A model generated the notes under the pieces. The model did no database searches. It was not told the DNA's origin and saw nothing but the letters and a program-made list of their open reading frames with translations. Shown here one piece after another: positions 1 through 64,000 of a stretch of 64,000 nt of DNA. A program made the position numbers and the translations under genes. Each line of letters starts with the position of its first letter. Within the stretch, counting starts at the first letter, position 1. Source of the DNA: Pseudalkalibacillus sp. SCS-8 (lineage in GTDB: Bacteria; Bacillota; Bacilli; Bacillales; Fictibacillaceae); assembly GCF_040126055.1 (NCBI RefSeq), contig NZ_CP143541.1, positions 2,790,001 to 2,854,000 on the forward strand. The letters run 5' to 3'.

Positions 1-1
1 G

Positions 2-523
2 GACTATCTCTTCCCCTGGAAAACGATTGAAGAGAACATCTTGCTAGGCTTGAAAATCCAGCGAAAGTTGAATGATACGAGCAGGACCTTTGCATTGGAG
101 CTATTGGAACAAATGAATCTCAGTCATACCCGTACGAAATATCCTCATGAGCTTTCAGGTGGAATGCGTCAAAGGATTGCACTCGTCCGGACATTAGCGA
201 CCCAGCCTGTCCTGCTTTTATTAGATGAACCATTTTCAGCGTTAGACTATCAAACGAAGCTGAAATTAGAAAACCTTGTCTTCAGGACGTTGAAGGATCA
301 CGATAAAACAGCTTTACTCGTGACCCATGACATTGGTGAAGCCATTGCGATGTCAGATCGGGTCATCGTTTTATCAGCAAATCCAGGTAGAGTTAAATCG
401 ATACACACCATACCTGATCAGCTTAAAAAGCTGGATCCCTTTGATGCAAGAGCTCATGCAGACTTCCATGATATCTTCCAGTTGATCTGGGAGGAGTTGA
501 ATGAACTTGAAAACGAAAGTTGA
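2..523 (+). CDS. ABC transporter ATP-binding protein, nitrate/sulfonate/taurine family (5' truncated)
   Basis: ATPase subunit of an importer of the SsuB/TauB/YtlC family. The frame is open from base 2, where DYLFPWKT reads as the end of the Q-loop region, so the Walker A part lies outside the window. Visible elements are the signature LSGGMRQR, Walker B LLLLDEP, the D-loop SALD and the H-loop VTHD. The 3' end overlaps the permease gene by 23 bp, so the two are translationally coupled. The neighbouring permease and ytkD match the ytlC-ytlD-ytkD order I recall from B. subtilis. The substrate cannot be read from the ATPase; a thiamine-precursor, sulfonate or related small organic anion is likely from the family. 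Confidence 0.93.
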
Positions 524-1304
524 ACTTGCATATGAACAATTCAAAAATCAAGTGAAACGCAGGAAAAGGCAGGTCATCGTCACCCAATTTACCTTATTCC
601 TTTTATTCATCGCTTTATGGGAAATTGCTTCATCGATGGCATGGGTCAACCCCTTGTTGTTTAGTTCACCAAGTAAAATCGTTCACTTGTTCATCGATAA
701 GATCGGGGATGGGACCTTGTTCGTCCATATTGTCGCGACCACAGGAGAAACGCTCGTCAGCTTCGTCATTGCAACCATTTTAGGTACCGCATGTGCTGCA
801 CTATTATGGTGGTTCCCGTTTGTTTCGAATGTGTCTGACCCATACTTGGTCGTTTTGAACGCAATGCCGAAAGTCGCGCTTGGCCCCATTCTGATTGTCG
901 CCCTCGGTCCAGGATACGTTTCGATCATTGCCATGGGTGTGTTGATCTCCTTCATCATTACAACACTTGTCGTTTACACCGCTTTCCATGAGACCGATCA
1001 GAACTATATCAAAGTTATTGAAACTTTCGGGGGAAACAAAAAACAGACCTTTAAAGAAGTCACTCTGCCTGCAGCCATTCCGACCATCATCTCTACCTTG
1101 AAGGTGAATGTCGGGTTGTCCTGGGTCGGCGTCATCGTCGGTGAATTCCTCGTCTCCAAAAAAGGTCTAGGTTATATGATTATATATGGATTCCAGGTGT
1201 TCAACTTTACACTCGTCTTACTAAGCTTGTTCATCATCGCTGTTTTGGCCACAATCATGTATTCCGGTGTAGGCTTTCTCGAGACGAAGCTCCTTAGGCG
1301 TTAA
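501..1304 (+). CDS. ABC transporter permease, SsuC/TauC/YtlD family
   Basis: Inner-membrane permease partner of the preceding ATPase, 267 aa, the usual length for this family. About six hydrophobic segments are seen, starting near residue 26 ([14 protein letters not shown]). The cytoplasmic EAA loop is present around residue 180 ([19 protein letters not shown]), the contact site for the ATPase. The ATG overlaps the ATPase gene and is preceded by GGGAGG. The stop codon overlaps the stop of ytkD, which is convergent. The substrate-binding protein gene is not in the window and probably lies upstream. Confidence 0.92.
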
Positions 1305-1792
1305 TTGGTCGAGATTTGATTTTCATGGATGAATTGCAAGCTTCGCTCAAGCACTTGGTCTTTCATCATAAAACTGAATTTACCGTTCTCTTTTAACGAT
1401 TCGGGTAATTCCTTCATCAATAAAGGTCCGTTCGTTTCAAAGTAATGGGCCTTTATATCCATCTTTTCAATCGTAGCAAAATAGATGTTTTTGATGATCG
1501 TACCACCCTTGCCTTTGACCCGGTATTGCCCAAGATAAGTAAGTTCGTTCACCGTTGCACCCGTTTCTTCATACACTTCCCTCACGGCTGCTTCCTCAGC
1601 CGATTCGCCCTTTTCCACTTTCCCCCCTGGGAATTCAATCCCTCTTCTCGGATGTTCCGTGAGCAGCCACTGATCCTTAAAGCGGCAAATGATCCAAACA
1701 TGCTTTGGTGTCGGGGAATAGGGTTGTTCAGTGAACGATAACTCGACCGTGTTCTTATAATAATCTTCAAAAGTATATTGATTCATATTCAA
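1301..1792 (-). CDS. ytkD: NUDIX hydrolase YtkD (NTP/RNA pyrophosphohydrolase)
   Basis: NUDIX family enzyme of 163 aa. The complete Nudix box is present (G-x5-E-x7-REVYEETGA, about residues 56-78). In B. subtilis YtkD is known as an antimutator nucleoside triphosphatase with RNA 5'-pyrophosphohydrolase activity; that role is inferred here from length, the [10 protein letters not shown] segment and gene order next to the ytl permease. It is convergent with the permease, sharing four bases at the stops, with no hairpin between them, so transcripts from both sides probably run into each other. Confidence 0.88.
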
Positions 1793-1910
1793 AACTCCAA
1801 TTTGTCTGCCGTAATATACAAATTCTCCTTATTCATATTTTACATGAAGTTGTTCGAAATTACAGTGCCACGCATATATTCGTAAAACTCGATTAATCGA
1901 CAAAAGGAAA

Positions 1911-1979
1911 GACTTTTCCCATTTAACATTGTGTACCACATTTAAAGCTTAGTAGCAACAATGTTAAGCAGAAAAAGTC
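1911..1979. repeat. Imperfect inverted repeat, 22-bp arms, 25-bp loop
   Basis: Arms at 1911-1932 and 1958-1979 match as inverted copies except for about five central positions; both contain the ACAATGTTAA / TTAACATTGT core and a GACTTTT / AAAAAGTC end. It lies in the 214-bp gap between ytkD and the next gene. It lacks a U-tract, so it is not a standard terminator. It could be an operator, an mRNA 3'-end structure or a small mobile-element remnant. Confidence 0.6.
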
Positions 1980-2006
1980 AGACATTGTACGAGCCAATCG
2001 TCATTA

Positions 2007-2618
2007 CTATTTAACGTTGACGGAGGTAATGATCCACTTGCTATCTTTTTTTGAATAGTCGATTTGAATGGTATAGGTACCATAGAGATCTGTTTCGTTT
2101 ACTTGTTTCAGCTGATAATGTTCATCATCCAATTTCTTCAGCTCCGAAGGTTCTCCAGTGACGATCCATGGCGGTAGCTCGGTAGGGATAATATACAAGC
2201 CTTCTGACTTTTCCTCATACAAACCATCCACATAGTATTCCGTCACTTCCGAAGAAGCATAATCTTTCATATGCTCAATTAATTGATCTTTCGTTTCGAA
2301 GCTTGTTACTTTACCATCTTCGTTCGTTGACTGAATCATTTCGGTCATGAATGAATCCGCAAGCTTTATAAAGTCTCCTTTGGTAGGGTTTTCATGGTCT
2401 GTCTTAGCCTCTGTCGTAATCGTTTTCACTTTCGTGTCACTTGAAACTTGCGAAGCAGCAGTTGAATGAATGTCTGAAACATTTATATGGCTTTTCGCAA
2501 AGGACTTCTTTGGCAGATCATTGACTTGATATGTAGATGTACCTGCAGGGTGACTGAACCAAAATATACTAAACGCGATAATGAAGCCTGTAACCAGTGG
2601 TAGTATACCCTTTCTCAT
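2007..2618 (-). CDS. Hypothetical exported or membrane-anchored protein
   Basis: Not recognised. An open frame extends to a GTG at 2654, but the ATG at 2618 is preferred because AAAGGGG lies 10 bases before it and it puts the signal sequence MRKGILPLVTGFIIAFSIFW at the very N-terminus. The mature part (about 165 aa) is hydrophilic, with no cysteine, and has alternating strand-like segments (YYVDGLYEEKSEGLYIIP, YGTYTIQIDYSKKDSKWIIT) resembling the NTF2/conjugal-transfer type of small extracellular domain. That resemblance is weak and no function is claimed. The gene is monocistronic. Confidence 0.72.
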   Translation of the reverse strand: MRKGILPLVTGFIIAFSIFWFSHPAGTSTYQVNDLPKKSFAKSHINVSDIHSTAASQVSSDTKVKTITTEAKTDHENPTKGDFIKLADSFMTEMIQSTNEDGKVTSFETKDQLIEHMKDYASSEVTEYYVDGLYEEKSEGLYIIPTELPPWIVTGEPSELKKLDDEHYQLKQVNETDLYGTYTIQIDYSKKDSKWIITSVNVK

Positions 2619-2807
2619 TTTCCTAACGCCCCTTTTTGAAAAGTTGAGATTCACTATTATTATTGTGAACTAGTTTTACTTATGCTATACCTTTTTCAAC
2701 CACCACTCAAACATGCGTAAAGGATGCTAACTAGAAAAAGCTTATTAAACAATTCAATACGGGATTCAATTAACCTTCCGTGTTTTTCCTATTTATGCCA
2801 CAAGGCC

Positions 2808-2836
2808 CGTGAAAATCGTTCGCCATGGTTTTCACG
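2808..2836. other. Hairpin in intergenic region
   Basis: CGTGAAAA (2808-2815) is followed after 13 bases by its exact inverse TTTTCACG (2829-2836). No U-tract follows on either strand. It lies between two genes read leftwards. It may be an operator or an RNA stem in the 5' leader of the leftward gene at 2618. Confidence 0.45.
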
Positions 2837-2896
2837 TTTCTGTTCGGTTTTGTTGAACTCTATTTATTTTCAAAGAATAATGTTTAGATTTGACGA

Positions 2897-2933
2897 AAAA
2901 TAAAAAACCATCACCTTTTAAAGGTAATGATTT
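2897..2933 (-). terminator. Rho-independent terminator
   Basis: On the minus strand an 11-bp stem (ATCATTACCTT / AAGGTGATGGT) is followed by TTTTTATTTTT, just after the stop of the gene at 2935-3423. Confidence 0.85.
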
Positions 2934-2934
2934 C

Positions 2935-3423
2935 TTATCCACTCTTTAGTTCCTTGATGATATTCTCACAGTTCTCCGTAAAATCCTCGAAGCCTAATCG
3001 ATCGACTCTGAAGATCGGGGATTCTACCTTGACATGCGCATCGAGTATTTCAATTTGTTGATAAACTTTGAACAATCGATCGGCTAGATGTGTATCAAGT
3101 TTTGCGATCTCGAACTTCACCTTATCCCATTCATCCAGATGGAACATGTAGATGTTTTTCCTTAGCTTTTCATGTCCTTGTATCTCAATTGTACCCAGTT
3201 CCAGAAACTCCTGCAGGCTGCCGCCATTTTCTGTATCTTTACGAAGATATAACTTCAAGTTTTCTTGCAGTTCTTGTAACAAAACGGTCTTCGCAAGTTC
3301 TCGCGCTGTTTGCTGGTTTTGTCTTGATTCCATTCTGACTTTCAATTTCTGCCTTAAATAAACCGCTGCTAATGTGGTCAACACACTGACAACCATGGAC
3401 ACGACGAAATATGTCCATTCCAT
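2935..3423 (-). CDS. Hypothetical membrane-anchored protein
   Basis: Not recognised; 162 aa. One N-terminal transmembrane helix (about residues 5-22, FVVSMVVSVLTTLAAVYL) is followed by a basic stretch and a cytoplasmic-type helical region rich in E, K and L (residues 30-160) with probable coiled-coil character. The start ATG has GGAGG nine bases upstream. The gene is monocistronic with its own terminator. Confidence 0.75.
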   Translation of the reverse strand: MEWTYFVVSMVVSVLTTLAAVYLRQKLKVRMESRQNQQTARELAKTVLLQELQENLKLYLRKDTENGGSLQEFLELGTIEIQGHEKLRKNIYMFHLDEWDKVKFEIAKLDTHLADRLFKVYQQIEILDAHVKVESPIFRVDRLGFEDFTENCENIIKELKSG

Positions 3424-3515
3424 ATGAATAACCTCCAGCTTGTACTTCCCTACTCTATTATATGAACTTTTTGCTGAAGGCTCTCCTTTTTGTCTCGTTT
3501 ATTGCACCCATTTTT

Positions 3516-3779
3516 TCATTTTTGACGCGGTGGAACACGGTATTTGCCTACTTCGTATAAACCAGTCGCAGCCAATCCTGCCATTGTTCCTGCCCATGTT
3601 CTAAGAGTCCAATCCAAATCAGTCAAAGGAAAAGCTAAGAGTCCAACCACAAGCCCGATCATTAAGCTGAAAATATTAACAAAGCGTTTTGGAATAAGGA
3701 AGGTACGTTTTGCCACTTCTGTCAAACCAGTGACAATCGGAGTCATGACCGATGCAAACATGATAACCTGTTCCATCAT
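3516..3779 (-). CDS. Holin-like small membrane protein
   Basis: 87 aa with two or three hydrophobic helices (about residues 5-20, 33-52, 62-78). The layout (MTPIVTGLTEVAKR, IPKRFVNIFSLMIGLVVGLLAFP, then a short helix and a basic tail) resembles the phage holin family found in Listeria phage A118 (Phage_holin_5). There are no lysis or phage structural genes beside it, so the resemblance could reflect a domesticated or non-lytic role. GGGGGA lies upstream of paired ATG codons at 3777-3779 and 3774-3776. Confidence 0.7.
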   Translation of the reverse strand: MMEQVIMFASVMTPIVTGLTEVAKRTFLIPKRFVNIFSLMIGLVVGLLAFPLTDLDWTLRTWAGTMAGLAATGLYEVGKYRVPPRQK

Positions 3780-4038
3780 ACTCTCGTCCCCCTACAAGTA
3801 AAATATCAGTACTCATAAATTCCCTGCCCGTATGCCTTTCGCCTTCCACTTTTCATTAAATAGGGCGTTGGGAGCATTTCGTTCTTTCCGGTTCACTCCT
3901 TCTCATTTTATGAATATGAAATAACAAAAATAGCTAAGCCATAAATAAAGCCAAAAATTTTTTGAAAGGTGAATAGTTGGCAAGAAGATTAGAAAAAATG
4001 ATGATAGCAGATGAATTTATGGAAATAGGAGTGTAAAC

Positions 4039-4251
4039 ATGAATAAGGAATACGATCATTATCTCATCCTCTTAGAAAATCAAAAGTTGAACTGGTGGGG
4101 TTACGCGAGAAGAGTACCAGCCGAGTTCCGCCCACCGAACTACACCAATTATTGGTCGTATTTACGCACACGGAATACTGCCTCCAAACGTTATATTAAA
4201 GAAGCCGAATGGCGTATGGAAGCCAGACGAAAAGGATTACTTGATAATTAA
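4039..4251 (+). CDS. Small hypothetical protein, Trp/Tyr/Arg-rich
   Basis: Not recognised; 70 aa. AGGAG precedes the ATG at good spacing and a strong terminator follows, which supports a real gene. The protein is basic and rich in aromatics (NWWGYARR, NYTNYWSYLR), with no membrane helix, suggesting a soluble nucleic-acid or membrane-surface binding peptide; this is inference from composition only. Confidence 0.65.
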   Translation: MNKEYDHYLILLENQKLNWWGYARRVPAEFRPPNYTNYWSYLRTRNTASKRYIKEAEWRMEARRKGLLDN

Positions 4252-4258
4252 TGAAAAA

Positions 4259-4291
4259 TGAAAGGGGCTGACGAAATGTCAACCCCTTTCA
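4259..4291. terminator. Bidirectional terminator
   Basis: TGAAAGGGG and CCCCTTTCA form a stem, with an inner TGAC/GTCA extension and a five-base loop. It sits between two convergent small genes and serves both. Confidence 0.75.
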
Positions 4292-4294
4292 ATC

Positions 4295-4492
4295 TTATAC
4301 ACCTGCTTTATGTAATCGTAACAACAGTTGGTTTAATTCTCTTACCCGTTCCTCTTCACAAGACTTTTGACCTGTCTCGATGTCAGTTATTTCACTGCTT
4401 ACCAGTTCAGATGCATAGCGTTGCTCCATTACGACATCCAACAACAATTGTTTCTCTTCACTTGATAATCTAACATTGGTTACAGCCCCCAT
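4295..4492 (-). CDS. Small hypothetical helical protein
   Basis: Not recognised; 65 aa from the ATG at 4492, which has AAAGGGG six bases upstream. An ATG at 4498 sits directly on that site and is too close. The product is acidic and helical (SSEEKQLLLDVVMEQRYA, CEEERVRELNQLLLRLHKA) with one cysteine, consistent with a small coiled-coil protein. Confidence 0.6.
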   Translation of the reverse strand: MGAVTNVRLSSEEKQLLLDVVMEQRYASELVSSEITDIETGQKSCEEERVRELNQLLLRLHKAGV

Positions 4493-4852
4493 AACCATCC
4501 CCCTTTAAAAGTTATAAGTCCTTACTCGATATTATAACTGTATATAATTCATGCAGGAAGGGGTTTTCCGAAATTCTTCGAGGCTCTAAATATTGGTAAT
4601 GTTGAAATTCATTGATATTACTAGACTTAGGGTCGATTTTCATGTTAAGAATAGTTTGAAAAAAGTTTAATTCCACCTATTCCTATCAGAGAAACATTAT
4701 TTTCCAAAAACATACATAGAGAATGAAGTCATGGGTCCATCATCCTATTTAACCGTAATTATTTATTCAGATTGCTTGAAAGTTTCTTTCTATGGTGAAA
4801 TGGATACATAACGTGTACATCATAAAAATCTATAAAAACAGGTGAATGCCAG
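4493..4852. other. Non-coding stretch upstream of mpg
   Basis: About 360 bp, AT-rich. Apart from the ribosome-binding sites at each end I see no gene, strong hairpin or convincing promoter pair. Confidence 0.5.
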
Positions 4853-5455
4853 ATGGTGAATAAGGACTTTTTTAAACAGCCAACATTGGAGGTTGCAAGA
4901 CAGCTCCTAGGTATGGAACTCGTTCATGAAACGGGAAATGGGAGACTCGCAGGAAAAATTGTAGAAGTAGAGGCGTACAAAGGACCTGAAGACAAGGCTG
5001 CTCATTCGTACGGCGGCAGAAGGACTGCACGTACTGAGGTGATGTATGGCGAACCAGGTCATGTTTACATGTTCCTCATATATGGGATGCATCACTGTTT
5101 CAACATCGTCACAGGCCCTCTTCATAAACCCGAAGCAATCTTACTTCGAGCGCTTGAACCGACAGAAGGCGTGGAATTGATGCTGGAAAATCGATACGGT
5201 GTGAAAGAGAGCTACACGCGAAATCACGAACGAAATTTAACGAACGGCCCAGGTAAGCTCTCTAAGGCGATGGGATTCAATATGAACCATTACGGCCTTC
5301 CGCTGCAGACCTCAGAAATAAAGCTACAAGAATATGATAATATTAAGGATGAATTCGTAGAAATCGGACCACGTATCAATATTGATTATGCAGAGGAACA
5401 TGTATCTCTCCCCTACCGCTTTTCAATCAAAAACCATGCATATATTTCCAAATAA
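4853..5455 (+). CDS. mpg: 3-methyladenine DNA glycosylase, AAG family
   Basis: 200 aa, the normal bacterial length of the Pur_DNA_glyco family (B. subtilis YxlJ type). It removes alkylated or deaminated purines to start base excision repair. Recognisable family segments are VARQLLGMEL near the N-terminus, VEVEAYKGPEDKAAHSYGGR with the catalytic glutamate, EPGHVYMFLIYGMHHCFNIV, and the NLTNGPGKLSKAMGF segment. GGTGA precedes the ATG by eight bases. It stands alone and is convergent with the next gene, sharing a terminator. Confidence 0.93.
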   Translation: MVNKDFFKQPTLEVARQLLGMELVHETGNGRLAGKIVEVEAYKGPEDKAAHSYGGRRTARTEVMYGEPGHVYMFLIYGMHHCFNIVTGPLHKPEAILLRALEPTEGVELMLENRYGVKESYTRNHERNLTNGPGKLSKAMGFNMNHYGLPLQTSEIKLQEYDNIKDEFVEIGPRINIDYAEEHVSLPYRFSIKNHAYISK

Positions 5456-5460
5456 AAAGA

Positions 5461-5508
5461 AGAAGGTGACCTCAAAGCATCACGTCCGACACTTTCGAGT
5501 CACCTTCT
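5461..5508. terminator. Bidirectional terminator
   Basis: AGAAGGTGAC (5461-5470) pairs with GTCACCTTCT (5499-5508) around a long partly paired loop, between the convergent mpg gene and the membrane protein gene at 5514. Confidence 0.75.
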
Positions 5509-5513
5509 CATTT

Positions 5514-6188
5514 TCAATGAGATGGATTCAATTCTTTCAGTTCCAGCTCATCTTCTGTTTGCAGATTTTTCTCTTTCCAGCTGGTTGAGATGAGCCCGAC
5601 CATCTGCGCAACCTTCTTCTTCCGATTCGTATAACGGAACAGTGTAATCAAGTACCAGAAGGCGATGATCGTTGCTGTTTTCAATATGGTTTCAAAATTC
5701 CATGTGAGACGCTCGAACTGGATGATACCGAGGAAGTACGCGGTTGCTACACCGAATAAAAATGCCATCACCCAAACGCCAGGTCTCAAATCCCTATATC
5801 CTTTTTGTAAGGTGGTTATAAATGAAGCAAGCAGCCTTAATTCTGTCTGGTTGTATTGATGAAGTCGGTTCTTTGTATATTTTAAATCAGGGACAATTCC
5901 ATTCGACCTTTTGTTGTCCGTTACTTGCTTGAAAAATAACTCGAAATCTATGAAACTTGAAAGACTATTTTCAACCTTCCGATGCATGTAATTGTGATAC
6001 ATATACCAAAAGTAGATTCTTTCAGCCACCCTCAAAACCGTATACAAGAGAAGGGTGACAAGAACGAACTGGACCCAGAAATTTTCCAAGAAAAAATCAA
6101 TGAAAGCCCATATGGCTAAAGCCAAAGTCTTAAATTTTGTAATGAACAAAGATGAAACAAGCAAAATAAGATCGGTTGCTTTTTCCAC
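5514..6188 (-). CDS. Hypothetical membrane protein, four helices
   Basis: Not recognised; 224 aa from a GTG at 6188, chosen because AGGAGG lies eight bases upstream; the ATG at 6224 has no such site. Two helices at about residues 8-30 and 36-55, a cytoplasmic helical middle (about residues 60-135), then two more helices (about 140-160 and 170-190) and a charged tail ending in acidic repeats (EDELELKELN). The layout suggests a structural or sensor membrane protein, but no family is claimed. Confidence 0.72.
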   Translation of the reverse strand: MEKATDLILLVSSLFITKFKTLALAIWAFIDFFLENFWVQFVLVTLLLYTVLRVAERIYFWYMYHNYMHRKVENSLSSFIDFELFFKQVTDNKRSNGIVPDLKYTKNRLHQYNQTELRLLASFITTLQKGYRDLRPGVWVMAFLFGVATAYFLGIIQFERLTWNFETILKTATIIAFWYLITLFRYTNRKKKVAQMVGLISTSWKEKNLQTEDELELKELNPSH

Positions 6189-6364
6189 AAGAACAGCCTC
6201 CTGTTTCCCTATTATCTCCATCATATCATTTTTGCTTCAAGATAAGACAATCTTTTACAAAATCACGAAATATTTCTCATTTCACATAAGACCTCATACC
6301 CCCTATCTCCGCTACATGACAGCGAAAACTGTAGGTAGAATCTAGTTTTTTGGAGGTTGGACAT

Positions 6365-6562
6365 ATGCGAATCGTGTTTTTCGAAAAAGGAGAATTAATG
6401 ATAATCGTAGGTTCTTCAAAGCTTAAAGGGGAACTCACCATAGAGCAGATCAAATCCGAGAGTGAAAAGAAGGCAAAAGAACTAACTCAGCTACTTGGAA
6501 GAGAGATCGGCTTCATGATTGATATGAATGGAAAGCTCGATGCAGAAATGGGAGTCAAATAA
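6365..6562 (+). CDS. Small hypothetical protein
   Basis: Not recognised; 65 aa. The ATG at 6365 is preceded by GGAGG at eight bases, so the in-frame TTG further up is not used. It reads MRIVFFEKGELMIIVG then a charged helix (IEQIKSESEKKAKELTQLLG). It has an alpha/beta look and no membrane segment. A perfect terminator follows. Confidence 0.68.
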   Translation: MRIVFFEKGELMIIVGSSKLKGELTIEQIKSESEKKAKELTQLLGREIGFMIDMNGKLDAEMGVK

Positions 6563-6566
6563 GACT

Positions 6567-6603
6567 AAAAAGAGGCTGACCTAATGAGGTCAGCCTCTTT
6601 TTC
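6567..6603. terminator. Bidirectional terminator
   Basis: AAAAGAGGCTGACC and GGTCAGCCTCTTTTT form a perfect stem with a six-base loop, with A- and T-tracts on the two sides; it separates convergent genes. Confidence 0.9.
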
Positions 6604-6613
6604 TTTGGAAGAA

Positions 6614-7372
6614 CTAGTTTATCAATCCGTAACGCTTCATATCCTGCATGACCCTTTGGGAGATCAGTTCGTACCCTCTAGGGTTCGGATGTATGACATC
6701 TTTAAAATACCGATCTCTATCCTTATTGAGGAAGAGATCAATTGTTGATACATAGTAGGTATTCGGAAATTCGTGGACCATCCCTTTCGTAACGCTGTTC
6801 CAATTCTCTAGAATACCATGCAGCTCATCATGATTGATCAAATTGGTGTAAGGATCGAACATCCCAATCAGAATCATAGGTGCAAATTGATTATCCGTTC
6901 GAATTTGGGCAATCAATTGGGTCAAATTTTCCTTAAATAACGCCCGCTTCTCTTCCATTTCCTGAGCGTTGATGGAGTTTAGATCCCTTCTTGCGGCCTG
7001 GATGAAATCGTTCGTTCCGATGAACACGAATAAGTAATTGGCTTGGCTGATCTTCTGTTTGGCTTCGATGTCCTGGATATGGATCATGATTTGATCGGTT
7101 CGAAAGCCTCTCACACCATAACGATCCAACACGACATGATTGCCGACTGTGTTCATCATTTGCTTGTGGACGCGACCGATATACCCGACACGCTTAGGGT
7201 CCCCACTTCCATATGTCAACGAATCTCCAATTGCGACAACTCTTATTGCATCATCATCTTCTGCCACAGTTGTTTGGGAATCAAGATCATCAACCATATT
7301 GATGCCGATGATCGAAACCACAATCAATAATATTCTGGATGTATATTTGATGATTTTCTGTAACAACAACAT
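6614..7372 (-). CDS. SGNH/GDSL-family hydrolase, membrane-anchored
   Basis: 252 aa lipase/esterase-like protein of the YpmR type. An N-terminal hydrophobic helix (about residues 10-26) directs it to or across the membrane. SGNH blocks are clear: GDSLTYG with the nucleophile Ser51, GVRGFRTDQ (block II Gly), FIGTND (block III Asn) and DVIHPNPRGY with the catalytic Asp and His. The substrate is probably a cell-envelope acyl or acetyl ester, inferred from location only. GAGG lies five bases before the ATG. A small membrane protein gene lies just upstream in the same direction. Confidence 0.87.
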   Translation of the reverse strand: MLLLQKIIKYTSRILLIVVSIIGINMVDDLDSQTTVAEDDDAIRVVAIGDSLTYGSGDPKRVGYIGRVHKQMMNTVGNHVVLDRYGVRGFRTDQIMIHIQDIEAKQKISQANYLFVFIGTNDFIQAARRDLNSINAQEMEEKRALFKENLTQLIAQIRTDNQFAPMILIGMFDPYTNLINHDELHGILENWNSVTKGMVHEFPNTYYVSTIDLFLNKDRDRYFKDVIHPNPRGYELISQRVMQDMKRYGLIN

Positions 7373-7427
7373 TTACGCCTCAAATCCATAAGCTTCTTTT
7401 TCTTACCTACAGTATCTATCAAAAGGG

Positions 7428-7586
7428 CTAGTGCAAATCGTAGTCCTCTTTTTTTAAACCAAACTCTTCCCATAAATGATAGACATCATAGTCTGTCGTG
7501 TCAATCTTGATAAAACGATTTACCAGTCCACATACCCCGATTGTCCCAACCATAAACCCGACAAATGAAAGTAAAAAATAGGTCAT
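7428..7586 (-). CDS. Small single-pass membrane protein
   Basis: Not recognised; 52 aa from the ATG at 7586, where GAGAGG is correctly placed; the ATG at 7619 has no site. One transmembrane helix (FLLSFVGFMVGTIGVCGLV) is followed by an acidic tail with several Tyr and Asp residues. It lies 55 bp upstream of the SGNH hydrolase gene in the same direction and may be co-transcribed. Confidence 0.62.
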   Translation of the reverse strand: MTYFLLSFVGFMVGTIGVCGLVNRFIKIDTTDYDVYHLWEEFGLKKEDYDLH

Positions 7587-7677
7587 CAGATCCCGCCTCT
7601 CCCTATCATTTACTTCCATTCTATTTGTGAGGACTGCCAGCTAGAACTGACAAGTAATCATTCGCCCAAAACGACAA

Positions 7678-10617
7678 TTACATCGGTAAAGCCCGATGTT
7701 CTTGAAGGACGGCATCCAGTTTCACCCTATCCAGTGGTGGATAGAAGTGAAAGCCTTGTACCTCGTTGCAGTGCTGGCTTCTCAGGAATGAGAATTGTTC
7801 AGCTGTCTCGACACCCTCTGCTACAACACGCATTTTCATACTATGACCAAGAGAAATGACTGCTCTAGCAATGGCAGCTTCATCTGAGCTGTTTCCAATC
7901 CCTTTGATGAAGGACTGATCGATTTTCAATGCATGCACGTGGAATTTCTTCAAATAGTTCAAGGAAGAATATCCTGTGCCGAAATCATCGATCGCAATTG
8001 TGATTCCCATCTGTTCGAGCTCTTCCAGGCTTTGAACGATGCTTTCTTCATACTTCATCAACGTGCTTTCTGTAATTTCAATCTCCAGCCATTTGCCATC
8101 CATTCCATAAGCATCAAGGACTTTCTGGATCGAGGCTGGTAAGTTCCTTTGGAGGAATTGCCTCGCTGAAAAGTTGACCGCCATACGGACCGGCGGGTAT
8201 CCTTTTTCTTGCCAAAGCTTGTTCTGTCTACATGCCGTTTCCAAAACCCAATTATCAATTTGAACAATTAATCCTGATTCTTCAGCTAGAGGGATAAATT
8301 CTCCCGGGGGAATCAACCCCCATTGGGGATGCTCCCATCTCACTAGCGCTTCCAGTCCGATAATTGCATTCGTCTCTACATCCAGACGGGGTTGATAATG
8401 CAGGAGCAGTTCATCGTTTTCAATTGCTTTGTGTAGATCATTTTCCAAGAGGAGCCGCTCATAATTATTCGTACTCATGGAAGGCTGATAGAATTCATAG
8501 GAATTCCTTCCCTTCTCTTTCGCTCGATACATTGCCACATCTGAATGAACAAGCAATGATTCTACATCCCCACCATCATCCGGATAAAGGGATATACCAA
8601 TACTGAAAGAAAGGTGGAATTCATGATCCTCGACCACGATTGGACTCTCAAAGGTCTTGAGTACCTCCTTTGCAAGCTCTGATAGATCGGATATATGAAC
8701 GACGTTCTGAATCAGAATCGTAAATTCATCACCGCTCATCCGATATACCTTGCCCTTCCCATCGATGAAGGATTTCAATCTCGTGGCAACTAAGGAAAGA
8801 ACACGGTCTCCAAAAGCATGGCCCATGGAATCATTTATGACCTTGAAGCGATCCATATCGAGAAAGAGCACACCAGCTATTTGTTTACTGATTCTGCTTT
8901 GGATGATAACCTGATCCAGGTCCTCCTGAAACTTCCGCCGATTTGGAAGATGTGTCAACGAATCATGGTAAGCCATATGCTTGATCGTTTCTTCCGTTTT
9001 TTTGCGTTCTGTGATGTCCCGGGCGACGACCACCACTTGTTTAACTTCCTCATTTTCATCTAGAACCGGCATTGCACGTGCCTCAATTACGACATATTCC
9101 CCTCGTTCATGTCGATAGCGGCATTCGACATCCTGCCTTTCCTTTACATTGAAGATCCTTGCGAATGTCTTTTTGACAATCTCCTGGTCATCTTCGTGAA
9201 TATGGTCAAGGAAGGATTTCGTGAAATTTGGCGTTCTTCCAAATACCCTCTTGTACGCAGGCGAGACATAATTTACACTTCCCTTTCGATCAAAAAGGAC
9301 GATTAGATCTGACATATTATCCGTCATGAGTTTGAGCCTTAATTCACTTTCTTTCAAGGCCTGTTTCGTATGTTTTTGTTCGATGGCGAGTAAAGCCAAG
9401 TCGGCATACATTTTGATCAGACGTTCGTCATTTCGACTCGGCAACCGATTCTTCAAGCTGTATATGGTCGATATTCCCAGCAATTCCTGATCACTTGATA
9501 AGATTGGCATGACCCAGTAAGCCCGTATGGAATAATCTAAAAAGAATTGATGAAGGTGAAGACTCAAGGGGTCATCTTCAATATCAGAAACGATGACTGG
9601 GCGTTTAAGCGAAGCAGCTCTTCCACAGCCGCTAACATCGTCACCGATCAGCATCTCCGAAAGCTGTGAGGTATGTTCTTCTTTAATGGAAGGTGATGCA
9701 ACAAGCTGGAGCGTTTCTTTTTCTTTCGAGTAAAGATGGACAGTACATAGGGTGTCGTCGATATGCCCCTCCAGCGTTTTCGCGGTAACCTCTAAAATTT
9801 CTTCAAGCATCGTATCCGTTGCAATCAGTTCGAAAATCCGCTTTTGTCCCTTCAGTTGTGCCTCGGTTTCCTTTTGATCTTGAATCTCATAGCTGACACA
9901 AACGATCTCCGATTCGCCATCCTTCGGAGAGACGATGTTCATCCGTTGTGAAACCCAAAATGATGGGTGGTCCTTATGTAAAAGTCTGACTTCAATACTC
10001 TTGTCGTTGCCAGGCTGCAGGTGACGTATGAATTGACGGAACTTGCTCCTGTCACGCGGATCCACGAAATCAACAAATGGTTTTCCGATTAATTCTTGGT
10101 TACAGAAGCCGAGTCGAGATGCCCCCGTCTGATTGAAGGACAGCAACATCCCTTTTTGGTTCAAAGTGAAATACATGACCGGTGTGTTCTCATATAGATA
10201 TTTGTAACGTTCTTTACTAGATTGAAGCTCACTTTCAATTCTTTTCTTATTCGTAATATCACGTACAGAAGCTAGAATATGCGTACAGTTTCCACTAGCA
10301 TCCAAAATCGGGGTCAATATCGTTTCTCCGACCATCGATTGTCCCATCACCATCGTCGTTCGTTCATAGTGATACGGTTTCTTTGTGAAATAGGCTATTT
10401 CATAGGCTTTCTGAATACTCTCGAATACCTCGTCCGGTAAAACATCCTGCATGCTTTTCCCGAATGACCTTTCATCAACCCCTGAATATTTTAAGGCGGA
10501 TTCGTTCGCCGTAACATATCGGAATGTCGGCCCCTCATCCACTGCCATCAGAAAGACCATATCCATAAATCCATTGAATATTGCCCGTAGATGTTCTTCT
10601 TGAATTCGATTAAACAT
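7678..10617 (-). CDS. PAS-PAS-GAF-PAS-GGDEF-EAL c-di-GMP signalling protein
   Basis: 979 aa, no membrane helix, so a cytoplasmic sensor. Order: PAS (about 10-125), PAS (about 135-255), GAF (about 262-415), PAS (about 425-545), GGDEF (about 550-710), EAL (about 720-970). The cyclase motif reads SGDEF instead of GGDEF, a variant that is active in some characterised cyclases. The phosphodiesterase signatures EALVRW, EITES, DDFGTGYSSL, KIDQSF and EGVE are all intact. The protein therefore could make or break c-di-GMP; phosphodiesterase activity is the safer prediction. AGGGGA lies seven bases before the ATG. It is monocistronic and divergent from the superoxide dismutase gene. Confidence 0.95.
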   Translation of the reverse strand: MFNRIQEEHLRAIFNGFMDMVFLMAVDEGPTFRYVTANESALKYSGVDERSFGKSMQDVLPDEVFESIQKAYEIAYFTKKPYHYERTTMVMGQSMVGETILTPILDASGNCTHILASVRDITNKKRIESELQSSKERYKYLYENTPVMYFTLNQKGMLLSFNQTGASRLGFCNQELIGKPFVDFVDPRDRSKFRQFIRHLQPGNDKSIEVRLLHKDHPSFWVSQRMNIVSPKDGESEIVCVSYEIQDQKETEAQLKGQKRIFELIATDTMLEEILEVTAKTLEGHIDDTLCTVHLYSKEKETLQLVASPSIKEEHTSQLSEMLIGDDVSGCGRAASLKRPVIVSDIEDDPLSLHLHQFFLDYSIRAYWVMPILSSDQELLGISTIYSLKNRLPSRNDERLIKMYADLALLAIEQKHTKQALKESELRLKLMTDNMSDLIVLFDRKGSVNYVSPAYKRVFGRTPNFTKSFLDHIHEDDQEIVKKTFARIFNVKERQDVECRYRHERGEYVVIEARAMPVLDENEEVKQVVVVARDITERKKTEETIKHMAYHDSLTHLPNRRKFQEDLDQVIIQSRISKQIAGVLFLDMDRFKVINDSMGHAFGDRVLSLVATRLKSFIDGKGKVYRMSGDEFTILIQNVVHISDLSELAKEVLKTFESPIVVEDHEFHLSFSIGISLYPDDGGDVESLLVHSDVAMYRAKEKGRNSYEFYQPSMSTNNYERLLLENDLHKAIENDELLLHYQPRLDVETNAIIGLEALVRWEHPQWGLIPPGEFIPLAEESGLIVQIDNWVLETACRQNKLWQEKGYPPVRMAVNFSARQFLQRNLPASIQKVLDAYGMDGKWLEIEITESTLMKYEESIVQSLEELEQMGITIAIDDFGTGYSSLNYLKKFHVHALKIDQSFIKGIGNSSDEAAIARAVISLGHSMKMRVVAEGVETAEQFSFLRSQHCNEVQGFHFYPPLDRVKLDAVLQEHRALPM

Positions 10618-10796
10618 GAAACGGTCCCCTAATCTCTATTTTTTGTCCATATTTCTTCTATCGTTTCTCTTACTTTGTATATCGGTCAGTCCTCTCTTAT
10701 TTTCGAGTACTGATTGGGTAGAGTTTGGTATTTTTACATAATTATCCTTGTCATGCGAAAAATAAGAGTAAAACGATGGAAGGGATTGAAACTAGG

Positions 10797-11381
10797 ATGT
10801 ATAGATGGAAAAGAAGCAGCATTGCATTATTGTTCGCAGCCTCCACCTTGACTGCATGCGGCTATCAGAACGAGCCGACTGCGGACAGGTCTGTGGAAGC
10901 TGAACCCGTACAAGCAAGTCGGTCAGTCAACAAAAGCTATAAAACTGTAGAAATGTATAATCAGAAGGAAGAAAAGATCGGGGAAGCTCAAATTTCTGAA
11001 ACACCAAAAGGCGTCATGATTCAGTTGAAGGTGTCCAACCTTTCCCCTGGCGTGCATGGATACCATATCCATGAAACAGGAAAATGTGATGCCCCTGATT
11101 TCAAATCAGCGGGTGAGCATTATAACCCTGTCAGTAAAGAACACGGGTTTCACAATCCAAAAGGGTATCATGCTGGTGATCTTCCCAACCTTGAGGTTGA
11201 TGAAGACGGAATGGTCGCTAAAACAACCTACACCAAGCACGTGACGTTACAAAAAGGAGCAGCGAATACCCTTCTTGATGAAGATGGTAGCGCTCTAGTC
11301 ATCCATGCAAAAGCCGATGATTATAAGACCAATCCTTCAGGAGATTCAGGTGAGCGTATCGCCTGTGGTGTAATCAAGTAA
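10797..11381 (+). CDS. sodC: Cu/Zn superoxide dismutase lipoprotein
   Basis: 194 aa from the ATG at 10797, which puts the lipoprotein signal (hydrophobic core then LTAC) directly at the N-terminus; in-frame ATG codons exist upstream. The SOD fold follows. All copper ligands are present (the two His of GYHIH, the His of GEHYNP, the His of LVIHAKADD), as are the zinc ligands (EHG, YHAGDLPN with the Asp) and both cysteines of the disulfide (GKC, IACGVI). The B. subtilis relative YojM is known to lack two copper ligands, so this copy is more likely to be active. Expected site is the outer face of the membrane. Confidence 0.9.
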   Translation: MYRWKRSSIALLFAASTLTACGYQNEPTADRSVEAEPVQASRSVNKSYKTVEMYNQKEEKIGEAQISETPKGVMIQLKVSNLSPGVHGYHIHETGKCDAPDFKSAGEHYNPVSKEHGFHNPKGYHAGDLPNLEVDEDGMVAKTTYTKHVTLQKGAANTLLDEDGSALVIHAKADDYKTNPSGDSGERIACGVIK

Positions 11382-11389
11382 ATGATGAA

Positions 11390-11430
11390 AAGGCGGTTTA
11401 TTGAGGTGAATCCCTCGATAAGGCCGCCTT
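11390..11430. terminator. Bidirectional terminator
   Basis: AAGGCGG pairs with CCGCCTT, extended by TTAT.GAGG / CCTC.ATAA, between convergent sodC and menC. Confidence 0.8.
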
Positions 11431-11448
11431 AATTGTTCAAGTCCAAAT

Positions 11449-12570
11449 CTAGCTTTGACTTACTTCATGTTTATTTATCGTGTATTTTTCCAATACGGTT
11501 CGATTGATTTCGTATCCGATCCCTGCTTTTTCAGAAATGTTGACTTTACCGTCCTCGATCTGTATTGGAGGCGTGATAAGATCTTCATACCAGAAGTTTG
11601 AGGAAGCGGTAATATCGCCAGGAAAAACAAATCGATCAAAGGAAGCAAGCGCGATGTTGTGAGCCTTGCCAATACCAGACTCGACCATCCCTCCTGCCCA
11701 TACGTCAACGTTCCGATCTTTACAATAATCATGAATCCTTATCGCCTCTGATAACCCGCCGACCCGACTATGCTTTATGGCAATGATTCGGCAGCTATTC
11801 ATGGAAATCGCTGTTTTTGCTGCCTCAAAAGAAGTGATGCTCTCATCTAGACAGAGCGGAGTGGTTAGCTTTTCCTGCAAAGTGGCATGATCGACAAAAT
11901 CCCTATGACCAAGGGGCTGTTCAATCATCAATAAATTATAGTGATCCAGTTCCGTTAACCTGTCGAGGTCCTTCAGGGTATAACTTGAATTGGCATCAAC
12001 CATAAGTGGGAGATCTGGAAAAGCTCTACGAACAGCCCTAACGGGTTCAATATCATGACCAGGCTTCACTTTCAGCTTGATCCGTTTGTACCCGTGTTGA
12101 ACAGCTTCGTCTATTTTTTGGATTAGTTTCTCTTGATTGGCTTGTATTCCAACAGCTGTGCCCACTTCGATACTTTTTTTCGAGCCACCTAATACATGAT
12201 ACAAAGGCTGATTCAAATGCTTCGCATATCCGTCCCAAAGTGCCGTTTCAATACTTGATTTCGCCATATGATGACCTCGAATCGGTTGAAAAAGCTTCAT
12301 TGCTTCATCTGGATGTTGAACTTCGTTATGATCCATCAAGGCAGGGAGGAGATAAGTAAGAAGGGCATGATAACAAGAATCAGTTGTTTCTTCTGTATAC
12401 CATGGCGTTTCAAACGCTGAACACTCCCCCCATCCGGTTACGCCACTTTTAAATTTCACTTCCAAGATTAAGAGTTTTCTTTCCTCAATGAGGCTTAATG
12501 CTGTTTTAAAAGGCTCCCTCAAAGGAAGCTTCACGGTATGAATGATGACTTTCTCAACCTTCAACGTCAT
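11449..12570 (-). CDS. menC: o-Succinylbenzoate synthase
   Basis: Enolase-superfamily dehydratase converting SHCHC to o-succinylbenzoate in menaquinone synthesis. Starting at the ATG at 12570 (GAGG six bases upstream) it is 373 aa. Catalytic features in order: KxK at about Lys165/Lys167, metal ligands Asp192 (VDANSS), Glu217 (MIEQPLG) and Asp242 (LCLDES), and the second catalytic Lys266 (AIKHSRVGG). It overlaps the end of menE by 17 bp, indicating coupling, and is the last gene of the men operon. Confidence 0.95.
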   Translation of the reverse strand: MTLKVEKVIIHTVKLPLREPFKTALSLIEERKLLILEVKFKSGVTGWGECSAFETPWYTEETTDSCYHALLTYLLPALMDHNEVQHPDEAMKLFQPIRGHHMAKSSIETALWDGYAKHLNQPLYHVLGGSKKSIEVGTAVGIQANQEKLIQKIDEAVQHGYKRIKLKVKPGHDIEPVRAVRRAFPDLPLMVDANSSYTLKDLDRLTELDHYNLLMIEQPLGHRDFVDHATLQEKLTTPLCLDESITSFEAAKTAISMNSCRIIAIKHSRVGGLSEAIRIHDYCKDRNVDVWAGGMVESGIGKAHNIALASFDRFVFPGDITASSNFWYEDLITPPIQIEDGKVNISEKAGIGYEINRTVLEKYTINKHEVSQS

Positions 12571-14032
12571 CACCATCCTCTAAATACCGATATAACTCCC
12601 TGCGTAACAGCTTATTGGAAGCGTTCCGGGGTAGATCGTCGATAAACGAAACCTTCTTTGGAACTTTATATCCCGCTAATCTTGTCGTGCAATATGCGAT
12701 CAAATCATCTTCAGTGACAGATTTTCCTTTTTTGATGACAACAAAGGCTGCTGGGACCTTCCCCCATTTTTCATGAGCAATCCCAATGACACCGGCCTCG
12801 GAAACTGCTTCATGACCGAGGAGACATGCTTCGATTTCGGCCGGATAGACGTTCTCTCCTCCCGAGATGAACATATCTTTTCTACGATCTAATACATAAA
12901 GGAATCCTTCTTCATCCAAATAACCGACATCTCCGGTTGCGAGCCAGCCATCTTTGATTTTTTCGGCGTTTTCTTTTTCCTTTTTATAATAGCCTTGAGT
13001 CACGTTCGGGCCTTTGATCAGAATTTCTCCTGCTGGACTAGGACTGTCAGCCTCCGATGATTTGATTTTAATTTGTGATGGGAAAAGCGGCTTCCCTGCA
13101 GAACCTAATTTCCTCATGCTATCTTCAGGCGAGAGGGTCACGATTTGAGAAGCGGACTCACTTAAACCATATGTTTGAAAAACAGGTATGCCTGTTTTTT
13201 CGCATCGCTTCAGAAGCGGGTAAGGTGCAGGACCGCCACCTAGAAGCATACAACGGAAGGTAGCAGGAAACGACTCAAATTCATCTGAGTCAAGGATATT
13301 TGATAGCATGACACTGACAACCGATGCAATGCTGACCTTATCTTCATGTACCGACCGGATGAAACGATCTGCTTCAAATTGCTGATGAAGAACCATTGTC
13401 ATGCCGTAAATGACACTCCGCATTAAGATGGATAGACCGCTGACATGGAATAGGGGTACCGCACACAGCCACCGATCTTCTTCATGAATACCTAAATTGA
13501 GTGCTGATCCCGTTGCGCTCCACCAGTGATTTCCGTATGTAAGCTGGACACCTTTCGGATGACCCGTTGTGCCAGATGTAAAAATGATCGTATGGAGATC
13601 CTCTAAGTTAATTGTGCTTCCATCAAATTTCATATCTACTTGTTCTTGTTTACTCAATTTGGTCATGGTAATTACTGAGTTGAAGGTTAAGTCTTCTGCT
13701 TTTGATTCATGTTGCGTATCCACAATCAACCAATCCACATCGGCATCTTCAAGCTGATAATCCAGCTCTGATGGAGATAAGCGTTTGTTGAGTGGGACAA
13801 TAACAACCTTCAAGTAATGTAGGGCATGGATAAGAAAGACCGTCTGAGGATGGTTTTCCATAAGAAAACCAACATGGTCACCACTTTCAATCCCCAGCGT
13901 CGTCAACTTCCGTGCCATTCGTTCCGCTTCCCTATTCAACTGTTCATAGGTCCATGTATGCTCTTCAAACGTCAGCGCAAGGCGTTCCGGTGTTATATAC
14001 GCTCTTTGCTGAAGCCAATTTTTCATTTCCAT
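12554..14032 (-). CDS. menE: o-Succinylbenzoate--CoA ligase
   Basis: Adenylate-forming enzyme that activates o-succinylbenzoate with CoA. 492 aa from the ATG at 14032, which has GGAG eight bases upstream; a GTG at 14041 is less well placed. Core motifs: P-loop TSGTTGHPKG, YGLSESAS, the TGD of WLATGDVGYL, DRRKDMFISGGENVYP hinge region, and the C-terminal lysine segment NASNKLLRRE. It lies between menB and menC; a terminator-like hairpin stands between menB and menE. Confidence 0.95.
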   Translation of the reverse strand: MEMKNWLQQRAYITPERLALTFEEHTWTYEQLNREAERMARKLTTLGIESGDHVGFLMENHPQTVFLIHALHYLKVVIVPLNKRLSPSELDYQLEDADVDWLIVDTQHESKAEDLTFNSVITMTKLSKQEQVDMKFDGSTINLEDLHTIIFTSGTTGHPKGVQLTYGNHWWSATGSALNLGIHEEDRWLCAVPLFHVSGLSILMRSVIYGMTMVLHQQFEADRFIRSVHEDKVSIASVVSVMLSNILDSDEFESFPATFRCMLLGGGPAPYPLLKRCEKTGIPVFQTYGLSESASQIVTLSPEDSMRKLGSAGKPLFPSQIKIKSSEADSPSPAGEILIKGPNVTQGYYKKEKENAEKIKDGWLATGDVGYLDEEGFLYVLDRRKDMFISGGENVYPAEIEACLLGHEAVSEAGVIGIAHEKWGKVPAAFVVIKKGKSVTEDDLIAYCTTRLAGYKVPKKVSFIDDLPRNASNKLLRRELYRYLEDGDDVEG

Positions 14033-14066
14033 ACGTACCACTCCACAATGTAAAGATCGTTCAGGT

Positions 14067-14108
14067 AAAAAAGGAGATTCATAAGTAGTAGCTACTTACA
14101 AATCTCCC
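14067..14108 (-). terminator. Terminator or attenuator inside the men operon
   Basis: On the minus strand GGAGATT-x-GTAAGTAG and CTACTTAT-x-AATCTCC form a ~16-bp stem with a 3-base loop followed directly by TTTTTT. It lies between menB and menE, with no evident promoter after it, so menE and menC must depend on read-through. Confidence 0.8.
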
Positions 14109-14121
14109 CGGCATATATGAA

Positions 14122-14943
14122 TCATGGGAAACGAGGGAATTGCTTAAAGTCCGGCTTGCGCTTTTCTTTAAACGCGTCGCGTCCTTCCTTCGCTTCATCG
14201 GTTGTGTAATAAAGCAATGTTGCGTCTCCACCCATTTGCTGCAATCCAGCAAGTCCGTCTGTATCCGCATTGAAAGAGGCTTTCAAGAAACGAAGGGCAG
14301 TCGGTGACTTCTCAAGCATTTCACTGCACCATTGAACCGTCTCTTCTTCCAGCTTTTCCAATGGAACGACTGTGTTAACAAGTCCCATTTCCTTCGCTTC
14401 TTCTGCGTTGTATTGACGGCAAAGGAACCAGATTTCACGGGCTTTCTTATGTCCGACGATACGTGCAAGGTAACCTGCACCATAACCAGCGTCAAAGCTT
14501 CCGACTTTCGGCCCTGTTTGACCAAAGATTGCGTTGTCCGCTGCAATCGTCAAGTCACAAACGACATGAAGCACGTGTCCACCGCCGATTGCATATCCAG
14601 AAACCATTGCTACGACCGGCTTCGGAATAACACGGATCAAACGTTGTAAGTCAAGGACATTCAAACGAGGAATTTGGTCGTCTCCCACATATCCACCATG
14701 TCCACGTACTTTTTGATCTCCGCCTGCACAGAATGCATCGTCTCCAGCTCCTGCTAATACGATGACACCGATATCGGAATCGTCACGTGCATAAGCGAAT
14801 GCATCAATTAGTTCATGAACAGTTTTCGGACGGAATGAATTCCGTACTTCGGGACGGTTGATCGTAATCTTCGCGATCCCATTATATGTTTCATACAGAA
14901 TATCATCATATTTTCTTTCAGCAATCCATTCAAATGTTGCCAT
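14122..14943 (-). CDS. menB: 1,4-Dihydroxy-2-naphthoyl-CoA synthase
   Basis: Crotonase-fold enzyme forming DHNA-CoA from succinylbenzoyl-CoA. About 273 aa from the ATG at 14943 (AAAGG nine bases upstream). Very close to the B. subtilis protein: [65 protein letters not shown] and the C-terminal REGRDAF..FPRFP type ending. It overlaps the end of menH. Confidence 0.98.
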
Positions 14944-15766
14944 TTCCTTCATCCTTTCTGTTATGTAAAATCATTTGTACCTTTTTTGAAAATTCTTCTG
15001 GCTGCTCAAGGTGTATAGCATGCCCTGCATCCTCGATGATGATCAGTTCACCATCCGGAAGCAATTGAAGCATCTCTTTTGCAATCCTGACAAATTTAGA
15101 ATCCAGTGCACCAACAAGTAATGTCGTGGGAATGACCAAACTGTCCAACTGATTCCACCAGGACGGTTGGACGCCTGTCCCAATTCCACGCAGACTGTTA
15201 GCTAAACCGACTTCCGTATTCGTCAATCGTCTTTTCCGTAAACGGGTGCGCTCTTCGTTAGACATATACCTCAACTGGCTGTGAAACAATGGAATGGTCT
15301 CCCAGTAATTAACGAAAGTCTCCACTCCTTCTTGCAGAATCCACTCTGCCAATTGATCGTCTTTTTGTTTACGCTCCAGACGTTCCTGTATGGTCTGCAA
15401 CCCTGGCGAGCTGCTTTCAAGAATCAATCTTTTTACCCGTTCAGGAAATGTCATTGCAAAAGATAATGCAACTCTACCACCTAGAGAATACCCTAAAACG
15501 AACGCGCTTTCAATCTTCAGCTCATCAAGAATTTTTTCCAGTGCCTCTACAGTCTCTTTTGTTGCGTACTTTTTGACATCTTCAGGAGAATCCGTTTTGC
15601 CATGTCCAGGCAAATCGATTGTTATGAGTTTGAACTCTTTTTTCCATACGTGAACGAATGAGCGCCAATCCTCTCTAGAGCCAGTAAAGCCATGAAGGAG
15701 AAGAACCGGTTCACCTTCCCCTTCAACCTCAACATGATATTGGACATTATTGACGTTAATCCGCAT
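14930..15766 (-). CDS. menH: SHCHC synthase, alpha/beta hydrolase
   Basis: 2-succinyl-6-hydroxy-2,4-cyclohexadiene-1-carboxylate synthase, eliminating pyruvate from SEPHCHC. 278 aa with [10 protein letters not shown] (oxyanion region), nucleophile elbow GYSLGGR, an Asp in VGALDSKF and the catalytic His in [14 protein letters not shown]. It overlaps both menD and menB by about 10 bp, as expected in a coupled men operon. Confidence 0.95.
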
Positions 15767-17513
15767 GGGGTGATCCCAACCTATCTCTTAAAGCTGAATC
15801 AACCTGGTCCCAATACTCACGATGGAGACGAACATTCTCATCTCGGTTCGTCTGGATTTCGAGCACATGCAGGCCTTTTCCATTGATGCTCTCCATAAAA
15901 GCGTAATCGAAATCGTTCCAGGATTTTACCAGATGATAGTGTCCATCATAGAGATTCGTCGATTGCTCAAATGAAATGTCGATGGGTGTGCCGAAAAGCT
16001 GTTCAAAATGATCAGGGTGTTCGTACTGTGGTAGAAATGAGAAGATGCCCCCGCCATTGTTATTTACGAGTACCACTGTTAGATCGAGTTCATGCATTTT
16101 TGAGGCGAGCAAACCGTTCATATCATGATAAAAGGAAAGATCACCAATCACGAGTACGGTTTTCTGGCCTGTTGCTGCTACTCCCAGTGCAGTAGAAATC
16201 ACCCCATCAATTCCATTTGCCCCTCGATTAGCGGATAGTTGAATTTCTTTTTGAGTCGTACTGAAAAAGGAATCCAAATCGCGAATCGGCATGCTATTTC
16301 CGACGAAAAGAGTCGTCCCATCTGGGATCAACTGCTCTAATCGGGAAAAGATCTTCCCTTCAAAAAAGGCGTCGGAAGTTACAAAAGCATGCTTTTCATC
16401 GCCTGCAATCGCATTCGCTCTTCGCCAATGACGCGTCCACTCGGTAGGTGTATCCGTACTTTCAATGGCGTGTCCTAAAGCTTCGGCAAACTGTTGAGTA
16501 TCAGCGTAGATCATCCTTCCGGAAGAATGGGCAGGATCACGCCACTCTTCACCTTCTTCAATAATCCAGTAATCGGCATCTTTATGCTTTTGTACATATT
16601 TATAAAAAGCCTTTGAAACAGGCATTGCCCCGAATCGAATGATCACATCGGGCTTCTCGTTGTTGATGACCTCACTTTTTAAAAGAGCATCATAATTGTC
16701 GATGACTAGCTCCTTTGAATGCTCACCGGTGCGTAACGGTGAGAGGGGGTCAGCAAGAATCGGAAAATCCAATGCTTCAGCCAATTCAGTAATCGCCTGG
16801 ACAGCATGACGATATTGTCCTGGACCACAGACAATCAAGCCTTTTTCTACACCCTTCAGAATGTTCGCCAGCTCTCCATATTGCCTTTCAGTAAGATTCC
16901 GTGACCCAGCTTCAAAAGAGCGGTAGGCCTTCTGCTCAAGCTTTCCATATTGGAAGGCTTCGGAGGAACGATATTCAGGGACAAGAGGTTCTCTGAACGG
17001 TAAATTCAAATGCACTGGTCCCTTTTTACCGTGATTGGCAATAGCACAGGCTCTACCTGCATTCGATCTGACATACCGGAGCATCCCTTCCTCCATCTCT
17101 GGAAGAGCCATCTCATGAAACCATTTTACATACTTCCCGTACATCCCGATTTGATCAATCGACTGGGGTGCTCCCACATCCCTCAGTTCATGAGGGCGGT
17201 CCGCTGTCAAAATTATGAGCGGAATATGGGAAATCGATGCTTCAATGATAGCTGGATAATAATTGGCGGCAGCCGTTCCGGACGTACATACGAGAGCCAC
17301 CGGCTTTTCTTTCGATTTGGCGATTCCAAGTGCAAAGAAAGCTGCCGACCGTTCGTCAACGCTCAGCCAAACTTTTATTTGCGGATGCTGGGCAAACATC
17401 ATGGCGAGAGGTGTCGACCTTGACCCCGGACTGATGACGACGTCCTCGATATCCGCATTATTCAATTCATCTACGAAAGCTCCGACATAAGCTGTCAATG
17501 GATCTACAGTCAT
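15756..17513 (-). CDS. menD: SEPHCHC synthase
   Basis: Thiamine-diphosphate enzyme joining 2-oxoglutarate to isochorismate; the first committed step of the pathway. 585 aa, normal length. Features: SPGSRSTPLA at the N-terminus, VDERSAAFFALG, CTSGTAAANYYPA, and the ThDP-binding GDLSFYHDMNGLL...NNNGGGIFSFLPQ near residues 440-480. Overlaps menF by 4 bp and menH by 11 bp. Confidence 0.97.
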   Translation of the reverse strand: MTVDPLTAYVGAFVDELNNADIEDVVISPGSRSTPLAMMFAQHPQIKVWLSVDERSAAFFALGIAKSKEKPVALVCTSGTAAANYYPAIIEASISHIPLIILTADRPHELRDVGAPQSIDQIGMYGKYVKWFHEMALPEMEEGMLRYVRSNAGRACAIANHGKKGPVHLNLPFREPLVPEYRSSEAFQYGKLEQKAYRSFEAGSRNLTERQYGELANILKGVEKGLIVCGPGQYRHAVQAITELAEALDFPILADPLSPLRTGEHSKELVIDNYDALLKSEVINNEKPDVIIRFGAMPVSKAFYKYVQKHKDADYWIIEEGEEWRDPAHSSGRMIYADTQQFAEALGHAIESTDTPTEWTRHWRRANAIAGDEKHAFVTSDAFFEGKIFSRLEQLIPDGTTLFVGNSMPIRDLDSFFSTTQKEIQLSANRGANGIDGVISTALGVAATGQKTVLVIGDLSFYHDMNGLLASKMHELDLTVVLVNNNGGGIFSFLPQYEHPDHFEQLFGTPIDISFEQSTNLYDGHYHLVKSWNDFDYAFMESINGKGLHVLEIQTNRDENVRLHREYWDQVDSALRDRLGSPHAD

Positions 17514-18913
17514 TCAAAGGATCCTCCTAGTGCAGAAAGCATCGGCTTCAACTTGATCTTTGTTTCCTCATATTCACTCTCGGGATCCGATTCTGCAACG
17601 ATACCACAGCCGGCAAACAGTGAAGCATGATTTTCATTTATGAGACCAGATCGAATCGCAACAGCGAATTCACCTTGATCATGGTGGTCAATCCATCCGA
17701 CAGGTGATGAATACCAGCCTCGGTCAAGCTTTTCGACATCCCTTATTATTTTCACAGATTCTTTCTGAGGGAAACCACCTAAAGCAGGAGTCGGGTGAAG
17801 CCGTTCTACCACATCAAGCAAGGAAACACGATTGGCTTGTTTGACAACGACCGGCGTGTAAAGGTGCTGGATATCCCGTCCTTTATATAAGGTCGGAGCA
17901 TCTGGAATCTGAACAGATCCAGCTACTTCTTCCAATGCTTCCCGAATCATTTCCACAACAAAAGCATGTTCTTCCCTGTTTTTTTGATCTGCTAGAAGCT
18001 GCTCTCCCAAGTGATCATCTTCCTCCAGGAATGTACCTCTCTTGATAGATCCCGCTAAACACGTCGATAGCACTTCTCCGTTACTTTTTTGAACAAGCCG
18101 TTCTGGTGAAGCACCTAAGAAACATTTATGTCCACGCTCTATCGCAAAAATGAAGCTATTCGGCTGTTCATGAATCAACCGTTGTAGCGTAGTCGTTACC
18201 GAAATCGTTTCATCTGTTTCTGCAATCACTTCACGTGCAAGAACGACCTTTTCAATCTTCCCCTCTTTAATCATTGATGTGGTATCCGCCACAGATTCTT
18301 TCCACTGTTCAGGATCGATTTCAGTCAATGTGTATGCTCGATCTTCAGTCGCCTCAATCGAAGTCTTTTTCAATAGTACCGTTTTTTCAGTCATGCTCTC
18401 TTCGAACAATTTGGCAACATCTGCATCTGGGTGTACGAACAGATTCGTCGTCAAGTAGGCTTTGTCCCCAAAGAATGAATAGAGGTGGATTGGCAAAACA
18501 AAGCTTGCATCTGAATAATTCGTCCATAAAGGGGTCTTGTCTTTCTTTGTATCAAATGAGAAACCACCGAGCACCATCGGTCCCGTACCATAAATGTAAG
18601 GTGTATGATAATCCTCCAACTGATGGGTTACGATCGATTGCCACTTCTCTTGTATGCCAGAAAAACGGTCATCGCCATCTATATCAAACCTTCGAGCTTC
18701 TCCCATTCCAACAAGCGTCAACTCATTCGATGCGTCTGACCAGAATGATCGTTGTCCTTCATATATACGTTGGCTGTTTGAAAATACAATGAGCGGATCA
18801 ACTGTATCGACTTGCACTCTGTGACTGACAAGTATCTCTTTTTGAAGTTTTTGTGCTTTTTGCTTTGCACTTTCTAATCGCTCAAGTAATTCATGTTGTG
18901 TTACAGCTGCCAA
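17510..18913 (-). CDS. menF: Isochorismate synthase
   Basis: Converts chorismate to isochorismate and starts the men operon. I place the start at a TTG at 18913 because GGAGGGG stands six bases upstream, whereas the ATG at 18931 has AGAGG touching it. The C-terminal chorismate-binding domain is complete: KVVLARE, FIFAIERG, FLGASPERLV, LAGSIKRG, HAFVVEMI, LHPTPALGGFPQ, GWYSSPVGW, and the ending ESEYEETKIKLKPML. Divergent from menA with 255 bp between. Confidence 0.92.
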   Translation of the reverse strand: MAAVTQHELLERLESAKQKAQKLQKEILVSHRVQVDTVDPLIVFSNSQRIYEGQRSFWSDASNELTLVGMGEARRFDIDGDDRFSGIQEKWQSIVTHQLEDYHTPYIYGTGPMVLGGFSFDTKKDKTPLWTNYSDASFVLPIHLYSFFGDKAYLTTNLFVHPDADVAKLFEESMTEKTVLLKKTSIEATEDRAYTLTEIDPEQWKESVADTTSMIKEGKIEKVVLAREVIAETDETISVTTTLQRLIHEQPNSFIFAIERGHKCFLGASPERLVQKSNGEVLSTCLAGSIKRGTFLEEDDHLGEQLLADQKNREEHAFVVEMIREALEEVAGSVQIPDAPTLYKGRDIQHLYTPVVVKQANRVSLLDVVERLHPTPALGGFPQKESVKIIRDVEKLDRGWYSSPVGWIDHHDQGEFAVAIRSGLINENHASLFAGCGIVAESDPESEYEETKIKLKPMLSALGGSFE

Positions 18914-19077
18914 AGCAATCCCCTCCAACATCCTCTGACGTCTAATCTCTATCTATATAAACTCTTTTTATTTCAATTAATTGATAACGGAAATAACCTC
19001 ATTATCGATACTATTATAAAGGAAAAAAGCTTGTTTTTCCATTGTACACCATTCACATGTATTCCCATCTATTGAAG

Positions 19078-19106
19078 TTGACACCAATACACCCATTGCA
19101 TACACT
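19078..19106 (+). promoter_or_regulatory. Sigma-A promoter of menA
   Basis: Perfect -35 TTGACA (19078-19083), 17-bp spacer, -10 TACACT (19101-19106), about 55 bp before the menA start. Confidence 0.7.
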
Positions 19107-19168
19107 TAGATTGGACTAAAATAAGTAGGAATGATGAGTGAATCAGCATTCTGACGTAAAGGTGAACA

Positions 19169-20122
19169 ATGATGGAACAACACTTCTCAGACAACACGAA
19201 ATCAGTGAATATCAACGGAAATCGGGAGTCCAAGCTCAAAATATGGTACAGACAGCTTCGGCCGCATACTTTGACAGCTTCCTTCATACCGGTATTCATT
19301 GGTACCGCACTTGCACTATTTTATACACCACTTGATTGGTTATTATTGCTCGCTATGTTACTTGCATCAATCCTGATACAGGCAGCAACAAACTTATTCA
19401 ATGAGTATTATGACTTCAAAAGAGGTCTTGATACCTCTGAATCCGTGGGGATCGGTGGAGGTATCGTCCGAGATGGGATTTCTCCCAAAACGGTATTGCG
19501 CGTCGGCTTGATTTTCTTTATGCTTGCCATTCTCCTTGGTGCCTATATTAGCGCCATGACGACCTGGTGGATTGCAGTCATCGGTTCTCTTTGCATGGCT
19601 GCCGGATACTTTTACACTGGCGGTCCGTATCCGATTGCCTATACACCTCTGGGAGAGGTTGTTGCAGGTTTCTTCATGGGGTTTGTCATCATCTTGATAT
19701 CTTTTTACATTCAAACCGACTTCATTACCGTAAATAGTATGCTCATCTCCATCCCGATTTCAATTCTCATCGGTGCGATCTTGATGGCGAATAACATCCG
19801 TGATCTAGAAGGGGATAAGGAAAAAGGCAGAAAAACGTTAGCCATCCTATTAGGACATAAGAATGCAGTACGTTTCTTAGGTGGCATGTTCGCCTTTTCC
19901 ATCGCATGGATTCTAACGATGATCGTCGTGGGTAAAGCCTCCTTTTGGCTTCTCCTCGTTCTATTAAGTGTCCCTAAGGCAGTGGAAGCCGTTAAACGTT
20001 TCCAAGGGGAACGTAAACCGACTTCAATGATGCCTGCTATGAAAGCGACAGCAGAGATGCACACTGTATTCGGCTTTGCGTTGACGGTTGGACTGCTGAT
20101 CAGTTATTTGATCCAATTTTAA
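19169..20122 (+). CDS. menA: 1,4-Dihydroxy-2-naphthoate polyprenyltransferase
   Basis: UbiA-family membrane enzyme that prenylates DHNA to demethylmenaquinone. 317 aa, about eight to nine helices. The first Asp-rich motif is NLFNEYYDFKRGLDT and the second is NNIRDLEGDKEKGRKT, both prenyl-diphosphate/Mg2+ sites. RPHTLTASFIPVF near residue 30 is typical of MenA. AAGGTGA precedes two adjacent ATG codons (19169, 19172). It is transcribed away from menF and is followed 16 bp later by the thioesterase gene. Confidence 0.96.
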   Translation: MMEQHFSDNTKSVNINGNRESKLKIWYRQLRPHTLTASFIPVFIGTALALFYTPLDWLLLLAMLLASILIQAATNLFNEYYDFKRGLDTSESVGIGGGIVRDGISPKTVLRVGLIFFMLAILLGAYISAMTTWWIAVIGSLCMAAGYFYTGGPYPIAYTPLGEVVAGFFMGFVIILISFYIQTDFITVNSMLISIPISILIGAILMANNIRDLEGDKEKGRKTLAILLGHKNAVRFLGGMFAFSIAWILTMIVVGKASFWLLLVLLSVPKAVEAVKRFQGERKPTSMMPAMKATAEMHTVFGFALTVGLLISYLIQF

Positions 20123-20138
20123 TGAAGGAGCTGTACGT

Positions 20139-20525
20139 ATGGACTTTTCCAATACACTCATCGACTCGTTAGGTATGGAAATTATTGAAGCAGGTGCTGA
20201 AAAAGTCATCATGACGATGCCGGTTGATGAAAGAACGAAACAACCATTCGGCTTTTTACATGGTGGTGCATCTGTCGCACTGGCAGAATCAGCGGCCAGC
20301 ATCGGTAGCGCACTTAATGTGGACTTGAAGAAGCAAACGGTGTTTGGTATTGAAATCAACGCCAACCATTTGAAAAGCAAACGAGATGGAATTGTGACAG
20401 CCACTGCCCAGCCCGTTCATAAAGGAAGAACCACGATGGTTTGGGAAATCAAAATAACCGATGAAGAGGATGCGATGATTTGTATCTCTCGCTGTACAAC
20501 AGGCATTATCGATAAAAAAGCCTAA
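20139..20525 (+). CDS. Hotdog thioesterase, probable DHNA-CoA thioesterase
   Basis: 128 aa PaaI/YuxO-type hotdog protein. The active-site helix reads FGFLHGGASVALAESAAS, with the catalytic Glu. Its position in an operon with menA suggests that it hydrolyses DHNA-CoA, the only step between MenB and MenA, so the window would hold the whole route from chorismate to demethylmenaquinone. The family assignment is secure; the substrate is inferred from the neighbour. AAGGAG lies upstream of the ATG and a terminator follows at once. Confidence 0.85.
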   Translation: MDFSNTLIDSLGMEIIEAGAEKVIMTMPVDERTKQPFGFLHGGASVALAESAASIGSALNVDLKKQTVFGIEINANHLKSKRDGIVTATAQPVHKGRTTMVWEIKITDEEDAMICISRCTTGIIDKKA

Positions 20526-20530
20526 CTAAG

Positions 20531-20562
20531 AAAAAGAGGGTGACAAAGTCACCCTCTTTTTT
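20531..20562. terminator. Bidirectional terminator
   Basis: AAAAAGAGGGTGAC / GTCACCCTCTTTTTT, perfect stem with a 3-base loop, between convergent genes. Confidence 0.92.
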
Positions 20563-21914
20563 CAATTGATTGAAAACACTTCTTTACTTAACAGTTCTTC
20601 AGGCTTCTTTCCAATTTCATCTTGATGGAAGTAATCACGGATTACCCCGTCCCTTAAATAATTTGTAATGGAAACCATGATCATTCCCTGGTCTAAAGCT
20701 AAATAAGCTTGCGTTACTTCCCCCGTCTCAACATGAATGGAATCAAAAAAACCATATTCACCATACGCATTCATTTCCTTCAAGAGTTCAAGATTGTCCA
20801 TTACCTCTTCAGGAGCGTATTCCAGTGCCAAAAAGGAAGCATGTGGGGTAACAACATCGTTTCTTTCATACCCCTTCATACCGAGTGGAGTCGCAGCAAA
20901 TTCGGAATATCCATCAGGTGTTGCTGCAGGAGACATTCCCCACACCTTATAACCCTGTTCTTCTGCAAACGTAATTTGCAGATCCACGTGACGCTGGTTA
21001 TTTAAGCCGAGTGCATCCTTCCCTAGTTCCTTCTCTTTCAAAACAAGTGATGGCATTAATGCTTCAAACATGCTCCCACCCCAGCTAGGCACATACTTTT
21101 TCCCTTCGTATGTATAGTGGCCTTCAAAAACTTCTACACCATCATAGGTCTTTGTATGACCTTCGGGTGTCTGAGTTTGCCAATCATATTCTGGTGGCAA
21201 TACACGGTCCATTTCCCACCAGTGGGTATTTGGTGCCTCACCTTTTCCGATCGCAATATAACTCGCTACTCGAGGCTCTGTGTAAAAGGCGCCATAATGG
21301 TGGGCTGTTGTTTCTCCAGCTTGAACATCGTATCCTCCCCACATTTGTCCGACCTCGGGATCGTATAGATGCGAATAATCCATTGATTTTACAAGTTCGT
21401 TGGTCCGTTTATGAAGGTCCGGATAGGCTTGACCGACTGTCATCAATCCTGCTGACAACCACCCGTTATCAACCGTAGAGATGAATTGCCCCCAATCCGT
21501 TTTCAATGACCCATCTTCCGTGTAATACCAATTGTAAAACAGGCCGTTCCATTTCTTTAATGAATCAAGCGTATCCAGTGTCTTTGTAATTGCTTCAATC
21601 GCTTCTTGTTCTGAAATCATGTCCAATTCGTCGGCTGAGATCGTACTCATCAAATACATCCCAATATTAGTCGGAGATGTATAGGTTTTAGGGTCTATTC
21701 CCTCTTGGGTACGGACCGCATCAAAAGGGAGCCCCGTTTTTTCATCTGTAAAATCCTCGAAATAGCGATACGTCTTTTTGGCGATTTCTCTTAGTTCATG
21801 AGCTTCTGGCGGTTCTTGTTTATCATTTGATATACTCTCTTTATTACCTTTAAATACGTAAAACCACGTAAAAAGAACAACAACAATCAGCACAATGGAA
21901 AAAAGTTTTTTCAT
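20562..21914 (-). CDS. Exported glycoamylase-like protein (PF10091 type)
   Basis: 450 aa. An N-terminal signal or anchor helix (KLFSIVLIVVVLFTWFYV) is followed by an alpha/alpha-barrel domain of the Glycoamylase family, which includes GH144-type beta-1,2-glucanases. Recognisable segments: YRYFEDFTDEKTGLPFD, TSPTNIGMYLMS, WNGLFYNWYYTEDG, STVDNGWLSAGLM, WGGSMFEALMPSLV, WGMSPAATPDGYSEFAATPLG, TPHASFLALEYAPEE and AYLALDQGMIMVSITNYL. It probably cleaves an extracellular oligo- or polysaccharide. AAAGGAG precedes the ATG. The promoter is flanked by LacI-type operator sequences, which suits sugar control; no LacI gene is in the window. Confidence 0.85.
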   Translation of the reverse strand: MKKLFSIVLIVVVLFTWFYVFKGNKESISNDKQEPPEAHELREIAKKTYRYFEDFTDEKTGLPFDAVRTQEGIDPKTYTSPTNIGMYLMSTISADELDMISEQEAIEAITKTLDTLDSLKKWNGLFYNWYYTEDGSLKTDWGQFISTVDNGWLSAGLMTVGQAYPDLHKRTNELVKSMDYSHLYDPEVGQMWGGYDVQAGETTAHHYGAFYTEPRVASYIAIGKGEAPNTHWWEMDRVLPPEYDWQTQTPEGHTKTYDGVEVFEGHYTYEGKKYVPSWGGSMFEALMPSLVLKEKELGKDALGLNNQRHVDLQITFAEEQGYKVWGMSPAATPDGYSEFAATPLGMKGYERNDVVTPHASFLALEYAPEEVMDNLELLKEMNAYGEYGFFDSIHVETGEVTQAYLALDQGMIMVSITNYLRDGVIRDYFHQDEIGKKPEELLSKEVFSIN

Positions 21915-21940
21915 ATTCCTCTCCTTTACACGTAAGTAGG

Positions 21941-22042
21941 TGAAACGTTTCGAATGATATCGTTATGGTAATTTTCTAACAATTGGAATACAAAGTAAAG
22001 TACTTTCTAGTGAAATCATGTTTGTGGTGAAACGATTCAATA
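21941..22042 (-). promoter_or_regulatory. Promoter with two LacI-type operators
   Basis: On the minus strand -35 TTGTTA (21982-21977), 17 bp, -10 TATCAT (21959-21954). A palindrome centred on the likely +1 contains GAAACGTTTC (21942-21951). A second related site, TGAAACGATTCA, lies at 22028-22039, 87 bp upstream start to start. Confidence 0.72.
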
Positions 22043-22050
22043 ATCACTAT

Positions 22051-22081
22051 AAAAAAGGATGATCCATCTAGGATCATCCTC
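22051..22081 (-). terminator. Rho-independent terminator
   Basis: GGATGATCC / GGATCATCC stem with a 5-base loop, followed by TTTTTT on the minus strand, after the ABC permease gene. Confidence 0.9.
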
Positions 22082-22097
22082 TAGTTCTTTGATTTTT

Positions 22098-23444
22098 TTA
22101 TACTTCTCTTCTCATTGCCTTCAAAACGTCCACTTTGGTCGCACGACGCGCAGGACGCAGCCCTGAAATGATGGTAACAATCATACAGATTGTAATACAT
22201 ATGATTGTCAAAGCTAATGGGATGCTCGAAAACATGAACCCATCTGGAGGTTGCTCTCCAAATGCACTCCCTAAGATCATCGGCAGGAAGAGGTTTACAA
22301 GATAACTGATTCCATACGCGACGGCCGTTCCAAAAAGGGCGCCCAACAAGCCGATATAACTACTTTCAATAAGGAAAATACGTTTTATCGTACTTGGGTT
22401 TGCCCCGATCGCCTTCATGATTCCAATATCCGGTGCTCTTTCGGTCACTGCCATCGTCATTGTATTATAAATTCCGATCGATGCGATGATTATGGCAATC
22501 GTCCCTATGAAGATCAATCCACTTTTAGCGATCAAGAAAATCAAGTTTATTTGTTCCATTTCATTGACGACGGAGTAAGTATAATACTTTTTATCTTTTA
22601 AAGTATCTGAAATACCCTTTACGTCTTCAGCATGCTTTGCGAAGATATTTACTTCATCATACGTCTTTTTAGTTGAATTTTGTCCATCATTGTTTTCTCC
22701 TTCAGGTGTATCTGGTGCAACCGTCATACCATTCTGCGTGCCAGTAAAGGCTTCAATTTTACTCATAACACCTTCAGAAATATATACGTTCCGTTCAACC
22801 ATCCAATCTCGGCTCGGTTTTTTCCCAATACCAACGATTTTAAGTGTAAATTGTTTTGATTCTTCTTTTTCCCCGTCCATCTTTTTAACTTCCATTTGAA
22901 GGGTTTTATTTAATATTGCTCCCTCGTATTCATATCCCTCCTTTACGGTACCTTCCTCCCCATAAGGCGGATCCCCTTCGCCGTCCCACTCAGCTAAAGT
23001 TCTTCCAAAATCATAACCGACGACGATTTCATCCTCAGCTTCAGGTAGGCGTCCTTCTGAAAGTTCAAAGCCTGCTTTGACTTCTGAAGGATAATTAACG
23101 ACCAATGTACCTGCATGACTTCGATAATCGTCAAGAAAATATGTAGCGCCTTGGCGTAAATAATTCCTTCGAGTGACAGCATCTACATTTTCAAGAGACT
23201 CGAAGTATTCGATATCATCGTCTGTAATTCTTCCGCCCTCTTCTTTTCCATGTACATTGATTTCCGTCATCAAACGCCCTTGCGTCACATCGTCTACAAC
23301 AGACTCCTGTATTCCGAAGGCTACCGAAGCCAACACAATCAAGAATGCACAGCCCATAGCAGTTGCTAGTATGGTCATGAAAATCCTGCTCTTGTTCTTC
23401 TTCATATTTGCACGGACGAACTTGAATTGATCTCTGAACTTCAT
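22098..23444 (-). CDS. ABC transporter permease, MacB/FtsX family
   Basis: 448 aa. Topology is one helix (about 18-40), a large extracytoplasmic MacB-PCD-like domain (about 45-300), then three helices in the C-terminal FtsX domain (about 305-435). The sequence IGIYNTMTMAVTERAPDIGIMKAIGA and the ending ARRATKVDVLKAMRREV are typical. It is coupled to the ATPase gene by an ATGA overlap. Such pairs export or release peptides, lipoproteins or antibiotics rather than import. The extracytoplasmic part is rich in acidic residues. Confidence 0.9.
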   Translation of the reverse strand: MKFRDQFKFVRANMKKNKSRIFMTILATAMGCAFLIVLASVAFGIQESVVDDVTQGRLMTEINVHGKEEGGRITDDDIEYFESLENVDAVTRRNYLRQGATYFLDDYRSHAGTLVVNYPSEVKAGFELSEGRLPEAEDEIVVGYDFGRTLAEWDGEGDPPYGEEGTVKEGYEYEGAILNKTLQMEVKKMDGEKEESKQFTLKIVGIGKKPSRDWMVERNVYISEGVMSKIEAFTGTQNGMTVAPDTPEGENNDGQNSTKKTYDEVNIFAKHAEDVKGISDTLKDKKYYTYSVVNEMEQINLIFLIAKSGLIFIGTIAIIIASIGIYNTMTMAVTERAPDIGIMKAIGANPSTIKRIFLIESSYIGLLGALFGTAVAYGISYLVNLFLPMILGSAFGEQPPDGFMFSSIPLALTIICITICMIVTIISGLRPARRATKVDVLKAMRREV

Positions 23445-24133
23445 GATGCATAAGCCTCCTCTTTCAATGTTCCATCCGCAATTTCAATGGTACGATTCCC
23501 AATCCGAGCTACTGTTTCATCGTGTGTAATGATCAGGAATGTAATCCCCAGCTCTTTGTTCAGTTGTTTGATGAAGGATAACAGGTCTCCCTCTGTATCA
23601 CTGTCAAGGCTCCCTGTCGGTTCGTCTGCAAGAATGAGGGGAGGATTCAGGATCAGTGCTCTTGCAATGCTGACACGCTGCTGTTGACCACCTGAGAGTT
23701 CACTCGGATAATGTTCCATGAATTTTTCAAGTCCGACTTTCTTGAACATTTTTTCGGTTTGGCTTCTTCTTTCCTTCTCATTGACACCTTTTAATGTGAG
23801 TGCCAGCTCTACATTTTCAAAAGCTGTCATACTCGGAATCAACTGAAAGCTTTGGAAGATGAACCCGAGGTTATTCAACCTGAAATCTGCCCATTTACTT
23901 TCGTTGAAATCGGTCACTTTCTCCCCGTTTATGAATATTTCGCCTTCAGATGGCTCCATATATCCACTGATTAAATTCAGTAGTGTTGATTTTCCTGACC
24001 CACTCCTACCTACGATCGATACGATTTCGCCTTTATCCACTTTGAAATTTATATTGTTCAACACAGGAACAATCGTTTCACGTCCCTTTTTTCCGATTTT
24101 GAATTGATGACTTAGATTTTTGACTTCAATCAC
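23441..24133 (-). CDS. ABC transporter ATP-binding protein, MacB/LolD type
   Basis: 230 aa, partner of the permease. Walker A GRSGSGKST, Q-loop FIFQSFQLIP, signature LSGGQQQRVSIARAL, Walker B LILADEPTGSLDS and H-loop ITHDE are complete. The start is a GTG with GGAGGG at six bases. First gene of a two-gene operon; no accessory membrane-fusion gene or two-component system adjoins it. Confidence 0.93.
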   Translation of the reverse strand: MIEVKNLSHQFKIGKKGRETIVPVLNNINFKVDKGEIVSIVGRSGSGKSTLLNLISGYMEPSEGEIFINGEKVTDFNESKWADFRLNNLGFIFQSFQLIPSMTAFENVELALTLKGVNEKERRSQTEKMFKKVGLEKFMEHYPSELSGGQQQRVSIARALILNPPLILADEPTGSLDSDTEGDLLSFIKQLNKELGITFLIITHDETVARIGNRTIEIADGTLKEEAYAS

Positions 24134-24224
24134 TTTGAACCCTCCTCATTGTTTCCTACACCACTTAAGACGAACGATTTTGAGGAAAGTTCATGTATTT
24201 ATTTAAAAATTTTTCTTTCCTAAT

Positions 24225-24256
24225 CAAAAACCCCCTCAATCTATAATTGAGGGGGT
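24225..24256 (-). terminator. Rho-independent terminator of the subtilase gene
   Basis: ACCCCCTCAAT / ATTGAGGGGGT stem with a six-base loop followed by TTTTTGATT on the minus strand. Confidence 0.92.
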
Positions 24257-24269
24257 GTACGTTATTTGC

Positions 24270-25520
24270 TTATTTTACAGTTGGGAAACCAAAGCCTGAA
24301 GCATAGTCATCTCCAGCAGCTGCTCCGGATCCTCCAAGAATGTCATTCGCTTTTGCACGATTTTGCAGTTCTGTACGAAGAGCTGCATTTGACATTGTAG
24401 GATTTGCCGCCCAAATTTTAGCCGCTAAACCTGACACATGCGGTGTTGCCATAGAAGTTCCGCTGATTGTATTGTATCCGCCATCCTTCCATGTGGACTC
24501 GATCGCCCGACCTGGTGCAGACACTTCAACGTCTCTCTCTTGGATGGTGAAGTCGCCATCTGTGCTTGGATTTCCTCTAGAAGAGAAGTCCGCCACACGA
24601 TACGTACCATTTTCTTGGACATTTTCAAGTGCAGCAACAGCTACTGCATCAACTAATGCACCAGGGTAGCCAATCGTATCAGCACTAGGTCCATCATTTC
24701 CGGCAGCCGCAATAACTAACGCGCCATTGTTCATCGCATATGTGACAGCATCAGAAATCAACGTGTTTTTCGAGCTTGATCCTAGTGACATGGAAATGAC
24801 AACATTCACTCCTAGAGCATTCCCTTGATCTGCCGCATGTTCGATAGCTGCAGCAATATCATCTGAGTAACCGAATCCGCTGTTACCCAGTACTTTGTAT
24901 GCCCAAAGCTTCGCTTCAGGTGCAACACCGTATACGCCCTGTCCATCAGCGCCACCATCTGCAAGGACTGTACCTGCAACATGTGTCCCATGTCCATTCT
25001 TATCCGTACATTGACCGTCTAAGATCGGTGCACGATTTTGACTGAAATCTTTACATTGTTCTACATTGGATACCAAGTCGACATGCTCGATGTAAGTACC
25101 TGTATCCAATACAGCAACACGTACACCATTACCACCGCTTGTTGCTGTCAAGTTCGCGTCATTATACATCGCTTCCATCCCCCAAGGTGTTTGATCGGAT
25201 GGAGTAGCTGTTCGAGTCGCCGTTTGAGAAACTTTATTTATCGAAACCTTTTCAACCAAGGATACATTCAAATTTTTATTCTTCTTCAATGCCTCATATT
25301 GTATTGCAGTTACATTTGTTGTAAATCCTTTTTCGTTGAAGTCCCAACGCTTTCCGTAGTTTGCTTTCGCATTTTTCAATACTTGATTGTTTGAAGAAGA
25401 AATCAAAACACGTAGCTTTTCATTTGCTTGTTCTTGTACGTTCCCTGCTGCAAATACACCCGATGCGAAAATTGAAACCATCATGATTGCTGTTAACGCA
25501 ATAGACAAAAGTCGTTTCAT
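24270..25520 (-). CDS. Secreted subtilisin-like serine protease (S8)
   Basis: 416 aa. Signal peptide (1 to about 25, ending VFAA), an I9-like propeptide (about 26-110), then the catalytic domain. Triad: Asp139 in VAVLDTG, His177 in NGHGTHVAG, Ser356 in SGTSMATPHVSG; oxyanion Asn275 in AAAGNDG. Cys156 and Cys171 bracket an insertion before the His, as in the psychrophilic subtilisin S41/sphericase group, and may form a disulfide. There is no C-terminal anchor, so it is released to the medium. SD AGGGGAGAG. It has a ~180-nt leader and a promoter shared in design with two small-RNA genes far downstream in coordinates. Confidence 0.95.
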   Translation of the reverse strand: MKRLLSIALTAIMMVSIFASGVFAAGNVQEQANEKLRVLISSSNNQVLKNAKANYGKRWDFNEKGFTTNVTAIQYEALKKNKNLNVSLVEKVSINKVSQTATRTATPSDQTPWGMEAMYNDANLTATSGGNGVRVAVLDTGTYIEHVDLVSNVEQCKDFSQNRAPILDGQCTDKNGHGTHVAGTVLADGGADGQGVYGVAPEAKLWAYKVLGNSGFGYSDDIAAAIEHAADQGNALGVNVVISMSLGSSSKNTLISDAVTYAMNNGALVIAAAGNDGPSADTIGYPGALVDAVAVAALENVQENGTYRVADFSSRGNPSTDGDFTIQERDVEVSAPGRAIESTWKDGGYNTISGTSMATPHVSGLAAKIWAANPTMSNAALRTELQNRAKANDILGGSGAAAGDDYASGFGFPTVK

Positions 25521-25662
25521 CTTTTCTACTCTCCCCTGAATTTGAATTCATCAATCTAACTATTGATGTTTATGAAGGATTCTTGATGTATGTAAGGTCG
25601 TGCAGCTCGCCTATAACTTTACACTTAAAGTTTTAAGTTAAAATCATAGACTACGGATTATG

Positions 25663-25671
25663 TCACCTCCT
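25663..25671 (-). promoter_or_regulatory. Orphan Shine-Dalgarno in the subtilase leader (STAB-SD-like)
   Basis: On the minus strand AGGAGGTGA, a near-perfect anti-16S match, lies about 27 nt after the predicted start of transcription and about 140 nt before the protease ATG. No ATG, GTG or TTG follows at usable distance. Position and lack of a start codon resemble the STAB-SD element that stabilises cry3A mRNA in B. thuringiensis. Confidence 0.55.
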
Positions 25672-25704
25672 ATCAGGTTATGTTTTCTGAATATTGCATC
25701 TTTT

Positions 25705-25794
25705 ATCATATCATAGGGCTTTATCGCTTTGTATTGGGAAAACGAGACCAAAATACATCTATTTAATGGCTCCTTTTTGGGTCCATTTTCCCAA
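25705..25794 (-). promoter_or_regulatory. Subtilase promoter with 52-bp-spaced inverted half-sites
   Basis: Minus strand: TTGGGAAAA (25794-25786), 43 bp, TTTTCCCAA (25742-25734), then immediately -35 TACAAA (25733-25728), 17 bp, -10 TATGAT (25710-25705). The same arrangement and spacing occur at two other sites in the window (31962-32051 and 32226-32315). Confidence 0.75.
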
Positions 25795-25889
25795 CATAGA
25801 AATGTTTTGCAACAATAATAACACTCCATGTATAAAACAAACGTAAGTATGAAAACTATGGAAAGCGAAGAATGGAAGGAGAATCACAA

Positions 25890-26069
25890 ATGAATGCAGG
25901 CAGAGCGAAGCAGATATACGAATCGCCAAATGAAATTACAGTCCATTATAGAGGGAATCCCATTTGGATCCAGCAAGTTGATGAAGCAGGAAATTCTGCT
26001 AGAATCTATCCTCTCAATGAACCTGAGAACGAAATAACTGTAAATGTAACGTTATTGGAAGAAATGTAA
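25890..26069 (+). CDS. sspH: Small acid-soluble spore protein H
   Basis: 59 aa, exactly the family length. RAKQIYESPNEITVHYRGNPIWIQQVDE and ARIYPLNEPENE follow the SspH pattern. The ATG at 25890 is preceded by AAGGAG at eight bases; an in-frame ATG at 25872 is upstream of that site. SspH is a minor spore-core protein made in the forespore. I could not assign a sigma-G promoter with confidence. A terminator separates it from liaR. Confidence 0.92.
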   Translation: MNAGRAKQIYESPNEITVHYRGNPIWIQQVDEAGNSARIYPLNEPENEITVNVTLLEEM

Positions 26070-26080
26070 TCACCACAAAG

Positions 26081-26125
26081 AAAGACCCAAAAATACCTGA
26101 TAAGGTACCTTTTGGGTCTTCTTGA
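26081..26125. terminator. Bidirectional terminator
   Basis: AAGACCCAAAA-TACC / GGTA-TTTTGGGTCTT long stem with a short loop, between convergent sspH and liaR. Confidence 0.85.
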
Positions 26126-26127
26126 TT

Positions 26128-26766
26128 TTACAACGTCAACTTATTTCGATTTGCATAAATGGCAGCCTGGGTGCGATCTGCGACTTCAAGCTTGCTCAAT
26201 ATATTACTAACATGGGTTTTCACCGTTTTAATGCCAATGAATAAGGCTTCTCCTATTTCCTGATTCGTCTTCCCCTCCCCAATCAATGCCAGAACCTCTC
26301 GCTCACGTTTTGTCAGCTCATGATGAGGTAACGTCTCTTTATCTCTAAAGCGGTTCATCATTTTTTGCGCAACTTTTGATTCGATGACTGATTCACCTTT
26401 ATAAGCTTTCTTGATTGTACTAGAAATTTCTTCAGCTGAAGCTGTTTTCAATACATAACTGAAAGCTCCCGCCTCTATCGCTGGAAAGACTTGCTCATCA
26501 TCATAAAAGCTAGTCAAAATGATGATCTTACATTGAGGATGTGATTTCATGACTTCTTTCGTGGTTTCAATTCCATTACCGTTTTCCATTATCAAATCCA
26601 TAAGAATAACATCTGGTTGCAATTGAGCTAACTGCGTCACAGCCTCATTCCCACTTGATGCCTCGCCAATGATTTCAAATATCGGGTCCGTCATCAAATA
26701 GGAGCTAAGCCCTCTCCGGACCATTTCATGATCATCCACCAAAAAAACTTTAATCACATCACTCAT
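26128..26766 (-). CDS. liaR: NarL/LuxR-type response regulator, LiaR-like
   Basis: 212 aa. Receiver domain 1 to about 122 with Asp11/Asp12, phosphoacceptor Asp57 (ILMDLIM), Thr/Ser in IILTS and Lys in VLKTA. LuxR-type HTH at about 148-205 (LTKREREVLALIGEGKTNQEIGEAL). Genes run liaF-liaS-liaR with an 8-bp overlap of liaS and liaR, the arrangement of the cell-envelope-stress system LiaFSR/VraTSR. The usual target operon liaIH is not next to it. Confidence 0.92.
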   Translation of the reverse strand: MSDVIKVFLVDDHEMVRRGLSSYLMTDPIFEIIGEASSGNEAVTQLAQLQPDVILMDLIMENGNGIETTKEVMKSHPQCKIIILTSFYDDEQVFPAIEAGAFSYVLKTASAEEISSTIKKAYKGESVIESKVAQKMMNRFRDKETLPHHELTKREREVLALIGEGKTNQEIGEALFIGIKTVKTHVSNILSKLEVADRTQAAIYANRNKLTL

Positions 26767-27811
26767 CCATTACATCCCCTTTACCGATCGGTACACGTAT
26801 ATCCAAGGCTGTCCCTTTGCCTTGAGCAGAAGTTATGGAAAGTGTACCTCCGATTTCATTACATCTTTCCTGCATCGTTTTCAAACCATATGATGTTTTC
26901 TTCGGTTCATTGGAAACAAAGCCTACTCCATTATCACGCAGATGAACTCTGATATGCTGTCCCGTGTGGTCTAATCGAATCGTCAACCTACTTGCTTGTG
27001 AATGGCGTAACGCATTGGCTAATCCTTCCTGAATCATTCTGAACAAATGATCCTCAATACCCTTTGGAAGCTCTGGAATCGATTGGATGTCAGACTCGAT
27101 TTCGATTCCGGATTTGAGTTTCAGCTCCTCTACAAGTCCTTTGATCCCGGTGTACAAGTTCTCACCAGACAGTTGGACGGGACGTAAGTGAAGGAGGAGT
27201 GCACGCATCTCCCCTTGTGCCTTGTTCGCCATATCAACCACCTGCTCTAACTGTTGTTTGGCACGTTCTGGATGGGTATTGAATAATTTCATCGCAGCTG
27301 ATGACATCATATTCAATGCAAAGAGTTGTTGACTTACCGCATCATGAAGGTCTCTTGCTAGACGTTGTCTTTCTTCAATCGTAGCTGCAGTATGGGCTTT
27401 CTCAACCAGTTCGGCCTTATCATTCACAAGCTTCTGGAGAGATCGCACTTGTTCTTCCACCTTTTTAGTCAGTTCATTCAATTCGTGACAGATGGTACCT
27501 ACTTCATCGCTTCCGTTATCCTGAATGCGATAGTCATAGTTTCCTCTCGATAGCTTTGTAATTGCCACGTAAATTCCATTTAATCGATCAATTAATTGCT
27601 GGCCTTTGAGAAAGCTGAAATAGAGACCGATGAGAAGCGAAAGGACGAATACAGCTATGGATATCACCAGGCTTACAACGATACGGTCAACTGATGGATT
27701 AAAATAAAAGAGGATCTGAAAAAGGAAGAAGATGAAGATGGTCGTATAAAATGAGTTCAACAGATGTGTTCGATATAGGATTGTACGAACACTATTGTGC
27801 TTCTTAATCAT
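26759..27811 (-). CDS. liaS: Sensor histidine kinase, LiaS-like
   Basis: 350 aa. Two helices (about 21-38 and 44-66) with almost no extracellular loop, a HAMP-like linker, then HisKA_3 with His156 in ARDLHDAVSQ and an HATPase domain (NALRHSQAS, DNGVGF, YGLKTMQERC, GKGTALDI). The intramembrane-sensing layout matches LiaS, which responds to lipid II-binding antibiotics and is held in check by LiaF. It lies 12 bp after liaF. Confidence 0.93.
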   Translation of the reverse strand: MIKKHNSVRTILYRTHLLNSFYTTIFIFFLFQILFYFNPSVDRIVVSLVISIAVFVLSLLIGLYFSFLKGQQLIDRLNGIYVAITKLSRGNYDYRIQDNGSDEVGTICHELNELTKKVEEQVRSLQKLVNDKAELVEKAHTAATIEERQRLARDLHDAVSQQLFALNMMSSAAMKLFNTHPERAKQQLEQVVDMANKAQGEMRALLLHLRPVQLSGENLYTGIKGLVEELKLKSGIEIESDIQSIPELPKGIEDHLFRMIQEGLANALRHSQASRLTIRLDHTGQHIRVHLRDNGVGFVSNEPKKTSYGLKTMQERCNEIGGTLSITSAQGKGTALDIRVPIGKGDVMDE

Positions 27812-27823
27812 GTCTATTCTCCC

Positions 27824-28558
27824 CTAAACCCGATCGATTCTTAAATCGAGAACCTGAAAATCGATATTGAAAGTCAGCTTACGAGTTGCCTCATCATATC
27901 CATCCGTCTTATAATTCGCATTCTTCATAATGCCATCTCTACTGTAATGTCCTATTTTGACGTCCCCTACCTTTGATGAAGCGATAAGGGAAAATTCCAC
28001 ATCCTCAGGAATCAGAATTTTTATGTCCCCTACCCAGCCTGCCAATTTGATTTTCGTATCCCGGTCTGGTATGAAGGCTTTCGTGTAATCGAAGTCGTAA
28101 TCCGCGACCCCATTCCACTCGTCTAAATCTTCAACCTGCCAATTGTTTTCTTTCATAGAAACGTCTGTTACAAATCCATTTTTAGAAGATTTGGCCGTCA
28201 CCTTGATGATCGGCCGTTTCCCCATTAAAATCCTCAGGCCGATATAGACGAACAACAAAGGCCAATAATTTACGATTTCACGAAATGAAAATTCCCAATA
28301 ACCTAATCGATCAGCCGCTAACATGACACCAATTAACGTCAAAAAGGTGCCAAAAAACCAATTCCCATGCTTCCCCTTCGTTGCTAGCAGATCGAACAAT
28401 AACTTTAGACCTATTATAGTCAGGACAAAAGGGTACAAAAAATGAATCGCTTCGTCTATTTCCATGGAAATAAGACCTAAATTGACAAGAAGCAGCACCA
28501 CTCCACCTAAAATAAATAAGAGTGCTATAAAGAATTGACAGCCAGAATATACCTTCAT
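27824..28558 (-). CDS. liaF: LiaF-like membrane inhibitor of LiaS
   Basis: 244 aa. Four N-terminal helices in two hairpins (about 8-28, 38-58, 68-85, 92-112) and a soluble C-terminal beta domain (about 115-244) ending in FNIDFQVLDLRIDRV, as in the LiaF C-terminal family. First gene of the liaFSR operon. AGAGGTG precedes the ATG. In relatives it keeps LiaS off in the absence of envelope stress; here that is inferred from family and gene order. Confidence 0.92.
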   Translation of the reverse strand: MKVYSGCQFFIALLFILGGVVLLLVNLGLISMEIDEAIHFLYPFVLTIIGLKLLFDLLATKGKHGNWFFGTFLTLIGVMLAADRLGYWEFSFREIVNYWPLLFVYIGLRILMGKRPIIKVTAKSSKNGFVTDVSMKENNWQVEDLDEWNGVADYDFDYTKAFIPDRDTKIKLAGWVGDIKILIPEDVEFSLIASSKVGDVKIGHYSRDGIMKNANYKTDGYDEATRKLTFNIDFQVLDLRIDRV

Positions 28559-28741
28559 TCGAATACACCTCTAGTTTTAAGCCTTTATTTATAAGGCTGT
28601 TTTTTACAATTTGACACTTGGGACGCATTCCCTTCTTTTTCTCTTGCATACTTCTATTTTATGAAGTGTACGGATAACGAAAAACTGGCTCAGGCATGTT
28701 TTAATCTCCGCCTTGAGACGGAGATTGCTTTAACAGAACAT

Positions 28742-28771
28742 AAAAAAAAGATAACCATGAATGGTTATCTT
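28742..28771 (-). terminator. Rho-independent terminator
   Basis: AAGATAACCAT / ATGGTTATCTT with a two-base centre, followed by TTTTTTTT on the minus strand. The stem includes the stop codon of the DksA-like gene. Confidence 0.9.
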
Positions 28772-29214
28772 CCAGCAGCATCTTGTTCTTCCTGGATCTG
28801 CTCAATCGTGTCGGATGGATCTTCTCTTTTCGCTTCTACTCGTTCATCAGGTAACACTTTCTTCTTATCATACTTTCTTTGCGCATCTATCGTTCGCTTT
28901 GCATAGGGTACGGCTTTCAGACGCTCATATGAAATCTCTTCTCCTGTATCTACACATTTCCCATAGGTTCCATTCTCGATACGTTGTAAGGCTTGATTGA
29001 TTTCATCGAGCAATTCTTCATCACTTTCTTTGAGAGTAAGCTCTTTTTCATGTTCATATTCTGCTGTTGCTGCATCGCCCATATGATTTTCCAAGCTACG
29101 AGATTCGTCTTCATCTACGCTCTCATCCCGGTGCTTATCGCGTTTAAGAACATCTTTTTTCATTTCTTCAAGCTTAGACTTAAACTCTTCCAATTGTTTA
29201 TCCGTTAGTGGCAT
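28765..29214 (-). CDS. DksA/TraR-like (YteA type) protein with degenerate zinc finger
   Basis: 149 aa. An N-terminal charged coiled-coil (about residues 5-85) leads to the TraR/DksA C-terminal segment YGKCVDTGEEISYERLKAVPYAKRTID. Only one of the four usual cysteines (the one in GKC) remains, so zinc binding by the standard site is not expected. Acidic tail. The coiled-coil tip could still enter the RNA polymerase secondary channel as in DksA; this is inference. AGGAGG lies close to the ATG. Confidence 0.87.
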   Translation of the reverse strand: MPLTDKQLEEFKSKLEEMKKDVLKRDKHRDESVDEDESRSLENHMGDAATAEYEHEKELTLKESDEELLDEINQALQRIENGTYGKCVDTGEEISYERLKAVPYAKRTIDAQRKYDKKKVLPDERVEAKREDPSDTIEQIQEEQDAAGR

Positions 29215-29285
29215 TCTATCTCTCCTCCTTATTCACGTGTTTTCCCAGCGATGTGATGAGATAAACACTTCTCCGCACTTCTCCG

Positions 29286-29645
29286 TCAGAAGAGAACAAG
29301 CCAAACAAAGGGAGATACTAGTGAAAGACCAAGCCAAAACCAGAACCATATCTTCAACCACTTGTTTCGACTCGCGTTGACATAAAGAAAAATGCCAGGA
29401 AAAGCAATCCATGCGACATATAAAAACAATCCAAGAATAAATTGAATGATTGATGTAAAATTAAAGTGATCGAATGAAGCTAAAAATAAATAGCCGGGCA
29501 CCGCCATTATAAAAGGGGTGAAAATACTCCAAATAATTGCACGACGGTTATACATTTCATAATATCTTCGGTTCCTGTTCACCATATTCTGAATCCAATC
29601 CATCATGTTTTGAACAGGTAATTGTACTTTTCTAGCCATTTCCAT
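29286..29645 (-). CDS. Hypothetical membrane protein
   Basis: Not recognised; 119 aa from the ATG at 29645 (AAGGAAGG nine bases upstream). A soluble N-terminal part (1-35) is followed by three hydrophobic helices (about 37-57, 63-88, 95-117). A basic aromatic segment (NRNRRYYEMYNRR) precedes the first helix. No partner gene is evident. Confidence 0.7.
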   Translation of the reverse strand: MEMARKVQLPVQNMMDWIQNMVNRNRRYYEMYNRRAIIWSIFTPFIMAVPGYLFLASFDHFNFTSIIQFILGLFLYVAWIAFPGIFLYVNASRNKWLKIWFWFWLGLSLVSPFVWLVLF

Positions 29646-29782
29646 TGAAAGAATCCTTCCTTTCTTTATAAAGGTTGGAACGCTGTTTTTTAGAAATTTT
29701 TGGCACATTGGAAACGTGTTATCTATATTTCAATACGAAATGGGGTATAATAAGATTATTAAGATAAAGAGGGTGGAAGCAT

Positions 29783-29968
29783 ATGGCATTTTTCTCGAAG
29801 AATCAGCAGGAACCAATTCCTGAAGTAGAGACGAAAGTCTGGAGTTGTACAAACCAGGATTGTTCTGGTTGGATGAGAGACGGTTTATCGTTCGAAAGCG
29901 AACCAGTTTGTCCACTCTGCCAATCATCGATGGAATCGGAAGTAAGGATCTTACCTCAGTTATCATAA
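29783..29968 (+). CDS. ydjO: Cold-inducible protein YdjO family
   Basis: 61 aa. Small zinc-ribbon-like protein: WSCTNQDCSGWMRDG and CPLCQSSM supply two CxxC-type pairs, the hallmark of the YdjO family. GGTGG lies six bases before the ATG. The function in the cell is unknown; cold induction is the reported trait of the B. subtilis member. Confidence 0.88.
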   Translation: MAFFSKNQQEPIPEVETKVWSCTNQDCSGWMRDGLSFESEPVCPLCQSSMESEVRILPQLS

Positions 29969-29991
29969 CCATTTGAGAATCAAGACATAGT

Positions 29992-30046
29992 AGAGTGTCG
30001 TCGCCTTAACCATTATTGTGGTGTTAAGTCGGCTGACACTCTTTTT
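29992..30046 (+). terminator. Terminator after ydjO
   Basis: AGAGTGTC / GACACTCT base stem with an inner CGCCTTAAC / GTTAAGTCG arm, followed by TTTTTGT. Confidence 0.8.
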
Positions 30047-30182
30047 GTCTGTCAGATACTTTTTATACAGCTTAATCATTAAATTTCTGAAAAATGACTA
30101 ATAAATGTATATTTTCAAGTAATCCGGTAAGAATGGTAGATACATAATGTTCCAACGAACAAAATTCCAAGGAGGAATACTC

Positions 30183-30458
30183 ATGAACAAACGTGATTTA
30201 ATCCAACATGTTGCTGAACAAACTGGTCTTTCCAAGAAACATTCCACGACAGCTGTCAATGCGGTTATCGATGCGATTACACAAAAACTAACAGATGGTG
30301 AGAATGTCCAATTGATCGGGTTTGGTAGTTTTGAAGTACGCCACCGCCAGGCTCGAAAAGGACGAAATCCACAGACAGGTGAAGTCATTCAAATCGAAGC
30401 GACTCGTACACCAGCTTTCAAACCTGGTAAACAGCTTAAAGAAGCTGTACGTGCCTAG
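30183..30458 (+). CDS. HU family DNA-binding protein
   Basis: 91 aa, standard HU length. [19 protein letters not shown], the [22 protein letters not shown] beta-arm with the intercalating proline, and the ending [21 protein letters not shown] precedes the ATG at 30183. It coats and bends chromosomal DNA. The position next to ydjO is not that of the main hbs gene of B. subtilis, so it may be a second HU paralogue. Confidence 0.93.
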
Positions 30459-30472
30459 CTGATTGGATTGGC

Positions 30473-30503
30473 AAAAGGGCTGACCATATGGTCAGTCCTT
30501 TTT
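30473..30503. terminator. Bidirectional terminator
   Basis: AAAAGGGCTGACC / GGTCAGTCCTTTTT, between convergent HU and SDR genes. Confidence 0.9.
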
Positions 30504-30510
30504 ACCGTAC

Positions 30511-31311
30511 TCACCGTAATACGGTTCCCCCCGATATTTTTACTGATTCACCAATAATATTCGGAGCTGCATCTGTCATCAAATAGACGATTGTATTCGC
30601 TACCTCTTCAGGTTCAATCAGCTTACCTGAAGGATACTCACTGGTTATGAGGGCTAGCTGATCCTCAAAACTCCTGTTGTTCCGTTTTGCACGCTTTTCG
30701 ATTGCCCTTATCCCCATTTGTGTATTGACGTACCCGGGACAAACCGCATTTACTCGAACCCCATGATGAATCGCTTCCAAAGCAAACGAGTGCGTAAAAC
30801 CAATCAGAGCGAATTTCGAACCTGCATAAGCGGTATTGCCATACGTTCCCCTCAGTCCAGATAGTGACGACACATTAACGATGACACCCTTTTGATGCTT
30901 TTTCATATGTTGATAGACAAGCTTGGTCAGCATCACAGCCGAGGTATAATTCAATTCCATGATGTACTCTAATTCGTCTTTCGTGGTATCTTCTACAATC
31001 GTGCCACCGGAGATTCCAGCACAATTGACTAAACCGTAAATTGGGCCGAGCTCTTCTTCTGCTATATGAACAAGGTGTTTCAATGCTTCTTCATCGGTTA
31101 AGTCAGCTGTATGTACGTATATATTATCTGGAGGGGTGAATTCACTTAGTTCTTGTTTAAGTAAATCCAACTTTTTGGTATCTCGTGCTGTAATGGTAAC
31201 TGTACCACCCATCTTCACGACAGCCCTTGCAGTTTCGCTTCCAATTCCGCCGCTTGCACCCGTAATGATAATATGTCGATTTTCAAGTGCATCAATTGAA
31301 AAAACGCTCAT
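30511..31311 (-). CDS. SDR-family oxidoreductase
   Basis: 266 aa classical short-chain dehydrogenase. Cofactor motif TGASGGIG (about residues 18-25), NCAG-type LVNCAGISGG, catalytic Ser in NVSSLSG and YAGSK (Tyr-x3-Lys). The residue after beta-2 is TARDTKK, favouring NADP(H). Substrate unknown. AAAGGAG lies eight bases before the ATG. Monocistronic. Confidence 0.9.
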   Translation of the reverse strand: MSVFSIDALENRHIIITGASGGIGSETARAVVKMGGTVTITARDTKKLDLLKQELSEFTPPDNIYVHTADLTDEEALKHLVHIAEEELGPIYGLVNCAGISGGTIVEDTTKDELEYIMELNYTSAVMLTKLVYQHMKKHQKGVIVNVSSLSGLRGTYGNTAYAGSKFALIGFTHSFALEAIHHGVRVNAVCPGYVNTQMGIRAIEKRAKRNNRSFEDQLALITSEYPSGKLIEPEEVANTIVYLMTDAAPNIIGESVKISGGTVLR

Positions 31312-31431
31312 CGTCCATACTCCTTTACCTCGTTCTGACTCACACTTGTGTCATACTGGAAAATGGGACCAACTCATTCGTACTTTCCGTTCTCGACTTG
31401 TACAACCTTTGCAGTAATCCTGCAAATTTTG

Positions 31432-31791
31432 TTAAGTAGAGAAAAGGTCCGCATTTCTCTGAGTCAATCCCTTTTCCTGAAAACAAACGCTGGTATTTAC
31501 TAAACAGTAACACTTTACCCTAAGCAACATTGTTGTAAACCGATAAACCTCATTTATTGCGAAAAAAATATCCATTAGAGCACTAATGGATATCAACCCA
31601 ATTCCATAATCTTGTTTCTCCCTAGGTTTAATTTTTTCATCCGTCAGCTGCTCAATTTCTAAATAGGCACGATAAAAGGTTTCCTGCATGATATCTTCTG
31701 CTATTCCATCATCCCTTGATAGTGAGAACAGATAGCGAAAAACATCATGAGCATATTCTTCATAAAGTCGATCCAATGAATCTTTCCGCAT
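31432..31791 (-). pseudogene. Truncated ECF sigma factor gene
   Basis: The first 56 codons encode a normal ECF sigma region 2: LYEEYAHDVFRYLFSLSRDD, AEDIMQETFYRAYLEIEQL. After DEKIKP the expected continuation (WLF.. and regions 2.4-4) is replaced by unrelated sequence containing a strong terminator. Region 4 is absent, so the gene cannot make a working sigma factor; only the region-2 fragment might be produced. No anti-sigma gene follows. It looks like a deletion relic. Confidence 0.8.
31561..31591 (-). terminator. Terminator inside the sigma-gene remnant
   Basis: ATATCCATTAG / CTAATGGATAT with a 4-base loop followed by TTTTTTTC on the minus strand. Confidence 0.88.
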
Positions 31792-31882
31792 CTGTCTCCC
31801 CTTTCTAATCTAAACACTTTTCAAAATGGAAAACGTTACATACAAATTGAATTTTTTTCAGTTGAATGTGAGCGTAGAAACA

Positions 31883-31955
31883 AAAAAAGGTGCAAGCCGA
31901 TTCGGCTTGCACATAAGTAAGGTATGGGCGGTGTCAGAGTTTTAAGGGGATTGTC
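31883..31955 (-). ncRNA. Candidate small RNA A (~73 nt)
   Basis: A promoter (31962-31990) and a perfect terminator bound a ~73-nt transcript with no ORF. The 3' end is the stem GTGCAAGCCGA / TCGGCTTGCAC followed by CTTTTTTTG. The 5' part has two unpaired C-rich segments, CCCCTTAA and TGACACCGCCC. It resembles sRNA B, 260 bp away, in promoter, 5' region and stem. CCCCUU segments are the usual anti-SD seed of Gram-positive trans-acting sRNAs. Family not recognised. Confidence 0.72.
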
Positions 31956-31961
31956 TACTTC

Positions 31962-32051
31962 AGTATAGCATGGGTGGACGTGGTTGTTTATTGGGAAAGT
32001 CACGGCATTTCTAGACGAAAAAACTCTCACTGTCATAATGAATTTTCCCAA
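31962..32051 (-). promoter_or_regulatory. Promoter and paired half-sites of sRNA A
   Basis: Minus strand: TTGGGAAAA (32051-32043), then TTTCCCAA ending at 31991, start-to-start 52 bp; abutting -35 TAAACA (31990-31985), 17 bp with a TGn extension, -10 TATACT (31967-31962). Confidence 0.78.
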
Positions 32052-32136
32052 CTGTTCCGTTTTTGTTCCACCCCCAAAAACCCGATTTGCAAATATGGTT
32101 ATTTACACCTTAAGGAGTATAGGAATGATTATGAAT

Positions 32137-32219
32137 AAAAAATAATGCGCAAGCCGGGGGAGGCTTGCGCACAAAAAAAGGGTTGGGTGGTGTCAATATC
32201 CATTATTAAGGGGGTTGTC
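32137..32219 (-). ncRNA. Candidate small RNA B (~83 nt)
   Basis: Paralogue of sRNA A. After the promoter at 32226-32254 it shares AAGTGGACAA, CCCCCTTAA and TGACACCACCCA with A, then ends in TGCGCAAGCC / GGCTTGCGCA with a C-rich six-base loop and a TTATTTTTT tail. No ORF with a start site is present. The tandem arrangement and conserved C-rich segments with diverged spacers indicate selection on RNA rather than protein. Confidence 0.72.
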
Positions 32220-32225
32220 CACTTA

Positions 32226-32315
32226 AGTATAGCACGCCATCATGGTGTTGTTTATTGGGAAAACCTTTGAATTGTTGAAGGACTATATGCATTGAATCAT
32301 GTGTGATTTTCCCAA
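32226..32315 (-). promoter_or_regulatory. Promoter and paired half-sites of sRNA B
   Basis: Minus strand: TTGGGAAAA (32315-32307), TTTTCCCAA (32263-32255), start-to-start 52 bp; abutting -35 TAAACA (32254-32249), 17 bp with a TGn extension, -10 TATACT (32231-32226). Confidence 0.78.
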
Positions 32316-32455
32316 CTTTCATTACATGAACTAGAACATACTTCCAGACCCCACACGATTGGTTGTACTATAAAACCTCGTTGTTCACCGCTCTTGGCTT
32401 CAGATTCTTCTTTTTCACTGCAGTCCTCCATCCCATTCCGCTAATCATATCATCC

Positions 32456-32479
32456 ACACTAGTGTAAATACGTTATACT
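32456..32479 (+). promoter_or_regulatory. Possible fdhD promoter with palindrome
   Basis: A perfect 10-bp palindrome ACACTAGTGT (32456-32465) precedes a good -10 TATACT (32474-32479); no good -35 box is seen. About 40 bp before fdhD. Confidence 0.4.
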
Positions 32480-32518
32480 GTAGAAAGAATAATAGATTCA
32501 ACAGGAGACGAGGAATGC

Positions 32519-33316
32519 ATGATGGATGAACAGATCACTTCTACTCGAAAAATTATTGCCTTTGAGAAAGGTGAAAGAATAGAAAAAGAGGATGTCATCG
32601 TGACCGAGTTTCCCCTGACCATTGTACTGAACGGTCATGAATTTGCTACAATGGTATGTACACCAACATATTTAAACGAGATGGTCATCGGTTTCCTGGC
32701 TTCTGAAGGGGTTATCCGTTTTTATGATCGTGATATCACTTCCATTACGATTGATGAGAACAAGGGATTTGCTTATGTTGAAACATCTTCTCAAATAACC
32801 CCTTCGATCAGTAACCAGACTAAACGGTTTATCGGTTCTTGCTGTGGGAAGAGCAGACAATCGTTTTATTTTCAAAACGATGTCAAAACAGCAAAGACCT
32901 CGATGAGTAAACAGACGATTACCTATCAACAATGCATACAGCTTATGAAGGAACTGCAGTCATCCAGTAGAACCTTTCAAGCTACTGGAGGCGTACACAA
33001 TGCTGCGATCTGTACACCAGATACGATTATTCAAGCAAGAACAGACATCGGGAGGCATAACGCGCTTGATAAACTATATGGTCATTGCTTGAAGCATCGG
33101 ATAAATGTCCAAGATAAAATTCTCGTATTCAGTGGACGCATTTCTTCAGAAATATTATTGAAAGCAGCCAAAATAGGTGTTGGCATCCTCCTATCCAAAT
33201 CAGCTCCTACTGAGCTTGCCCTTCAAGCAGCCGAGGAATTGAACATAACGACAGTCGGTTTCATCAGAGGAGACCGCCTGAACGTCTATACACATCCAGA
33301 TCGTATCATTCTTTAA
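32519..33316 (+). CDS. fdhD: FdhD, sulfurtransferase for formate dehydrogenase
   Basis: 265 aa. FdhD passes sulfur from a cysteine desulfurase to the molybdenum cofactor of formate dehydrogenase. Conserved blocks: IGSCCGKS with the functional cysteines, [42 protein letters not shown] and [10 protein letters not shown]. It is followed 26 bp later by moaA, in one direction. No formate dehydrogenase structural gene is in the window. Confidence 0.95.
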
Positions 33317-33342
33317 GCAATCTTATTAAGGAGGTGAACCCC

Positions 33343-34350
33343 ATGAATGTCTATGATGTTCATCAACGCCCTCTTCGTGATCTAAGAATATCTGTGACGG
33401 ACCGTTGCAATTTCCGTTGTCACTATTGTATGCCTGCGGAGATATTCGGGCCAGATTACGAGTTTTTAAAGAAAAACATGCTCTTAAGCTTTGAAGAGAT
33501 CACGAGATTGGCTCGCCTTTTTCGTCAAACGTCAGGGATTAAGAAACTGAGAATTACTGGTGGCGAACCTCTTATGCGAAGAGACCTGCCTACCTTGATT
33601 CAAATGCTTTCTACTATTGATGGCATTGATGACATTGCCATGACGACAAATGGTTCGCTCTTGCCTAAATTTGCAGAAGAATTAAAGGAAGCTGGATTGA
33701 ACCGTGTCACCATCAGTCTAGATACACTGGATAATGATCGTTTCAAGAAAATAAACGGAAGAAATGTTTCAGTAGAGACCGTTCTTAAAGGTGTACAAGC
33801 TGCAAGTGATGCAGGCTTATCCATTAAAATGAACATGGTCGTCCAAAGGGGTGTAAATGAAGAGGATATCATTCCGATGGCGAAATATTTCAGAGAACAA
33901 GGTCACATTCTCCGATTCATCGAATATATGGATGTCGGAAATTCGAATGGTTGGAAAATGGATGATGTGTTTTCAAAGAAAGAAATTATTGATCATATCC
34001 ATCAGGTTATGCCGATTGAGCCCATAGAGCCGAATTATCCAGGTGAGGTCGCGACCAGGTATCGTTACATTGGCTCGAATGAGGAAATCGGAATCATCTC
34101 TTCCGTTACAGATGCCTTTTGTTCAACGTGTAATCGAGCGCGATTATCTGCTGAAGGAAAGTTATTTACGTGCTTATTCTCAGCTAAAGGACATGACTTG
34201 CGGGGACCATTACGGAACGACTTAACGGATAAGGAAATGATTGAATATATCGAGCGGATATGGACGAATCGTAGAGATCGGTATTCTGAGGAAAGAACAA
34301 ACCATACGAAGAAGTCTTCAAAAGTTGAAATGTCTCATATAGGCGGATAA
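33343..34350 (+). CDS. moaA: GTP 3',8-cyclase
   Basis: Radical-SAM enzyme starting molybdenum cofactor synthesis from GTP. 335 aa from the ATG at 33343, which follows AAGGAGGTGA; the in-frame GTG at 33334 is part of that site. SAM cluster motif [16 protein letters not shown], the C-terminal cluster [18 protein letters not shown], and the C-terminal GG dipeptide. It forms a unit with fdhD; the remaining moa/moe genes are elsewhere. Confidence 0.96.
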
Positions 34351-34387
34351 AAAAATGGGATGACTAAGAAATGTCACCCCATTTTTT
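34350..34387 (+). terminator. Terminator after moaA
   Basis: AAAAAATGGG-TGAC / GTCA-CCCATTTTTT stem with a short loop. Confidence 0.9.
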
Positions 34388-34507
34388 ATATTTTAATAGA
34401 AAATCATGTTCAGAAGGGATAAAATACGTTACCATTGTACTATAATCAATCGGAATATTTCGATTTAATTACATGTAATCATGTAAAATTAAAGGAATGT
34501 GATAGCA

Positions 34508-35350
34508 ATGAACCTTACAGAAACGCGCACGTATCGGACAATTGAAGAGGCTTCAAAGGATGTATTAGAAGTCATCAGTAAGTTTGTTGATGTTAACACA
34601 TTTTTTGTTGCGAAGAATGATAAGAAAGATGTGGATATCATTCAAACGTTCAACCGAGATGAGGTCATTTTGGAATCCGGGTTTGAAACCCTGTATAAGG
34701 ATTCCTACTGACAATTCATTGTCAGAGCAGGTCGTGAACCTCTCATCATAGAAGATCTATTGTCGCATGAGTTTACAAAGGACATGGAAGTTACGAAAGC
34801 ATTAGGTGGCGGGTCGTTGATTGGTATACCAATCTACTACAGTGATGGTGAAAATTACGGTACTCTATGCGGGATGGATCTTAGACCGCATAAATTCACT
34901 GAAGAACATATTGAACTTTTTAAAGCCATGGCTAGTTTACTAGGGAATGTGCTTGATTTAGATAAAGCAAACTCGAAGGTTCAAACGTTATCTGTTCCAT
35001 TGGTACCAATCTCACAAGAAATTGCCATACTTCCGATCATTGGGGATGTTGATGAAGAACGTACGGACAGAATTATGGAAATTACCTTAGCTGAAAGCAC
35101 GGATAGGCAGTTAGAGTACCTTATTCTCGATTTGTCCGGCCTTGTGAATATTGATTCGAACAGTACAATCAATCTTATGAAGATTGGAAAAACATTGAAA
35201 CTATTAGGTGTACAAGCCATCATCACCGGTATCCGTCCGGAACTTGCCATAAAAACCATTCAAGGAAATAGTGATTTTGAGCAACTCATCGTTAAAGCAA
35301 ATCTTGAACAAGCATTAAATTATATCGGATACAGTCTTGTAAAAGATTAA
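34508..35350 (+). pseudogene. GAF-STAS protein gene interrupted by an in-frame TGA
   Basis: Two open stretches (34508-34711 and 34712-35350) are in the same frame and separated only by TGA at 34709-34711. Upstream part: first half of a GAF domain (YRTIEEASKDVLEVISKFVDVNTFFVA). Downstream part: GAF second half (REPLIIEDLL, GGGSLIGIPIYYSDGENYGTLCGMD) and a STAS domain (LILDLSGLVNIDSNSTINLMKIGKTLKLLG). GAF proteins of this type commonly have Cys after the Tyr at this spot, so TGC/TGT to TGA is the simple explanation. Everything else is intact, so the mutation is recent, or read-through occurs. Intact relatives resemble RsbR-like stress-signalling proteins. Confidence 0.85.
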
Positions 35351-35355
35351 AAATG

Positions 35356-35385
35356 AAAAGGGTGCCCATTTGGCACCCTTTTTTA
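35356..35385. terminator. Bidirectional terminator
   Basis: AAAAGGGTGCC / GGCACCCTTTTTT with a five-base loop, between convergent genes. Confidence 0.92.
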
Positions 35386-35396
35386 CTCGCTAATCA

Positions 35397-35750
35397 TTAT
35401 TTCATTTGAATCAATTCAATTTGTTCACCGCTTGGTGCATGCACAAATGCTGTCCTCCAACCGTTTTCCAGAAGAAATGGACCCTCTTCCACAACGATGT
35501 CATCGTTTTGTTGAATAAATTCTTCTAGGTTACCTACCTGTAGGGCGATATGCATGTTAGAAGACTGTGTCAAATCTTTATCAACCGCAACCAGTTCGAT
35601 ACACAAATCTCCTATGGTGAGAAAGACGAGCATTTCTCCAAGCAGTTCCATCTCGTCGGTAACCTTAAAACCGAGCCTTTCATAGAACGTGATCGATTGT
35701 TCCAGGCAATTTGTTTCAATCCCGATATGATGAATCTGCATCCCATTCAT
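35397..35750 (-). CDS. VOC-family (glyoxalase-like) protein
   Basis: 117 aa single-module VOC protein. Two beta-alpha-beta-beta-beta motifs with metal-ligand positions filled: His in IHHIGIET, Glu in IELVA, His in NMHIALQV and Glu in GEQIELIQ. It overlaps the QueA-like gene by 4 bp (ATGA), so it is translated with it. The substrate is unknown; methylmalonyl-CoA epimerase-like and glyoxalase-like activities both occur in this fold. Confidence 0.85.
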   Translation of the reverse strand: MNGMQIHHIGIETNCLEQSITFYERLGFKVTDEMELLGEMLVFLTIGDLCIELVAVDKDLTQSSNMHIALQVGNLEEFIQQNDDIVVEEGPFLLENGWRTAFVHAPSGEQIELIQMK

Positions 35751-36811
35751 TCATTGTCCCTCTCCAAAATCAAATTGATATCACCAAATTCATGCCAAAG
35801 ATACTTATGATCGATAGCCTTTTGATATGCAGCTTTCAATAAATGGGGCTTGATGAAGGCGGACAGCATATCAAGATGACTAGCCTTCGGTTCATGAAAT
35901 CCTGTCAGGAGGCCATTGACTACATTCAGTGAGAATGTTTCATCAATATGCAAATTCGTCCATCCCTTCTTCTCTACAGGTACACCTTGGGTATCAACCG
36001 CTGATTCAACCGCTCTCACCACCGTCGTCCCTACAGCAATGACTTTACCTCCCCTTAGCTTCGTTTCCTTGATAGCTTCAATCGTATTTGCGGGAACTTC
36101 ATACTCTTCAAGACTATCAGCTGGTCCGACATGCCATTGATCATTCCCATAATAGCTGAGTCCTGTATGAAGCGTAATGGTTGCAAGACCTACCCCTCTT
36201 TTTTTCAATCGTAATAACAACTCCCAGCTGAAGGCTCGACCAGCCGATACCATTTCCACTGAACCAGGAACGGTTCCATAAACCGTTTGGTAAGCAGTTA
36301 AAGGCCAATCATGCTGAATATACTCATACCGGATCGGTTCACCCAGGAGATAGAGCTGATTATACAACTCCTTTCCCCTCAGGGAAAAACAGATGGTGAC
36401 CAATGGAGTGCTCTTATTTTTAGACCGAACCACGGCTTTCAAAATCCGAGAGAAAATGATTTCATCGCCCTTTTGCACGGTAAAATGGATGAACAAGACC
36501 TTCCAGACAGAATTGCTTTTCCTTTGTCCTAATCGAACTTCGACCTCAGAAGCAATGATTTGGTTGCCCCTTCGTATATTCACCTTAAAAGAAGCCGGGA
36601 GAGTCCTGCTGATGTTCAAAATCAATAGATCCCCAGGTTTAAAATGTTCATCTATATTGTTAAATCGATCATGATGGATCCCTCCCGTTTTCCGGTCAAG
36701 AATGAGAAGCTTCACGTCATCCCTTCGTCCCCCCATCGATTCTGGAGGCCCTACCGCATTCAACTCCGTTGGCAAGTGGAATTCAATTGGATTCTTCGCA
36801 GCGAGCGCCAT
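35747..36811 (-). CDS. QueA-like protein (tRNA ribosyltransferase-isomerase family), divergent
   Basis: 354 aa from an ATG at 36811 with AAGGGG eight bases upstream. Clear QueA blocks: LILDRKTGGIHHDRF, PGDLLILN.SRTLPASF, YQTVYGTVPGSVE, VGTTVVRAVES, GWTNLHID, NGLLTGFHEPKASHLDMLSAF and FGDINLIL. The normally strict PTAGLHFT motif is changed to VSAGRAFS and the YPGY region is lost (HIDETF), so it is a paralogue rather than the ordinary queuosine enzyme. It lies between an SDR and a VOC gene with coupled starts. No other queuosine gene (tgt, queC-F) is near. Confidence 0.85.
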   Translation of the reverse strand: MALAAKNPIEFHLPTELNAVGPPESMGGRRDDVKLLILDRKTGGIHHDRFNNIDEHFKPGDLLILNISRTLPASFKVNIRRGNQIIASEVEVRLGQRKSNSVWKVLFIHFTVQKGDEIIFSRILKAVVRSKNKSTPLVTICFSLRGKELYNQLYLLGEPIRYEYIQHDWPLTAYQTVYGTVPGSVEMVSAGRAFSWELLLRLKKRGVGLATITLHTGLSYYGNDQWHVGPADSLEEYEVPANTIEAIKETKLRGGKVIAVGTTVVRAVESAVDTQGVPVEKKGWTNLHIDETFSLNVVNGLLTGFHEPKASHLDMLSAFIKPHLLKAAYQKAIDHKYLWHEFGDINLILERDNE

Positions 36812-36816
36812 TACAC

Positions 36817-37539
36817 TCACCCCTTTTGAGCGACAAACCGTTTGGCTTCTAATCGCTCGCCATTCTCTTTTGATTCATTTGAGGCAAGATAGACGAATAC
36901 ATCAGTCAAATCTTCAGGCTCGGCTAATTCATAATCACAATCCGGCACTGCGAGCTCGTGCATTTCCGTGTTCATTTCACCCGGGTCGACCATATTGATC
37001 CGTACTCCTGTATCCGAAACTTCGTCAGCCCAGATTCCTGTCATTCCTTCAAGAGCAAACTTTGATATCCCATAAGCCCCCCATCCAGCATATCCGACAT
37101 TGCCAGCTTCTGAAGTGACATTAATGATGGAACCAATTCTTCGCTGCAGCATTCCCGGTAGTACACGTTTAATCAGCTGGAAAGGTCCTCCGGCATTAAC
37201 TCGAATGACTTCCATGAAAGCATCAGTAGGATAATCAGATAGAAATGGCATTGGGCTTGGTCCAAGCTTAGAAGCATTATTAATAAGGACATCAATTTTT
37301 CCATAATGAGTTTCCGTCAATGAAACAAAACGCTCGATATCTCTTGCATCCGAAGCATCTGCTGTCACAGCTAAAACTTCTGCTCCTAATGCTTTCAGCT
37401 CCTTTTCAACCTCCAGGAGCTTCACCTCTCCTCTAGCACAAATGGCAAGATCGGCACCATTCATTGCAAAAGCTCTGGCCACTGCTCTTCCCAACCCTTT
37501 AGACGCACCCGTGATCATGACAACTTGTTTTTCATTCAT
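36817..37539 (-). CDS. SDR-family oxidoreductase
   Basis: 240 aa classical SDR. TGASKGLG cofactor motif, LINNASKLG, catalytic Ser in NVTSEAG and YGISK. CARGEVK after beta-2 suggests NADP(H). First gene of a three-gene operon; its last codons hold the ribosome-binding site of the QueA-like gene. AAGGAG precedes the ATG. Confidence 0.9.
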   Translation of the reverse strand: MNEKQVVMITGASKGLGRAVARAFAMNGADLAICARGEVKLLEVEKELKALGAEVLAVTADASDARDIERFVSLTETHYGKIDVLINNASKLGPSPMPFLSDYPTDAFMEVIRVNAGGPFQLIKRVLPGMLQRRIGSIINVTSEAGNVGYAGWGAYGISKFALEGMTGIWADEVSDTGVRINMVDPGEMNTEMHELAVPDCDYELAEPEDLTDVFVYLASNESKENGERLEAKRFVAQKG

Positions 37540-37708
37540 TTATAAAACAACTCCTTATAATGTGTAGTAGATTTACTATCAGTTTATTGGAGTTGATGGT
37601 CTGAATCATCGGAACGTGGATTGAACTTTACATACAAAAATGGACTTACCATAAGTCTTAGACCTCATCCGACTATTGATGTAGACGTTTGAATCGTTCT
37701 ATGAGAAC

Positions 37709-37738
37709 TAAAAAAGCACTAGAAAAATCTAGTGCCTT
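37709..37738 (-). terminator. Rho-independent terminator
   Basis: GGCACTAGA / TCTAGTGC stem with a 4-base loop and TTTTTTAG tail on the minus strand. Confidence 0.9.
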
Positions 37739-37750
37739 CAAAACGTTCTA

Positions 37751-38872
37751 TTATATCTCCTCTAATGCCCCGCTCACCGGATAATCCTCCAAATCAATTT
37801 CAAGCTGTTCCCCTAAAGCAAGTCTTGCAAGCTGGAATCCTAGATACGGTCCACTTGTCAGACCTGACGCTCCAAGACCATTTGCAATCAAGAGTCCATC
37901 CACTCCAGGAACTGTTCCAATGATCGGCAGAAATCCTGGTGTGTAGGGTCTGAAGCCTACTTTCGTTTCTAAAAATGTACTGTCTGACAACCCTGGGGCA
38001 ATCTCAATCGCTTTACTCAATATCTCCTGCATACCTCCTGCAGTCGCTCTATAGTCAAATCCGACATCATCCTCATGAGTAGCTCCAACCACCACTCTTC
38101 CACCTTCAAAACTGAGGAGATACTGGTTATTCGGTGGCATGACGACAGGCCACGTACTCGTATCCAATCCAGGCATTTCTAAATGAATGATTTGCGCACG
38201 CTGAGAATGGAGATTATACCTGTAGCCAAATGGCTTCAGCAACTCTTTAGACCAAGCCCCAGTCGTTAACATAACGCTATCTGCAAGGATTTCCTGCCCT
38301 TCAACTTGTACACCCGTCACTCGAGCCCCTTCGTATGACAGACATGCATCCCCTCTCATAATAGTTGTACCATGCTTTTCTGCAGCACGAATTAAAGCAT
38401 CACGTAAGGCACGCCCGTTGACTCGAGCTGCACCACTTACATGTACCGATCCAATCCCTTCTGATAAAGGTGGAAAGAGAGCTTTCGTCTCTTCTGGTGT
38501 CAATCGAGTAACTTCCCCGATTTCAGGCGCGTCCTCTCTTCGAGCCAAAGCCCTTTCCACAATCTTATCTAACTTTTTCTCATCGGTATGAAGGCTTATC
38601 GCGCCAACACGCTTATAACCCGTATCTGATTCGCCATCTCGTTCTAGTTGATCGATTAATTGTGGGTAATACCTCGCTCCGCCTTTGACGAGCCGATACC
38701 AAGCCTTGTTTCGCCTCTGGGAAAGCCATGGACAGACGATTCCTGCTGCAGCTTCGGTCGCTTGCCCTTGGTCTTTTCGATCAACTAACGTAACATCCAT
38801 ACCCGACTTTGCTAGATGGTAAGCTGTGGAAGCTCCTAAAATTCCTGATCCAATGACGACATATTTTTTCAT
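37751..38872 (-). CDS. FAD-dependent amino-acid oxidase/dehydrogenase (DadA/YurR type)
   Basis: 373 aa DAO-family flavoprotein. N-terminal dinucleotide fold VIGSGILGASTAYHLAKSG with the ribose-binding VDRKD, then AAAGIVCPWLS, the substrate domain, and the C-terminal FAD motif FRPYTPGFLPIIG..GLLIANGLGASGLTSGPYLG. Likely oxidises a D-amino or N-methyl/imino acid; the acceptor is probably the respiratory chain. The substrate cannot be read from the sequence. Monocistronic. Confidence 0.9.
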   Translation of the reverse strand: MKKYVVIGSGILGASTAYHLAKSGMDVTLVDRKDQGQATEAAAGIVCPWLSQRRNKAWYRLVKGGARYYPQLIDQLERDGESDTGYKRVGAISLHTDEKKLDKIVERALARREDAPEIGEVTRLTPEETKALFPPLSEGIGSVHVSGAARVNGRALRDALIRAAEKHGTTIMRGDACLSYEGARVTGVQVEGQEILADSVMLTTGAWSKELLKPFGYRYNLHSQRAQIIHLEMPGLDTSTWPVVMPPNNQYLLSFEGGRVVVGATHEDDVGFDYRATAGGMQEILSKAIEIAPGLSDSTFLETKVGFRPYTPGFLPIIGTVPGVDGLLIANGLGASGLTSGPYLGFQLARLALGEQLEIDLEDYPVSGALEEI

Positions 38873-38959
38873 AGAATTACACCTTTTTCGAATTGTTCTT
38901 GATCTCTTTAGCCATTTTACAAGAGTCTTTCATCAAACTCAATCTGAGGGAAATGCAAA

Positions 38960-38991
38960 TAAAAAAGGCGATCCAATAATGGATCACCCTT
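38960..38991 (-). terminator. Rho-independent terminator
   Basis: AGGGTGATCCA / TGGATCGCCT stem with a short loop and TTTTTTATT tail on the minus strand, directly after the BASS transporter gene. Confidence 0.85.
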
Positions 38992-39975
38992 TCAGCTTCC
39001 TGTATGCCGTACTCTGGCTTTTTGATCTGCCAAATGTTCACGGTGTTCATTCATTTTTTTCTTCGACCAATAGGTTGCCAGGACCGGTCCTGAGATGTTG
39101 TGCCATACGGCAGCGATGACATTCGGCAGGGCAGCCAAAGGACCGAAGTGCGCAGCAGCTAAAGCAACGCCTAACCCAGAGTTTTGCATACCAACTTCGA
39201 TGGAAATCGCCCTTCTCTTACTTTCATCAAGCTTCATAAGACCAGCTACCGAATAACCCAATAGTAGACCGAGCAAATTATGCAGCATGACTGCTGAGAA
39301 AATCAAAAGCCCGGATGTTGTAATGCTTTCCACATTCGCACTCACGACAGCCGAAACAATCACAATGATCGCAATGACTGAAATCATCGGTACGATTGTT
39401 GCACCCTTTTCCACCGTCCGAGGAAAGAACCTTCGGAGGATGATCCCCAATGTTATCGGAAGGATGATGACTTGAATAATCGACATAAATAAAGCAATAG
39501 GATCGATTGGAAGCCATTGTCCCGCTAGCGCTAATAAAATCAATGGTGTGAAAATGGGTGCAAGCATCGTGGACAAAGAGGTCATGGATACCGAAAGTGC
39601 AAGATCTCCTTTTGCAAGATAAACCATGACGTTGGAGGCTGTCCCACCTGGTACTGAACCTAACAGCACCAATCCTGCAGCCAATGCAGGCGGAAGTCCC
39701 ATCAAGTACGCAATGCCCCATGCAATCAAAGGCATGATGATGTATTGGGCTGCTACACCGATAAAAACAGGAACTGGTTTTTTGAGAATCAGTTTAAAGT
39801 CTACAGGTTTCAACGTTAATCCCATACCGAACATGACGACACCAAGTAAAATCGTAATATAGCTCCCTAACCCGATGAATGGACCGGGCATGATATATGC
39901 AAGGAGTGCTACTGCAATGACCCAGACTGCAAAATATTTACCTGCTATACGACTGATGCGCTCCAGTACCTTCAT
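38992..39975 (-). CDS. BASS-family sodium-dependent symporter (YocS type)
   Basis: 327 aa, nine to ten helices. The conserved crossing-helix segments of the bile-acid/sodium symporter family are visible: PVFIGVAAQYIIMPLIAW, LLGSVPGGTASNVMVYLAKGD and SIEVGMQNSGLGVALA. It is coupled to the upstream GlcD-type gene by an ATGA overlap, which suggests that it carries the hydroxy acid used by that enzyme or its product; this link is inference. Confidence 0.92.
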   Translation of the reverse strand: MKVLERISRIAGKYFAVWVIAVALLAYIMPGPFIGLGSYITILLGVVMFGMGLTLKPVDFKLILKKPVPVFIGVAAQYIIMPLIAWGIAYLMGLPPALAAGLVLLGSVPGGTASNVMVYLAKGDLALSVSMTSLSTMLAPIFTPLILLALAGQWLPIDPIALFMSIIQVIILPITLGIILRRFFPRTVEKGATIVPMISVIAIIVIVSAVVSANVESITTSGLLIFSAVMLHNLLGLLLGYSVAGLMKLDESKRRAISIEVGMQNSGLGVALAAAHFGPLAALPNVIAAVWHNISGPVLATYWSKKKMNEHREHLADQKARVRHTGS

Positions 39976-41363
39976 CGTTGCTCCTTTTTCGTATGGATGA
40001 GTTTATGAGGATTCATGATCTCCTTAGGGTCAATCGTCATTTTTATTTTTTCCATCACATGAAGGGCTTTGCCATGTTCCCGCTGTTGGTATTTCATTTT
40101 TCCAACCCCTACACCATGCTCACCTGTACACGTACCACCTCGTTGTAACGCATACTCGACAATCGCTTCATTCAACTGCTCAGACTTCACTACTTCTGGA
40201 TCATCTCGATCAATCATGACGATCGCATGATAATTTCCATCTCCAACATGGCCCAGTAGACCACCAAAAAGTCCTAATTCATCTATTGTCTTTCTAGCAT
40301 GCTTGATTGCTCCAGCTAATTCGGTAATGGGTACACAGACATCCGTGACCATTTGTTTTTTACCTGGATGGCCATGAATGAAAGCATAGGCAAGGTTATG
40401 TCTGGCATCCCACAATTTGTTACGCGCCGCATTATCCTCTTCAAATTCAATTTCCTTACACCCATGATCTGCAACGATTTCCTTTGTGAACGCAACATCA
40501 TGTTGGAGCCCGGGTTCATTTCCATGGAATTCGAGAAACAATGTCGGCTTCTCCTGATACGTGGTTTCACTGTATAGATTGGTTTGTTTGATAGACGCTT
40601 CATCGACAAGCTCTACCCTCGCGATTGGAACGCCCGCCTGTAAGATGGAGACCACAGCTTCGACTGCGTTATCCACAGTAGGGAATGTCGCCCTTCCAGC
40701 TACAATGTGTTCAGGTATCCCGTACACCCGCAGTGTCAATTCCGTAATACAGCCAAGTGTACCTTCCGATCCAACGAAAAGGCTGTTCAAGTTATACCCG
40801 GAGGAAGATTTTTGCGCCATATTTCCAGTATGTATCACTTCTCCATCAGGAAGGACGACTTCCAAATCGCGCACTTGGTCACGCATCACACCATATTTGA
40901 CAGATGTCGTCCCGCTGGCATTCGTTGCTGCCATTCCACCGAGTGTTGCATCTGCTCCAGGATCCACTGAGAAGAACAGCCCGTATTTCTTCAACTCTTT
41001 ATTCAGCTGCATCCGTGTCACACCGGGTTGTACTTTAACAAGGAAGTCCCTCTCTCTTATTTCAAGCACCTTGTTCATTAGAGAAAAATCGATTGTGATG
41101 CCCTTATCGTAAGGAATGACATGTCCTTCCAAGCTGGAACCAATTCCGAAGGGAACGATCGGCGTTTCATACTTGTCAGCCATTTTCACAATGTCTCTTA
41201 CTTCTTCAGTCGATTCCGGAAAAACGACGATGTCAGGAGTATGGGGATCGTGATAAGACTCATCCCGACTATGCTGCTCCAAAACCGTTTCATTCTTCGA
41301 AACTTGATCCTCTCGTAAAAAGCCTTTCAATTCTTCAACTAGCATATCCGTTGTCGCGTTCAT
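39972..41363 (-). CDS. FAD-linked 2-hydroxy acid dehydrogenase (GlcD / D-lactate type)
   Basis: 463 aa from the ATG at 41363, six bases after GAGGAGG; the in-frame ATG at 41426 lies at the promoter -10 box and cannot be the start. FAD_binding_4 domain (about 35-215; VPFGIGSSLEGHV, DPGADATLGGMAATNASGT) and FAD-oxidase C domain (about 220-455; LLGHVGDGNYHAIV, GGTCTGEHGVGVGK). Oxidises glycolate or D-lactate to the 2-oxo acid with electrons to quinone. No iron-sulfur GlcF partner follows; the second gene is a transporter. Confidence 0.92.
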   Translation of the reverse strand: MNATTDMLVEELKGFLREDQVSKNETVLEQHSRDESYHDPHTPDIVVFPESTEEVRDIVKMADKYETPIVPFGIGSSLEGHVIPYDKGITIDFSLMNKVLEIRERDFLVKVQPGVTRMQLNKELKKYGLFFSVDPGADATLGGMAATNASGTTSVKYGVMRDQVRDLEVVLPDGEVIHTGNMAQKSSSGYNLNSLFVGSEGTLGCITELTLRVYGIPEHIVAGRATFPTVDNAVEAVVSILQAGVPIARVELVDEASIKQTNLYSETTYQEKPTLFLEFHGNEPGLQHDVAFTKEIVADHGCKEIEFEEDNAARNKLWDARHNLAYAFIHGHPGKKQMVTDVCVPITELAGAIKHARKTIDELGLFGGLLGHVGDGNYHAIVMIDRDDPEVVKSEQLNEAIVEYALQRGGTCTGEHGVGVGKMKYQQREHGKALHVMEKIKMTIDPKEIMNPHKLIHTKKEQR

Positions 41364-41417
41364 GGCAATCCTCCTCATTCTGGTAAAAGGTAGCGATGAA
41401 ATGATAAGTTGAAACGA

Positions 41418-41446
41418 ATTATACATAATAATCAGAATTTTTCCAA
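41418..41446 (-). promoter_or_regulatory. Sigma-A promoter of the glcD-type operon
   Basis: -35 TTGGAA (41446-41441), 17 bp, perfect -10 TATAAT (41423-41418), about 50 bp before the start codon. Confidence 0.75.
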
Positions 41447-41565
41447 CCGTTGATTTATATCAAACACCGGGCTATGATACTACTACCAATTAGGGTGGCG
41501 CTTTCGTACCCCAAACACGCAGAATTGGCAAGATTGCACCTCGAAAGAAGATTCTTTCAAAAATA

Positions 41566-41593
41566 AAGACTGCCGAATCATTCTCGACAGCCT
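41566..41593 (-). terminator. Rho-independent terminator of the permease gene
   Basis: GGCTGTCGA / TCGGCAGTC stem with a TTTATTTTT tail on the minus strand. Confidence 0.82.
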
Positions 41594-41626
41594 CATGAAC
41601 TCTGTAAGTGCACTTCATCATGATCT

Positions 41627-42931
41627 TCACTCTTCTTCATTTGCAGCTTTTTTAAGGAAAAAGTGTTCTCCAGCAAAGATGGCAATAATGAATACAATCG
41701 AAACGCCGACAATAAGCAGGTCGTTTATGGCCTTTACCCATAAGAAGGCTCCTAATACTACGGCATCCAAAAGTAAGGCCGTCAAGACGATGCCTTTATT
41801 CGCCTTCACCTTTCCACGCAATTTCTTGAATACTCCCCAATGGATGATCATGTCCATGACGAGGTATAGGATGGCTCCGACCGAGGCGATTCGACTCAAG
41901 TCAAACACTACCGTCAATACCATAGCCAACACGATCGTATATACTAGCGTGTGCTTTTGAATCGATCCCGGCATGCCGAAATGACTGTGGGGAATGAGCT
42001 TCATATCTGTCAGCATCGCAAGCATACGTGAAACGGCAAACACACTTGCTATGATCCCGCTAATCGTTGCAATAATCGCGATTGCTACCGTGAACCATAC
42101 ACCATAGTCTCCAAAAGCAGGCCTTGCTGCTTCCGCTAAAGAATAGTTCTTCGCTTCAATAATTTGGCTCAAAGGAAGGTTCGTGGAAACAGCCCATGCA
42201 AGAATCAAGTAAACGACTAGACTGATCAAAATCGAAAATACGATAGCACGACCCACGTTTTTCTTTGGTTCGACGATTTCAGAACCACTGTTGGTAATCG
42301 TCGTGAAACCTTTAAAGGACAAGATTGTCAAAGCAACCGCAGCTATGATACTTGCAATTGAGGCATCAGGGGCATTTCCGCCTCCTTCAGCTGGAGTAAA
42401 GGAAAATCCAGCGACCCATAAACCACCGATCGCAAAAATCATTAATCCGACAATTTTTAAGAGGGAGACGATGGATGTAAAGGTCTGGATGAAGCTGTTC
42501 CCGGAAATGTTTATTAAGAAAGCAATCGCCAGTAATCCAACACCTAGCAATGGAACTAAAAAGTCAGGTTGATTTCCATCAAAAATTTGCAACGTATATG
42601 TGCCGAATGTACGAGCAACAAGACTCTGATTGATGACCATCGAAATCGCCATCATCATCGCCGCTGATGCGGTAATCGTCCCTTTCCCATATGCTTTTAC
42701 GAGGAACATTCCGATGCCGCCTGCAGAAGGATATTCGTTACTCATTTTCACATACGAATAAGCGCTGAATCCTGTAACAATTCCACCAACAATAAAAATA
42801 AGCGGAAACCAAACTCCCGCAAGTTCGGCAACTTGTCCAAGCAACGCAAAGATACCTGCACTGATCATAACTCCTGTACCTAAGCCGATTGCTCCAATTA
42901 ACGTGATACTATTCTTTTTGTAATCTTCCAT
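41627..42931 (-). CDS. APC-family amino-acid permease
   Basis: 434 aa, twelve helices. The TM1 break GLGTGVMISAGIFALLG and the TM6 region ALTILSFKGFTTITNSGSEIVEPKKNVGRA fit the APC superfamily. The rather short loops and polar C-terminus are normal. Substrate unknown, most likely a neutral or branched amino acid. GAGGTGA precedes the ATG. Monocistronic with its own terminator. Confidence 0.9.
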   Translation of the reverse strand: MEDYKKNSITLIGAIGLGTGVMISAGIFALLGQVAELAGVWFPLIFIVGGIVTGFSAYSYVKMSNEYPSAGGIGMFLVKAYGKGTITASAAMMMAISMVINQSLVARTFGTYTLQIFDGNQPDFLVPLLGVGLLAIAFLINISGNSFIQTFTSIVSLLKIVGLMIFAIGGLWVAGFSFTPAEGGGNAPDASIASIIAAVALTILSFKGFTTITNSGSEIVEPKKNVGRAIVFSILISLVVYLILAWAVSTNLPLSQIIEAKNYSLAEAARPAFGDYGVWFTVAIAIIATISGIIASVFAVSRMLAMLTDMKLIPHSHFGMPGSIQKHTLVYTIVLAMVLTVVFDLSRIASVGAILYLVMDMIIHWGVFKKLRGKVKANKGIVLTALLLDAVVLGAFLWVKAINDLLIVGVSIVFIIAIFAGEHFFLKKAANEEE

Positions 42932-43045
42932 AGACTCACCTCGTTAGCACTTCTCCCTATTATCCCCTTAACGTGCGTAAGTCTATAACGCACTATAACC
43001 TCAAAAACCCGATAGTTTACCTATACCCAGTTTGGTATAAATAAA

Positions 43046-43083
43046 AAACAGAGAATGACCGAAATTCATCAAGTCATTCTCTG
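43046..43083 (-). terminator. Rho-independent terminator
   Basis: GCAGAGAATGAC / GTCATTCTCTG with TTTTTTATT tail on the minus strand. Confidence 0.9.
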
Positions 43084-43091
43084 CCAAACGT

Positions 43092-43577
43092 TTATTCCTT
43101 AATTTCTCCGTTCCAACCGACCACTTTCCATTCGCCAGCGACCTTTTCCGTATAGAGCACAACATACTTGGAGTCAATATGATTTCCATTGTTCGGATCA
43201 AAGGTATCACAAGTTATGAAGTGATTCATGTGGTCATCCTTGAAGTTGGTTTCCATTACATTACGGGTCGCTTTACCAGTATTATAGTTCAACGTTTTAG
43301 ATGGACCTTCGCATTCATTTATAAATTCTTTGAAAGCCTTCCAGTCTAATGTTTTTCTAGCATTAGCGAAGACGGATTCATCTTTAATCGTATTCCATTT
43401 CTTTTCTGAAATTACATACTCACTGTTCTCACTATCCACTTTTGCATCATATACGACTGAATCAATCATTTCATAGGGCTTCGTATATAGATTTTTTATG
43501 TAGAAATACCGGCCAAACCAAATGGTTAATCCGATGAAAACGATAACAATGAATACGATACTGATTTTCTTAAACAT
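43092..43577 (-). CDS. Hypothetical membrane-anchored protein
   Basis: Not recognised; 161 aa. N-terminal helix (about 5-26, IVFIVIVFIGLTIWFGRYF) then an extracytoplasmic domain with two cysteines (NECEG, ITCDTF) that may pair, ending EWKVVGWNGEIKE. It starts 15 bp after the SH3-nucleotidyltransferase gene and is probably co-transcribed with it. Confidence 0.72.
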   Translation of the reverse strand: MFKKISIVFIVIVFIGLTIWFGRYFYIKNLYTKPYEMIDSVVYDAKVDSENSEYVISEKKWNTIKDESVFANARKTLDWKAFKEFINECEGPSKTLNYNTGKATRNVMETNFKDDHMNHFITCDTFDPNNGNHIDSKYVVLYTEKVAGEWKVVGWNGEIKE

Positions 43578-43592
43578 ACCTTCTCCTTCTGT

Positions 43593-44510
43593 TCAATTGG
43601 AATGAATCAGACCTTCTCTTACCCCAAAGGCAATCAGTTCTTCATAAGGATCGCCTGCTAGACCTAAAACTTCACAAAATGCAGGCTCAGTTTTATATCC
43701 CCTTTCCTTAAAATCAATTATCATTGATTTCAACTGAGTATCTCTTTTCATCAATTCATGTTCAATGATCATATGTAAATATGCATACTGTTTATGTACA
43801 GGTTGAGCTTGACCGAAAAGCTCGAATTCAAAACCTTTGAAGAAAAAGTTCGCCTTTATGATTTCCCTGTTACGAATCGAAAGCCGTTTTATCGTAAAAT
43901 CCTTTTTGTCTCCATAAAGATGAATCATTTGTTCTTCACATGTTTTCAGGTCATATACTTCCAAAATGATGTCTAGATCCGATCCCTTTACATTGATACC
44001 AATCGGCAACGTACCGCACAATACCGGGGAATATGCCTTCATATCCTTCATGATATTCAGCTCTCGAATGGCTTCATACGCTTTTCGCTGGTGCTCATTA
44101 CCGTTTTTCAAGATTTCGAGAGATGGAAATAAACGTTCATTTGAAGTCTCATCTGATGTGACGTTGCTTAACGGAATCCATCCCTCTTCGCCAGTATCCT
44201 CTCTTCGACTCCAGCCCCAACCGTTCAACTCTTTTAGAATGAACAGTTTTTCACCAGCTTCTATTTCAAGTTCTTTTGCTGTATAATCCGCCAGAACCGT
44301 CCCGAATTCATCTTCATCTGAACGATGGATGACTTGTTCGGGTACCCATCCCTCTTGTTCATGATCAAGCTTTTTACAAAAAATCCAGTGGTCCCAATCC
44401 TCAGGTCCAACATATTTCTTACCGATTCGGACCCGCTCCCCTTTAGAGACAGTTATTGGAACAGGATAATTCGTTTTATGTCCGATTTTTGCTGTAACCC
44501 TACGTTTCAT
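43593..44510 (-). CDS. SH3-like domain fused to DUF4269 nucleotidyltransferase-like domain
   Basis: 305 aa. Two SH3-like modules at the N-terminus (about 10-60 and 65-120; GERVRIGKKY..WIFCKK..EGWVPEQVI and GEKLFILKELNGWGWSRRED.GEEGWIPLSNV) precede a DUF4269-type nucleotidyltransferase-like domain (about 135-300) with VLCGTLPIGINVKGSDLDIILEV, the G[GT]..D.D metal motif. There is no signal peptide, so the SH3 part acts in the cytoplasm. The combination suggests a modifying enzyme with a peptide- or wall-precursor-binding module; no substrate is known. GGAGGTGA precedes the ATG. Confidence 0.82.
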   Translation of the reverse strand: MKRRVTAKIGHKTNYPVPITVSKGERVRIGKKYVGPEDWDHWIFCKKLDHEQEGWVPEQVIHRSDEDEFGTVLADYTAKELEIEAGEKLFILKELNGWGWSRREDTGEEGWIPLSNVTSDETSNERLFPSLEILKNGNEHQRKAYEAIRELNIMKDMKAYSPVLCGTLPIGINVKGSDLDIILEVYDLKTCEEQMIHLYGDKKDFTIKRLSIRNREIIKANFFFKGFEFELFGQAQPVHKQYAYLHMIIEHELMKRDTQLKSMIIDFKERGYKTEPAFCEVLGLAGDPYEELIAFGVREGLIHSN

Positions 44511-44582
44511 AGTCTCACCTCCACATCCATAATAAGTAATATGTGGTAAAATATGAAGGTCTTTCCGAGTATTTTTGGTTGA

Positions 44583-44752
44583 GTTTTGATCTTCATCACT
44601 CTTATGAAAGTCTTTTCATTTTTATTTTGAGAGAGTTTTGATCTTCATCCCCCTTATGAAGGTCTTTTCACCTTTATTTTGATAACGTTTTGATCTTCAT
44701 CGCCCTTATAAAGATCTTTTCACCTTCGTTTAAGCAGAATTTTGTCTTCATC
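44583..44752. repeat. 52-bp tandem repeat, about 3.3 copies
   Basis: The block GTTTTGATCTTCAT recurs at 44583, 44635 and 44687, with a decayed copy at 44739, a constant 52-bp period. Each unit also contains CCTTATGAAGGTCTTTTCA or a close variant, so each can form a small CTTCAT/ATGAAG hairpin. It lies 70 bp upstream of the SH3-nucleotidyltransferase gene. Copies differ by several bases, so the array is not recent. Confidence 0.85.
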
Positions 44753-44793
44753 CATCCACTGTAATAAAAAGTGAATTTTTCAAGGAGATTTAT

Positions 44794-44850
44794 ATGCATT
44801 TCATCGGCATTCTCTTAACGATTTTCAGTATTTTCGGCGTATTTGAATAA
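44794..44850 (+). CDS. 18-aa hydrophobic peptide (small ORF)
   Basis: MHFIGILLTIFSIFGVFE, 18 codons then TAA. AAGGAG lies six bases before the ATG and a strong terminator begins three bases after the stop, which makes a genuine gene likely despite the size. The peptide would form one short membrane helix with an acidic end. No antisense RNA or partner gene is evident. Not recognised. Confidence 0.55.
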   Translation: MHFIGILLTIFSIFGVFE

Positions 44851-44852
44851 GG

Positions 44853-44907
44853 AAAAAGGGCTTTCCAGCGAGTCAGGTGTTTACTGACTTCCTGGCAGCC
44901 CTTTTCA
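44853..44907. terminator. Bidirectional terminator
   Basis: AAAAAGGGCT / AGCCCTTTT with inner CCAG-GAGTCAG / CTGACT-CCTGG arms; serves the small ORF and the convergent subtilase gene. Confidence 0.9.
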
Positions 44908-44920
44908 CATTCTTATTGAG

Positions 44921-47347
44921 TTAATAGTTATTGAAGAAGCGGGTCATTGCAACGGCAAAGTCTCCTCGTGTTACTTCTTTAGTCGGGTTGAAGGATGCCT
45001 GGATTGTAGGTTCCTTATCATAAGGTCCCTGGGTCGATGTATAATAAGCATTCAAAATTCCAAGATCAAGAGCAAGCTGAACATACCCTTTCAGATCATT
45101 TGGAATGCTTTCCCCATCGGTAATTGTGAGCCGCTCTCCTTTATAGGCGACAGAAACTTCACCTTCGAAGCCTTGAGCTTCATCCTGCATCCCTAAGCTT
45201 TGTACAAGGGAATAAGCAAGCTCTGCACGCGTTACGTCCCCTGAACCGTTGAACGTGTTCGATTCATCCAACTTCATGACACCATCCTTCGTGTATTCAC
45301 CTTTCAACGCTGCCCCTTTTGTAACTACGGCTTCCACATATGCTTCATCCGTTTTCTTCTCTACCTGTCGGATTCCAGCTCCCATTACGAGATAGTTGGC
45401 GAGATCCTTTCGTGTTAGTAAATCGTCCGCGTAAAATAATCCATCTGATTTCGCGTCAAAGAGTCTTTCGTTTATGCCTAGCTTGATGGCATCCTCAGCT
45501 GGATGTCCTTCAATATCACCCAAACCTGTTATCGTACTTGCCGTTCGCTGGGTGAGTGTACCGACAACTTTTTCCGGAACAGCAGCCCCTGGATACGCAC
45601 TGACTTTCAGCGTCCATTCCCCAGCAACAGGTTGATCGACTGTGATCGTGTTAACAAGATCGATACTGTACGTAGGGTTGAAGCCTGATTCATATTCTTC
45701 ACCATTCGGATCCGTTATCGTGAAAACGAGCGGATTTCCTCCTTCTTCAGTGAAGGTATCACCATCTGCATACATTTTCGCAACCAATTGTGCTTGGTTT
45801 TCTTGGACGGTAAATGTTGTCTCATTTGATTCTGTTGGACCGTAATCCATTTCATAGTTTTCACGGATAACATCAATCGTGCTAAACGCATGGAAGGTGT
45901 TATCCTTATTAATTGTTGACCCGTAATCCTTCATTGGATCCAATGCCAAGTTCACTGCATTATACGCATTCACATAGCCTGCCCCGACTTCATATGCTTC
46001 TCTTCCAGGTATATTGGTAGCTGTTTTATTGAGTATGTCTTTAATCTCTGCAGGTGATAAGCTTGGATTAACTTCCAGCATCAAAGCAACGATTCCTGCA
46101 ACGTGAGGCGTCGCCATCGATGTACCATTCAACATTGTATAGTACGGAAGATATGCGGCCGGGATATTGTCGATGTCTTTATTCGTTCTTATGACTCCAA
46201 CTGGTGATAGCGTACGAGCAGAAATGATATCTACTCCTGGTGCTGTTACAGTCGGCTGATCTTTCCACGTCCACGTCTCACCATCGACTTCAAAGGTTTC
46301 ACTGACCCCTCTTGTTCCGCGAGAAGAGAAATCAGCGAGTGTTCCGTCTTTCACACCTGCAGCCACTGAAATCACCCATGGTGCTTTTGCATAAGGGTTA
46401 TGGGTATCTTCATCAGGTCCTGCATTCCCAGCAGCAAACAAAACGGTTATGCCACGGTCGAAGCAATCCTTTGTGGCGACATTGACCGGATCATCAACGA
46501 AGAAATCATCATTTGATCCCCATGAGTTCGTGATTACTCGAATGTTATATTGACTTTGATTCGTTATGGCATAGTCAAATCCACCGACTAGATCCAGAAT
46601 CAATACACCGCCTCCGGATCCGTATCCAATGAGATCAGCACCTGGTGCGACACCTTCATATAATCCAGAAGAAGCTGCTCCCGTTCCACCGACCGTTCCA
46701 GCAACGTGCGTTCCATGACCTGAATTTGTATCGGTATTCACAACATCTTCCTGATAGACAATTGGTGTTAGTCCAGTTGTTTTTGCCATATTGGTCGTTG
46801 CTAATACATTCTGAACAAGATTCTTCCCTAGCTTCAAGTCTGGATGAGTCCCATCAACCCCGCTGTCATTCACAACGACCCCTACTCCTTTACCTGAAAC
46901 AGGAAAGCCCCCATTTTCTTTTTGCATGTCTTTATCTTTACGTGCCTTCTTTACACCCGTTAGCTCTGTAGCGTCGCCATTGTAAAATTCCACTTTTCGG
47001 TTCAAATATAAAGAACGGACGTCTGAATCCTTTGATAACGTATTGATTTGATCAGAAGTTGCTAGCACTCCAGCAATCGGTAAGGATTGCATGGTGATGC
47101 CCGTCTCAATACCGACCGACTTCAGAAGGTTCACATTTTCGTCAGTAGGCGCACCTTCCCCATGGAACGTGACAATAACATTAATTAATCCAGTATTGTG
47201 TTTCATTTCCTCTAATAGATGTTGATCCATTGTGGTAGGCCCTTGCGCCGTTGTTGTTTCCGCCCCAACGATATTGGCAGGTAATGAGAGGCCGATCATC
47301 AAGACTACCACCATGAGTATGGAATAGATCTGTCTACATGATTTCAA
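44921..47347 (-). CDS. Cell-surface subtilase (S8) with C-terminal SLH repeats
   Basis: 808 aa from a TTG start with AAGGAG nine bases upstream. Signal peptide (1 to about 29, ending VGA), I9-type propeptide (about 35-120), catalytic domain with Asp161 (VVNDSGVDGTHPDL), His211 (SGHGTHVAG), Asn308 and Ser410 (LNGTSMATPHVAG), then a beta-rich P/PPC-like domain (about 480-600) and SLH-type modules (about 610-808; AIKLGINERLF, LTRKDLANYL, VTRAELAYSLVQSLG, VQLALDLGILNAYY, VTRGDFAVAMTRF). The SLH region should hold it on the pyruvylated secondary wall polymer. Unlike the smaller protease it is not released. Confidence 0.94.
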   Translation of the reverse strand: MKSCRQIYSILMVVVLMIGLSLPANIVGAETTTAQGPTTMDQHLLEEMKHNTGLINVIVTFHGEGAPTDENVNLLKSVGIETGITMQSLPIAGVLATSDQINTLSKDSDVRSLYLNRKVEFYNGDATELTGVKKARKDKDMQKENGGFPVSGKGVGVVVNDSGVDGTHPDLKLGKNLVQNVLATTNMAKTTGLTPIVYQEDVVNTDTNSGHGTHVAGTVGGTGAASSGLYEGVAPGADLIGYGSGGGVLILDLVGGFDYAITNQSQYNIRVITNSWGSNDDFFVDDPVNVATKDCFDRGITVLFAAGNAGPDEDTHNPYAKAPWVISVAAGVKDGTLADFSSRGTRGVSETFEVDGETWTWKDQPTVTAPGVDIISARTLSPVGVIRTNKDIDNIPAAYLPYYTMLNGTSMATPHVAGIVALMLEVNPSLSPAEIKDILNKTATNIPGREAYEVGAGYVNAYNAVNLALDPMKDYGSTINKDNTFHAFSTIDVIRENYEMDYGPTESNETTFTVQENQAQLVAKMYADGDTFTEEGGNPLVFTITDPNGEEYESGFNPTYSIDLVNTITVDQPVAGEWTLKVSAYPGAAVPEKVVGTLTQRTASTITGLGDIEGHPAEDAIKLGINERLFDAKSDGLFYADDLLTRKDLANYLVMGAGIRQVEKKTDEAYVEAVVTKGAALKGEYTKDGVMKLDESNTFNGSGDVTRAELAYSLVQSLGMQDEAQGFEGEVSVAYKGERLTITDGESIPNDLKGYVQLALDLGILNAYYTSTQGPYDKEPTIQASFNPTKEVTRGDFAVAMTRFFNNY

Positions 47348-47487
47348 TATGAAGCACTCCTTTTATGAGAAATTTCAGACAAATAACTATCTTAAATTAT
47401 CCCATCGAACTAGCTTCATATCTATCAGCAGAACGGTATATTTCATGGAGAAAGAAAGTAGTAGGTGTGCTTAGTACATTAGATGTA

Positions 47488-47522
47488 AAACAATAAACCG
47501 ACCTTATAAGGTCGGTTTATTG
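47488..47522. terminator. Terminator (symmetrical)
   Basis: CAATAAACCGACC / GGTCGGTTTATTG stem with a four-base loop and a TTTTAC tail on the minus strand; the stem contains the stop codon of the gene at 47517. Confidence 0.85.
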
Positions 47523-47906
47523 TTTTGAATATCGCTCCATATGTTGTCGATATAATTTCCATCCATCGTTTTCATTTTTAAATATTTCAATTGCCAACGC
47601 ACTTGCTACTTTCTTTCCTGATAAATAAAAATCAATAATAGATGAAAGGATAATTTCTGTTTCTGATCGTAGATTATGATTCAAATCATTATACGCCCAA
47701 TGTGGTTGTTTGTCTTTATATGAACGAAGGGTTTCAACATTCGATTTCCTATACGATTCACAATTATAAACCTCGTAATCTCTATTGTTGTAATAACCAA
47801 AATATCCTATGAAATCATCCGATATCCACTGATTTATTTCTTCCACCTTACCTTTGTTTAGAACAAACCGATATTTTTCAACCGCTTTAAGAGCTTCATT
47901 TGTCAT
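47517..47906 (-). CDS. SnoaL/NTF2-like protein
   Basis: 129 aa. Predicted alpha+beta cone fold: N-terminal helix KAVEKYRFVLNKGKVEEINQWISDDFIGYFG and strands ending ALAIEIFKNENDGWKLYRQHMERYS, typical of DUF4440/SnoaL-like cytosolic proteins. No catalytic role can be assigned. GAGGTGA lies four bases before the ATG. Confidence 0.75.
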   Translation of the reverse strand: MTNEALKAVEKYRFVLNKGKVEEINQWISDDFIGYFGYYNNRDYEVYNCESYRKSNVETLRSYKDKQPHWAYNDLNHNLRSETEIILSSIIDFYLSGKKVASALAIEIFKNENDGWKLYRQHMERYSKQ

Positions 47907-47922
47907 TGTTTCACCTCACAAC

Positions 47923-48216
47923 TTAATGAAAGAACTCCAACAGCCATTGATAATCGTATTGCCCTTCTGATATTTGGAAGAACGTACCCATGAATCCTAG
48001 GTGAACAATGCCATAATGATCATGAGGCGTTTTAGGTGCATAGGTCGAGAAAACAAAAAAGTCCAATCGTTCAATTTCAATGTCAGAAGGTGTTTGAATT
48101 CCCGTCGTTTCCTCTGAATATTGGAGATATTCCTCAGTGGTCGGGTTTAAGAAAAAGGTTACAAAAAGAAGAAGGATCAATACGCTAATTACAAGGTGCT
48201 TTCTCTTTAGCATCAT
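47923..48216 (-). CDS. Hypothetical membrane-anchored protein
   Basis: Not recognised; 97 aa. Basic N-terminus and one helix (LVISVLILLLFVTFFL), then a short extracytoplasmic domain (FFVFSTYAPKTPHDHYGIVHLGFMGTFFQI). TAGGAGA precedes the ATG. It runs into the NTF2-like gene in the same direction with a 16-bp gap, so both are probably co-transcribed. Confidence 0.7.
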   Translation of the reverse strand: MMLKRKHLVISVLILLLFVTFFLNPTTEEYLQYSEETTGIQTPSDIEIERLDFFVFSTYAPKTPHDHYGIVHLGFMGTFFQISEGQYDYQWLLEFFH

Positions 48217-48284
48217 TCTATAGTCTCCTAGAATATGTCGTAGTCTCCTATCCTTTCTCTAAAATGTAAGATTTTCCTTTTTGC

Positions 48285-48638
48285 TTATCCATATAAATTC
48301 GTTCTCACATAATGAATCACGTTCTCTTGAATGAACAGGAATATCATCCATCCGCCTAATCCTAATAGGATGGCTGTATAAAGGTGGAGGGAATGCTTAA
48401 GAGAAAAATAGACGATAACTAATAGAACAGCTGTTGCAGGAAATCCCCATAGAACACTTAGGGCAAACTTACTTAAATTCATGTTCCCCTCCCCTTGTAT
48501 GGATAACCAGATAATGCTTAACAAGCTTACAAGAGGCAAAGCTGCAAGAATTCCTCCATAGGTTGGAAAACGTCTAGCTATCTCTGTAACGAGACCAATA
48601 ACTAAAGCTGATACGAGTATCTTAACGATGATGTACAT
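48285..48638 (-). CDS. DUF3147-type membrane protein
   Basis: 117 aa with four helices (about 3-20, 27-47, 60-82, 88-107). KILVSALVIGLVTEIARRFPTYGGILAALPLVSLLSIIWL follows the DUF3147 pattern. It overlaps the MarR-type gene by 17 bp and is surely expressed with it. Function unknown; a transporter-like or stress role under MarR control is plausible. Confidence 0.82.
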   Translation of the reverse strand: MYIIVKILVSALVIGLVTEIARRFPTYGGILAALPLVSLLSIIWLSIQGEGNMNLSKFALSVLWGFPATAVLLVIVYFSLKHSLHLYTAILLGLGGWMIFLFIQENVIHYVRTNLYG

Positions 48639-49038
48639 GATCTGCTCGATCCTTTAATAATTTAAAAGCCGCTTCCACCATTGCTTCTTCCTCTGAGGTC
48701 ATTCGATTCAATATCGTCTGCAATTTATCCTTATCAAGACTTGTATTCCGCTCTAGAACTTCTTTTCCCAATTCTGTTAACTTCAAAATGACTCTTCTTT
48801 CATCAGCAGGATCTCTTTCCTTAATGAGGTATTTCTTTTCAATGTTACGCTTTACATGTTCTGACGCGGTATTATGTGAGACCTTCAAGTAAGTTGAAAT
48901 GTCATTTATACCGATCCTCTGCTTCTTTTCTACTAATTGAAGAATCCGGATGGCTTGGTGCGTGATTTTGTCTTCATGAGCATAATGCAAACAAAAATAG
49001 ATATCCGTCCAATACTTGTTCAAGTCCTCTGCTTTCAT
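48622..49038 (-). CDS. MarR-family transcriptional regulator
   Basis: 138 aa winged-helix repressor. HQAIRILQLVEKKQRIGINDISTYLKVSHNTASEHVKRN is the HTH and KKYLIKERDPADERRVILKLTELG is the wing with the MarR signature DxRxxxLxLT-like segment. First gene of a two-gene operon with the DUF3147 gene. A palindrome over its own -10 box suggests autorepression. Confidence 0.92.
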   Translation of the reverse strand: MKAEDLNKYWTDIYFCLHYAHEDKITHQAIRILQLVEKKQRIGINDISTYLKVSHNTASEHVKRNIEKKYLIKERDPADERRVILKLTELGKEVLERNTSLDKDKLQTILNRMTSEEEAMVEAAFKLLKDRADHVHHR

Positions 49039-49074
49039 AGCTCCGTTCCCCTTCTTTTATATCGCTTTAATAGA

Positions 49075-49098
49075 TTATATCTTATTATACGATATATA
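49075..49098 (-). promoter_or_regulatory. MarR gene promoter -10 within a palindrome
   Basis: TTATATC and GATATA arms nine bases apart enclose a perfect minus-strand -10 TATAAT (49089-49084). The -35 is not clear. This is a natural site for autorepression. Confidence 0.6.
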
Positions 49099-49104
49099 AC
49101 AACT

Positions 49105-49135
49105 AAAAAAGAGAGCTTTTTCAAATGAAAAGCTC
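49105..49135 (-). terminator. Rho-independent terminator
   Basis: GAGCTTTT / AAAAAGCTC stem followed by TCTTTTTT on the minus strand, after the serine hydrolase gene. Confidence 0.85.
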
Positions 49136-49141
49136 ATAAAT

Positions 49142-49900
49142 TCAGCAAGTAGCTTTATTTGCTTCATGATAGATTTCATGTAAGAAGTCGATGACTCGTT
49201 CATCTGCGGAGTGGTGTTCGGAACGATCAGGTAGGTCCTTTCCAGCGATGACATACAGGTAAGGACTTTCGGTGAATTGACCGAGAATCCCTGTATCCAA
49301 TAGAAGGTCCGGTAATCCTCCACTCATATGGGAATAGTGTTCTTTCGGGATATCTCCGAGTCCCTCCGATTGTCTCACCAGTCCGTTTACGATAGGTTCA
49401 TACAGTTCAGGCTTGAGCTTATATCCATTATAAATTTTCAACATAGCCGAAAAAACATCCTTCAAGGATCCTCGATTATCGTATTCAAAAGGATCGGATG
49501 TAAGATTAACACTCTGATAGACGGATGTAATCTTGTTATTGAATGCTTTCCACCCGCCTAATTGGTCAACCATATTCTTTGCTAAATAATTGTCGTGACA
49601 AGCGAGCATAACTTCAACGACGGTCCTTAAAGGTAGACTCGTCCGCTTTTGTAAGTGTGGATAAAGGATATCGCTGTTTTCCTTTGGGTCAAATGCGATG
49701 TTATTCAGCATCTGTTCCCAAGCGATTCTTCCCTCCTCTACCCGTTCGGCAATTACCAATCCGATGAAAATCTTTCCCGCTGAAGCGAGCGGTACACACA
49801 AATCTTCGTTATAGGAGCAGACTTCTTCTTCTTTTCCAAGTGAATAAACGATGGTACCAAATTGTCCATCTGCCTTTTCAAATCGATCCTTATGTATCAT
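49142..49900 (-). CDS. Beta-lactamase-like serine hydrolase
   Basis: 252 aa from the ATG at 49900 (AAGGGGG six bases upstream). The penicillin-binding fold motifs are partly kept: SAGK as SxxK (about residue 46), HDN in place of SDN in MLACHDNYLAKN, and MSGG where KTG is expected. No signal peptide is visible, unlike true secreted beta-lactamases. Probably a cytoplasmic class A-like hydrolase or esterase; resistance is not predicted. Confidence 0.8.
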   Translation of the reverse strand: MIHKDRFEKADGQFGTIVYSLGKEEEVCSYNEDLCVPLASAGKIFIGLVIAERVEEGRIAWEQMLNNIAFDPKENSDILYPHLQKRTSLPLRTVVEVMLACHDNYLAKNMVDQLGGWKAFNNKITSVYQSVNLTSDPFEYDNRGSLKDVFSAMLKIYNGYKLKPELYEPIVNGLVRQSEGLGDIPKEHYSHMSGGLPDLLLDTGILGQFTESPYLYVIAGKDLPDRSEHHSADERVIDFLHEIYHEANKATC

Positions 49901-49968
49901 GAACGGCCCCCTTAAACCTCTATATATTACCAAATGATACAGGTTCTTCAAATCTCTGTCCAATTCAG

Positions 49969-49993
49969 GATTAGAACTTCCATTTACGGGTAT
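49969..49993 (+). promoter_or_regulatory. Candidate sigma-B promoter
   Basis: -35 GATTAG (49969-49974), 13-bp spacer, perfect -10 GGGTAT (49988-49993), about 40 bp before a YflT-type general stress gene. Confidence 0.7.
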
Positions 49994-50032
49994 TACCATA
50001 TAAAGACTTAAAAAGGAGGATGATGATCGATT

Positions 50033-50611
50033 ATGCATAAGAAAATTGTTGGAGGCGTATTCTCTCGTGTAGAAGATACGGAAAGAGCAATCAGAGAATT
50101 AAGAGAACACGGATTTGGAGCTGATGAAATATCCGTCTTTGCGAAGGATAAACATAAAGTGAACGTCATAGAAGATGAAACGGACATTAACACGACATCA
50201 CATAAAGGTGGACGCGGTAAAAATGCTGGTAAAGGAGCTGGATTAGGTGCAGTATCTGGCGGTGCGCTCGGGGGCATTGCAGGATTAGTGACAGGTCTAG
50301 GACTGTTAGCGATACCTGGTATTGGACAGTTGGCCGCTGCAGGGCCTCTAGCAGCCGCTCTTTCCGGTGCAGGTATTGGAGCCGGTGGTGGCGGTATTGT
50401 CGGTGCCTTTGTAGGGGCTGGAATGCCAGAAAAGGAAGCAAAGCAGTACGAACAGTATTTGAAAGACGGCAAAACGATTGTAGCCGTAGAAGCAGATGAA
50501 GAGCGAGAGGAAAAAGTTTATCAGACCTTCTTATCAAATAAGACAGAAAACCGTTCCATGTATCCAAACACAGTCACAAATCGTGAAAGCAGCTATAGCA
50601 GTCGATCATAA
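50033..50611 (+). CDS. General stress protein 17M-like (YflT domain)
   Basis: 192 aa. N-terminal YflT domain (about 1-45; KIVGGVFSRVEDTERAIRELREHGFGADEISVFAKD), a long glycine/alanine-rich middle (about 60-135) that may insert in or lie on the membrane, and a C-terminal domain (EKEAKQYEQYLKDGKTIVAVEAD). Related proteins belong to the sigma-B stress regulon of B. subtilis, in line with the promoter seen upstream. AAGGAGG precedes the ATG. Confidence 0.87.
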   Translation: MHKKIVGGVFSRVEDTERAIRELREHGFGADEISVFAKDKHKVNVIEDETDINTTSHKGGRGKNAGKGAGLGAVSGGALGGIAGLVTGLGLLAIPGIGQLAAAGPLAAALSGAGIGAGGGGIVGAFVGAGMPEKEAKQYEQYLKDGKTIVAVEADEEREEKVYQTFLSNKTENRSMYPNTVTNRESSYSSRS

Positions 50612-50644
50612 TAAGAGGAACCTAAAAGCACCTCTACTATACCC

Positions 50645-50676
50645 AGAAAAAACGCACCCATAATAGGGTGCGTTCT
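50645..50676. terminator. Bidirectional terminator
   Basis: AACGCACCC / GGGTGCGTT with a six-base loop; the minus-strand side has TTTTTTC and serves the carnitine operon. Confidence 0.88.
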
Positions 50677-50681
50677 CTTTA

Positions 50682-51152
50682 TCATGATTTTCTTTTGATA
50701 CCAATCGTTCTTCCCGCTTGTTTGGGCATTTCCTCATCACGGTCTTTGGAATATAACTTGTCCAATACCGAGGCTACACCTTCAGGAAAAGGTGCTGGTC
50801 GTCCTGCATTTGTGTCTATTCCCATCAACATTTGTTCACTTGTCGAAATGACTTCACCATGTTCATTTTTCATTGTGAAAAAGAGATGGATCCGTTTTTC
50901 ATCCAAATCAAGGAGTTGATTCGTTATCGTCAGCTTCTCAGCTTCATGGGCTTCCTTCAGATAACAGACATGCGTTTCAAGTGTAAAAATCGTATACTGG
51001 AGGCTTTCTCTTCCTTCTACATCCAAACCGATCTGCTCAATGAAATGGTCGACTGCAAGACTGAATACCTTCGCATATTCAGCATCGTTCATATGACCAT
51101 TGTAATCCACCCATTCTTTACGCACACATTGCTCAAATTGAAAAGTGGACAT
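50682..51152 (-). CDS. cdhB: Betainyl-CoA thioesterase (4HBT hotdog)
   Basis: 156 aa 4-hydroxybenzoyl-CoA-thioesterase-type hotdog protein; WVDYNGHMNDAEYAKVF carries the catalytic Asp of DYNGHMN. Third gene of an operon with the BKACE enzyme and L-carnitine dehydrogenase. In this pathway it releases glycine betaine from betainyl-CoA. The family is certain; the substrate follows from the operon. GGAGGG lies before the ATG. Confidence 0.87.
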   Translation of the reverse strand: MSTFQFEQCVRKEWVDYNGHMNDAEYAKVFSLAVDHFIEQIGLDVEGRESLQYTIFTLETHVCYLKEAHEAEKLTITNQLLDLDEKRIHLFFTMKNEHGEVISTSEQMLMGIDTNAGRPAPFPEGVASVLDKLYSKDRDEEMPKQAGRTIGIKRKS

Positions 51153-51163
51153 CCATATCCCTC

Positions 51164-52129
51164 CTATACGTGCTCTTTTTCAGCTTTCTTCGCTTCTGGC
51201 CAATGATCCTTTACAAGCTCCAATAGTTTAACAAGGAATTCATTCCGATTTTTATCAAGGTCTGATAAGCTGCACGCTCCTGATTGCTCTTCACATCCTG
51301 CTACAACACGGTCATGCAATTCATCCGTCAGTTCTGGAGCTTCAAGCTTTGTCCACGGCTTCTTCAACGCTGGACCGAATTGCTTGAGCATATGACGCAT
51401 ACCACCCTCGCCTCCTGCCAAATGGAAGGTTAGGAATGGACCGTATTGTGCATAACGTAATCCTGCTCCATAAATGAACGCTTGGTCGACTTCCTCAGTG
51501 GTCGCAATTCCTTCATTTACAATGTGAAGAGATTCACGCCAGATCGCTTCAATCAGCCGGTCAGCGATATGCCCCTCAATTTCATGGCGGACAAGCAACG
51601 CTTTCATCTTCATTCCTTCAAAAAATTCAACGGCGGAATCGGTGTTTTCTTTTGTGGTCGATTGACCTGGTACAACCTCTACCAATGGCAGAATATAAAC
51701 AGGATGAAATGGATGAGCCACTACAAACCGTTCAGGATGCTGGAGACCACGTTGCAAGTACGACGGCTTGATACCAGAAGTACTGGATGCAATAATCGCA
51801 TCCGGTTTTGCATGTTGATCAATCTGTTGAAGGACGGACTCTTTCAAATCCTCAACTTCAGGTACATTTTCTTGAATGAAATCAGCCTCTGCTACGGCGG
51901 TTGCCAGATCTTTTTCAAAAGTCAGTCGATCCTTGGAAGCTCCTTCTGCAAGTCCAAGCTCTTCCACATAGGGCCACGCACTTTCAATTGCTCTACGCAT
52001 TCGGTCCTCTGCCCCTTCAGCAGGGTCTGTCGCGACCACATCATAACCGTTTGCAAGAAATCGCGTGATCCACCCGTTACCGATGACGCCTGTACCGACG
52101 ACTGTAATCTTCTTGATATCTTTGGTCAT
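51164..52129 (-). CDS. cdhA: L-carnitine dehydrogenase
   Basis: 321 aa NAD-dependent enzyme of the 3-hydroxyacyl-CoA dehydrogenase family. Rossmann motif VVGTGVIGNGW, VQENVPE-type IQENVPEVEDLK, ASSTSGIKPS, HPFHPVYILPLVEVVPG and the C-terminal dimer domain GPFLTFHLAGGEGGM, as in characterised carnitine dehydrogenases. It oxidises L-carnitine to 3-dehydrocarnitine. Second gene of the operon, two bases after the BKACE stop. Confidence 0.92.
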   Translation of the reverse strand: MTKDIKKITVVGTGVIGNGWITRFLANGYDVVATDPAEGAEDRMRRAIESAWPYVEELGLAEGASKDRLTFEKDLATAVAEADFIQENVPEVEDLKESVLQQIDQHAKPDAIIASSTSGIKPSYLQRGLQHPERFVVAHPFHPVYILPLVEVVPGQSTTKENTDSAVEFFEGMKMKALLVRHEIEGHIADRLIEAIWRESLHIVNEGIATTEEVDQAFIYGAGLRYAQYGPFLTFHLAGGEGGMRHMLKQFGPALKKPWTKLEAPELTDELHDRVVAGCEEQSGACSLSDLDKNRNEFLVKLLELVKDHWPEAKKAEKEHV

Positions 52130-52131
52130 GT

Positions 52132-53022
52132 TTATTTCCCTCCAGATGGATTTCGTAGTTGTAAATACTCTCTTACTTCATCCGGTGTCATTGGTTCAAT
52201 CCCATGTCCTTCAAGCATTGTCACAGCTTTATCGACAAGCTGCTCGTTTGTTGCAGGTACACCTTTACGCAGATAGATGTTGTCTTCTAATCCGACACGT
52301 ACATTACCGCCTAAGAGAGCTGATTGAGCCGCGATCGGCATTTGCATACGTCCAATTCCAAAAGCAGACCAATGTGCATTTTCAGGTAAGCGATTCTTCA
52401 TATACAGCATCGTTTCAGCATCCGCCTCTGCTCCCCAAGGGATACCAAGGCAGAATTGGAAGATCGGATCTCCATCGATAAATCCTTCATTAATCAATTG
52501 CTTCGCAAAACGCAAATGTCCTGTATCGAAACATTCTAATTCTGGTTTCACACCGCTTTGTTGGATTAGCTTTGCTTGTTCACGTAACCAATCTGTCGGA
52601 CTCACATAAATCATGTTGCCAAAGTTCGTACTTCCGCAGTCAAGTGTACACATTTCTGGTAGCAACTCACCCACCGGCCGATGTCTTTCTTCTGGTGTCT
52701 GGATATCTGTTCCTTCCCCACCAGCTGCAGGAGTTGCAAGACTTGGGATGAAGTCTCCCCCTCCGCCAGATGTAATGTTAATGACGACATCCGTCTCTGA
52801 TTCACGGATACGATCGACAATTTCTCTATAATGGTCAATATCGTGACTGATTCCACCTGTTTTCGGATCACGAGCGTGGATATGAGCTACCGTTGCACCT
52901 GCCTTCGCACTTTCAATCGCTGAGTCGGCAATTTCTTTCGGTGTTACCGGCACATTCGGGTTCTTTTCCGTTGTATCTCCCGCTCCAGTTACAGCTGCAG
53001 TCAATATAACTTTTCCTTTCAC
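52132..53022 (-). CDS. cdhC: Dehydrocarnitine cleavage enzyme (BKACE/DUF849 family)
   Basis: 296 aa from a GTG at 53022, eight bases after AAGGAGG; the upstream TTG at 53040 lies before that site. Zinc-binding TIM barrel: AHIHARD gives the HxH pair, VINITSGGG, LDCGSTNFG and GVRVGLEDNIYL complete the BKACE pattern. With acetyl-CoA it turns 3-dehydrocarnitine into acetoacetate and betainyl-CoA. The specificity is deduced from the adjoining carnitine dehydrogenase and thioesterase. Confidence 0.92.
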   Translation of the reverse strand: MKGKVILTAAVTGAGDTTEKNPNVPVTPKEIADSAIESAKAGATVAHIHARDPKTGGISHDIDHYREIVDRIRESETDVVINITSGGGGDFIPSLATPAAGGEGTDIQTPEERHRPVGELLPEMCTLDCGSTNFGNMIYVSPTDWLREQAKLIQQSGVKPELECFDTGHLRFAKQLINEGFIDGDPIFQFCLGIPWGAEADAETMLYMKNRLPENAHWSAFGIGRMQMPIAAQSALLGGNVRVGLEDNIYLRKGVPATNEQLVDKAVTMLEGHGIEPMTPDEVREYLQLRNPSGGK

Positions 53023-53075
53023 AATAACGTCCTCCTTCAAAAGAAAATTTGTTTTGTTCGGTTCATTTCAATTCA

Positions 53076-53111
53076 GTTGAAACTATACCATCCAGACTGT
53101 TTAGTTTCAAC
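53076..53111 (-). promoter_or_regulatory. Carnitine-operon promoter inside a TetR-type operator
   Basis: GTTGAAACTA (53076-53085) and TAGTTTCAAC (53102-53111) are perfect 10-bp inverted repeats. On the minus strand the -35 TTGAAA (53110-53105) and -10 TATAGT (53087-53082), 17 bp apart, fall one in each arm, so a bound repressor would block RNA polymerase. Confidence 0.82.
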
Positions 53112-53179
53112 CCATACCACTATATTTTTTCGTAAATTTTAGGAAGAAATCGTTTAATCATGCGATTTTATTGCACAAA

Positions 53180-53208
53180 TTGAAAAGGGAGTATTGGCGT
53201 GATAAGAT
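53180..53208 (+). promoter_or_regulatory. Promoter of the TetR gene
   Basis: -35 TTGAAA (53180-53185), 17-bp spacer ending in TGA, -10 TAAGAT (53203-53208). Confidence 0.65.
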
Positions 53209-53247
53209 AAACAGAAGAATCAAAACTTGACTGAGAGGTATAGATTC

Positions 53248-53805
53248 ATGCCAAGAGAATCGAAACGAGATAAAATTTTAGAAGCAGCAGCTTTAATTGT
53301 GCACAATCGTGGTATTGATGCATTGACTCTTGATGCTGTAGCAGAAGAAGCTGAAGTGAGTAAAGGTGGGCTTCTTTATCATTTCAGAAGTAAGGAAGCA
53401 TTAGTTGAAGGACTTGTCCTGCATATGAATAACATTTATCGGACAAATGTTGAAAATGCTGTGTACGAAGACATCAATCGTGACGGAAAATGGACTAGGG
53501 CCTTCATTAAAGCTACCTACGACCAAAGCTTAAAAAATACGGAAACAAGTGCGGGGATGCTTGCAGCACAGGGCATTAATCCAGATCTATTGAAGCCCTT
53601 ACAGCAAACCTACGCCAATTGGCAAGAAAACATTTCAAGTGATGGTATTGATCCCGTGCAGGCGACGATTTTACGATTAGCAGCGGACGGATTATGGTTT
53701 TCAGAGATTTTCGGCCTTGCTCCACTGGATGACGAGTTGCGAAAGAAGGTATTGGATACTTTATTGGAAAAGACCTACCCAGACCATGAAGAAACGGATA
53801 AATGA
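53248..53805 (+). CDS. TetR-family regulator of the carnitine operon
   Basis: 185 aa from the ATG at 53248 (GAGAGG about ten bases upstream). HTH at about residues 5-50: KRDKILEAAALIVHNRGIDALTLDAVAEEAEVSKGGLLYHFRSKEAL, a textbook TetR domain; the remainder is the ligand-binding helical domain. It is divergent from the carnitine operon and the only regulator nearby, so it most likely binds the inverted repeat at 53076-53111 and is released by carnitine or an intermediate. Confidence 0.92.
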   Translation: MPRESKRDKILEAAALIVHNRGIDALTLDAVAEEAEVSKGGLLYHFRSKEALVEGLVLHMNNIYRTNVENAVYEDINRDGKWTRAFIKATYDQSLKNTETSAGMLAAQGINPDLLKPLQQTYANWQENISSDGIDPVQATILRLAADGLWFSEIFGLAPLDDELRKKVLDTLLEKTYPDHEETDK

Positions 53806-53815
53806 TTTTTTAGTC

Positions 53816-53848
53816 AAAAGAGGCTGACCATTTGGTCAGCCTCTTTGT
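53816..53848. terminator. Bidirectional terminator
   Basis: AAAAGAGGCTGACC / GGTCAGCCTCTTTG, perfect stem, between convergent tetR and lipoprotein genes. Confidence 0.9.
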
Positions 53849-53851
53849 TAT

Positions 53852-54778
53852 TCAATCTTTCAATTTTCTATAACTTTCATAATCATGGATGGCCTGTCCA
53901 TGATAACCTTTTTGACCTTTGAAATGATTTTCAACGACTTGCAGCTGTTCAATCATATAGGTCTCACCTTCCTGGAAGAATGTCACCTTCTCCTCTGACT
54001 TTAGTTCTTTGGTTTCCACTCCTATGATTACTTTATAGTCATGTTCTGTTGCATAATCGACCTCATGTTGGACGTGACGGATGATGGAATCACTTCCTTC
54101 TGCAAAGTCCCGATAAGCCATCATCACTACTGAACCTACGATGTCCATGATGTGCTCTGCCAAAGGTTTTCCTACGTCCTTATATGTCAACTCGTATTCC
54201 TTATGATCAAACCAAAATGGAATCGCCACCATCCATTCGAAGTCCTTTACATCAGAGTAGGAGCGCATTTCCTCTTTCCATACATGTAACCCTCTTACAT
54301 ACTCATTCATTACACGTTTGGGCTCTTTTTCCCATTCATCCAACAGATAAGGCTCGATATCAAACTGGATCCCTGAAAACTTTTCATCCTCTGCCGAGTT
54401 TTCATTGTATGTAAACACGTTCGATAATTGGTCTGTCGCTTCGGAATGGTTTTCGATTTTAGCCCATTCAGGTGAGCCGACTAATGCGTATACTTGAATC
54501 TCACTTTCTGAAGCTGCTTTTATGAAGGTTTGGTAGTGTTTCGTTTGCTCCTTCAACAATTCTTCACCAGTATACAAATAAATAACGTTTATCTTTTTCC
54601 TTTTAGAAAACGATAGAAGATCTCCACGCGCTTCTTCCGTGGTAATGGATTCCGTAGGATGCCATACCCACATTCCCTTCTCCCATGTGGGGGGAGATTC
54701 TACCGGAACACAAGCTGTTAGGACAAGCACGGATAGCATCATTATAAAAGTTACCTTTTTCCCCTGATCGTTTTTCAT
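53852..54778 (-). CDS. Lipoprotein with TIM-barrel-like domain
   Basis: 308 aa. Lipoprotein signal with LTAC (Cys23), then an extracytoplasmic domain: KGMWVWHPTESITTEEARGDLLSF, KINVIYLYTGEEL, VYALVGSPEWA, FSGIQFDIEPYLLDEW and VGSVVMMAYRDFAEG. Alternating strands with a DIEP acidic pair at a strand end look like a glycoside-hydrolase-type barrel, but no family can be named. The ribosome-binding site is weak at this ATG. Confidence 0.75.
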   Translation of the reverse strand: MKNDQGKKVTFIMMLSVLVLTACVPVESPPTWEKGMWVWHPTESITTEEARGDLLSFSKRKKINVIYLYTGEELLKEQTKHYQTFIKAASESEIQVYALVGSPEWAKIENHSEATDQLSNVFTYNENSAEDEKFSGIQFDIEPYLLDEWEKEPKRVMNEYVRGLHVWKEEMRSYSDVKDFEWMVAIPFWFDHKEYELTYKDVGKPLAEHIMDIVGSVVMMAYRDFAEGSDSIIRHVQHEVDYATEHDYKVIIGVETKELKSEEKVTFFQEGETYMIEQLQVVENHFKGQKGYHGQAIHDYESYRKLKD

Positions 54779-54873
54779 CTGGATATCCCATTTCGTCTCT
54801 TTTTCTACATTGTACTATGAATGTCTACTTTCTGGATACGCTTACAACTGTATCCATAGTAATCCCCCACACC

Positions 54874-56535
54874 TTATTCTCTGTAGTCCATAATGGACTG
54901 CAGTGGTTTCATCGGGTTGAGGTTTTGAACAAAACGATAGATCGGAAGTCGTGTATGCAGCTTAGTTGGAACAAGATTGAAGGTTACGTAGCTGTCCTCA
55001 GATTCCGGTTCAAGCGCAATTGCTGCTATATTCGAGGCTGGTTGTGCGGTCAGAACGACATATGTACCACGTTTGAATACAAGATTCTGGTCCGTTACCT
55101 TTGTTTTCACATGGGTCAACCGGTGATCTTCGTAGTCTCCCCCGTCTTTCTTTTCTGTCACAATAAACGATTCAACTGGCAGCCTCACATCATAAGGGTG
55201 CTGATAAACTTTAACACCATTTTGTTTCAATTTCTCTACAACCACTATTTGGTCAGAATCAATTAGATAAGCCGTAGGCCTCTCTCTGATTAATACCGGT
55301 TCGGCATCCGTTGAACTGAAATACTGGACGGGAATACGTATGACCTCCCCACGCTTCACATCAATGACTTCTAGTCTTCGACCGTCAAGCTCTTTCCTTT
55401 CATCTTGAATCACAATCCAATCTTCGTCGTTGACATGGAGACCTTTATTTACAATTTTGGCCCGCTCAGACCAGACGAGCCTTTTAATTTTCCTGGCATC
55501 GCCAGCTGTTATTTTGATTAACTCCGTAATCGCTTCAACTTGAACCGTTACTCTTCTTTTAAACTGTTCACGACCAATTCCAATCCCCCTGGATTCTACA
55601 AGGACTGAAATGGAAGGCGTTAGGCCGAGTGCGTTTCGTCCGATTCTCGGCGTCGTTCCACCTTCTTTCACAATCACTTTTTCATCCTCAACATCCGCAA
55701 CATAATAGTTACTCACAGAGAAACCTGACTCGGTCAATTTGTTATGTGTTCTTTTGATGAACAAATCATCAGAGAGATCACGAATCCTCTTTGGTATATT
55801 GAGGTTCTTACCCGAAAGGAGCAAAAGATCATGATACTTGAGGTAGCCCGCTTCACCGAAGGTACTGAATAATTGTTCTCCAATTGTATATTCATGGGCA
55901 TCAATCACGACTTCAGGCTGATACTTGTTAAATAGTGTGCGGATTGCCTTGGTCTCAGGGAGATCTAATTTAAGATAATCCCGGTTCCCATCCAAGTCAT
56001 TGTCCATCCCGCGTTGAAAACGGTATGAGCCATCGGGATTGACTCTTGGAACGATAATGATATTCACATGATCGAGTACTTTTTCACCAAGCTCCTCCGT
56101 CAGTCTTTTTGCGATGACAAGTACACCTTCTCCACCTGCAGGCTCGTTCCCATGAATTTGACCTTGCAGCCAGATGGTGGGTTTCAATAGATTGTCACCG
56201 CCCCTTTTAAAAAAGAACAGTGCCGGTATCGCTCGTCCTTCACTTGACTGTCCAATTGTCTTTACTGTTAGGTGATTGCTGCTGTCATCTAGTCTCACGA
56301 TGAACCGTATTAGTTCTTCTTGCGTTGTAAAGGCCTCCCTCTCTTTTTGAAAGGCAGGCGTTCCAAAATCCATTTCAGGCTCAGAATATAAAATCTGAAC
56401 TTGGTCCGGCTGGGAAAACGTCTTCCCATAATAAGGCATGCCTTCTGCAGACATGGTTGTTTTTGGGAAAAGCAACATCATTACAATAAGAATGGTCATG
56501 CTTGTAAGGATTAAGATAGACCTATAGAAAATCAT
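54874..56535 (-). CDS. Secreted zinc carboxypeptidase, M14 family
   Basis: 553 aa. Signal peptide (1 to about 30, ending MSA), then an M14 domain (about 75-345): zinc ligands His128 and Glu131 (QIHGNEPAGG), His214 (IDAHEYT), and catalytic Glu314 (SVLVESRG). NPDGSYRFQRG..DLDGNRDY is the substrate-binding Arg/Asn segment. A C-terminal beta-rich region (about 350-553) of unknown role follows. Likely acts outside the membrane on peptides or wall peptides. Monocistronic. Confidence 0.9.
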   Translation of the reverse strand: MIFYRSILILTSMTILIVMMLLFPKTTMSAEGMPYYGKTFSQPDQVQILYSEPEMDFGTPAFQKEREAFTTQEELIRFIVRLDDSSNHLTVKTIGQSSEGRAIPALFFFKRGGDNLLKPTIWLQGQIHGNEPAGGEGVLVIAKRLTEELGEKVLDHVNIIIVPRVNPDGSYRFQRGMDNDLDGNRDYLKLDLPETKAIRTLFNKYQPEVVIDAHEYTIGEQLFSTFGEAGYLKYHDLLLLSGKNLNIPKRIRDLSDDLFIKRTHNKLTESGFSVSNYYVADVEDEKVIVKEGGTTPRIGRNALGLTPSISVLVESRGIGIGREQFKRRVTVQVEAITELIKITAGDARKIKRLVWSERAKIVNKGLHVNDEDWIVIQDERKELDGRRLEVIDVKRGEVIRIPVQYFSSTDAEPVLIRERPTAYLIDSDQIVVVEKLKQNGVKVYQHPYDVRLPVESFIVTEKKDGGDYEDHRLTHVKTKVTDQNLVFKRGTYVVLTAQPASNIAAIALEPESEDSYVTFNLVPTKLHTRLPIYRFVQNLNPMKPLQSIMDYRE

Positions 56536-56753
56536 GATTTCGCCCCTTACTTTTTCTATTGCCTATATTATGCAGCACCTCAACAAAACCATGCTTGGTG
56601 TATAACAAAAGAAAATATATCATTTACGATTAAAGAATTTGCTAAAATACAACTATTAACATCTACTATTTGCATCATACTTTCTTTATGACGGCACAAA
56701 ATAAGAAGAGATTGATGTAGTGTGTATAGAGAAAATTTGAGAGGAGTGTACTG

Positions 56754-57800
56754 ATGACGAACGAAGATCGCACTTCGAAACGAAAATCCGAGCACATCGA
56801 TATCGTTCTAAATGAAGAAGTTACAGCCCAAACCGTCACGACGGGATTTGACGATTATCAATTTCGTCACCTTGCTTTACCAGAAATTGATTTTTCGGAA
56901 ATCAGCTTAGAAACAGAATTTCTCGGCAAGCGTATGCGTACCCCTTTTCTAATCAGCTCGATGACTGGTGGAACGGAAATTGCTTGGAAGATCAATCGTA
57001 CACTCGCAATCGTTGCGGAGGCTAAAGGATGGGCTATGGGAACTGGTTCTGTCCGCTCAGCCATCGAAAACCCTGACACAGCCTACACGTTTAATGTACG
57101 TGATTACGCTCCTACAGTTCCAATCATTGCAAATCTTGGAGCTGTCCAATTCAACTATGGATATGGAAGTGAGCAATGTCTTAGAGCGGTAAAAATTACT
57201 GAAGCTGATGCCCTTGTCTTGCACGTAAACAGTTTACAGGAAATCTTCCAGCCTGAAGGTGATACCAACTTTAAAGAGCTTCTAGCGAAAATTGAGCAAG
57301 TTTGTAAAGACTTATCCGTCCCTGTAGGTGTTAAAGAGGTTGGTTGGGGAATCAGTCATGAGCTCGCCAAAGAATTGTATGAGCGTGGCGTGGCGTTTGT
57401 CGATGTGGCTGGTGCAGGAGGCACGACTTGGAGTCAGGTTGAGAAATATCGGAACAAAACGGATTCCTTGAAACGACGCGCAGCTGAAACGTTCCGAGAA
57501 TGGGGAATTCCCACCTCGCGATGCATTCGTGAAATCAATGAAAAAGTCCCTGAGTGCCCTTTGATCGGTAGTGGAGGAATGCGAAACGGACTTGATGCCG
57601 CTAAAGCGATTGCGTTAGGTGCTGATATCGTCGGGTTTGGTCGCTCGGTCCTTCAGCCTGCGATCGAATCTGAAGATCTTTTAGTAGAGGTGTTAGAACA
57701 AATCGAGCTTGAATGTAAAATCGCCATGTTTGGAACCGGTGCACAATCGATTAATAATCTAAAAACAACAGACCGCCTGGAGCTAAGGTTAAAAGGGTGA
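56754..57800 (+). CDS. fni: Type II isopentenyl-diphosphate isomerase
   Basis: 348 aa FMN- and NADPH-dependent enzyme that interconverts IPP and DMAPP, supplying prenyl chains for menaquinone among others. Characteristic blocks: RKSEHIDIVLN, TPFLISSMTGGT, MGTGSVRSA, LHVNSLQE.FQPEGDTNF, VGVKEVGWG, DVAGAGGTTWSQVE and GSGGMRNGLDAAKAIALGAD. GAGAGGAG lies before the ATG. Its own terminator follows. Confidence 0.97.
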   Translation: MTNEDRTSKRKSEHIDIVLNEEVTAQTVTTGFDDYQFRHLALPEIDFSEISLETEFLGKRMRTPFLISSMTGGTEIAWKINRTLAIVAEAKGWAMGTGSVRSAIENPDTAYTFNVRDYAPTVPIIANLGAVQFNYGYGSEQCLRAVKITEADALVLHVNSLQEIFQPEGDTNFKELLAKIEQVCKDLSVPVGVKEVGWGISHELAKELYERGVAFVDVAGAGGTTWSQVEKYRNKTDSLKRRAAETFREWGIPTSRCIREINEKVPECPLIGSGGMRNGLDAAKAIALGADIVGFGRSVLQPAIESEDLLVEVLEQIELECKIAMFGTGAQSINNLKTTDRLELRLKG

Positions 57801-57811
57801 TATTTGCGGAA

Positions 57812-57842
57812 GAGGCATGCTCATAAATGAGTGTGCCTTTTT
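57812..57842 (+). terminator. Terminator after fni
   Basis: GGCATGCTCAT / ATGAGTGTGCC stem followed by TTTTTT. Confidence 0.9.
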
Positions 57843-57979
57843 TACCGCTTTTTTCTAATTAAACAACATTTTTTGACAATTTAATGTTAAAATCGATCTA
57901 GATTGTTAATTTAAGGAATGCAGAAAGGGGGGTATGTTTTACTAGCTTTAACTCGTATATTTAAGGGGGAAAAAGGAAT

Positions 57980-58828
57980 ATGTACATAATTGATCTTCTA
58001 CAACGATTAGTAAAAAAGCAAAACATCGGTATCATCGTTTTTCTTATTTTAAACACTTTTTTAGTTATTGCTCTATTTGGCGATCCAATTACAGGCATTG
58101 TTCTTTATACGGCCTCTCTATTAATCGCCTTATCTCCAATTGGTGAATGGATTCTACGCGTTCAACAAGGATGTAAGAAGCTTGCCCGGAAAGAACATAT
58201 CGAACGTCTTGAGCCCCTTTTCAATGAAGTCTATGAAAAAGCGAAGAAGCTCGATCCGACCATTCCTGACAATGTTCAGTTATTCATCAGCAATGATTCA
58301 AGTCCAAATGCTTTCGCCACTGGCCGGAAAACCATTTGTTTAACGAAAGGCTTATTGGAGTATAGTGATGAGGAAATTAAAGCAACACTTGCCCATGAAT
58401 TCGGACACCTTTCCAATAAAGACACGGATTTAATCCTCCTTGTCACGGTTGGAAATATGATTGTAACTGCCATGTTCGTCCTTTATCGAGTCATTGTGTC
58501 TGCCATCGGTATAGGTGTTAGCATAGCCAACCGCAGTTTCGGCTCTCTCATCGTCACCTTCCTCATCGATGTCGTATTGGTTGGTCTCATGTGGTTATGG
58601 ACGAAGTTCGGAACCGTATTGGTTATGAACTCTGTTCGGAAAAATGAATATGAAGCAGATAAGTTTGCTTACGATTGTGGATATGGAAATGAACTAATTG
58701 TTGTCCTGGATAAATTCAATGCCATGGATACAGGTGCTACAAAAGGTTTATGGGCGAATCTATCCTCAACTCACCCTGATCCTGACCAACGTATCGGTAA
58801 CCTTCAAAAACTCGATGATGTTGCATAA
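57980..58828 (+). CDS. htpX: M48-family membrane metalloprotease, HtpX-like
   Basis: 282 aa. Two N-terminal helices (about 16-33 and 38-56), HExxH zinc motif (residues 139-143, AHEFGHLSNKDTD), two further helices (about 150-205), and the third ligand in NEYEADKFAYDCG. Membrane quality-control protease. AAGGGGG and AAAGG stand upstream of the ATG. A terminator follows directly. Confidence 0.9.
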   Translation: MYIIDLLQRLVKKQNIGIIVFLILNTFLVIALFGDPITGIVLYTASLLIALSPIGEWILRVQQGCKKLARKEHIERLEPLFNEVYEKAKKLDPTIPDNVQLFISNDSSPNAFATGRKTICLTKGLLEYSDEEIKATLAHEFGHLSNKDTDLILLVTVGNMIVTAMFVLYRVIVSAIGIGVSIANRSFGSLIVTFLIDVVLVGLMWLWTKFGTVLVMNSVRKNEYEADKFAYDCGYGNELIVVLDKFNAMDTGATKGLWANLSSTHPDPDQRIGNLQKLDDVA

Positions 58829-58840
58829 AGATAAACGATC

Positions 58841-58881
58841 AAAGCCGAAACTCCAATTGAGAGTTTCGGCTTTTTATTTCT
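58841..58881 (+). terminator. Terminator after htpX
   Basis: AAAGCCGAAACTC / GAGAGTTTCGGCTTT stem with TTATTTC tail. Confidence 0.88.
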
Positions 58882-58923
58882 TTTGATGTTCTTTTTTCTT
58901 CTCTAAAGTTGTCCTTTCTTCTG

Positions 58924-60159
58924 CTAAACGGTTTGCACCGGTTGACGGGCATCAAGTTCAAATGCTTCATGCAAGCATTCAATTGCAGAAATCATCGTTA
59001 TACTCTCCACAATCGTTGAAACCTTAATCTCAGATGTGCTGACCATTTTGACTTTAATCTGATTTTCCGCAAGCACGTCGAACATTTTAGCAGCGACTCC
59101 TGGGTTGGAAATCATCCCTGACCCTACAATCGAAACCTTGGCAAGGTTTTCTTCATAAGAGATATGATCGAATTTCAACTGATCCTGATATTGACTCAAC
59201 ACTTCAAGTGTATACGTCAATATCTCTGAATCAACCGAAAAAGAGATATCTGTTGTTTCGTTCCCATTTGTATTCTGGATAATGATATCTACGTTGATCT
59301 GGCTGTTTGATAAGGTTGTAAAGAGGGCCGATAGTGTCGTCATTTCATCAGGCAAACCATGTACCGTCACCTTCGTTACATTATCCTCGAACGCAATTCC
59401 TCTCACCATCAAATTTCCTTCCATTGCTACTTCCTCCTCTATCCTCGTACCTGTGACTTTTTCTATACTGGATCGCACCTCTAACGGCACATCATAATTC
59501 TTTGCAAATTCAACAGACCTCGGGTGTAGGACCCCTGCTCCTAAATTCGCCATTTCAAGCATTTCATCGTACGAGATTGCCTCTAGTTTGCGAGCACCTT
59601 TCACAACCCGTGGATCCGTCGTGAAGACGCCGGTAACATCCGTATATATCTCACACTTTTCAGCATTTAACCTAGCGGCTAAAGCCACAGCTGTTGTGTC
59701 AGAACCACCTCTACCGAGAGTAGCAATCTCCTTCTCTTCTGTAAGCCCTTGGAACCCAGCAACTATGACAATCTTTCCAGTTGCTAGGTGCGCGGTGATG
59801 CGTTTCGGATCGATGTCCATAACTCTTGCATTACCGTGTACCGATTCCGTAGCAATACCGGCCTGCCACCCCGTAAGCGATATCGAATCATAGCCTTTTT
59901 CCTGAAGTGCCATTGCAAGCAATGACATAGAGACTTGTTCACCTGTTGAGACAAGCATATCCATCTCTCTTTTAGAAGGCTGGTCAGAAATGCATTTGGC
60001 TAAATGGATTAACTCATCCGTACTTTTCCCCATTGCTGAAACGACGACAACAACCTCGTTTCCTTGCTGAGCTGTTTCTATGATCCGATCAGCTACATTT
60101 TTGATTCTTTCCACTGATTCTACAGATGTGCCACCATATTTTTGAACGATTAACGCCAT
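58924..60159 (-). CDS. lysC: Lysine-sensitive aspartokinase
   Basis: 411 aa aspartate kinase of the alpha2beta2 type. KYGGTSV at the N-terminus, VVSAMGKSTDEL, TGEQVSM, GRGGSDTTAVALAA, TDVTGVFTTDPR, and two ACT domains in the C-terminal third (KVTVHGLPDEMTTLSALFTTL; KVSIVGSGMISNPGVAAKMF). The beta subunit start inside the gene is expected but was not located. Transcription is controlled by a lysine riboswitch in the leader, and a mobile repeat lies between its terminator and the start codon. Confidence 0.96.
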   Translation of the reverse strand: MALIVQKYGGTSVESVERIKNVADRIIETAQQGNEVVVVVSAMGKSTDELIHLAKCISDQPSKREMDMLVSTGEQVSMSLLAMALQEKGYDSISLTGWQAGIATESVHGNARVMDIDPKRITAHLATGKIVIVAGFQGLTEEKEIATLGRGGSDTTAVALAARLNAEKCEIYTDVTGVFTTDPRVVKGARKLEAISYDEMLEMANLGAGVLHPRSVEFAKNYDVPLEVRSSIEKVTGTRIEEEVAMEGNLMVRGIAFEDNVTKVTVHGLPDEMTTLSALFTTLSNSQINVDIIIQNTNGNETTDISFSVDSEILTYTLEVLSQYQDQLKFDHISYEENLAKVSIVGSGMISNPGVAAKMFDVLAENQIKVKMVSTSEIKVSTIVESITMISAIECLHEAFELDARQPVQTV

Positions 60160-60195
60160 GATTCCATTCCTTTCATCTCTTTAAGTATCTGTTCA

Positions 60196-60428
60196 AGGCT
60201 GTTTTTGATGTTGAACAGCTTCAGGCGGACGCTTTCCGCGGGCAACGCTTCAGCCTCACTTCCACAGGATGTGGTGACTTCGACGTTCACCATAGGACGT
60301 GGTGGGTTTTTAGTCGAAGAACCTTAATTCCTTGGTCTGCGGGGTCTTCAGCTGTTGCTTTTCCCGCTGGAGTCGCCGCCTTACGCTTCTGTTTTCTTTA
60401 ATATCAACGATAAAAGCTAACAGAGCCT
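60196..60428 (-). repeat. MITE-like dispersed repeat, copy 1 (lysC leader)
   Basis: Shares with copy 2 (62596-62759) the block from TGTTGAACAGCTTCAGGCGG through CAGCCTCAC and the block from GCGGGGTCTTCAGCTGTTGC through GCCGCCTTACGCTT, plus the end ACAGAGCCT. It carries about 55 extra bases in the middle and a decayed left end (AAGGCTGTT). No target duplication is seen. Confidence 0.85.
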
Positions 60429-60527
60429 AAAAAAAGGATTGACATCTCAACGTGTGACGGGCTTTCCAAACAACCATAAAAAATGGTGGATTGAAAAAAC
60501 GATACGTCAGACTTGAGCGTCAATCCT
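60429..60527 (-). terminator. Lysine-riboswitch expression-platform terminator
   Basis: AGGATTGAC..TGACG arm at 60527-60505 pairs with CGTCA..GTCAATCCT at 60459-60435 on the minus strand and is followed by TTTTTTT. A competing stem CAGAC-TTGAG / CTCAA-GTCTG in the same region can act as antiterminator. Confidence 0.72.
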
Positions 60528-60554
60528 CAACGTCTGCCACACTTATTCCCTTGC

Positions 60555-60741
60555 GTGAGATAGTCCTCCATACGACTTCAGGGATGGGTCGTATGACAGC
60601 CCTGCATTTCTTCAATACAGGTCCAGCTGGATCATGGTTGAGGCACCACCCAGCTTCGGCGAATTCCCCTTTCCTTTTGCACTCGTCAGAGCTCAATCTC
60701 TTCATGCAAAGTACTGATGGTTTCCGCGCCTCTACCATCAC
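60555..60741 (-). promoter_or_regulatory. Lysine riboswitch (L-box)
   Basis: On the minus strand the conserved aptamer parts occur in order: GGTAGAGGCGCGG, CAGTAC, ATGAAGAG, AAAGGAAAGGGGAATTCGCC, GAAGC, GGGTGGTGCCTC, GGGCTGTCATACGACCC and GGAGGACTATC. The first and last pair as the P1 stem (GTGA-GGTAG with CTATCTCAC). It stands upstream of lysC, the classical L-box gene, and is followed by a terminator. Confidence 0.92.
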
Positions 60742-60783
60742 TTCATTTACATACGAAGTGTGGCCAAAAATTTAATTGCTTGT

Positions 60784-60812
60784 ATTTTATCAAAAACCTG
60801 AAGGGTATACAA
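60784..60812 (-). promoter_or_regulatory. Promoter of the lysC leader
   Basis: -35 TTGTAT (60812-60807), 17-bp spacer ending TGA, -10 TAAAAT (60789-60784), about 40 bp before the L-box. Confidence 0.62.
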
Positions 60813-60910
60813 GATAATTCTTTTGATTGGAATTTGTTTCTTCTCACATATGTATAGGGAAGAAGCAAATAATAACGTTATCTTCATCGGCAAAAGGAGA
60901 CCTGATCGAC

Positions 60911-61867
60911 ATGATCCTTCGTTTTGGATATGTATCAACAGCTTTGAATTTATGGGAATCCACCCCTGCACATACATTGACATTCACGAATTGGAAGAAG
61001 CTTGATAAGAATGATAGGAAGGAAAAACTCCTTCGTGTGACTGCTAAAAACATTGAAAATACCAAACGAGCGGTTTACTACAACATTGCTCAAGGAATCC
61101 ATGTATATCGGCTGTCTTCATCCATCGTGCCGCTTGCAACCCATCCAGAGGTTCTGTGGGATTACATCACCCCTTTCCGAGACAAATTCAAAGAGATCGG
61201 GGAGCTCATCCAAAAGTATTCAATGCGGGTCAGTTTTCACCCTAATCAATATACCCTCTTCACAAGTCCGAACAATCGGGTTACAGAAAATGCAATCAGA
61301 GACATGGAATATCATTATGAGATGCTCAAAATGATGGGTGTACATAAACAGGCAAATATGAATATTCATGTTGGTGGGGTCTATGGCGACAAATCGACAG
61401 CCATTGAACGCTTTCATGAAAATATTGAAAAGCTGGATAGGACGATTAAGCATCAAATCACTCTTGAGAATGATGATAAAACTTATACTTCTCGGGAAAC
61501 ATTGGACGTTTGTAAGGCACATTCCCTACCATTTGTGTTTGATTATCATCACCACTGGGCAAATCCGGGTGAGGATAAAGTAGACGAACTGCTACCTGAG
61601 ATATTTTCAACCTGGGATAAGGTCGACTATCCTCCGAAATTCCATTTGTCTTCGCCGAAGACGGATAAGGAATACCGTGCACATGCAGAATACGTTGATA
61701 TTCAATTTGCCCTACCATTCATAAAAAGCTTGATCCAATACGGCGAGGATGCAGACATTATGATTGAGGCCAAAAGGAAGGATAAAGCGGCACTCCAGCT
61801 TGTTGAAGAGTTGGCCTCCATCAGGGGATTTAAACGAATTGATGGTGCAGTAATAAAAATAAAGTAA
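60911..61867 (+). CDS. uvsE: UV DNA damage endonuclease
   Basis: 318 aa from the ATG at 60911 (AAAGGAG upstream), which gives the family-typical start MILRFGYVSTA. The frame is open further up but has no better start. UVDE TIM-barrel blocks: RVSFHPNQYTLFTSPN, NIHVGGVYGDK, ITLENDDKTYT, PFVFDYHHHW, KFHLSSPK and DIMIEAKRKDKA supply the metal ligands. It nicks 5' to UV photoproducts. Divergent from lysC. Confidence 0.95.
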   Translation: MILRFGYVSTALNLWESTPAHTLTFTNWKKLDKNDRKEKLLRVTAKNIENTKRAVYYNIAQGIHVYRLSSSIVPLATHPEVLWDYITPFRDKFKEIGELIQKYSMRVSFHPNQYTLFTSPNNRVTENAIRDMEYHYEMLKMMGVHKQANMNIHVGGVYGDKSTAIERFHENIEKLDRTIKHQITLENDDKTYTSRETLDVCKAHSLPFVFDYHHHWANPGEDKVDELLPEIFSTWDKVDYPPKFHLSSPKTDKEYRAHAEYVDIQFALPFIKSLIQYGEDADIMIEAKRKDKAALQLVEELASIRGFKRIDGAVIKIK

Positions 61868-61934
61868 AAAGCTGGTATGGTTATGCCATAAATTACCGCT
61901 TTAATAGTTTGCTAGAATTTGTAATACTTTTAGT

Positions 61935-62555
61935 ATGAAAACACTTACAAAACTACTCACACTATTGTTGTCTGTCACTCTAGTCGCGGGTATTCATAAT
62001 GAATCTTCAGCTGCTTCATCCCATACAGTCAAATCTGGTGATACGATGTGGAAGATTGCTTCATACTATCAGATTGGTACATCTGAAATCATTCAAGCGA
62101 ATCCACAAGTCGAAAATCCAGATCGAATTTATCCTGGGCAAAAATTGAACATTCCCGATAATAGCGGCGTAAGATCCATTGAAAAGCAAGTTGTGCAGCT
62201 TGTTAATAATGAACGAGCGAAACATGGTCTTCAACCGCTAAAAGAGAATTGGGAGCTTTCAAGAGTTGCCCGGTATAAATCAAAGGATATGATTGAACAA
62301 AATTACTTCAGTCATACTTCTCCTACTTACGGAAGTCCATTTAAGATGATCAGAGACTTCGGTATTTCTTATCGTACAGCAGGAGAAAACATTGCAGCTG
62401 GACAACGTACAGCTGAAGCAGTAGTGGATGCATGGATGAACAGTGAGGGTCATCGTAAAAACATCCTATCAAGCAACTACAAAGAAATCGGTGTAGGATA
62501 TGCTAAAGGAGGGAGCTACGGACATTACTGGACTCAAATGTTCATCAGCCGATAA
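61935..62555 (+). CDS. LysM-CAP domain secreted protein
   Basis: 206 aa. Signal peptide (1 to about 27), one LysM wall-binding module (about 29-73; SHTVKSGDTMWKIASYYQI..INPQVENPDRIYPGQKLNIP type), then a CAP/SCP domain (about 85-205; VNNERAKHGLQPL, MIEQNYFSHTSPTYGSPF, AGENIAAGQRTAEAVVDAWMNSEGHRKNIL, GHYWTQMF), as in YkwD-type proteins. No Shine-Dalgarno sequence precedes the ATG; a possible -10 (TGTAATACT) ends only a few bases upstream, so translation may be leaderless. A terminator follows. Confidence 0.9.
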   Translation: MKTLTKLLTLLLSVTLVAGIHNESSAASSHTVKSGDTMWKIASYYQIGTSEIIQANPQVENPDRIYPGQKLNIPDNSGVRSIEKQVVQLVNNERAKHGLQPLKENWELSRVARYKSKDMIEQNYFSHTSPTYGSPFKMIRDFGISYRTAGENIAAGQRTAEAVVDAWMNSEGHRKNILSSNYKEIGVGYAKGGSYGHYWTQMFISR

Positions 62556-62562
62556 AACGAAT

Positions 62563-62589
62563 TAAGCCACCCGTTTGGGTGGCTTTTTT
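62563..62589 (+). terminator. Terminator after the LysM-CAP gene
   Basis: AAGCCACCC / GGGTGGCTTTTTT with a four-base loop. Confidence 0.92.
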
Positions 62590-62595
62590 ACATAA

Positions 62596-62759
62596 AGGCT
62601 CTGTCTGTTGAACAGCTTCAGGCGGACGCTTTCTGCGGGCAACGCTTCAGCCTCACAGACCTCGTTCCTCGCTCAGCGGGGTCTTCAGCTGTTGCTTCCC
62701 CCTGGAGTCGCCGCCTTACGCTTTTGTTTTCTTATCAACAATAAAAGCTAACAGAGCCT
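62596..62759. mobile_element. MITE-like repeat, copy 2, with target-site duplication
   Basis: 164 bp, no ORF. Terminal inverted repeats AGGCTCTGT (62596-62604) and ACAGAGCCT (62751-62759) are perfect. The bases directly outside are ACATAA on both sides (62590-62595 and 62760-62765), a target-site duplication. The interior is GC-rich and partly self-complementary. About 100 bases match copy 1 in the lysC leader closely. Confidence 0.85.
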
Positions 62760-62770
62760 ACATAAAAGAC

Positions 62771-63109
62771 TTACATTCTAAGCTGGATCGGAATGATTGG
62801 ATTCACAGCATCATTCTCCACTTGTTCATCCAGTAACTGCAATTGCAGCCTCAAATCCTCTTCGTCAAATGGGAGGAATTCCATGGCATCCAACTGCTCT
62901 AACAACTTCCGATGTAATTTCTTATATCCTGTCCACTTCTTCTTTTGTGCTTGTTCCATCAATGCAGACAATGTAGCAAGACACTTCGCAAGTTGAGGAT
63001 CGTCACCATCCAATAGCATTTCACGACTGATATGGTGACATTCTACATAGTCTTGCTTTACATTAAAGGTCTGTATGTAGTTATTTATTCTTTCCTTTTG
63101 TGCATTCAT
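62771..63109 (-). CDS. Hypothetical protein
   Basis: Not recognised; 112 aa from the ATG at 63109, which follows GGGGAGG at eight bases. Soluble, mainly helical (KERINNYIQTF, LSALMEQAQKKKWTGYKKLHRKLLEQLDAM), with CHHISREM near the start and an acidic C-terminal third. Monocistronic. Confidence 0.68.
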   Translation of the reverse strand: MNAQKERINNYIQTFNVKQDYVECHHISREMLLDGDDPQLAKCLATLSALMEQAQKKKWTGYKKLHRKLLEQLDAMEFLPFDEEDLRLQLQLLDEQVENDAVNPIIPIQLRM

Positions 63110-63216
63110 TTGACCAGCCTCCCCGTTCCTTACGTTTATGCAATACCCGCATTTCATATCTTGTAAATCATAAAATCGATAATTTATCATTTTTTATTCT
63201 ACAACAGTACCTATTT

Positions 63217-63252
63217 AAAAAAAGCCGGTCAATAGATGACCGGCTTTTCAGG
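63217..63252 (-). terminator. Rho-independent terminator of the symporter gene
   Basis: AAAGCCGGTCA / TGACCGGCTTT stem followed by TTTTAAA on the minus strand. Confidence 0.92.
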
Positions 63253-63262
63253 AGAAAAGGAA

Positions 63263-64000
63263 TTATTCACTTGAAGCTTTTTGTCGGTATTCCCTTTCTT
63301 CGTCCCACACTTCTGTATTGTGAAGACCGACTGTTCGTGGGTCGAACAGTGGATCTTTACCTTCACGCTTCTGCGCAAGATAATCCTTCAATGTGGCAAA
63401 TGCAATCTTTCCAAGCATGGTGATTGCAATCAAGTTGACGAGTGCCATTAACGCCATGAATAGGTCAGCTAGACTCCAGACAATCGCAATTTTCGCGACA
63501 GAACCGAAAAATACCATTCCGATTACTGCAAGACGATAGAGGAACATCCAGCTTTTGTTTCCTGAACGCATAAATCCGATGTTGGACTCACCATAGTAGT
63601 AGTTTCCGACCACTGAACTAAATGCAAACATGAAGATGAACACAGCAATTGTTATGCCGGCCCAATCACCAAGATGTGTATTCATTGCTTGTTGCGTCAA
63701 CTGGATTCCATCATTCGAACCTGTGTAGACGCCAGAAAGTATAATCATGAATGCTGTTGCAGAACAAATCAAAATTGTATCTGTAAAGACACTCAATGTT
63801 TGAATGAGACCTTGCTTGGCTGGGTGGGATACGTTTGCAGTTGCAGCCGCATTAGGCGCACTACCCATACCAGCTTCGTTAGAGAATAGACCACGCTTGA
63901 TACCATTCATTAGCGCAGCCCCGACTCCTCCACCTACTGCTTCTTCAAATCCGAACGCACTCTTTACAATAAGAGCAATGACGGATGGAAGTTCAGTGAT
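63263..64000 (-). CDS. Alanine/glycine:cation symporter family protein (5' part outside window)
   Basis: The frame is open to the window edge; 245 C-terminal residues are seen. GGGVGAALMNGIKRGLFSNEAGMGSAPNAAATA-type sequence (about 25 residues after the cut) is the AgcS family signature, followed by five helices and a charged tail. It takes up alanine or glycine with Na+ or H+. The start, and therefore the ribosome-binding site, lies outside the window. Confidence 0.93.
   Translation of the reverse strand: MTELPSVIALIVKSAFGFEEAVGGGVGAALMNGIKRGLFSNEAGMGSAPNAAATANVSHPAKQGLIQTLSVFTDTILICSATAFMIILSGVYTGSNDGIQLTQQAMNTHLGDWAGITIAVFIFMFAFSSVVGNYYYGESNIGFMRSGNKSWMFLYRLAVIGMVFFGSVAKIAIVWSLADLFMALMALVNLIAITMLGKIAFATLKDYLAQKREGKDPLFDPRTVGLHNTEVWDEEREYRQKASSE

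Follow-up and report, generated by a model that had tools for sequence, protein, structure and literature searches.

The window, as the whole 64,000-nt stretch analysed here is called, carries on its minus strand a subtilase gene and two paralogous small RNA genes, each accompanied by the same long-spaced inverted repeat. The features are the following.

24270-25520, minus strand: subtilase gene (Peptidase_S8, 416 aa, N-terminal leader), a putative target of regulation through operator 1
25705-25710, minus strand: subtilase -10 element TATGAT, preceded by TGA, 23 bp from the near half-site, with no good -35
25734-25794, minus strand: operator 1, 61 bp, N45, upstream of the subtilase gene
31881-31956, minus strand: small RNA A, ends approximate, terminator hairpin stem at 31890-31912
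31962-31967, minus strand: small RNA A -10 element TATACT, extended, preceded by TGC
31991-32051, minus strand: operator 2, 61 bp, N45
32135-32220, minus strand: small RNA B, paralogue of A, ends approximate, conserved at 32184-32219, terminator stem at 32145-32172
32226-32231, minus strand: small RNA B -10 element TATACT, extended, preceded by TGC
32255-32315, minus strand: operator 3, 61 bp, N45

The operator, its spacer and its promoters

All three elements have one layout, the octamer TTGGGAAA, 45 spacer positions and the octamer TTTCCCAA (8+45+8 = 61 bp), and the inverted pairs are present exactly where a first-pass annotation of the window had put them. A set of 100 window shuffles gives an expectation of 0.01 pairs, and none produced three. 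Is the pair scattered at random over the genome, the outcome named in that annotation as evidence against it? The pattern TTGGGAAA-N45-TTTCCCAA occurs at nine places in the 3.62-Mb genome, eight with N45 and one with N46, and the reversed control at none; the family and promoter-offset counts given below agree. At N45 there are eight places with no mismatch, none with one, two with two and 28 with three (two of these being the N46 site shifted by one base). With up to three mismatches this makes 38 places versus 34 for the control. Partial versions thus hardly rise above background, and the motif is in essence either complete or absent, its 16 defined bases and the distance between its halves being strictly kept.

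All 34 genomes examined from the window's family have two to nine operator copies, with the control pattern at zero in each, and across the order 80 of 397 genomes hold 259 sites, the control occurring once in each of three genomes. Named genera with the operator, among the matches listed, are Fictibacillus, Pseudalkalibacillus, Alkalihalobacillus, Sutcliffiella, Tuberibacillus, Scopulibacillus and others; the mostly single matches in unrelated genomes, again among the matches listed, are probably due to chance. This named-genome scan gave at least 118 stretches, 80 of them with names, and demanded the pattern TTTCCCAATA. Three matches to the operator pattern lie in viral contigs. Over the examined genomes the 8-bp boxes are separated by N43-46; spacers of 44 and 45 predominate and are mostly constant inside one species, some species being mixed.

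The annotation had held that only the half-sites and their phase are kept. The spacer sequence itself is indeed free, but the claim is wrong for A/T content: A/T-rich blocks recur about once per helical turn, one at the middle of the spacer and the others some 10.5 and 21 bp away on either side. The spacer set of 151 operators, which left out named loci outside Bacilli, MAGs judged unrelated and L103-L143, was reduced to 103 at 75% identity and to 81 at 65%, and the 75 with N44 or N45 were tested. The A/T period that fits best is 10.8 bp in the N44 class and 11.3 bp in the N45 class. At 10.4 bp, 31/31 N44 and 44/44 N45 operators (75/75, at most 65% alike) have a positive phase amplitude, about 12 standard deviations over within-spacer shuffles (z=12 in both length classes), and control windows 130 bp away (n=280) have an amplitude of 0.011 versus 0.09-0.11 in the spacers. 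In the window's own genome, phasing is positive in 9/9 operators. Phased A/T blocks are expected for bent DNA that faces a protein once per helical turn. The pattern suggests that the spacer DNA is bent, which would offer a physical reason for the long half-site distance.

How is such an element connected to transcription? At the three window sites the near half-site abuts a minus-strand promoter with a 17-bp spacing, as the annotation had it; the -35 hexamers are poor, however, and the -10 elements are extended. The small RNA promoters both read TAAACA-17-TATACT, and site 1 reads, by direct reading of the minus strand, TACAAA-17-TATGAT. The extended -10, TGnTAnnnT, lies exactly 20 bp from the near half-site and a good -35 is absent. 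This geometry recurs: among 136 distinct operators with flanks, TGnTAnnnT starts 20 bp past the half-site on 85 of 272 sides versus 0.58 in shuffled sequence, and a promoter at 19-21 is found on at least one side in 88/136 operators, on both sides in 12 and on neither in 48. The 136 were drawn from 197 operators by dropping non-Bacilli named loci, MAGs judged unrelated and L103-L143. The TA that follows the half-site is partly selected because the named-genome scan demanded it within the pattern given above; the -10 offset and the A/T phasing are free of this selection. In the own genome the offset -10 is present at six of nine operators and absent at L002/L018, L004/L020 and L008/L021 (the table of own-genome and ORF offset promoters excluded L103-L143). 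A half-site in the place of the -35, followed by an extended -10, is the anatomy of an activator-dependent promoter, and from it we infer activation at the operator-linked promoters.

The probable regulator beside the operator

One of the nine operators adjoins the gene of a 421-aa HTH+TPR protein (G000:C1:237644-238903), lying between this gene and a divergent one, with the regulator start codon 19 bp past the half-site. Like NprR, a receptor of about 420 aa, it has an N-terminal HTH_3 domain followed by TPR_12 and other TPR domains. In a profile search the protein is the genome's only strong full-length HTH+TPR match, at 599 bits, the next being a Rap-like protein without HTH at 204 bits. 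A 457-aa frame (G000:C1:913282-914466) shows weak TPR and HTH pieces at 50 and 28 bits and is perhaps another peptide receptor; the remaining matches are HTH-only. The divergent gene (L001:1718-2518; in relatives for instance L146:1706-2605) encodes in many genomes a protein of 266-300 aa behind an offset promoter, and its own-genome copy matched no Pfam family.

Against solved structures, a profile of 12 regulators finds NprR first, at 167 bits, and RapI at 143, and a single-sequence search also places NprR nearest to the regulator. The structural model is all-helical (pLDDT 90.9); fold comparison ranks RapI first and NprR second, the latter with higher TM-scores. The tyrosine Y223 of NprR is needed for tetramers (PMC4970707, in excerpt), and a Tyr stands at this position in 12/12 aligned regulators; the F225 position is aromatic in 8/12 and aliphatic in 4/12. 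The solved NprR chain found nothing at E<=1e-60 in 398 genomes of the class, and the receptor L327, considered as a NprR of the B. cereus type, was rejected with a NprR match of only 56 bits. Directly 3' of the regulator lies a 75-aa frame with a hydrophobic leader and four copies of IDDRPE(P/L), predicted to be a secreted pheromone-like precursor, with a Phr_nterm match below the family cut-off. Relatives have precursors with SEPDHPKIV x3, PLDEVP(E/D)IA x4 or HDRVPDS x2, and some of their regulator loci have a single-copy precursor or no clear one. A survey found repeats in 17/17 atypically large NprR propeptides (PMC9765709, in excerpt).

To test the link between operator and regulator, regulators were ranked by protein score alone, with the A2 profile seeded from operator-bearing loci. 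The top 30 have the exact operator within 420 bp upstream in 29 cases and with one mismatch in the other, and they are not independent, because they come from four families (13 + 13 + 2 + 2). For these loci everted and direct-repeat controls never come below two mismatches, and reversed and shuffled controls never below four. Among 60 lower-scoring regulators, taken from the rows below the top 30 (39 others, mostly fetched in knowledge of their operator status, stand outside the count), an operator with at most one mismatch lies upstream of 11. Here the direct-repeat control comes down to two mismatches at seven loci and to one at a single locus, the reversed control and one of the shuffled controls each come down to three at a single locus, and the everted control never falls below four.

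Co-occurrence over genomes gives the same picture, with rounded E exponents. Genomes with a best regulator at E <= ~1e-130 have the operator in 59/61 cases, and the two that remain carry a N43 operator upstream of the regulator; genomes with no regulator match have it in 2/127. Between ~1e-108 and ~1e-130 the exact pattern is absent from 14/25 genomes, some of which have a one-mismatch operator at the regulator. Weaker regulator matches are nonetheless accompanied by an operator in 8/184 genomes, G010 among them. With the cut at ~1e-108, the two-by-two table of regulator against operator over 397 genomes reads 70/16/10/301. The 14/25 and the many distant genes without operator mean that the operator belongs to a NprR-like clade and not to all NprR-like proteins. 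Three plasmid-borne homologues lack an operator in the 420 bp before the gene, their best matches having 4-6 mismatches. G010, a member of the window's family, has seven operators and a best regulator E of only 5.9e-88; perhaps its regulator gene is disrupted or has been replaced, or the assembly lacks it.

Operators upstream of the regulator fall into two arrangements, tabulated with L103-L143 retained. The near class comprises 23 distinct operators, of which 22 end 18-21 bp ahead of the regulator start codon and one ends 43 bp ahead of it; an offset promoter points toward the divergent gene in 22/23 and toward the regulator in 0/23. In the far class (25 operators) the distance is 71-195 bp, with an offset TGnTAnnnT toward the regulator in none and on the other side in three. 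A promoter of activated geometry thus points to the regulator at 0/48 operators, so that autoregulation is maybe negative or proceeds from another promoter. Do other groups of regulators have long-spaced repeats of their own? A scan of 11 genome groups for inverted 7-mers with spacers of 20-55 recovered TTGGGAAA in f37 (3/5) and f9 (1/4), and GGAAAAT in both f20g23 members. Apart from these, three groups (f11, f13 and f6/f26) share a repeat in more than half of their members. The scan returned CGCTTTG-N45/46 in 8/13 and ACAAAAG-N45 in 7/13 of f11, GAAAAAG-N20 in 3/5 of f13, TGGAAAT-N46 in 2/3 of f6/f26, and GAGAAAC in 2/3 of f15 at unequal spacings. The f11 repeats were rejected as operators: their spacers are nearly identical in all members and weakly or wrongly phased, which gives them the look of upstream DNA that closely related genomes have kept in common.

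Operator-linked genes and small RNAs

In the own genome the operators are linked to four peptidases (two S8 subtilases, one M12B-like and one C92), all with N-terminal hydrophobic leaders as judged by eye, and further to a DUF2188 protein, the NprR-like gene with its divergent gene, and the two small RNAs. Three of the four peptidase genes (L018, L020, L021) stand behind operators without the offset -10. One more operator lies upstream of a Rap-like gene that is followed by a 45-aa Phr-like precursor; on the opposite side of this operator, L022:6448-6612 is a 54-aa ORF with three ERDAIIPD repeats and no evident signal peptide at the shown start, possibly a second multi-copy pheromone gene. Across genomes, 26 of 77 ORFs behind offset promoters encode peptidases, 19 of type S8 and seven of type M4, and five encode RapH_N proteins. 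This domain scan covered 77 of 89 ORFs, with small RNA loci and ORFs <50 aa excluded, and many of the ORFs are orthologous to each other; the regulon content is one of operator linkage, not of expression. Extracellular proteases are a known NprR output (PMC4147580 and PMC4873490, both in excerpt). Next to the window's subtilase gene there is a LiaF-LiaS-LiaR-like operon (26128-28558), whose promoter has no operator. The first-pass proposal that a single regulator serves the subtilase gene and the two small RNA genes is well supported, since the operator is found again, with the same spacing and promoter geometry, across the genome and in related genera.

The small RNAs form a family of narrow distribution. 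A search with a pattern made from the two window RNAs finds 13 copies in 8/8 genomes of the genus and no copy in the other 26 family genomes, and a N45 operator lies just upstream of all 13. Their first ~35 bases are nearly invariant, one window copy differing by a 5-base insert; in small RNA A this 5' region runs from GACAATCCCCTTAA to TGACACCGCCCA at 31925-31955, and it is predicted to be single-stranded. The terminator stem shows compensating variation: both sides have changed in 12 cells, a value reached by 0/500 shuffles, and three pairs have a compensatory change, a value reached by 123/500. Judged by conservation, both small RNAs are real. Rfam at its curated threshold has no match to them, and two weak opposite-strand matches are far below threshold; elsewhere in the window, at 60261-60742, there are Rfam matches to Bacillaceae-1 RNA and the lysine riboswitch. 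After small RNA A follows a 119-aa ORF (31432-31791) in which only sigma-70 region 2 was matched, perhaps a shortened sigma factor. The C-rich 5' seed suggests pairing with ribosome-binding sites. Its complement, with at most two mismatches, occurs at 49 places of the genome (the two small RNA genes included) versus 15 for the reversed control. Since Shine-Dalgarno-like sequence alone could give this excess, no target is claimed.

Mechanism, alternatives and known systems

What binds the 61-bp element? Very probably it is the operator of a quorum-sensing regulator of the NprR family (RRNPP type), here the 421-aa HTH+TPR protein. Peptide-dependent DNA binding and Spo0F phosphatase activity are among the traits of NprR. 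With its peptide bound, NprR is reported to be a tetramer and is expected to contact two sites on DNA (PMC4970707, in excerpt; PMC5349214), a proposal with which two inverted sites five turns apart and a bent spacer fit. In a dense population, re-imported peptide would bind the TPR domain and the regulator would become a DNA-binding tetramer with an HTH pair at either half-site. The two pairs would lie on one face of the helix, separated by about five turns, and the phased A/T-rich spacer would presumably bend toward the protein. The near HTH would occupy the place of the -35 and recruit RNA polymerase to the extended -10 promoter. Expression of secreted proteases and of a Rap-Phr cassette would follow, as would that of the two C-rich small RNAs in this genus; these small RNAs would probably act by base pairing. 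Direct binding, peptide dependence, bridging by a tetramer, bending, the sign of regulation and small RNA function are inferred parts of the model. The solved NprR chains that were aligned begin past the HTH, and the 53-bp spacing of the HTHs is the model's own. The full version, in which a peptide-bound NprR tetramer bends or wraps ~61 bp, contacts an octamer at each end and the A/T minor grooves once per turn, uses its near HTH as a stand-in -35 and in one genus drives a small RNA family with a C-rich 5' seed that acts post-transcriptionally, is a tentative one, to which we give slightly less than an even chance.

The strong confidence above covers the core claim, that the element is an operator of the NprR-like regulator, and two alternatives vary the mechanism inside it. 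The NprR-like protein could bind as a single extended dimer with one HTH per half-site, in the manner of AimR, whose dimer binds 6-bp inverted repeats 25 bp apart and tolerates longer spacers (PMC6458997, in excerpt); the half-sites here, being single non-palindromic octamers, would suit such a dimer. We consider this unlikely, given that the 45-bp spacer is 20 bp longer than that of AimR, that NprR is tetrameric in its peptide-bound form and that the tyrosine implicated in tetramer formation is invariant in the aligned regulators. Less probable again is a repressing loop, in which the regulator would hold both sites and block transcription until released by peptide. The near class, with its operator end close to the regulator start codon in 22/23 and its lack of activated promoters toward the regulator, would fit such a loop, but the same operators have the offset extended -10 promoter on their other side in 22/23, and a half-site that replaces the -35 fits activation. 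Outside the core claim, a LuxR-type two-component response regulator might bind the operator, for instance the LiaR-like protein encoded at 26128-26766, the regulator gene nearest to operator 1 within the window. It was rejected as the operator binder for want of linkage and is very improbable: none of the nine operators lies at the promoter of its operon and one lies at the NprR-like gene, the exact operator precedes 29/30 top-scoring NprR-related regulator genes, and its presence tracks the NprR-like gene over 397 genomes.

The preferred reading, an operator of a NprR-like regulator, invites comparison with known systems. NprR-NprX of the Bacillus cereus group likewise combines an HTH + TPR receptor, a secreted peptide precursor and extracellular protease targets. 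In that group PlcR activates nprR and CodY represses it, but in the present system a copy of the operator often stands at the regulator gene. A 2014 review reports that NprR-NprX occupies the -35 region of nprA and that the exact sequence was still awaited (PMC4147580, in excerpt); for the NprR-like clade an exact operator is now defined. AimR of SPbeta-type phages (arbitrium) is also an RRNPP receptor with inverted half-sites and an unusually long A/T-rich spacer, whose backbone is touched by its TPR domain (PMC6458997, in excerpt). It differs in having 6-bp boxes 25 bp apart, as excerpted there, instead of 8-bp boxes 43-46 bp apart, and in being released from DNA by its peptide; in line with this, the operators described here lack the AimR-type arrangement of 6-bp inverted repeats with a 25-bp spacer. 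Rap-Phr resembles the present system in the own operator upstream of Rap-like and Phr-like genes and in RapH_N among the linked ORFs (5/77), but Rap is without HTH and is here likely a target, not the DNA-binding regulator. PlcR-PapR is an RRNPP activator of exported proteins, with promoters that have a sigma-A-like -10 and a divergent -35; unlike the operator here, its PlcR box is compact, a palindrome of 16 bp whose distance from the start site varies (PMC4147580, in excerpt). By reading, this box (TATGNANNNNANCATA, as in the same excerpt) is absent from the three window operators.

The full-text literature, among the matches listed, holds no description of the present operator, which is weak evidence of absence. 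Cabrera et al. reportedly published in 2016 a paper on NprR and its DNA target, and the operator may already have been described in the B. cereus group. What the analysis offers is an exact operator for a NprR-like clade in several families of bacilli, with a list of operator-linked genes over many genomes, and a model of the geometry that is open to test by a single binding assay. If the model is true, the small RNA family would be a quorum-controlled riboregulator, and quorum sensing would act post-transcriptionally in an RRNPP system. Two loci from different families, L217 and L222, have the recognition-helix variant SISHLSKIE together with an upstream operator whose second half is TTTCACAA, a possible case of helix and half-site having changed together.
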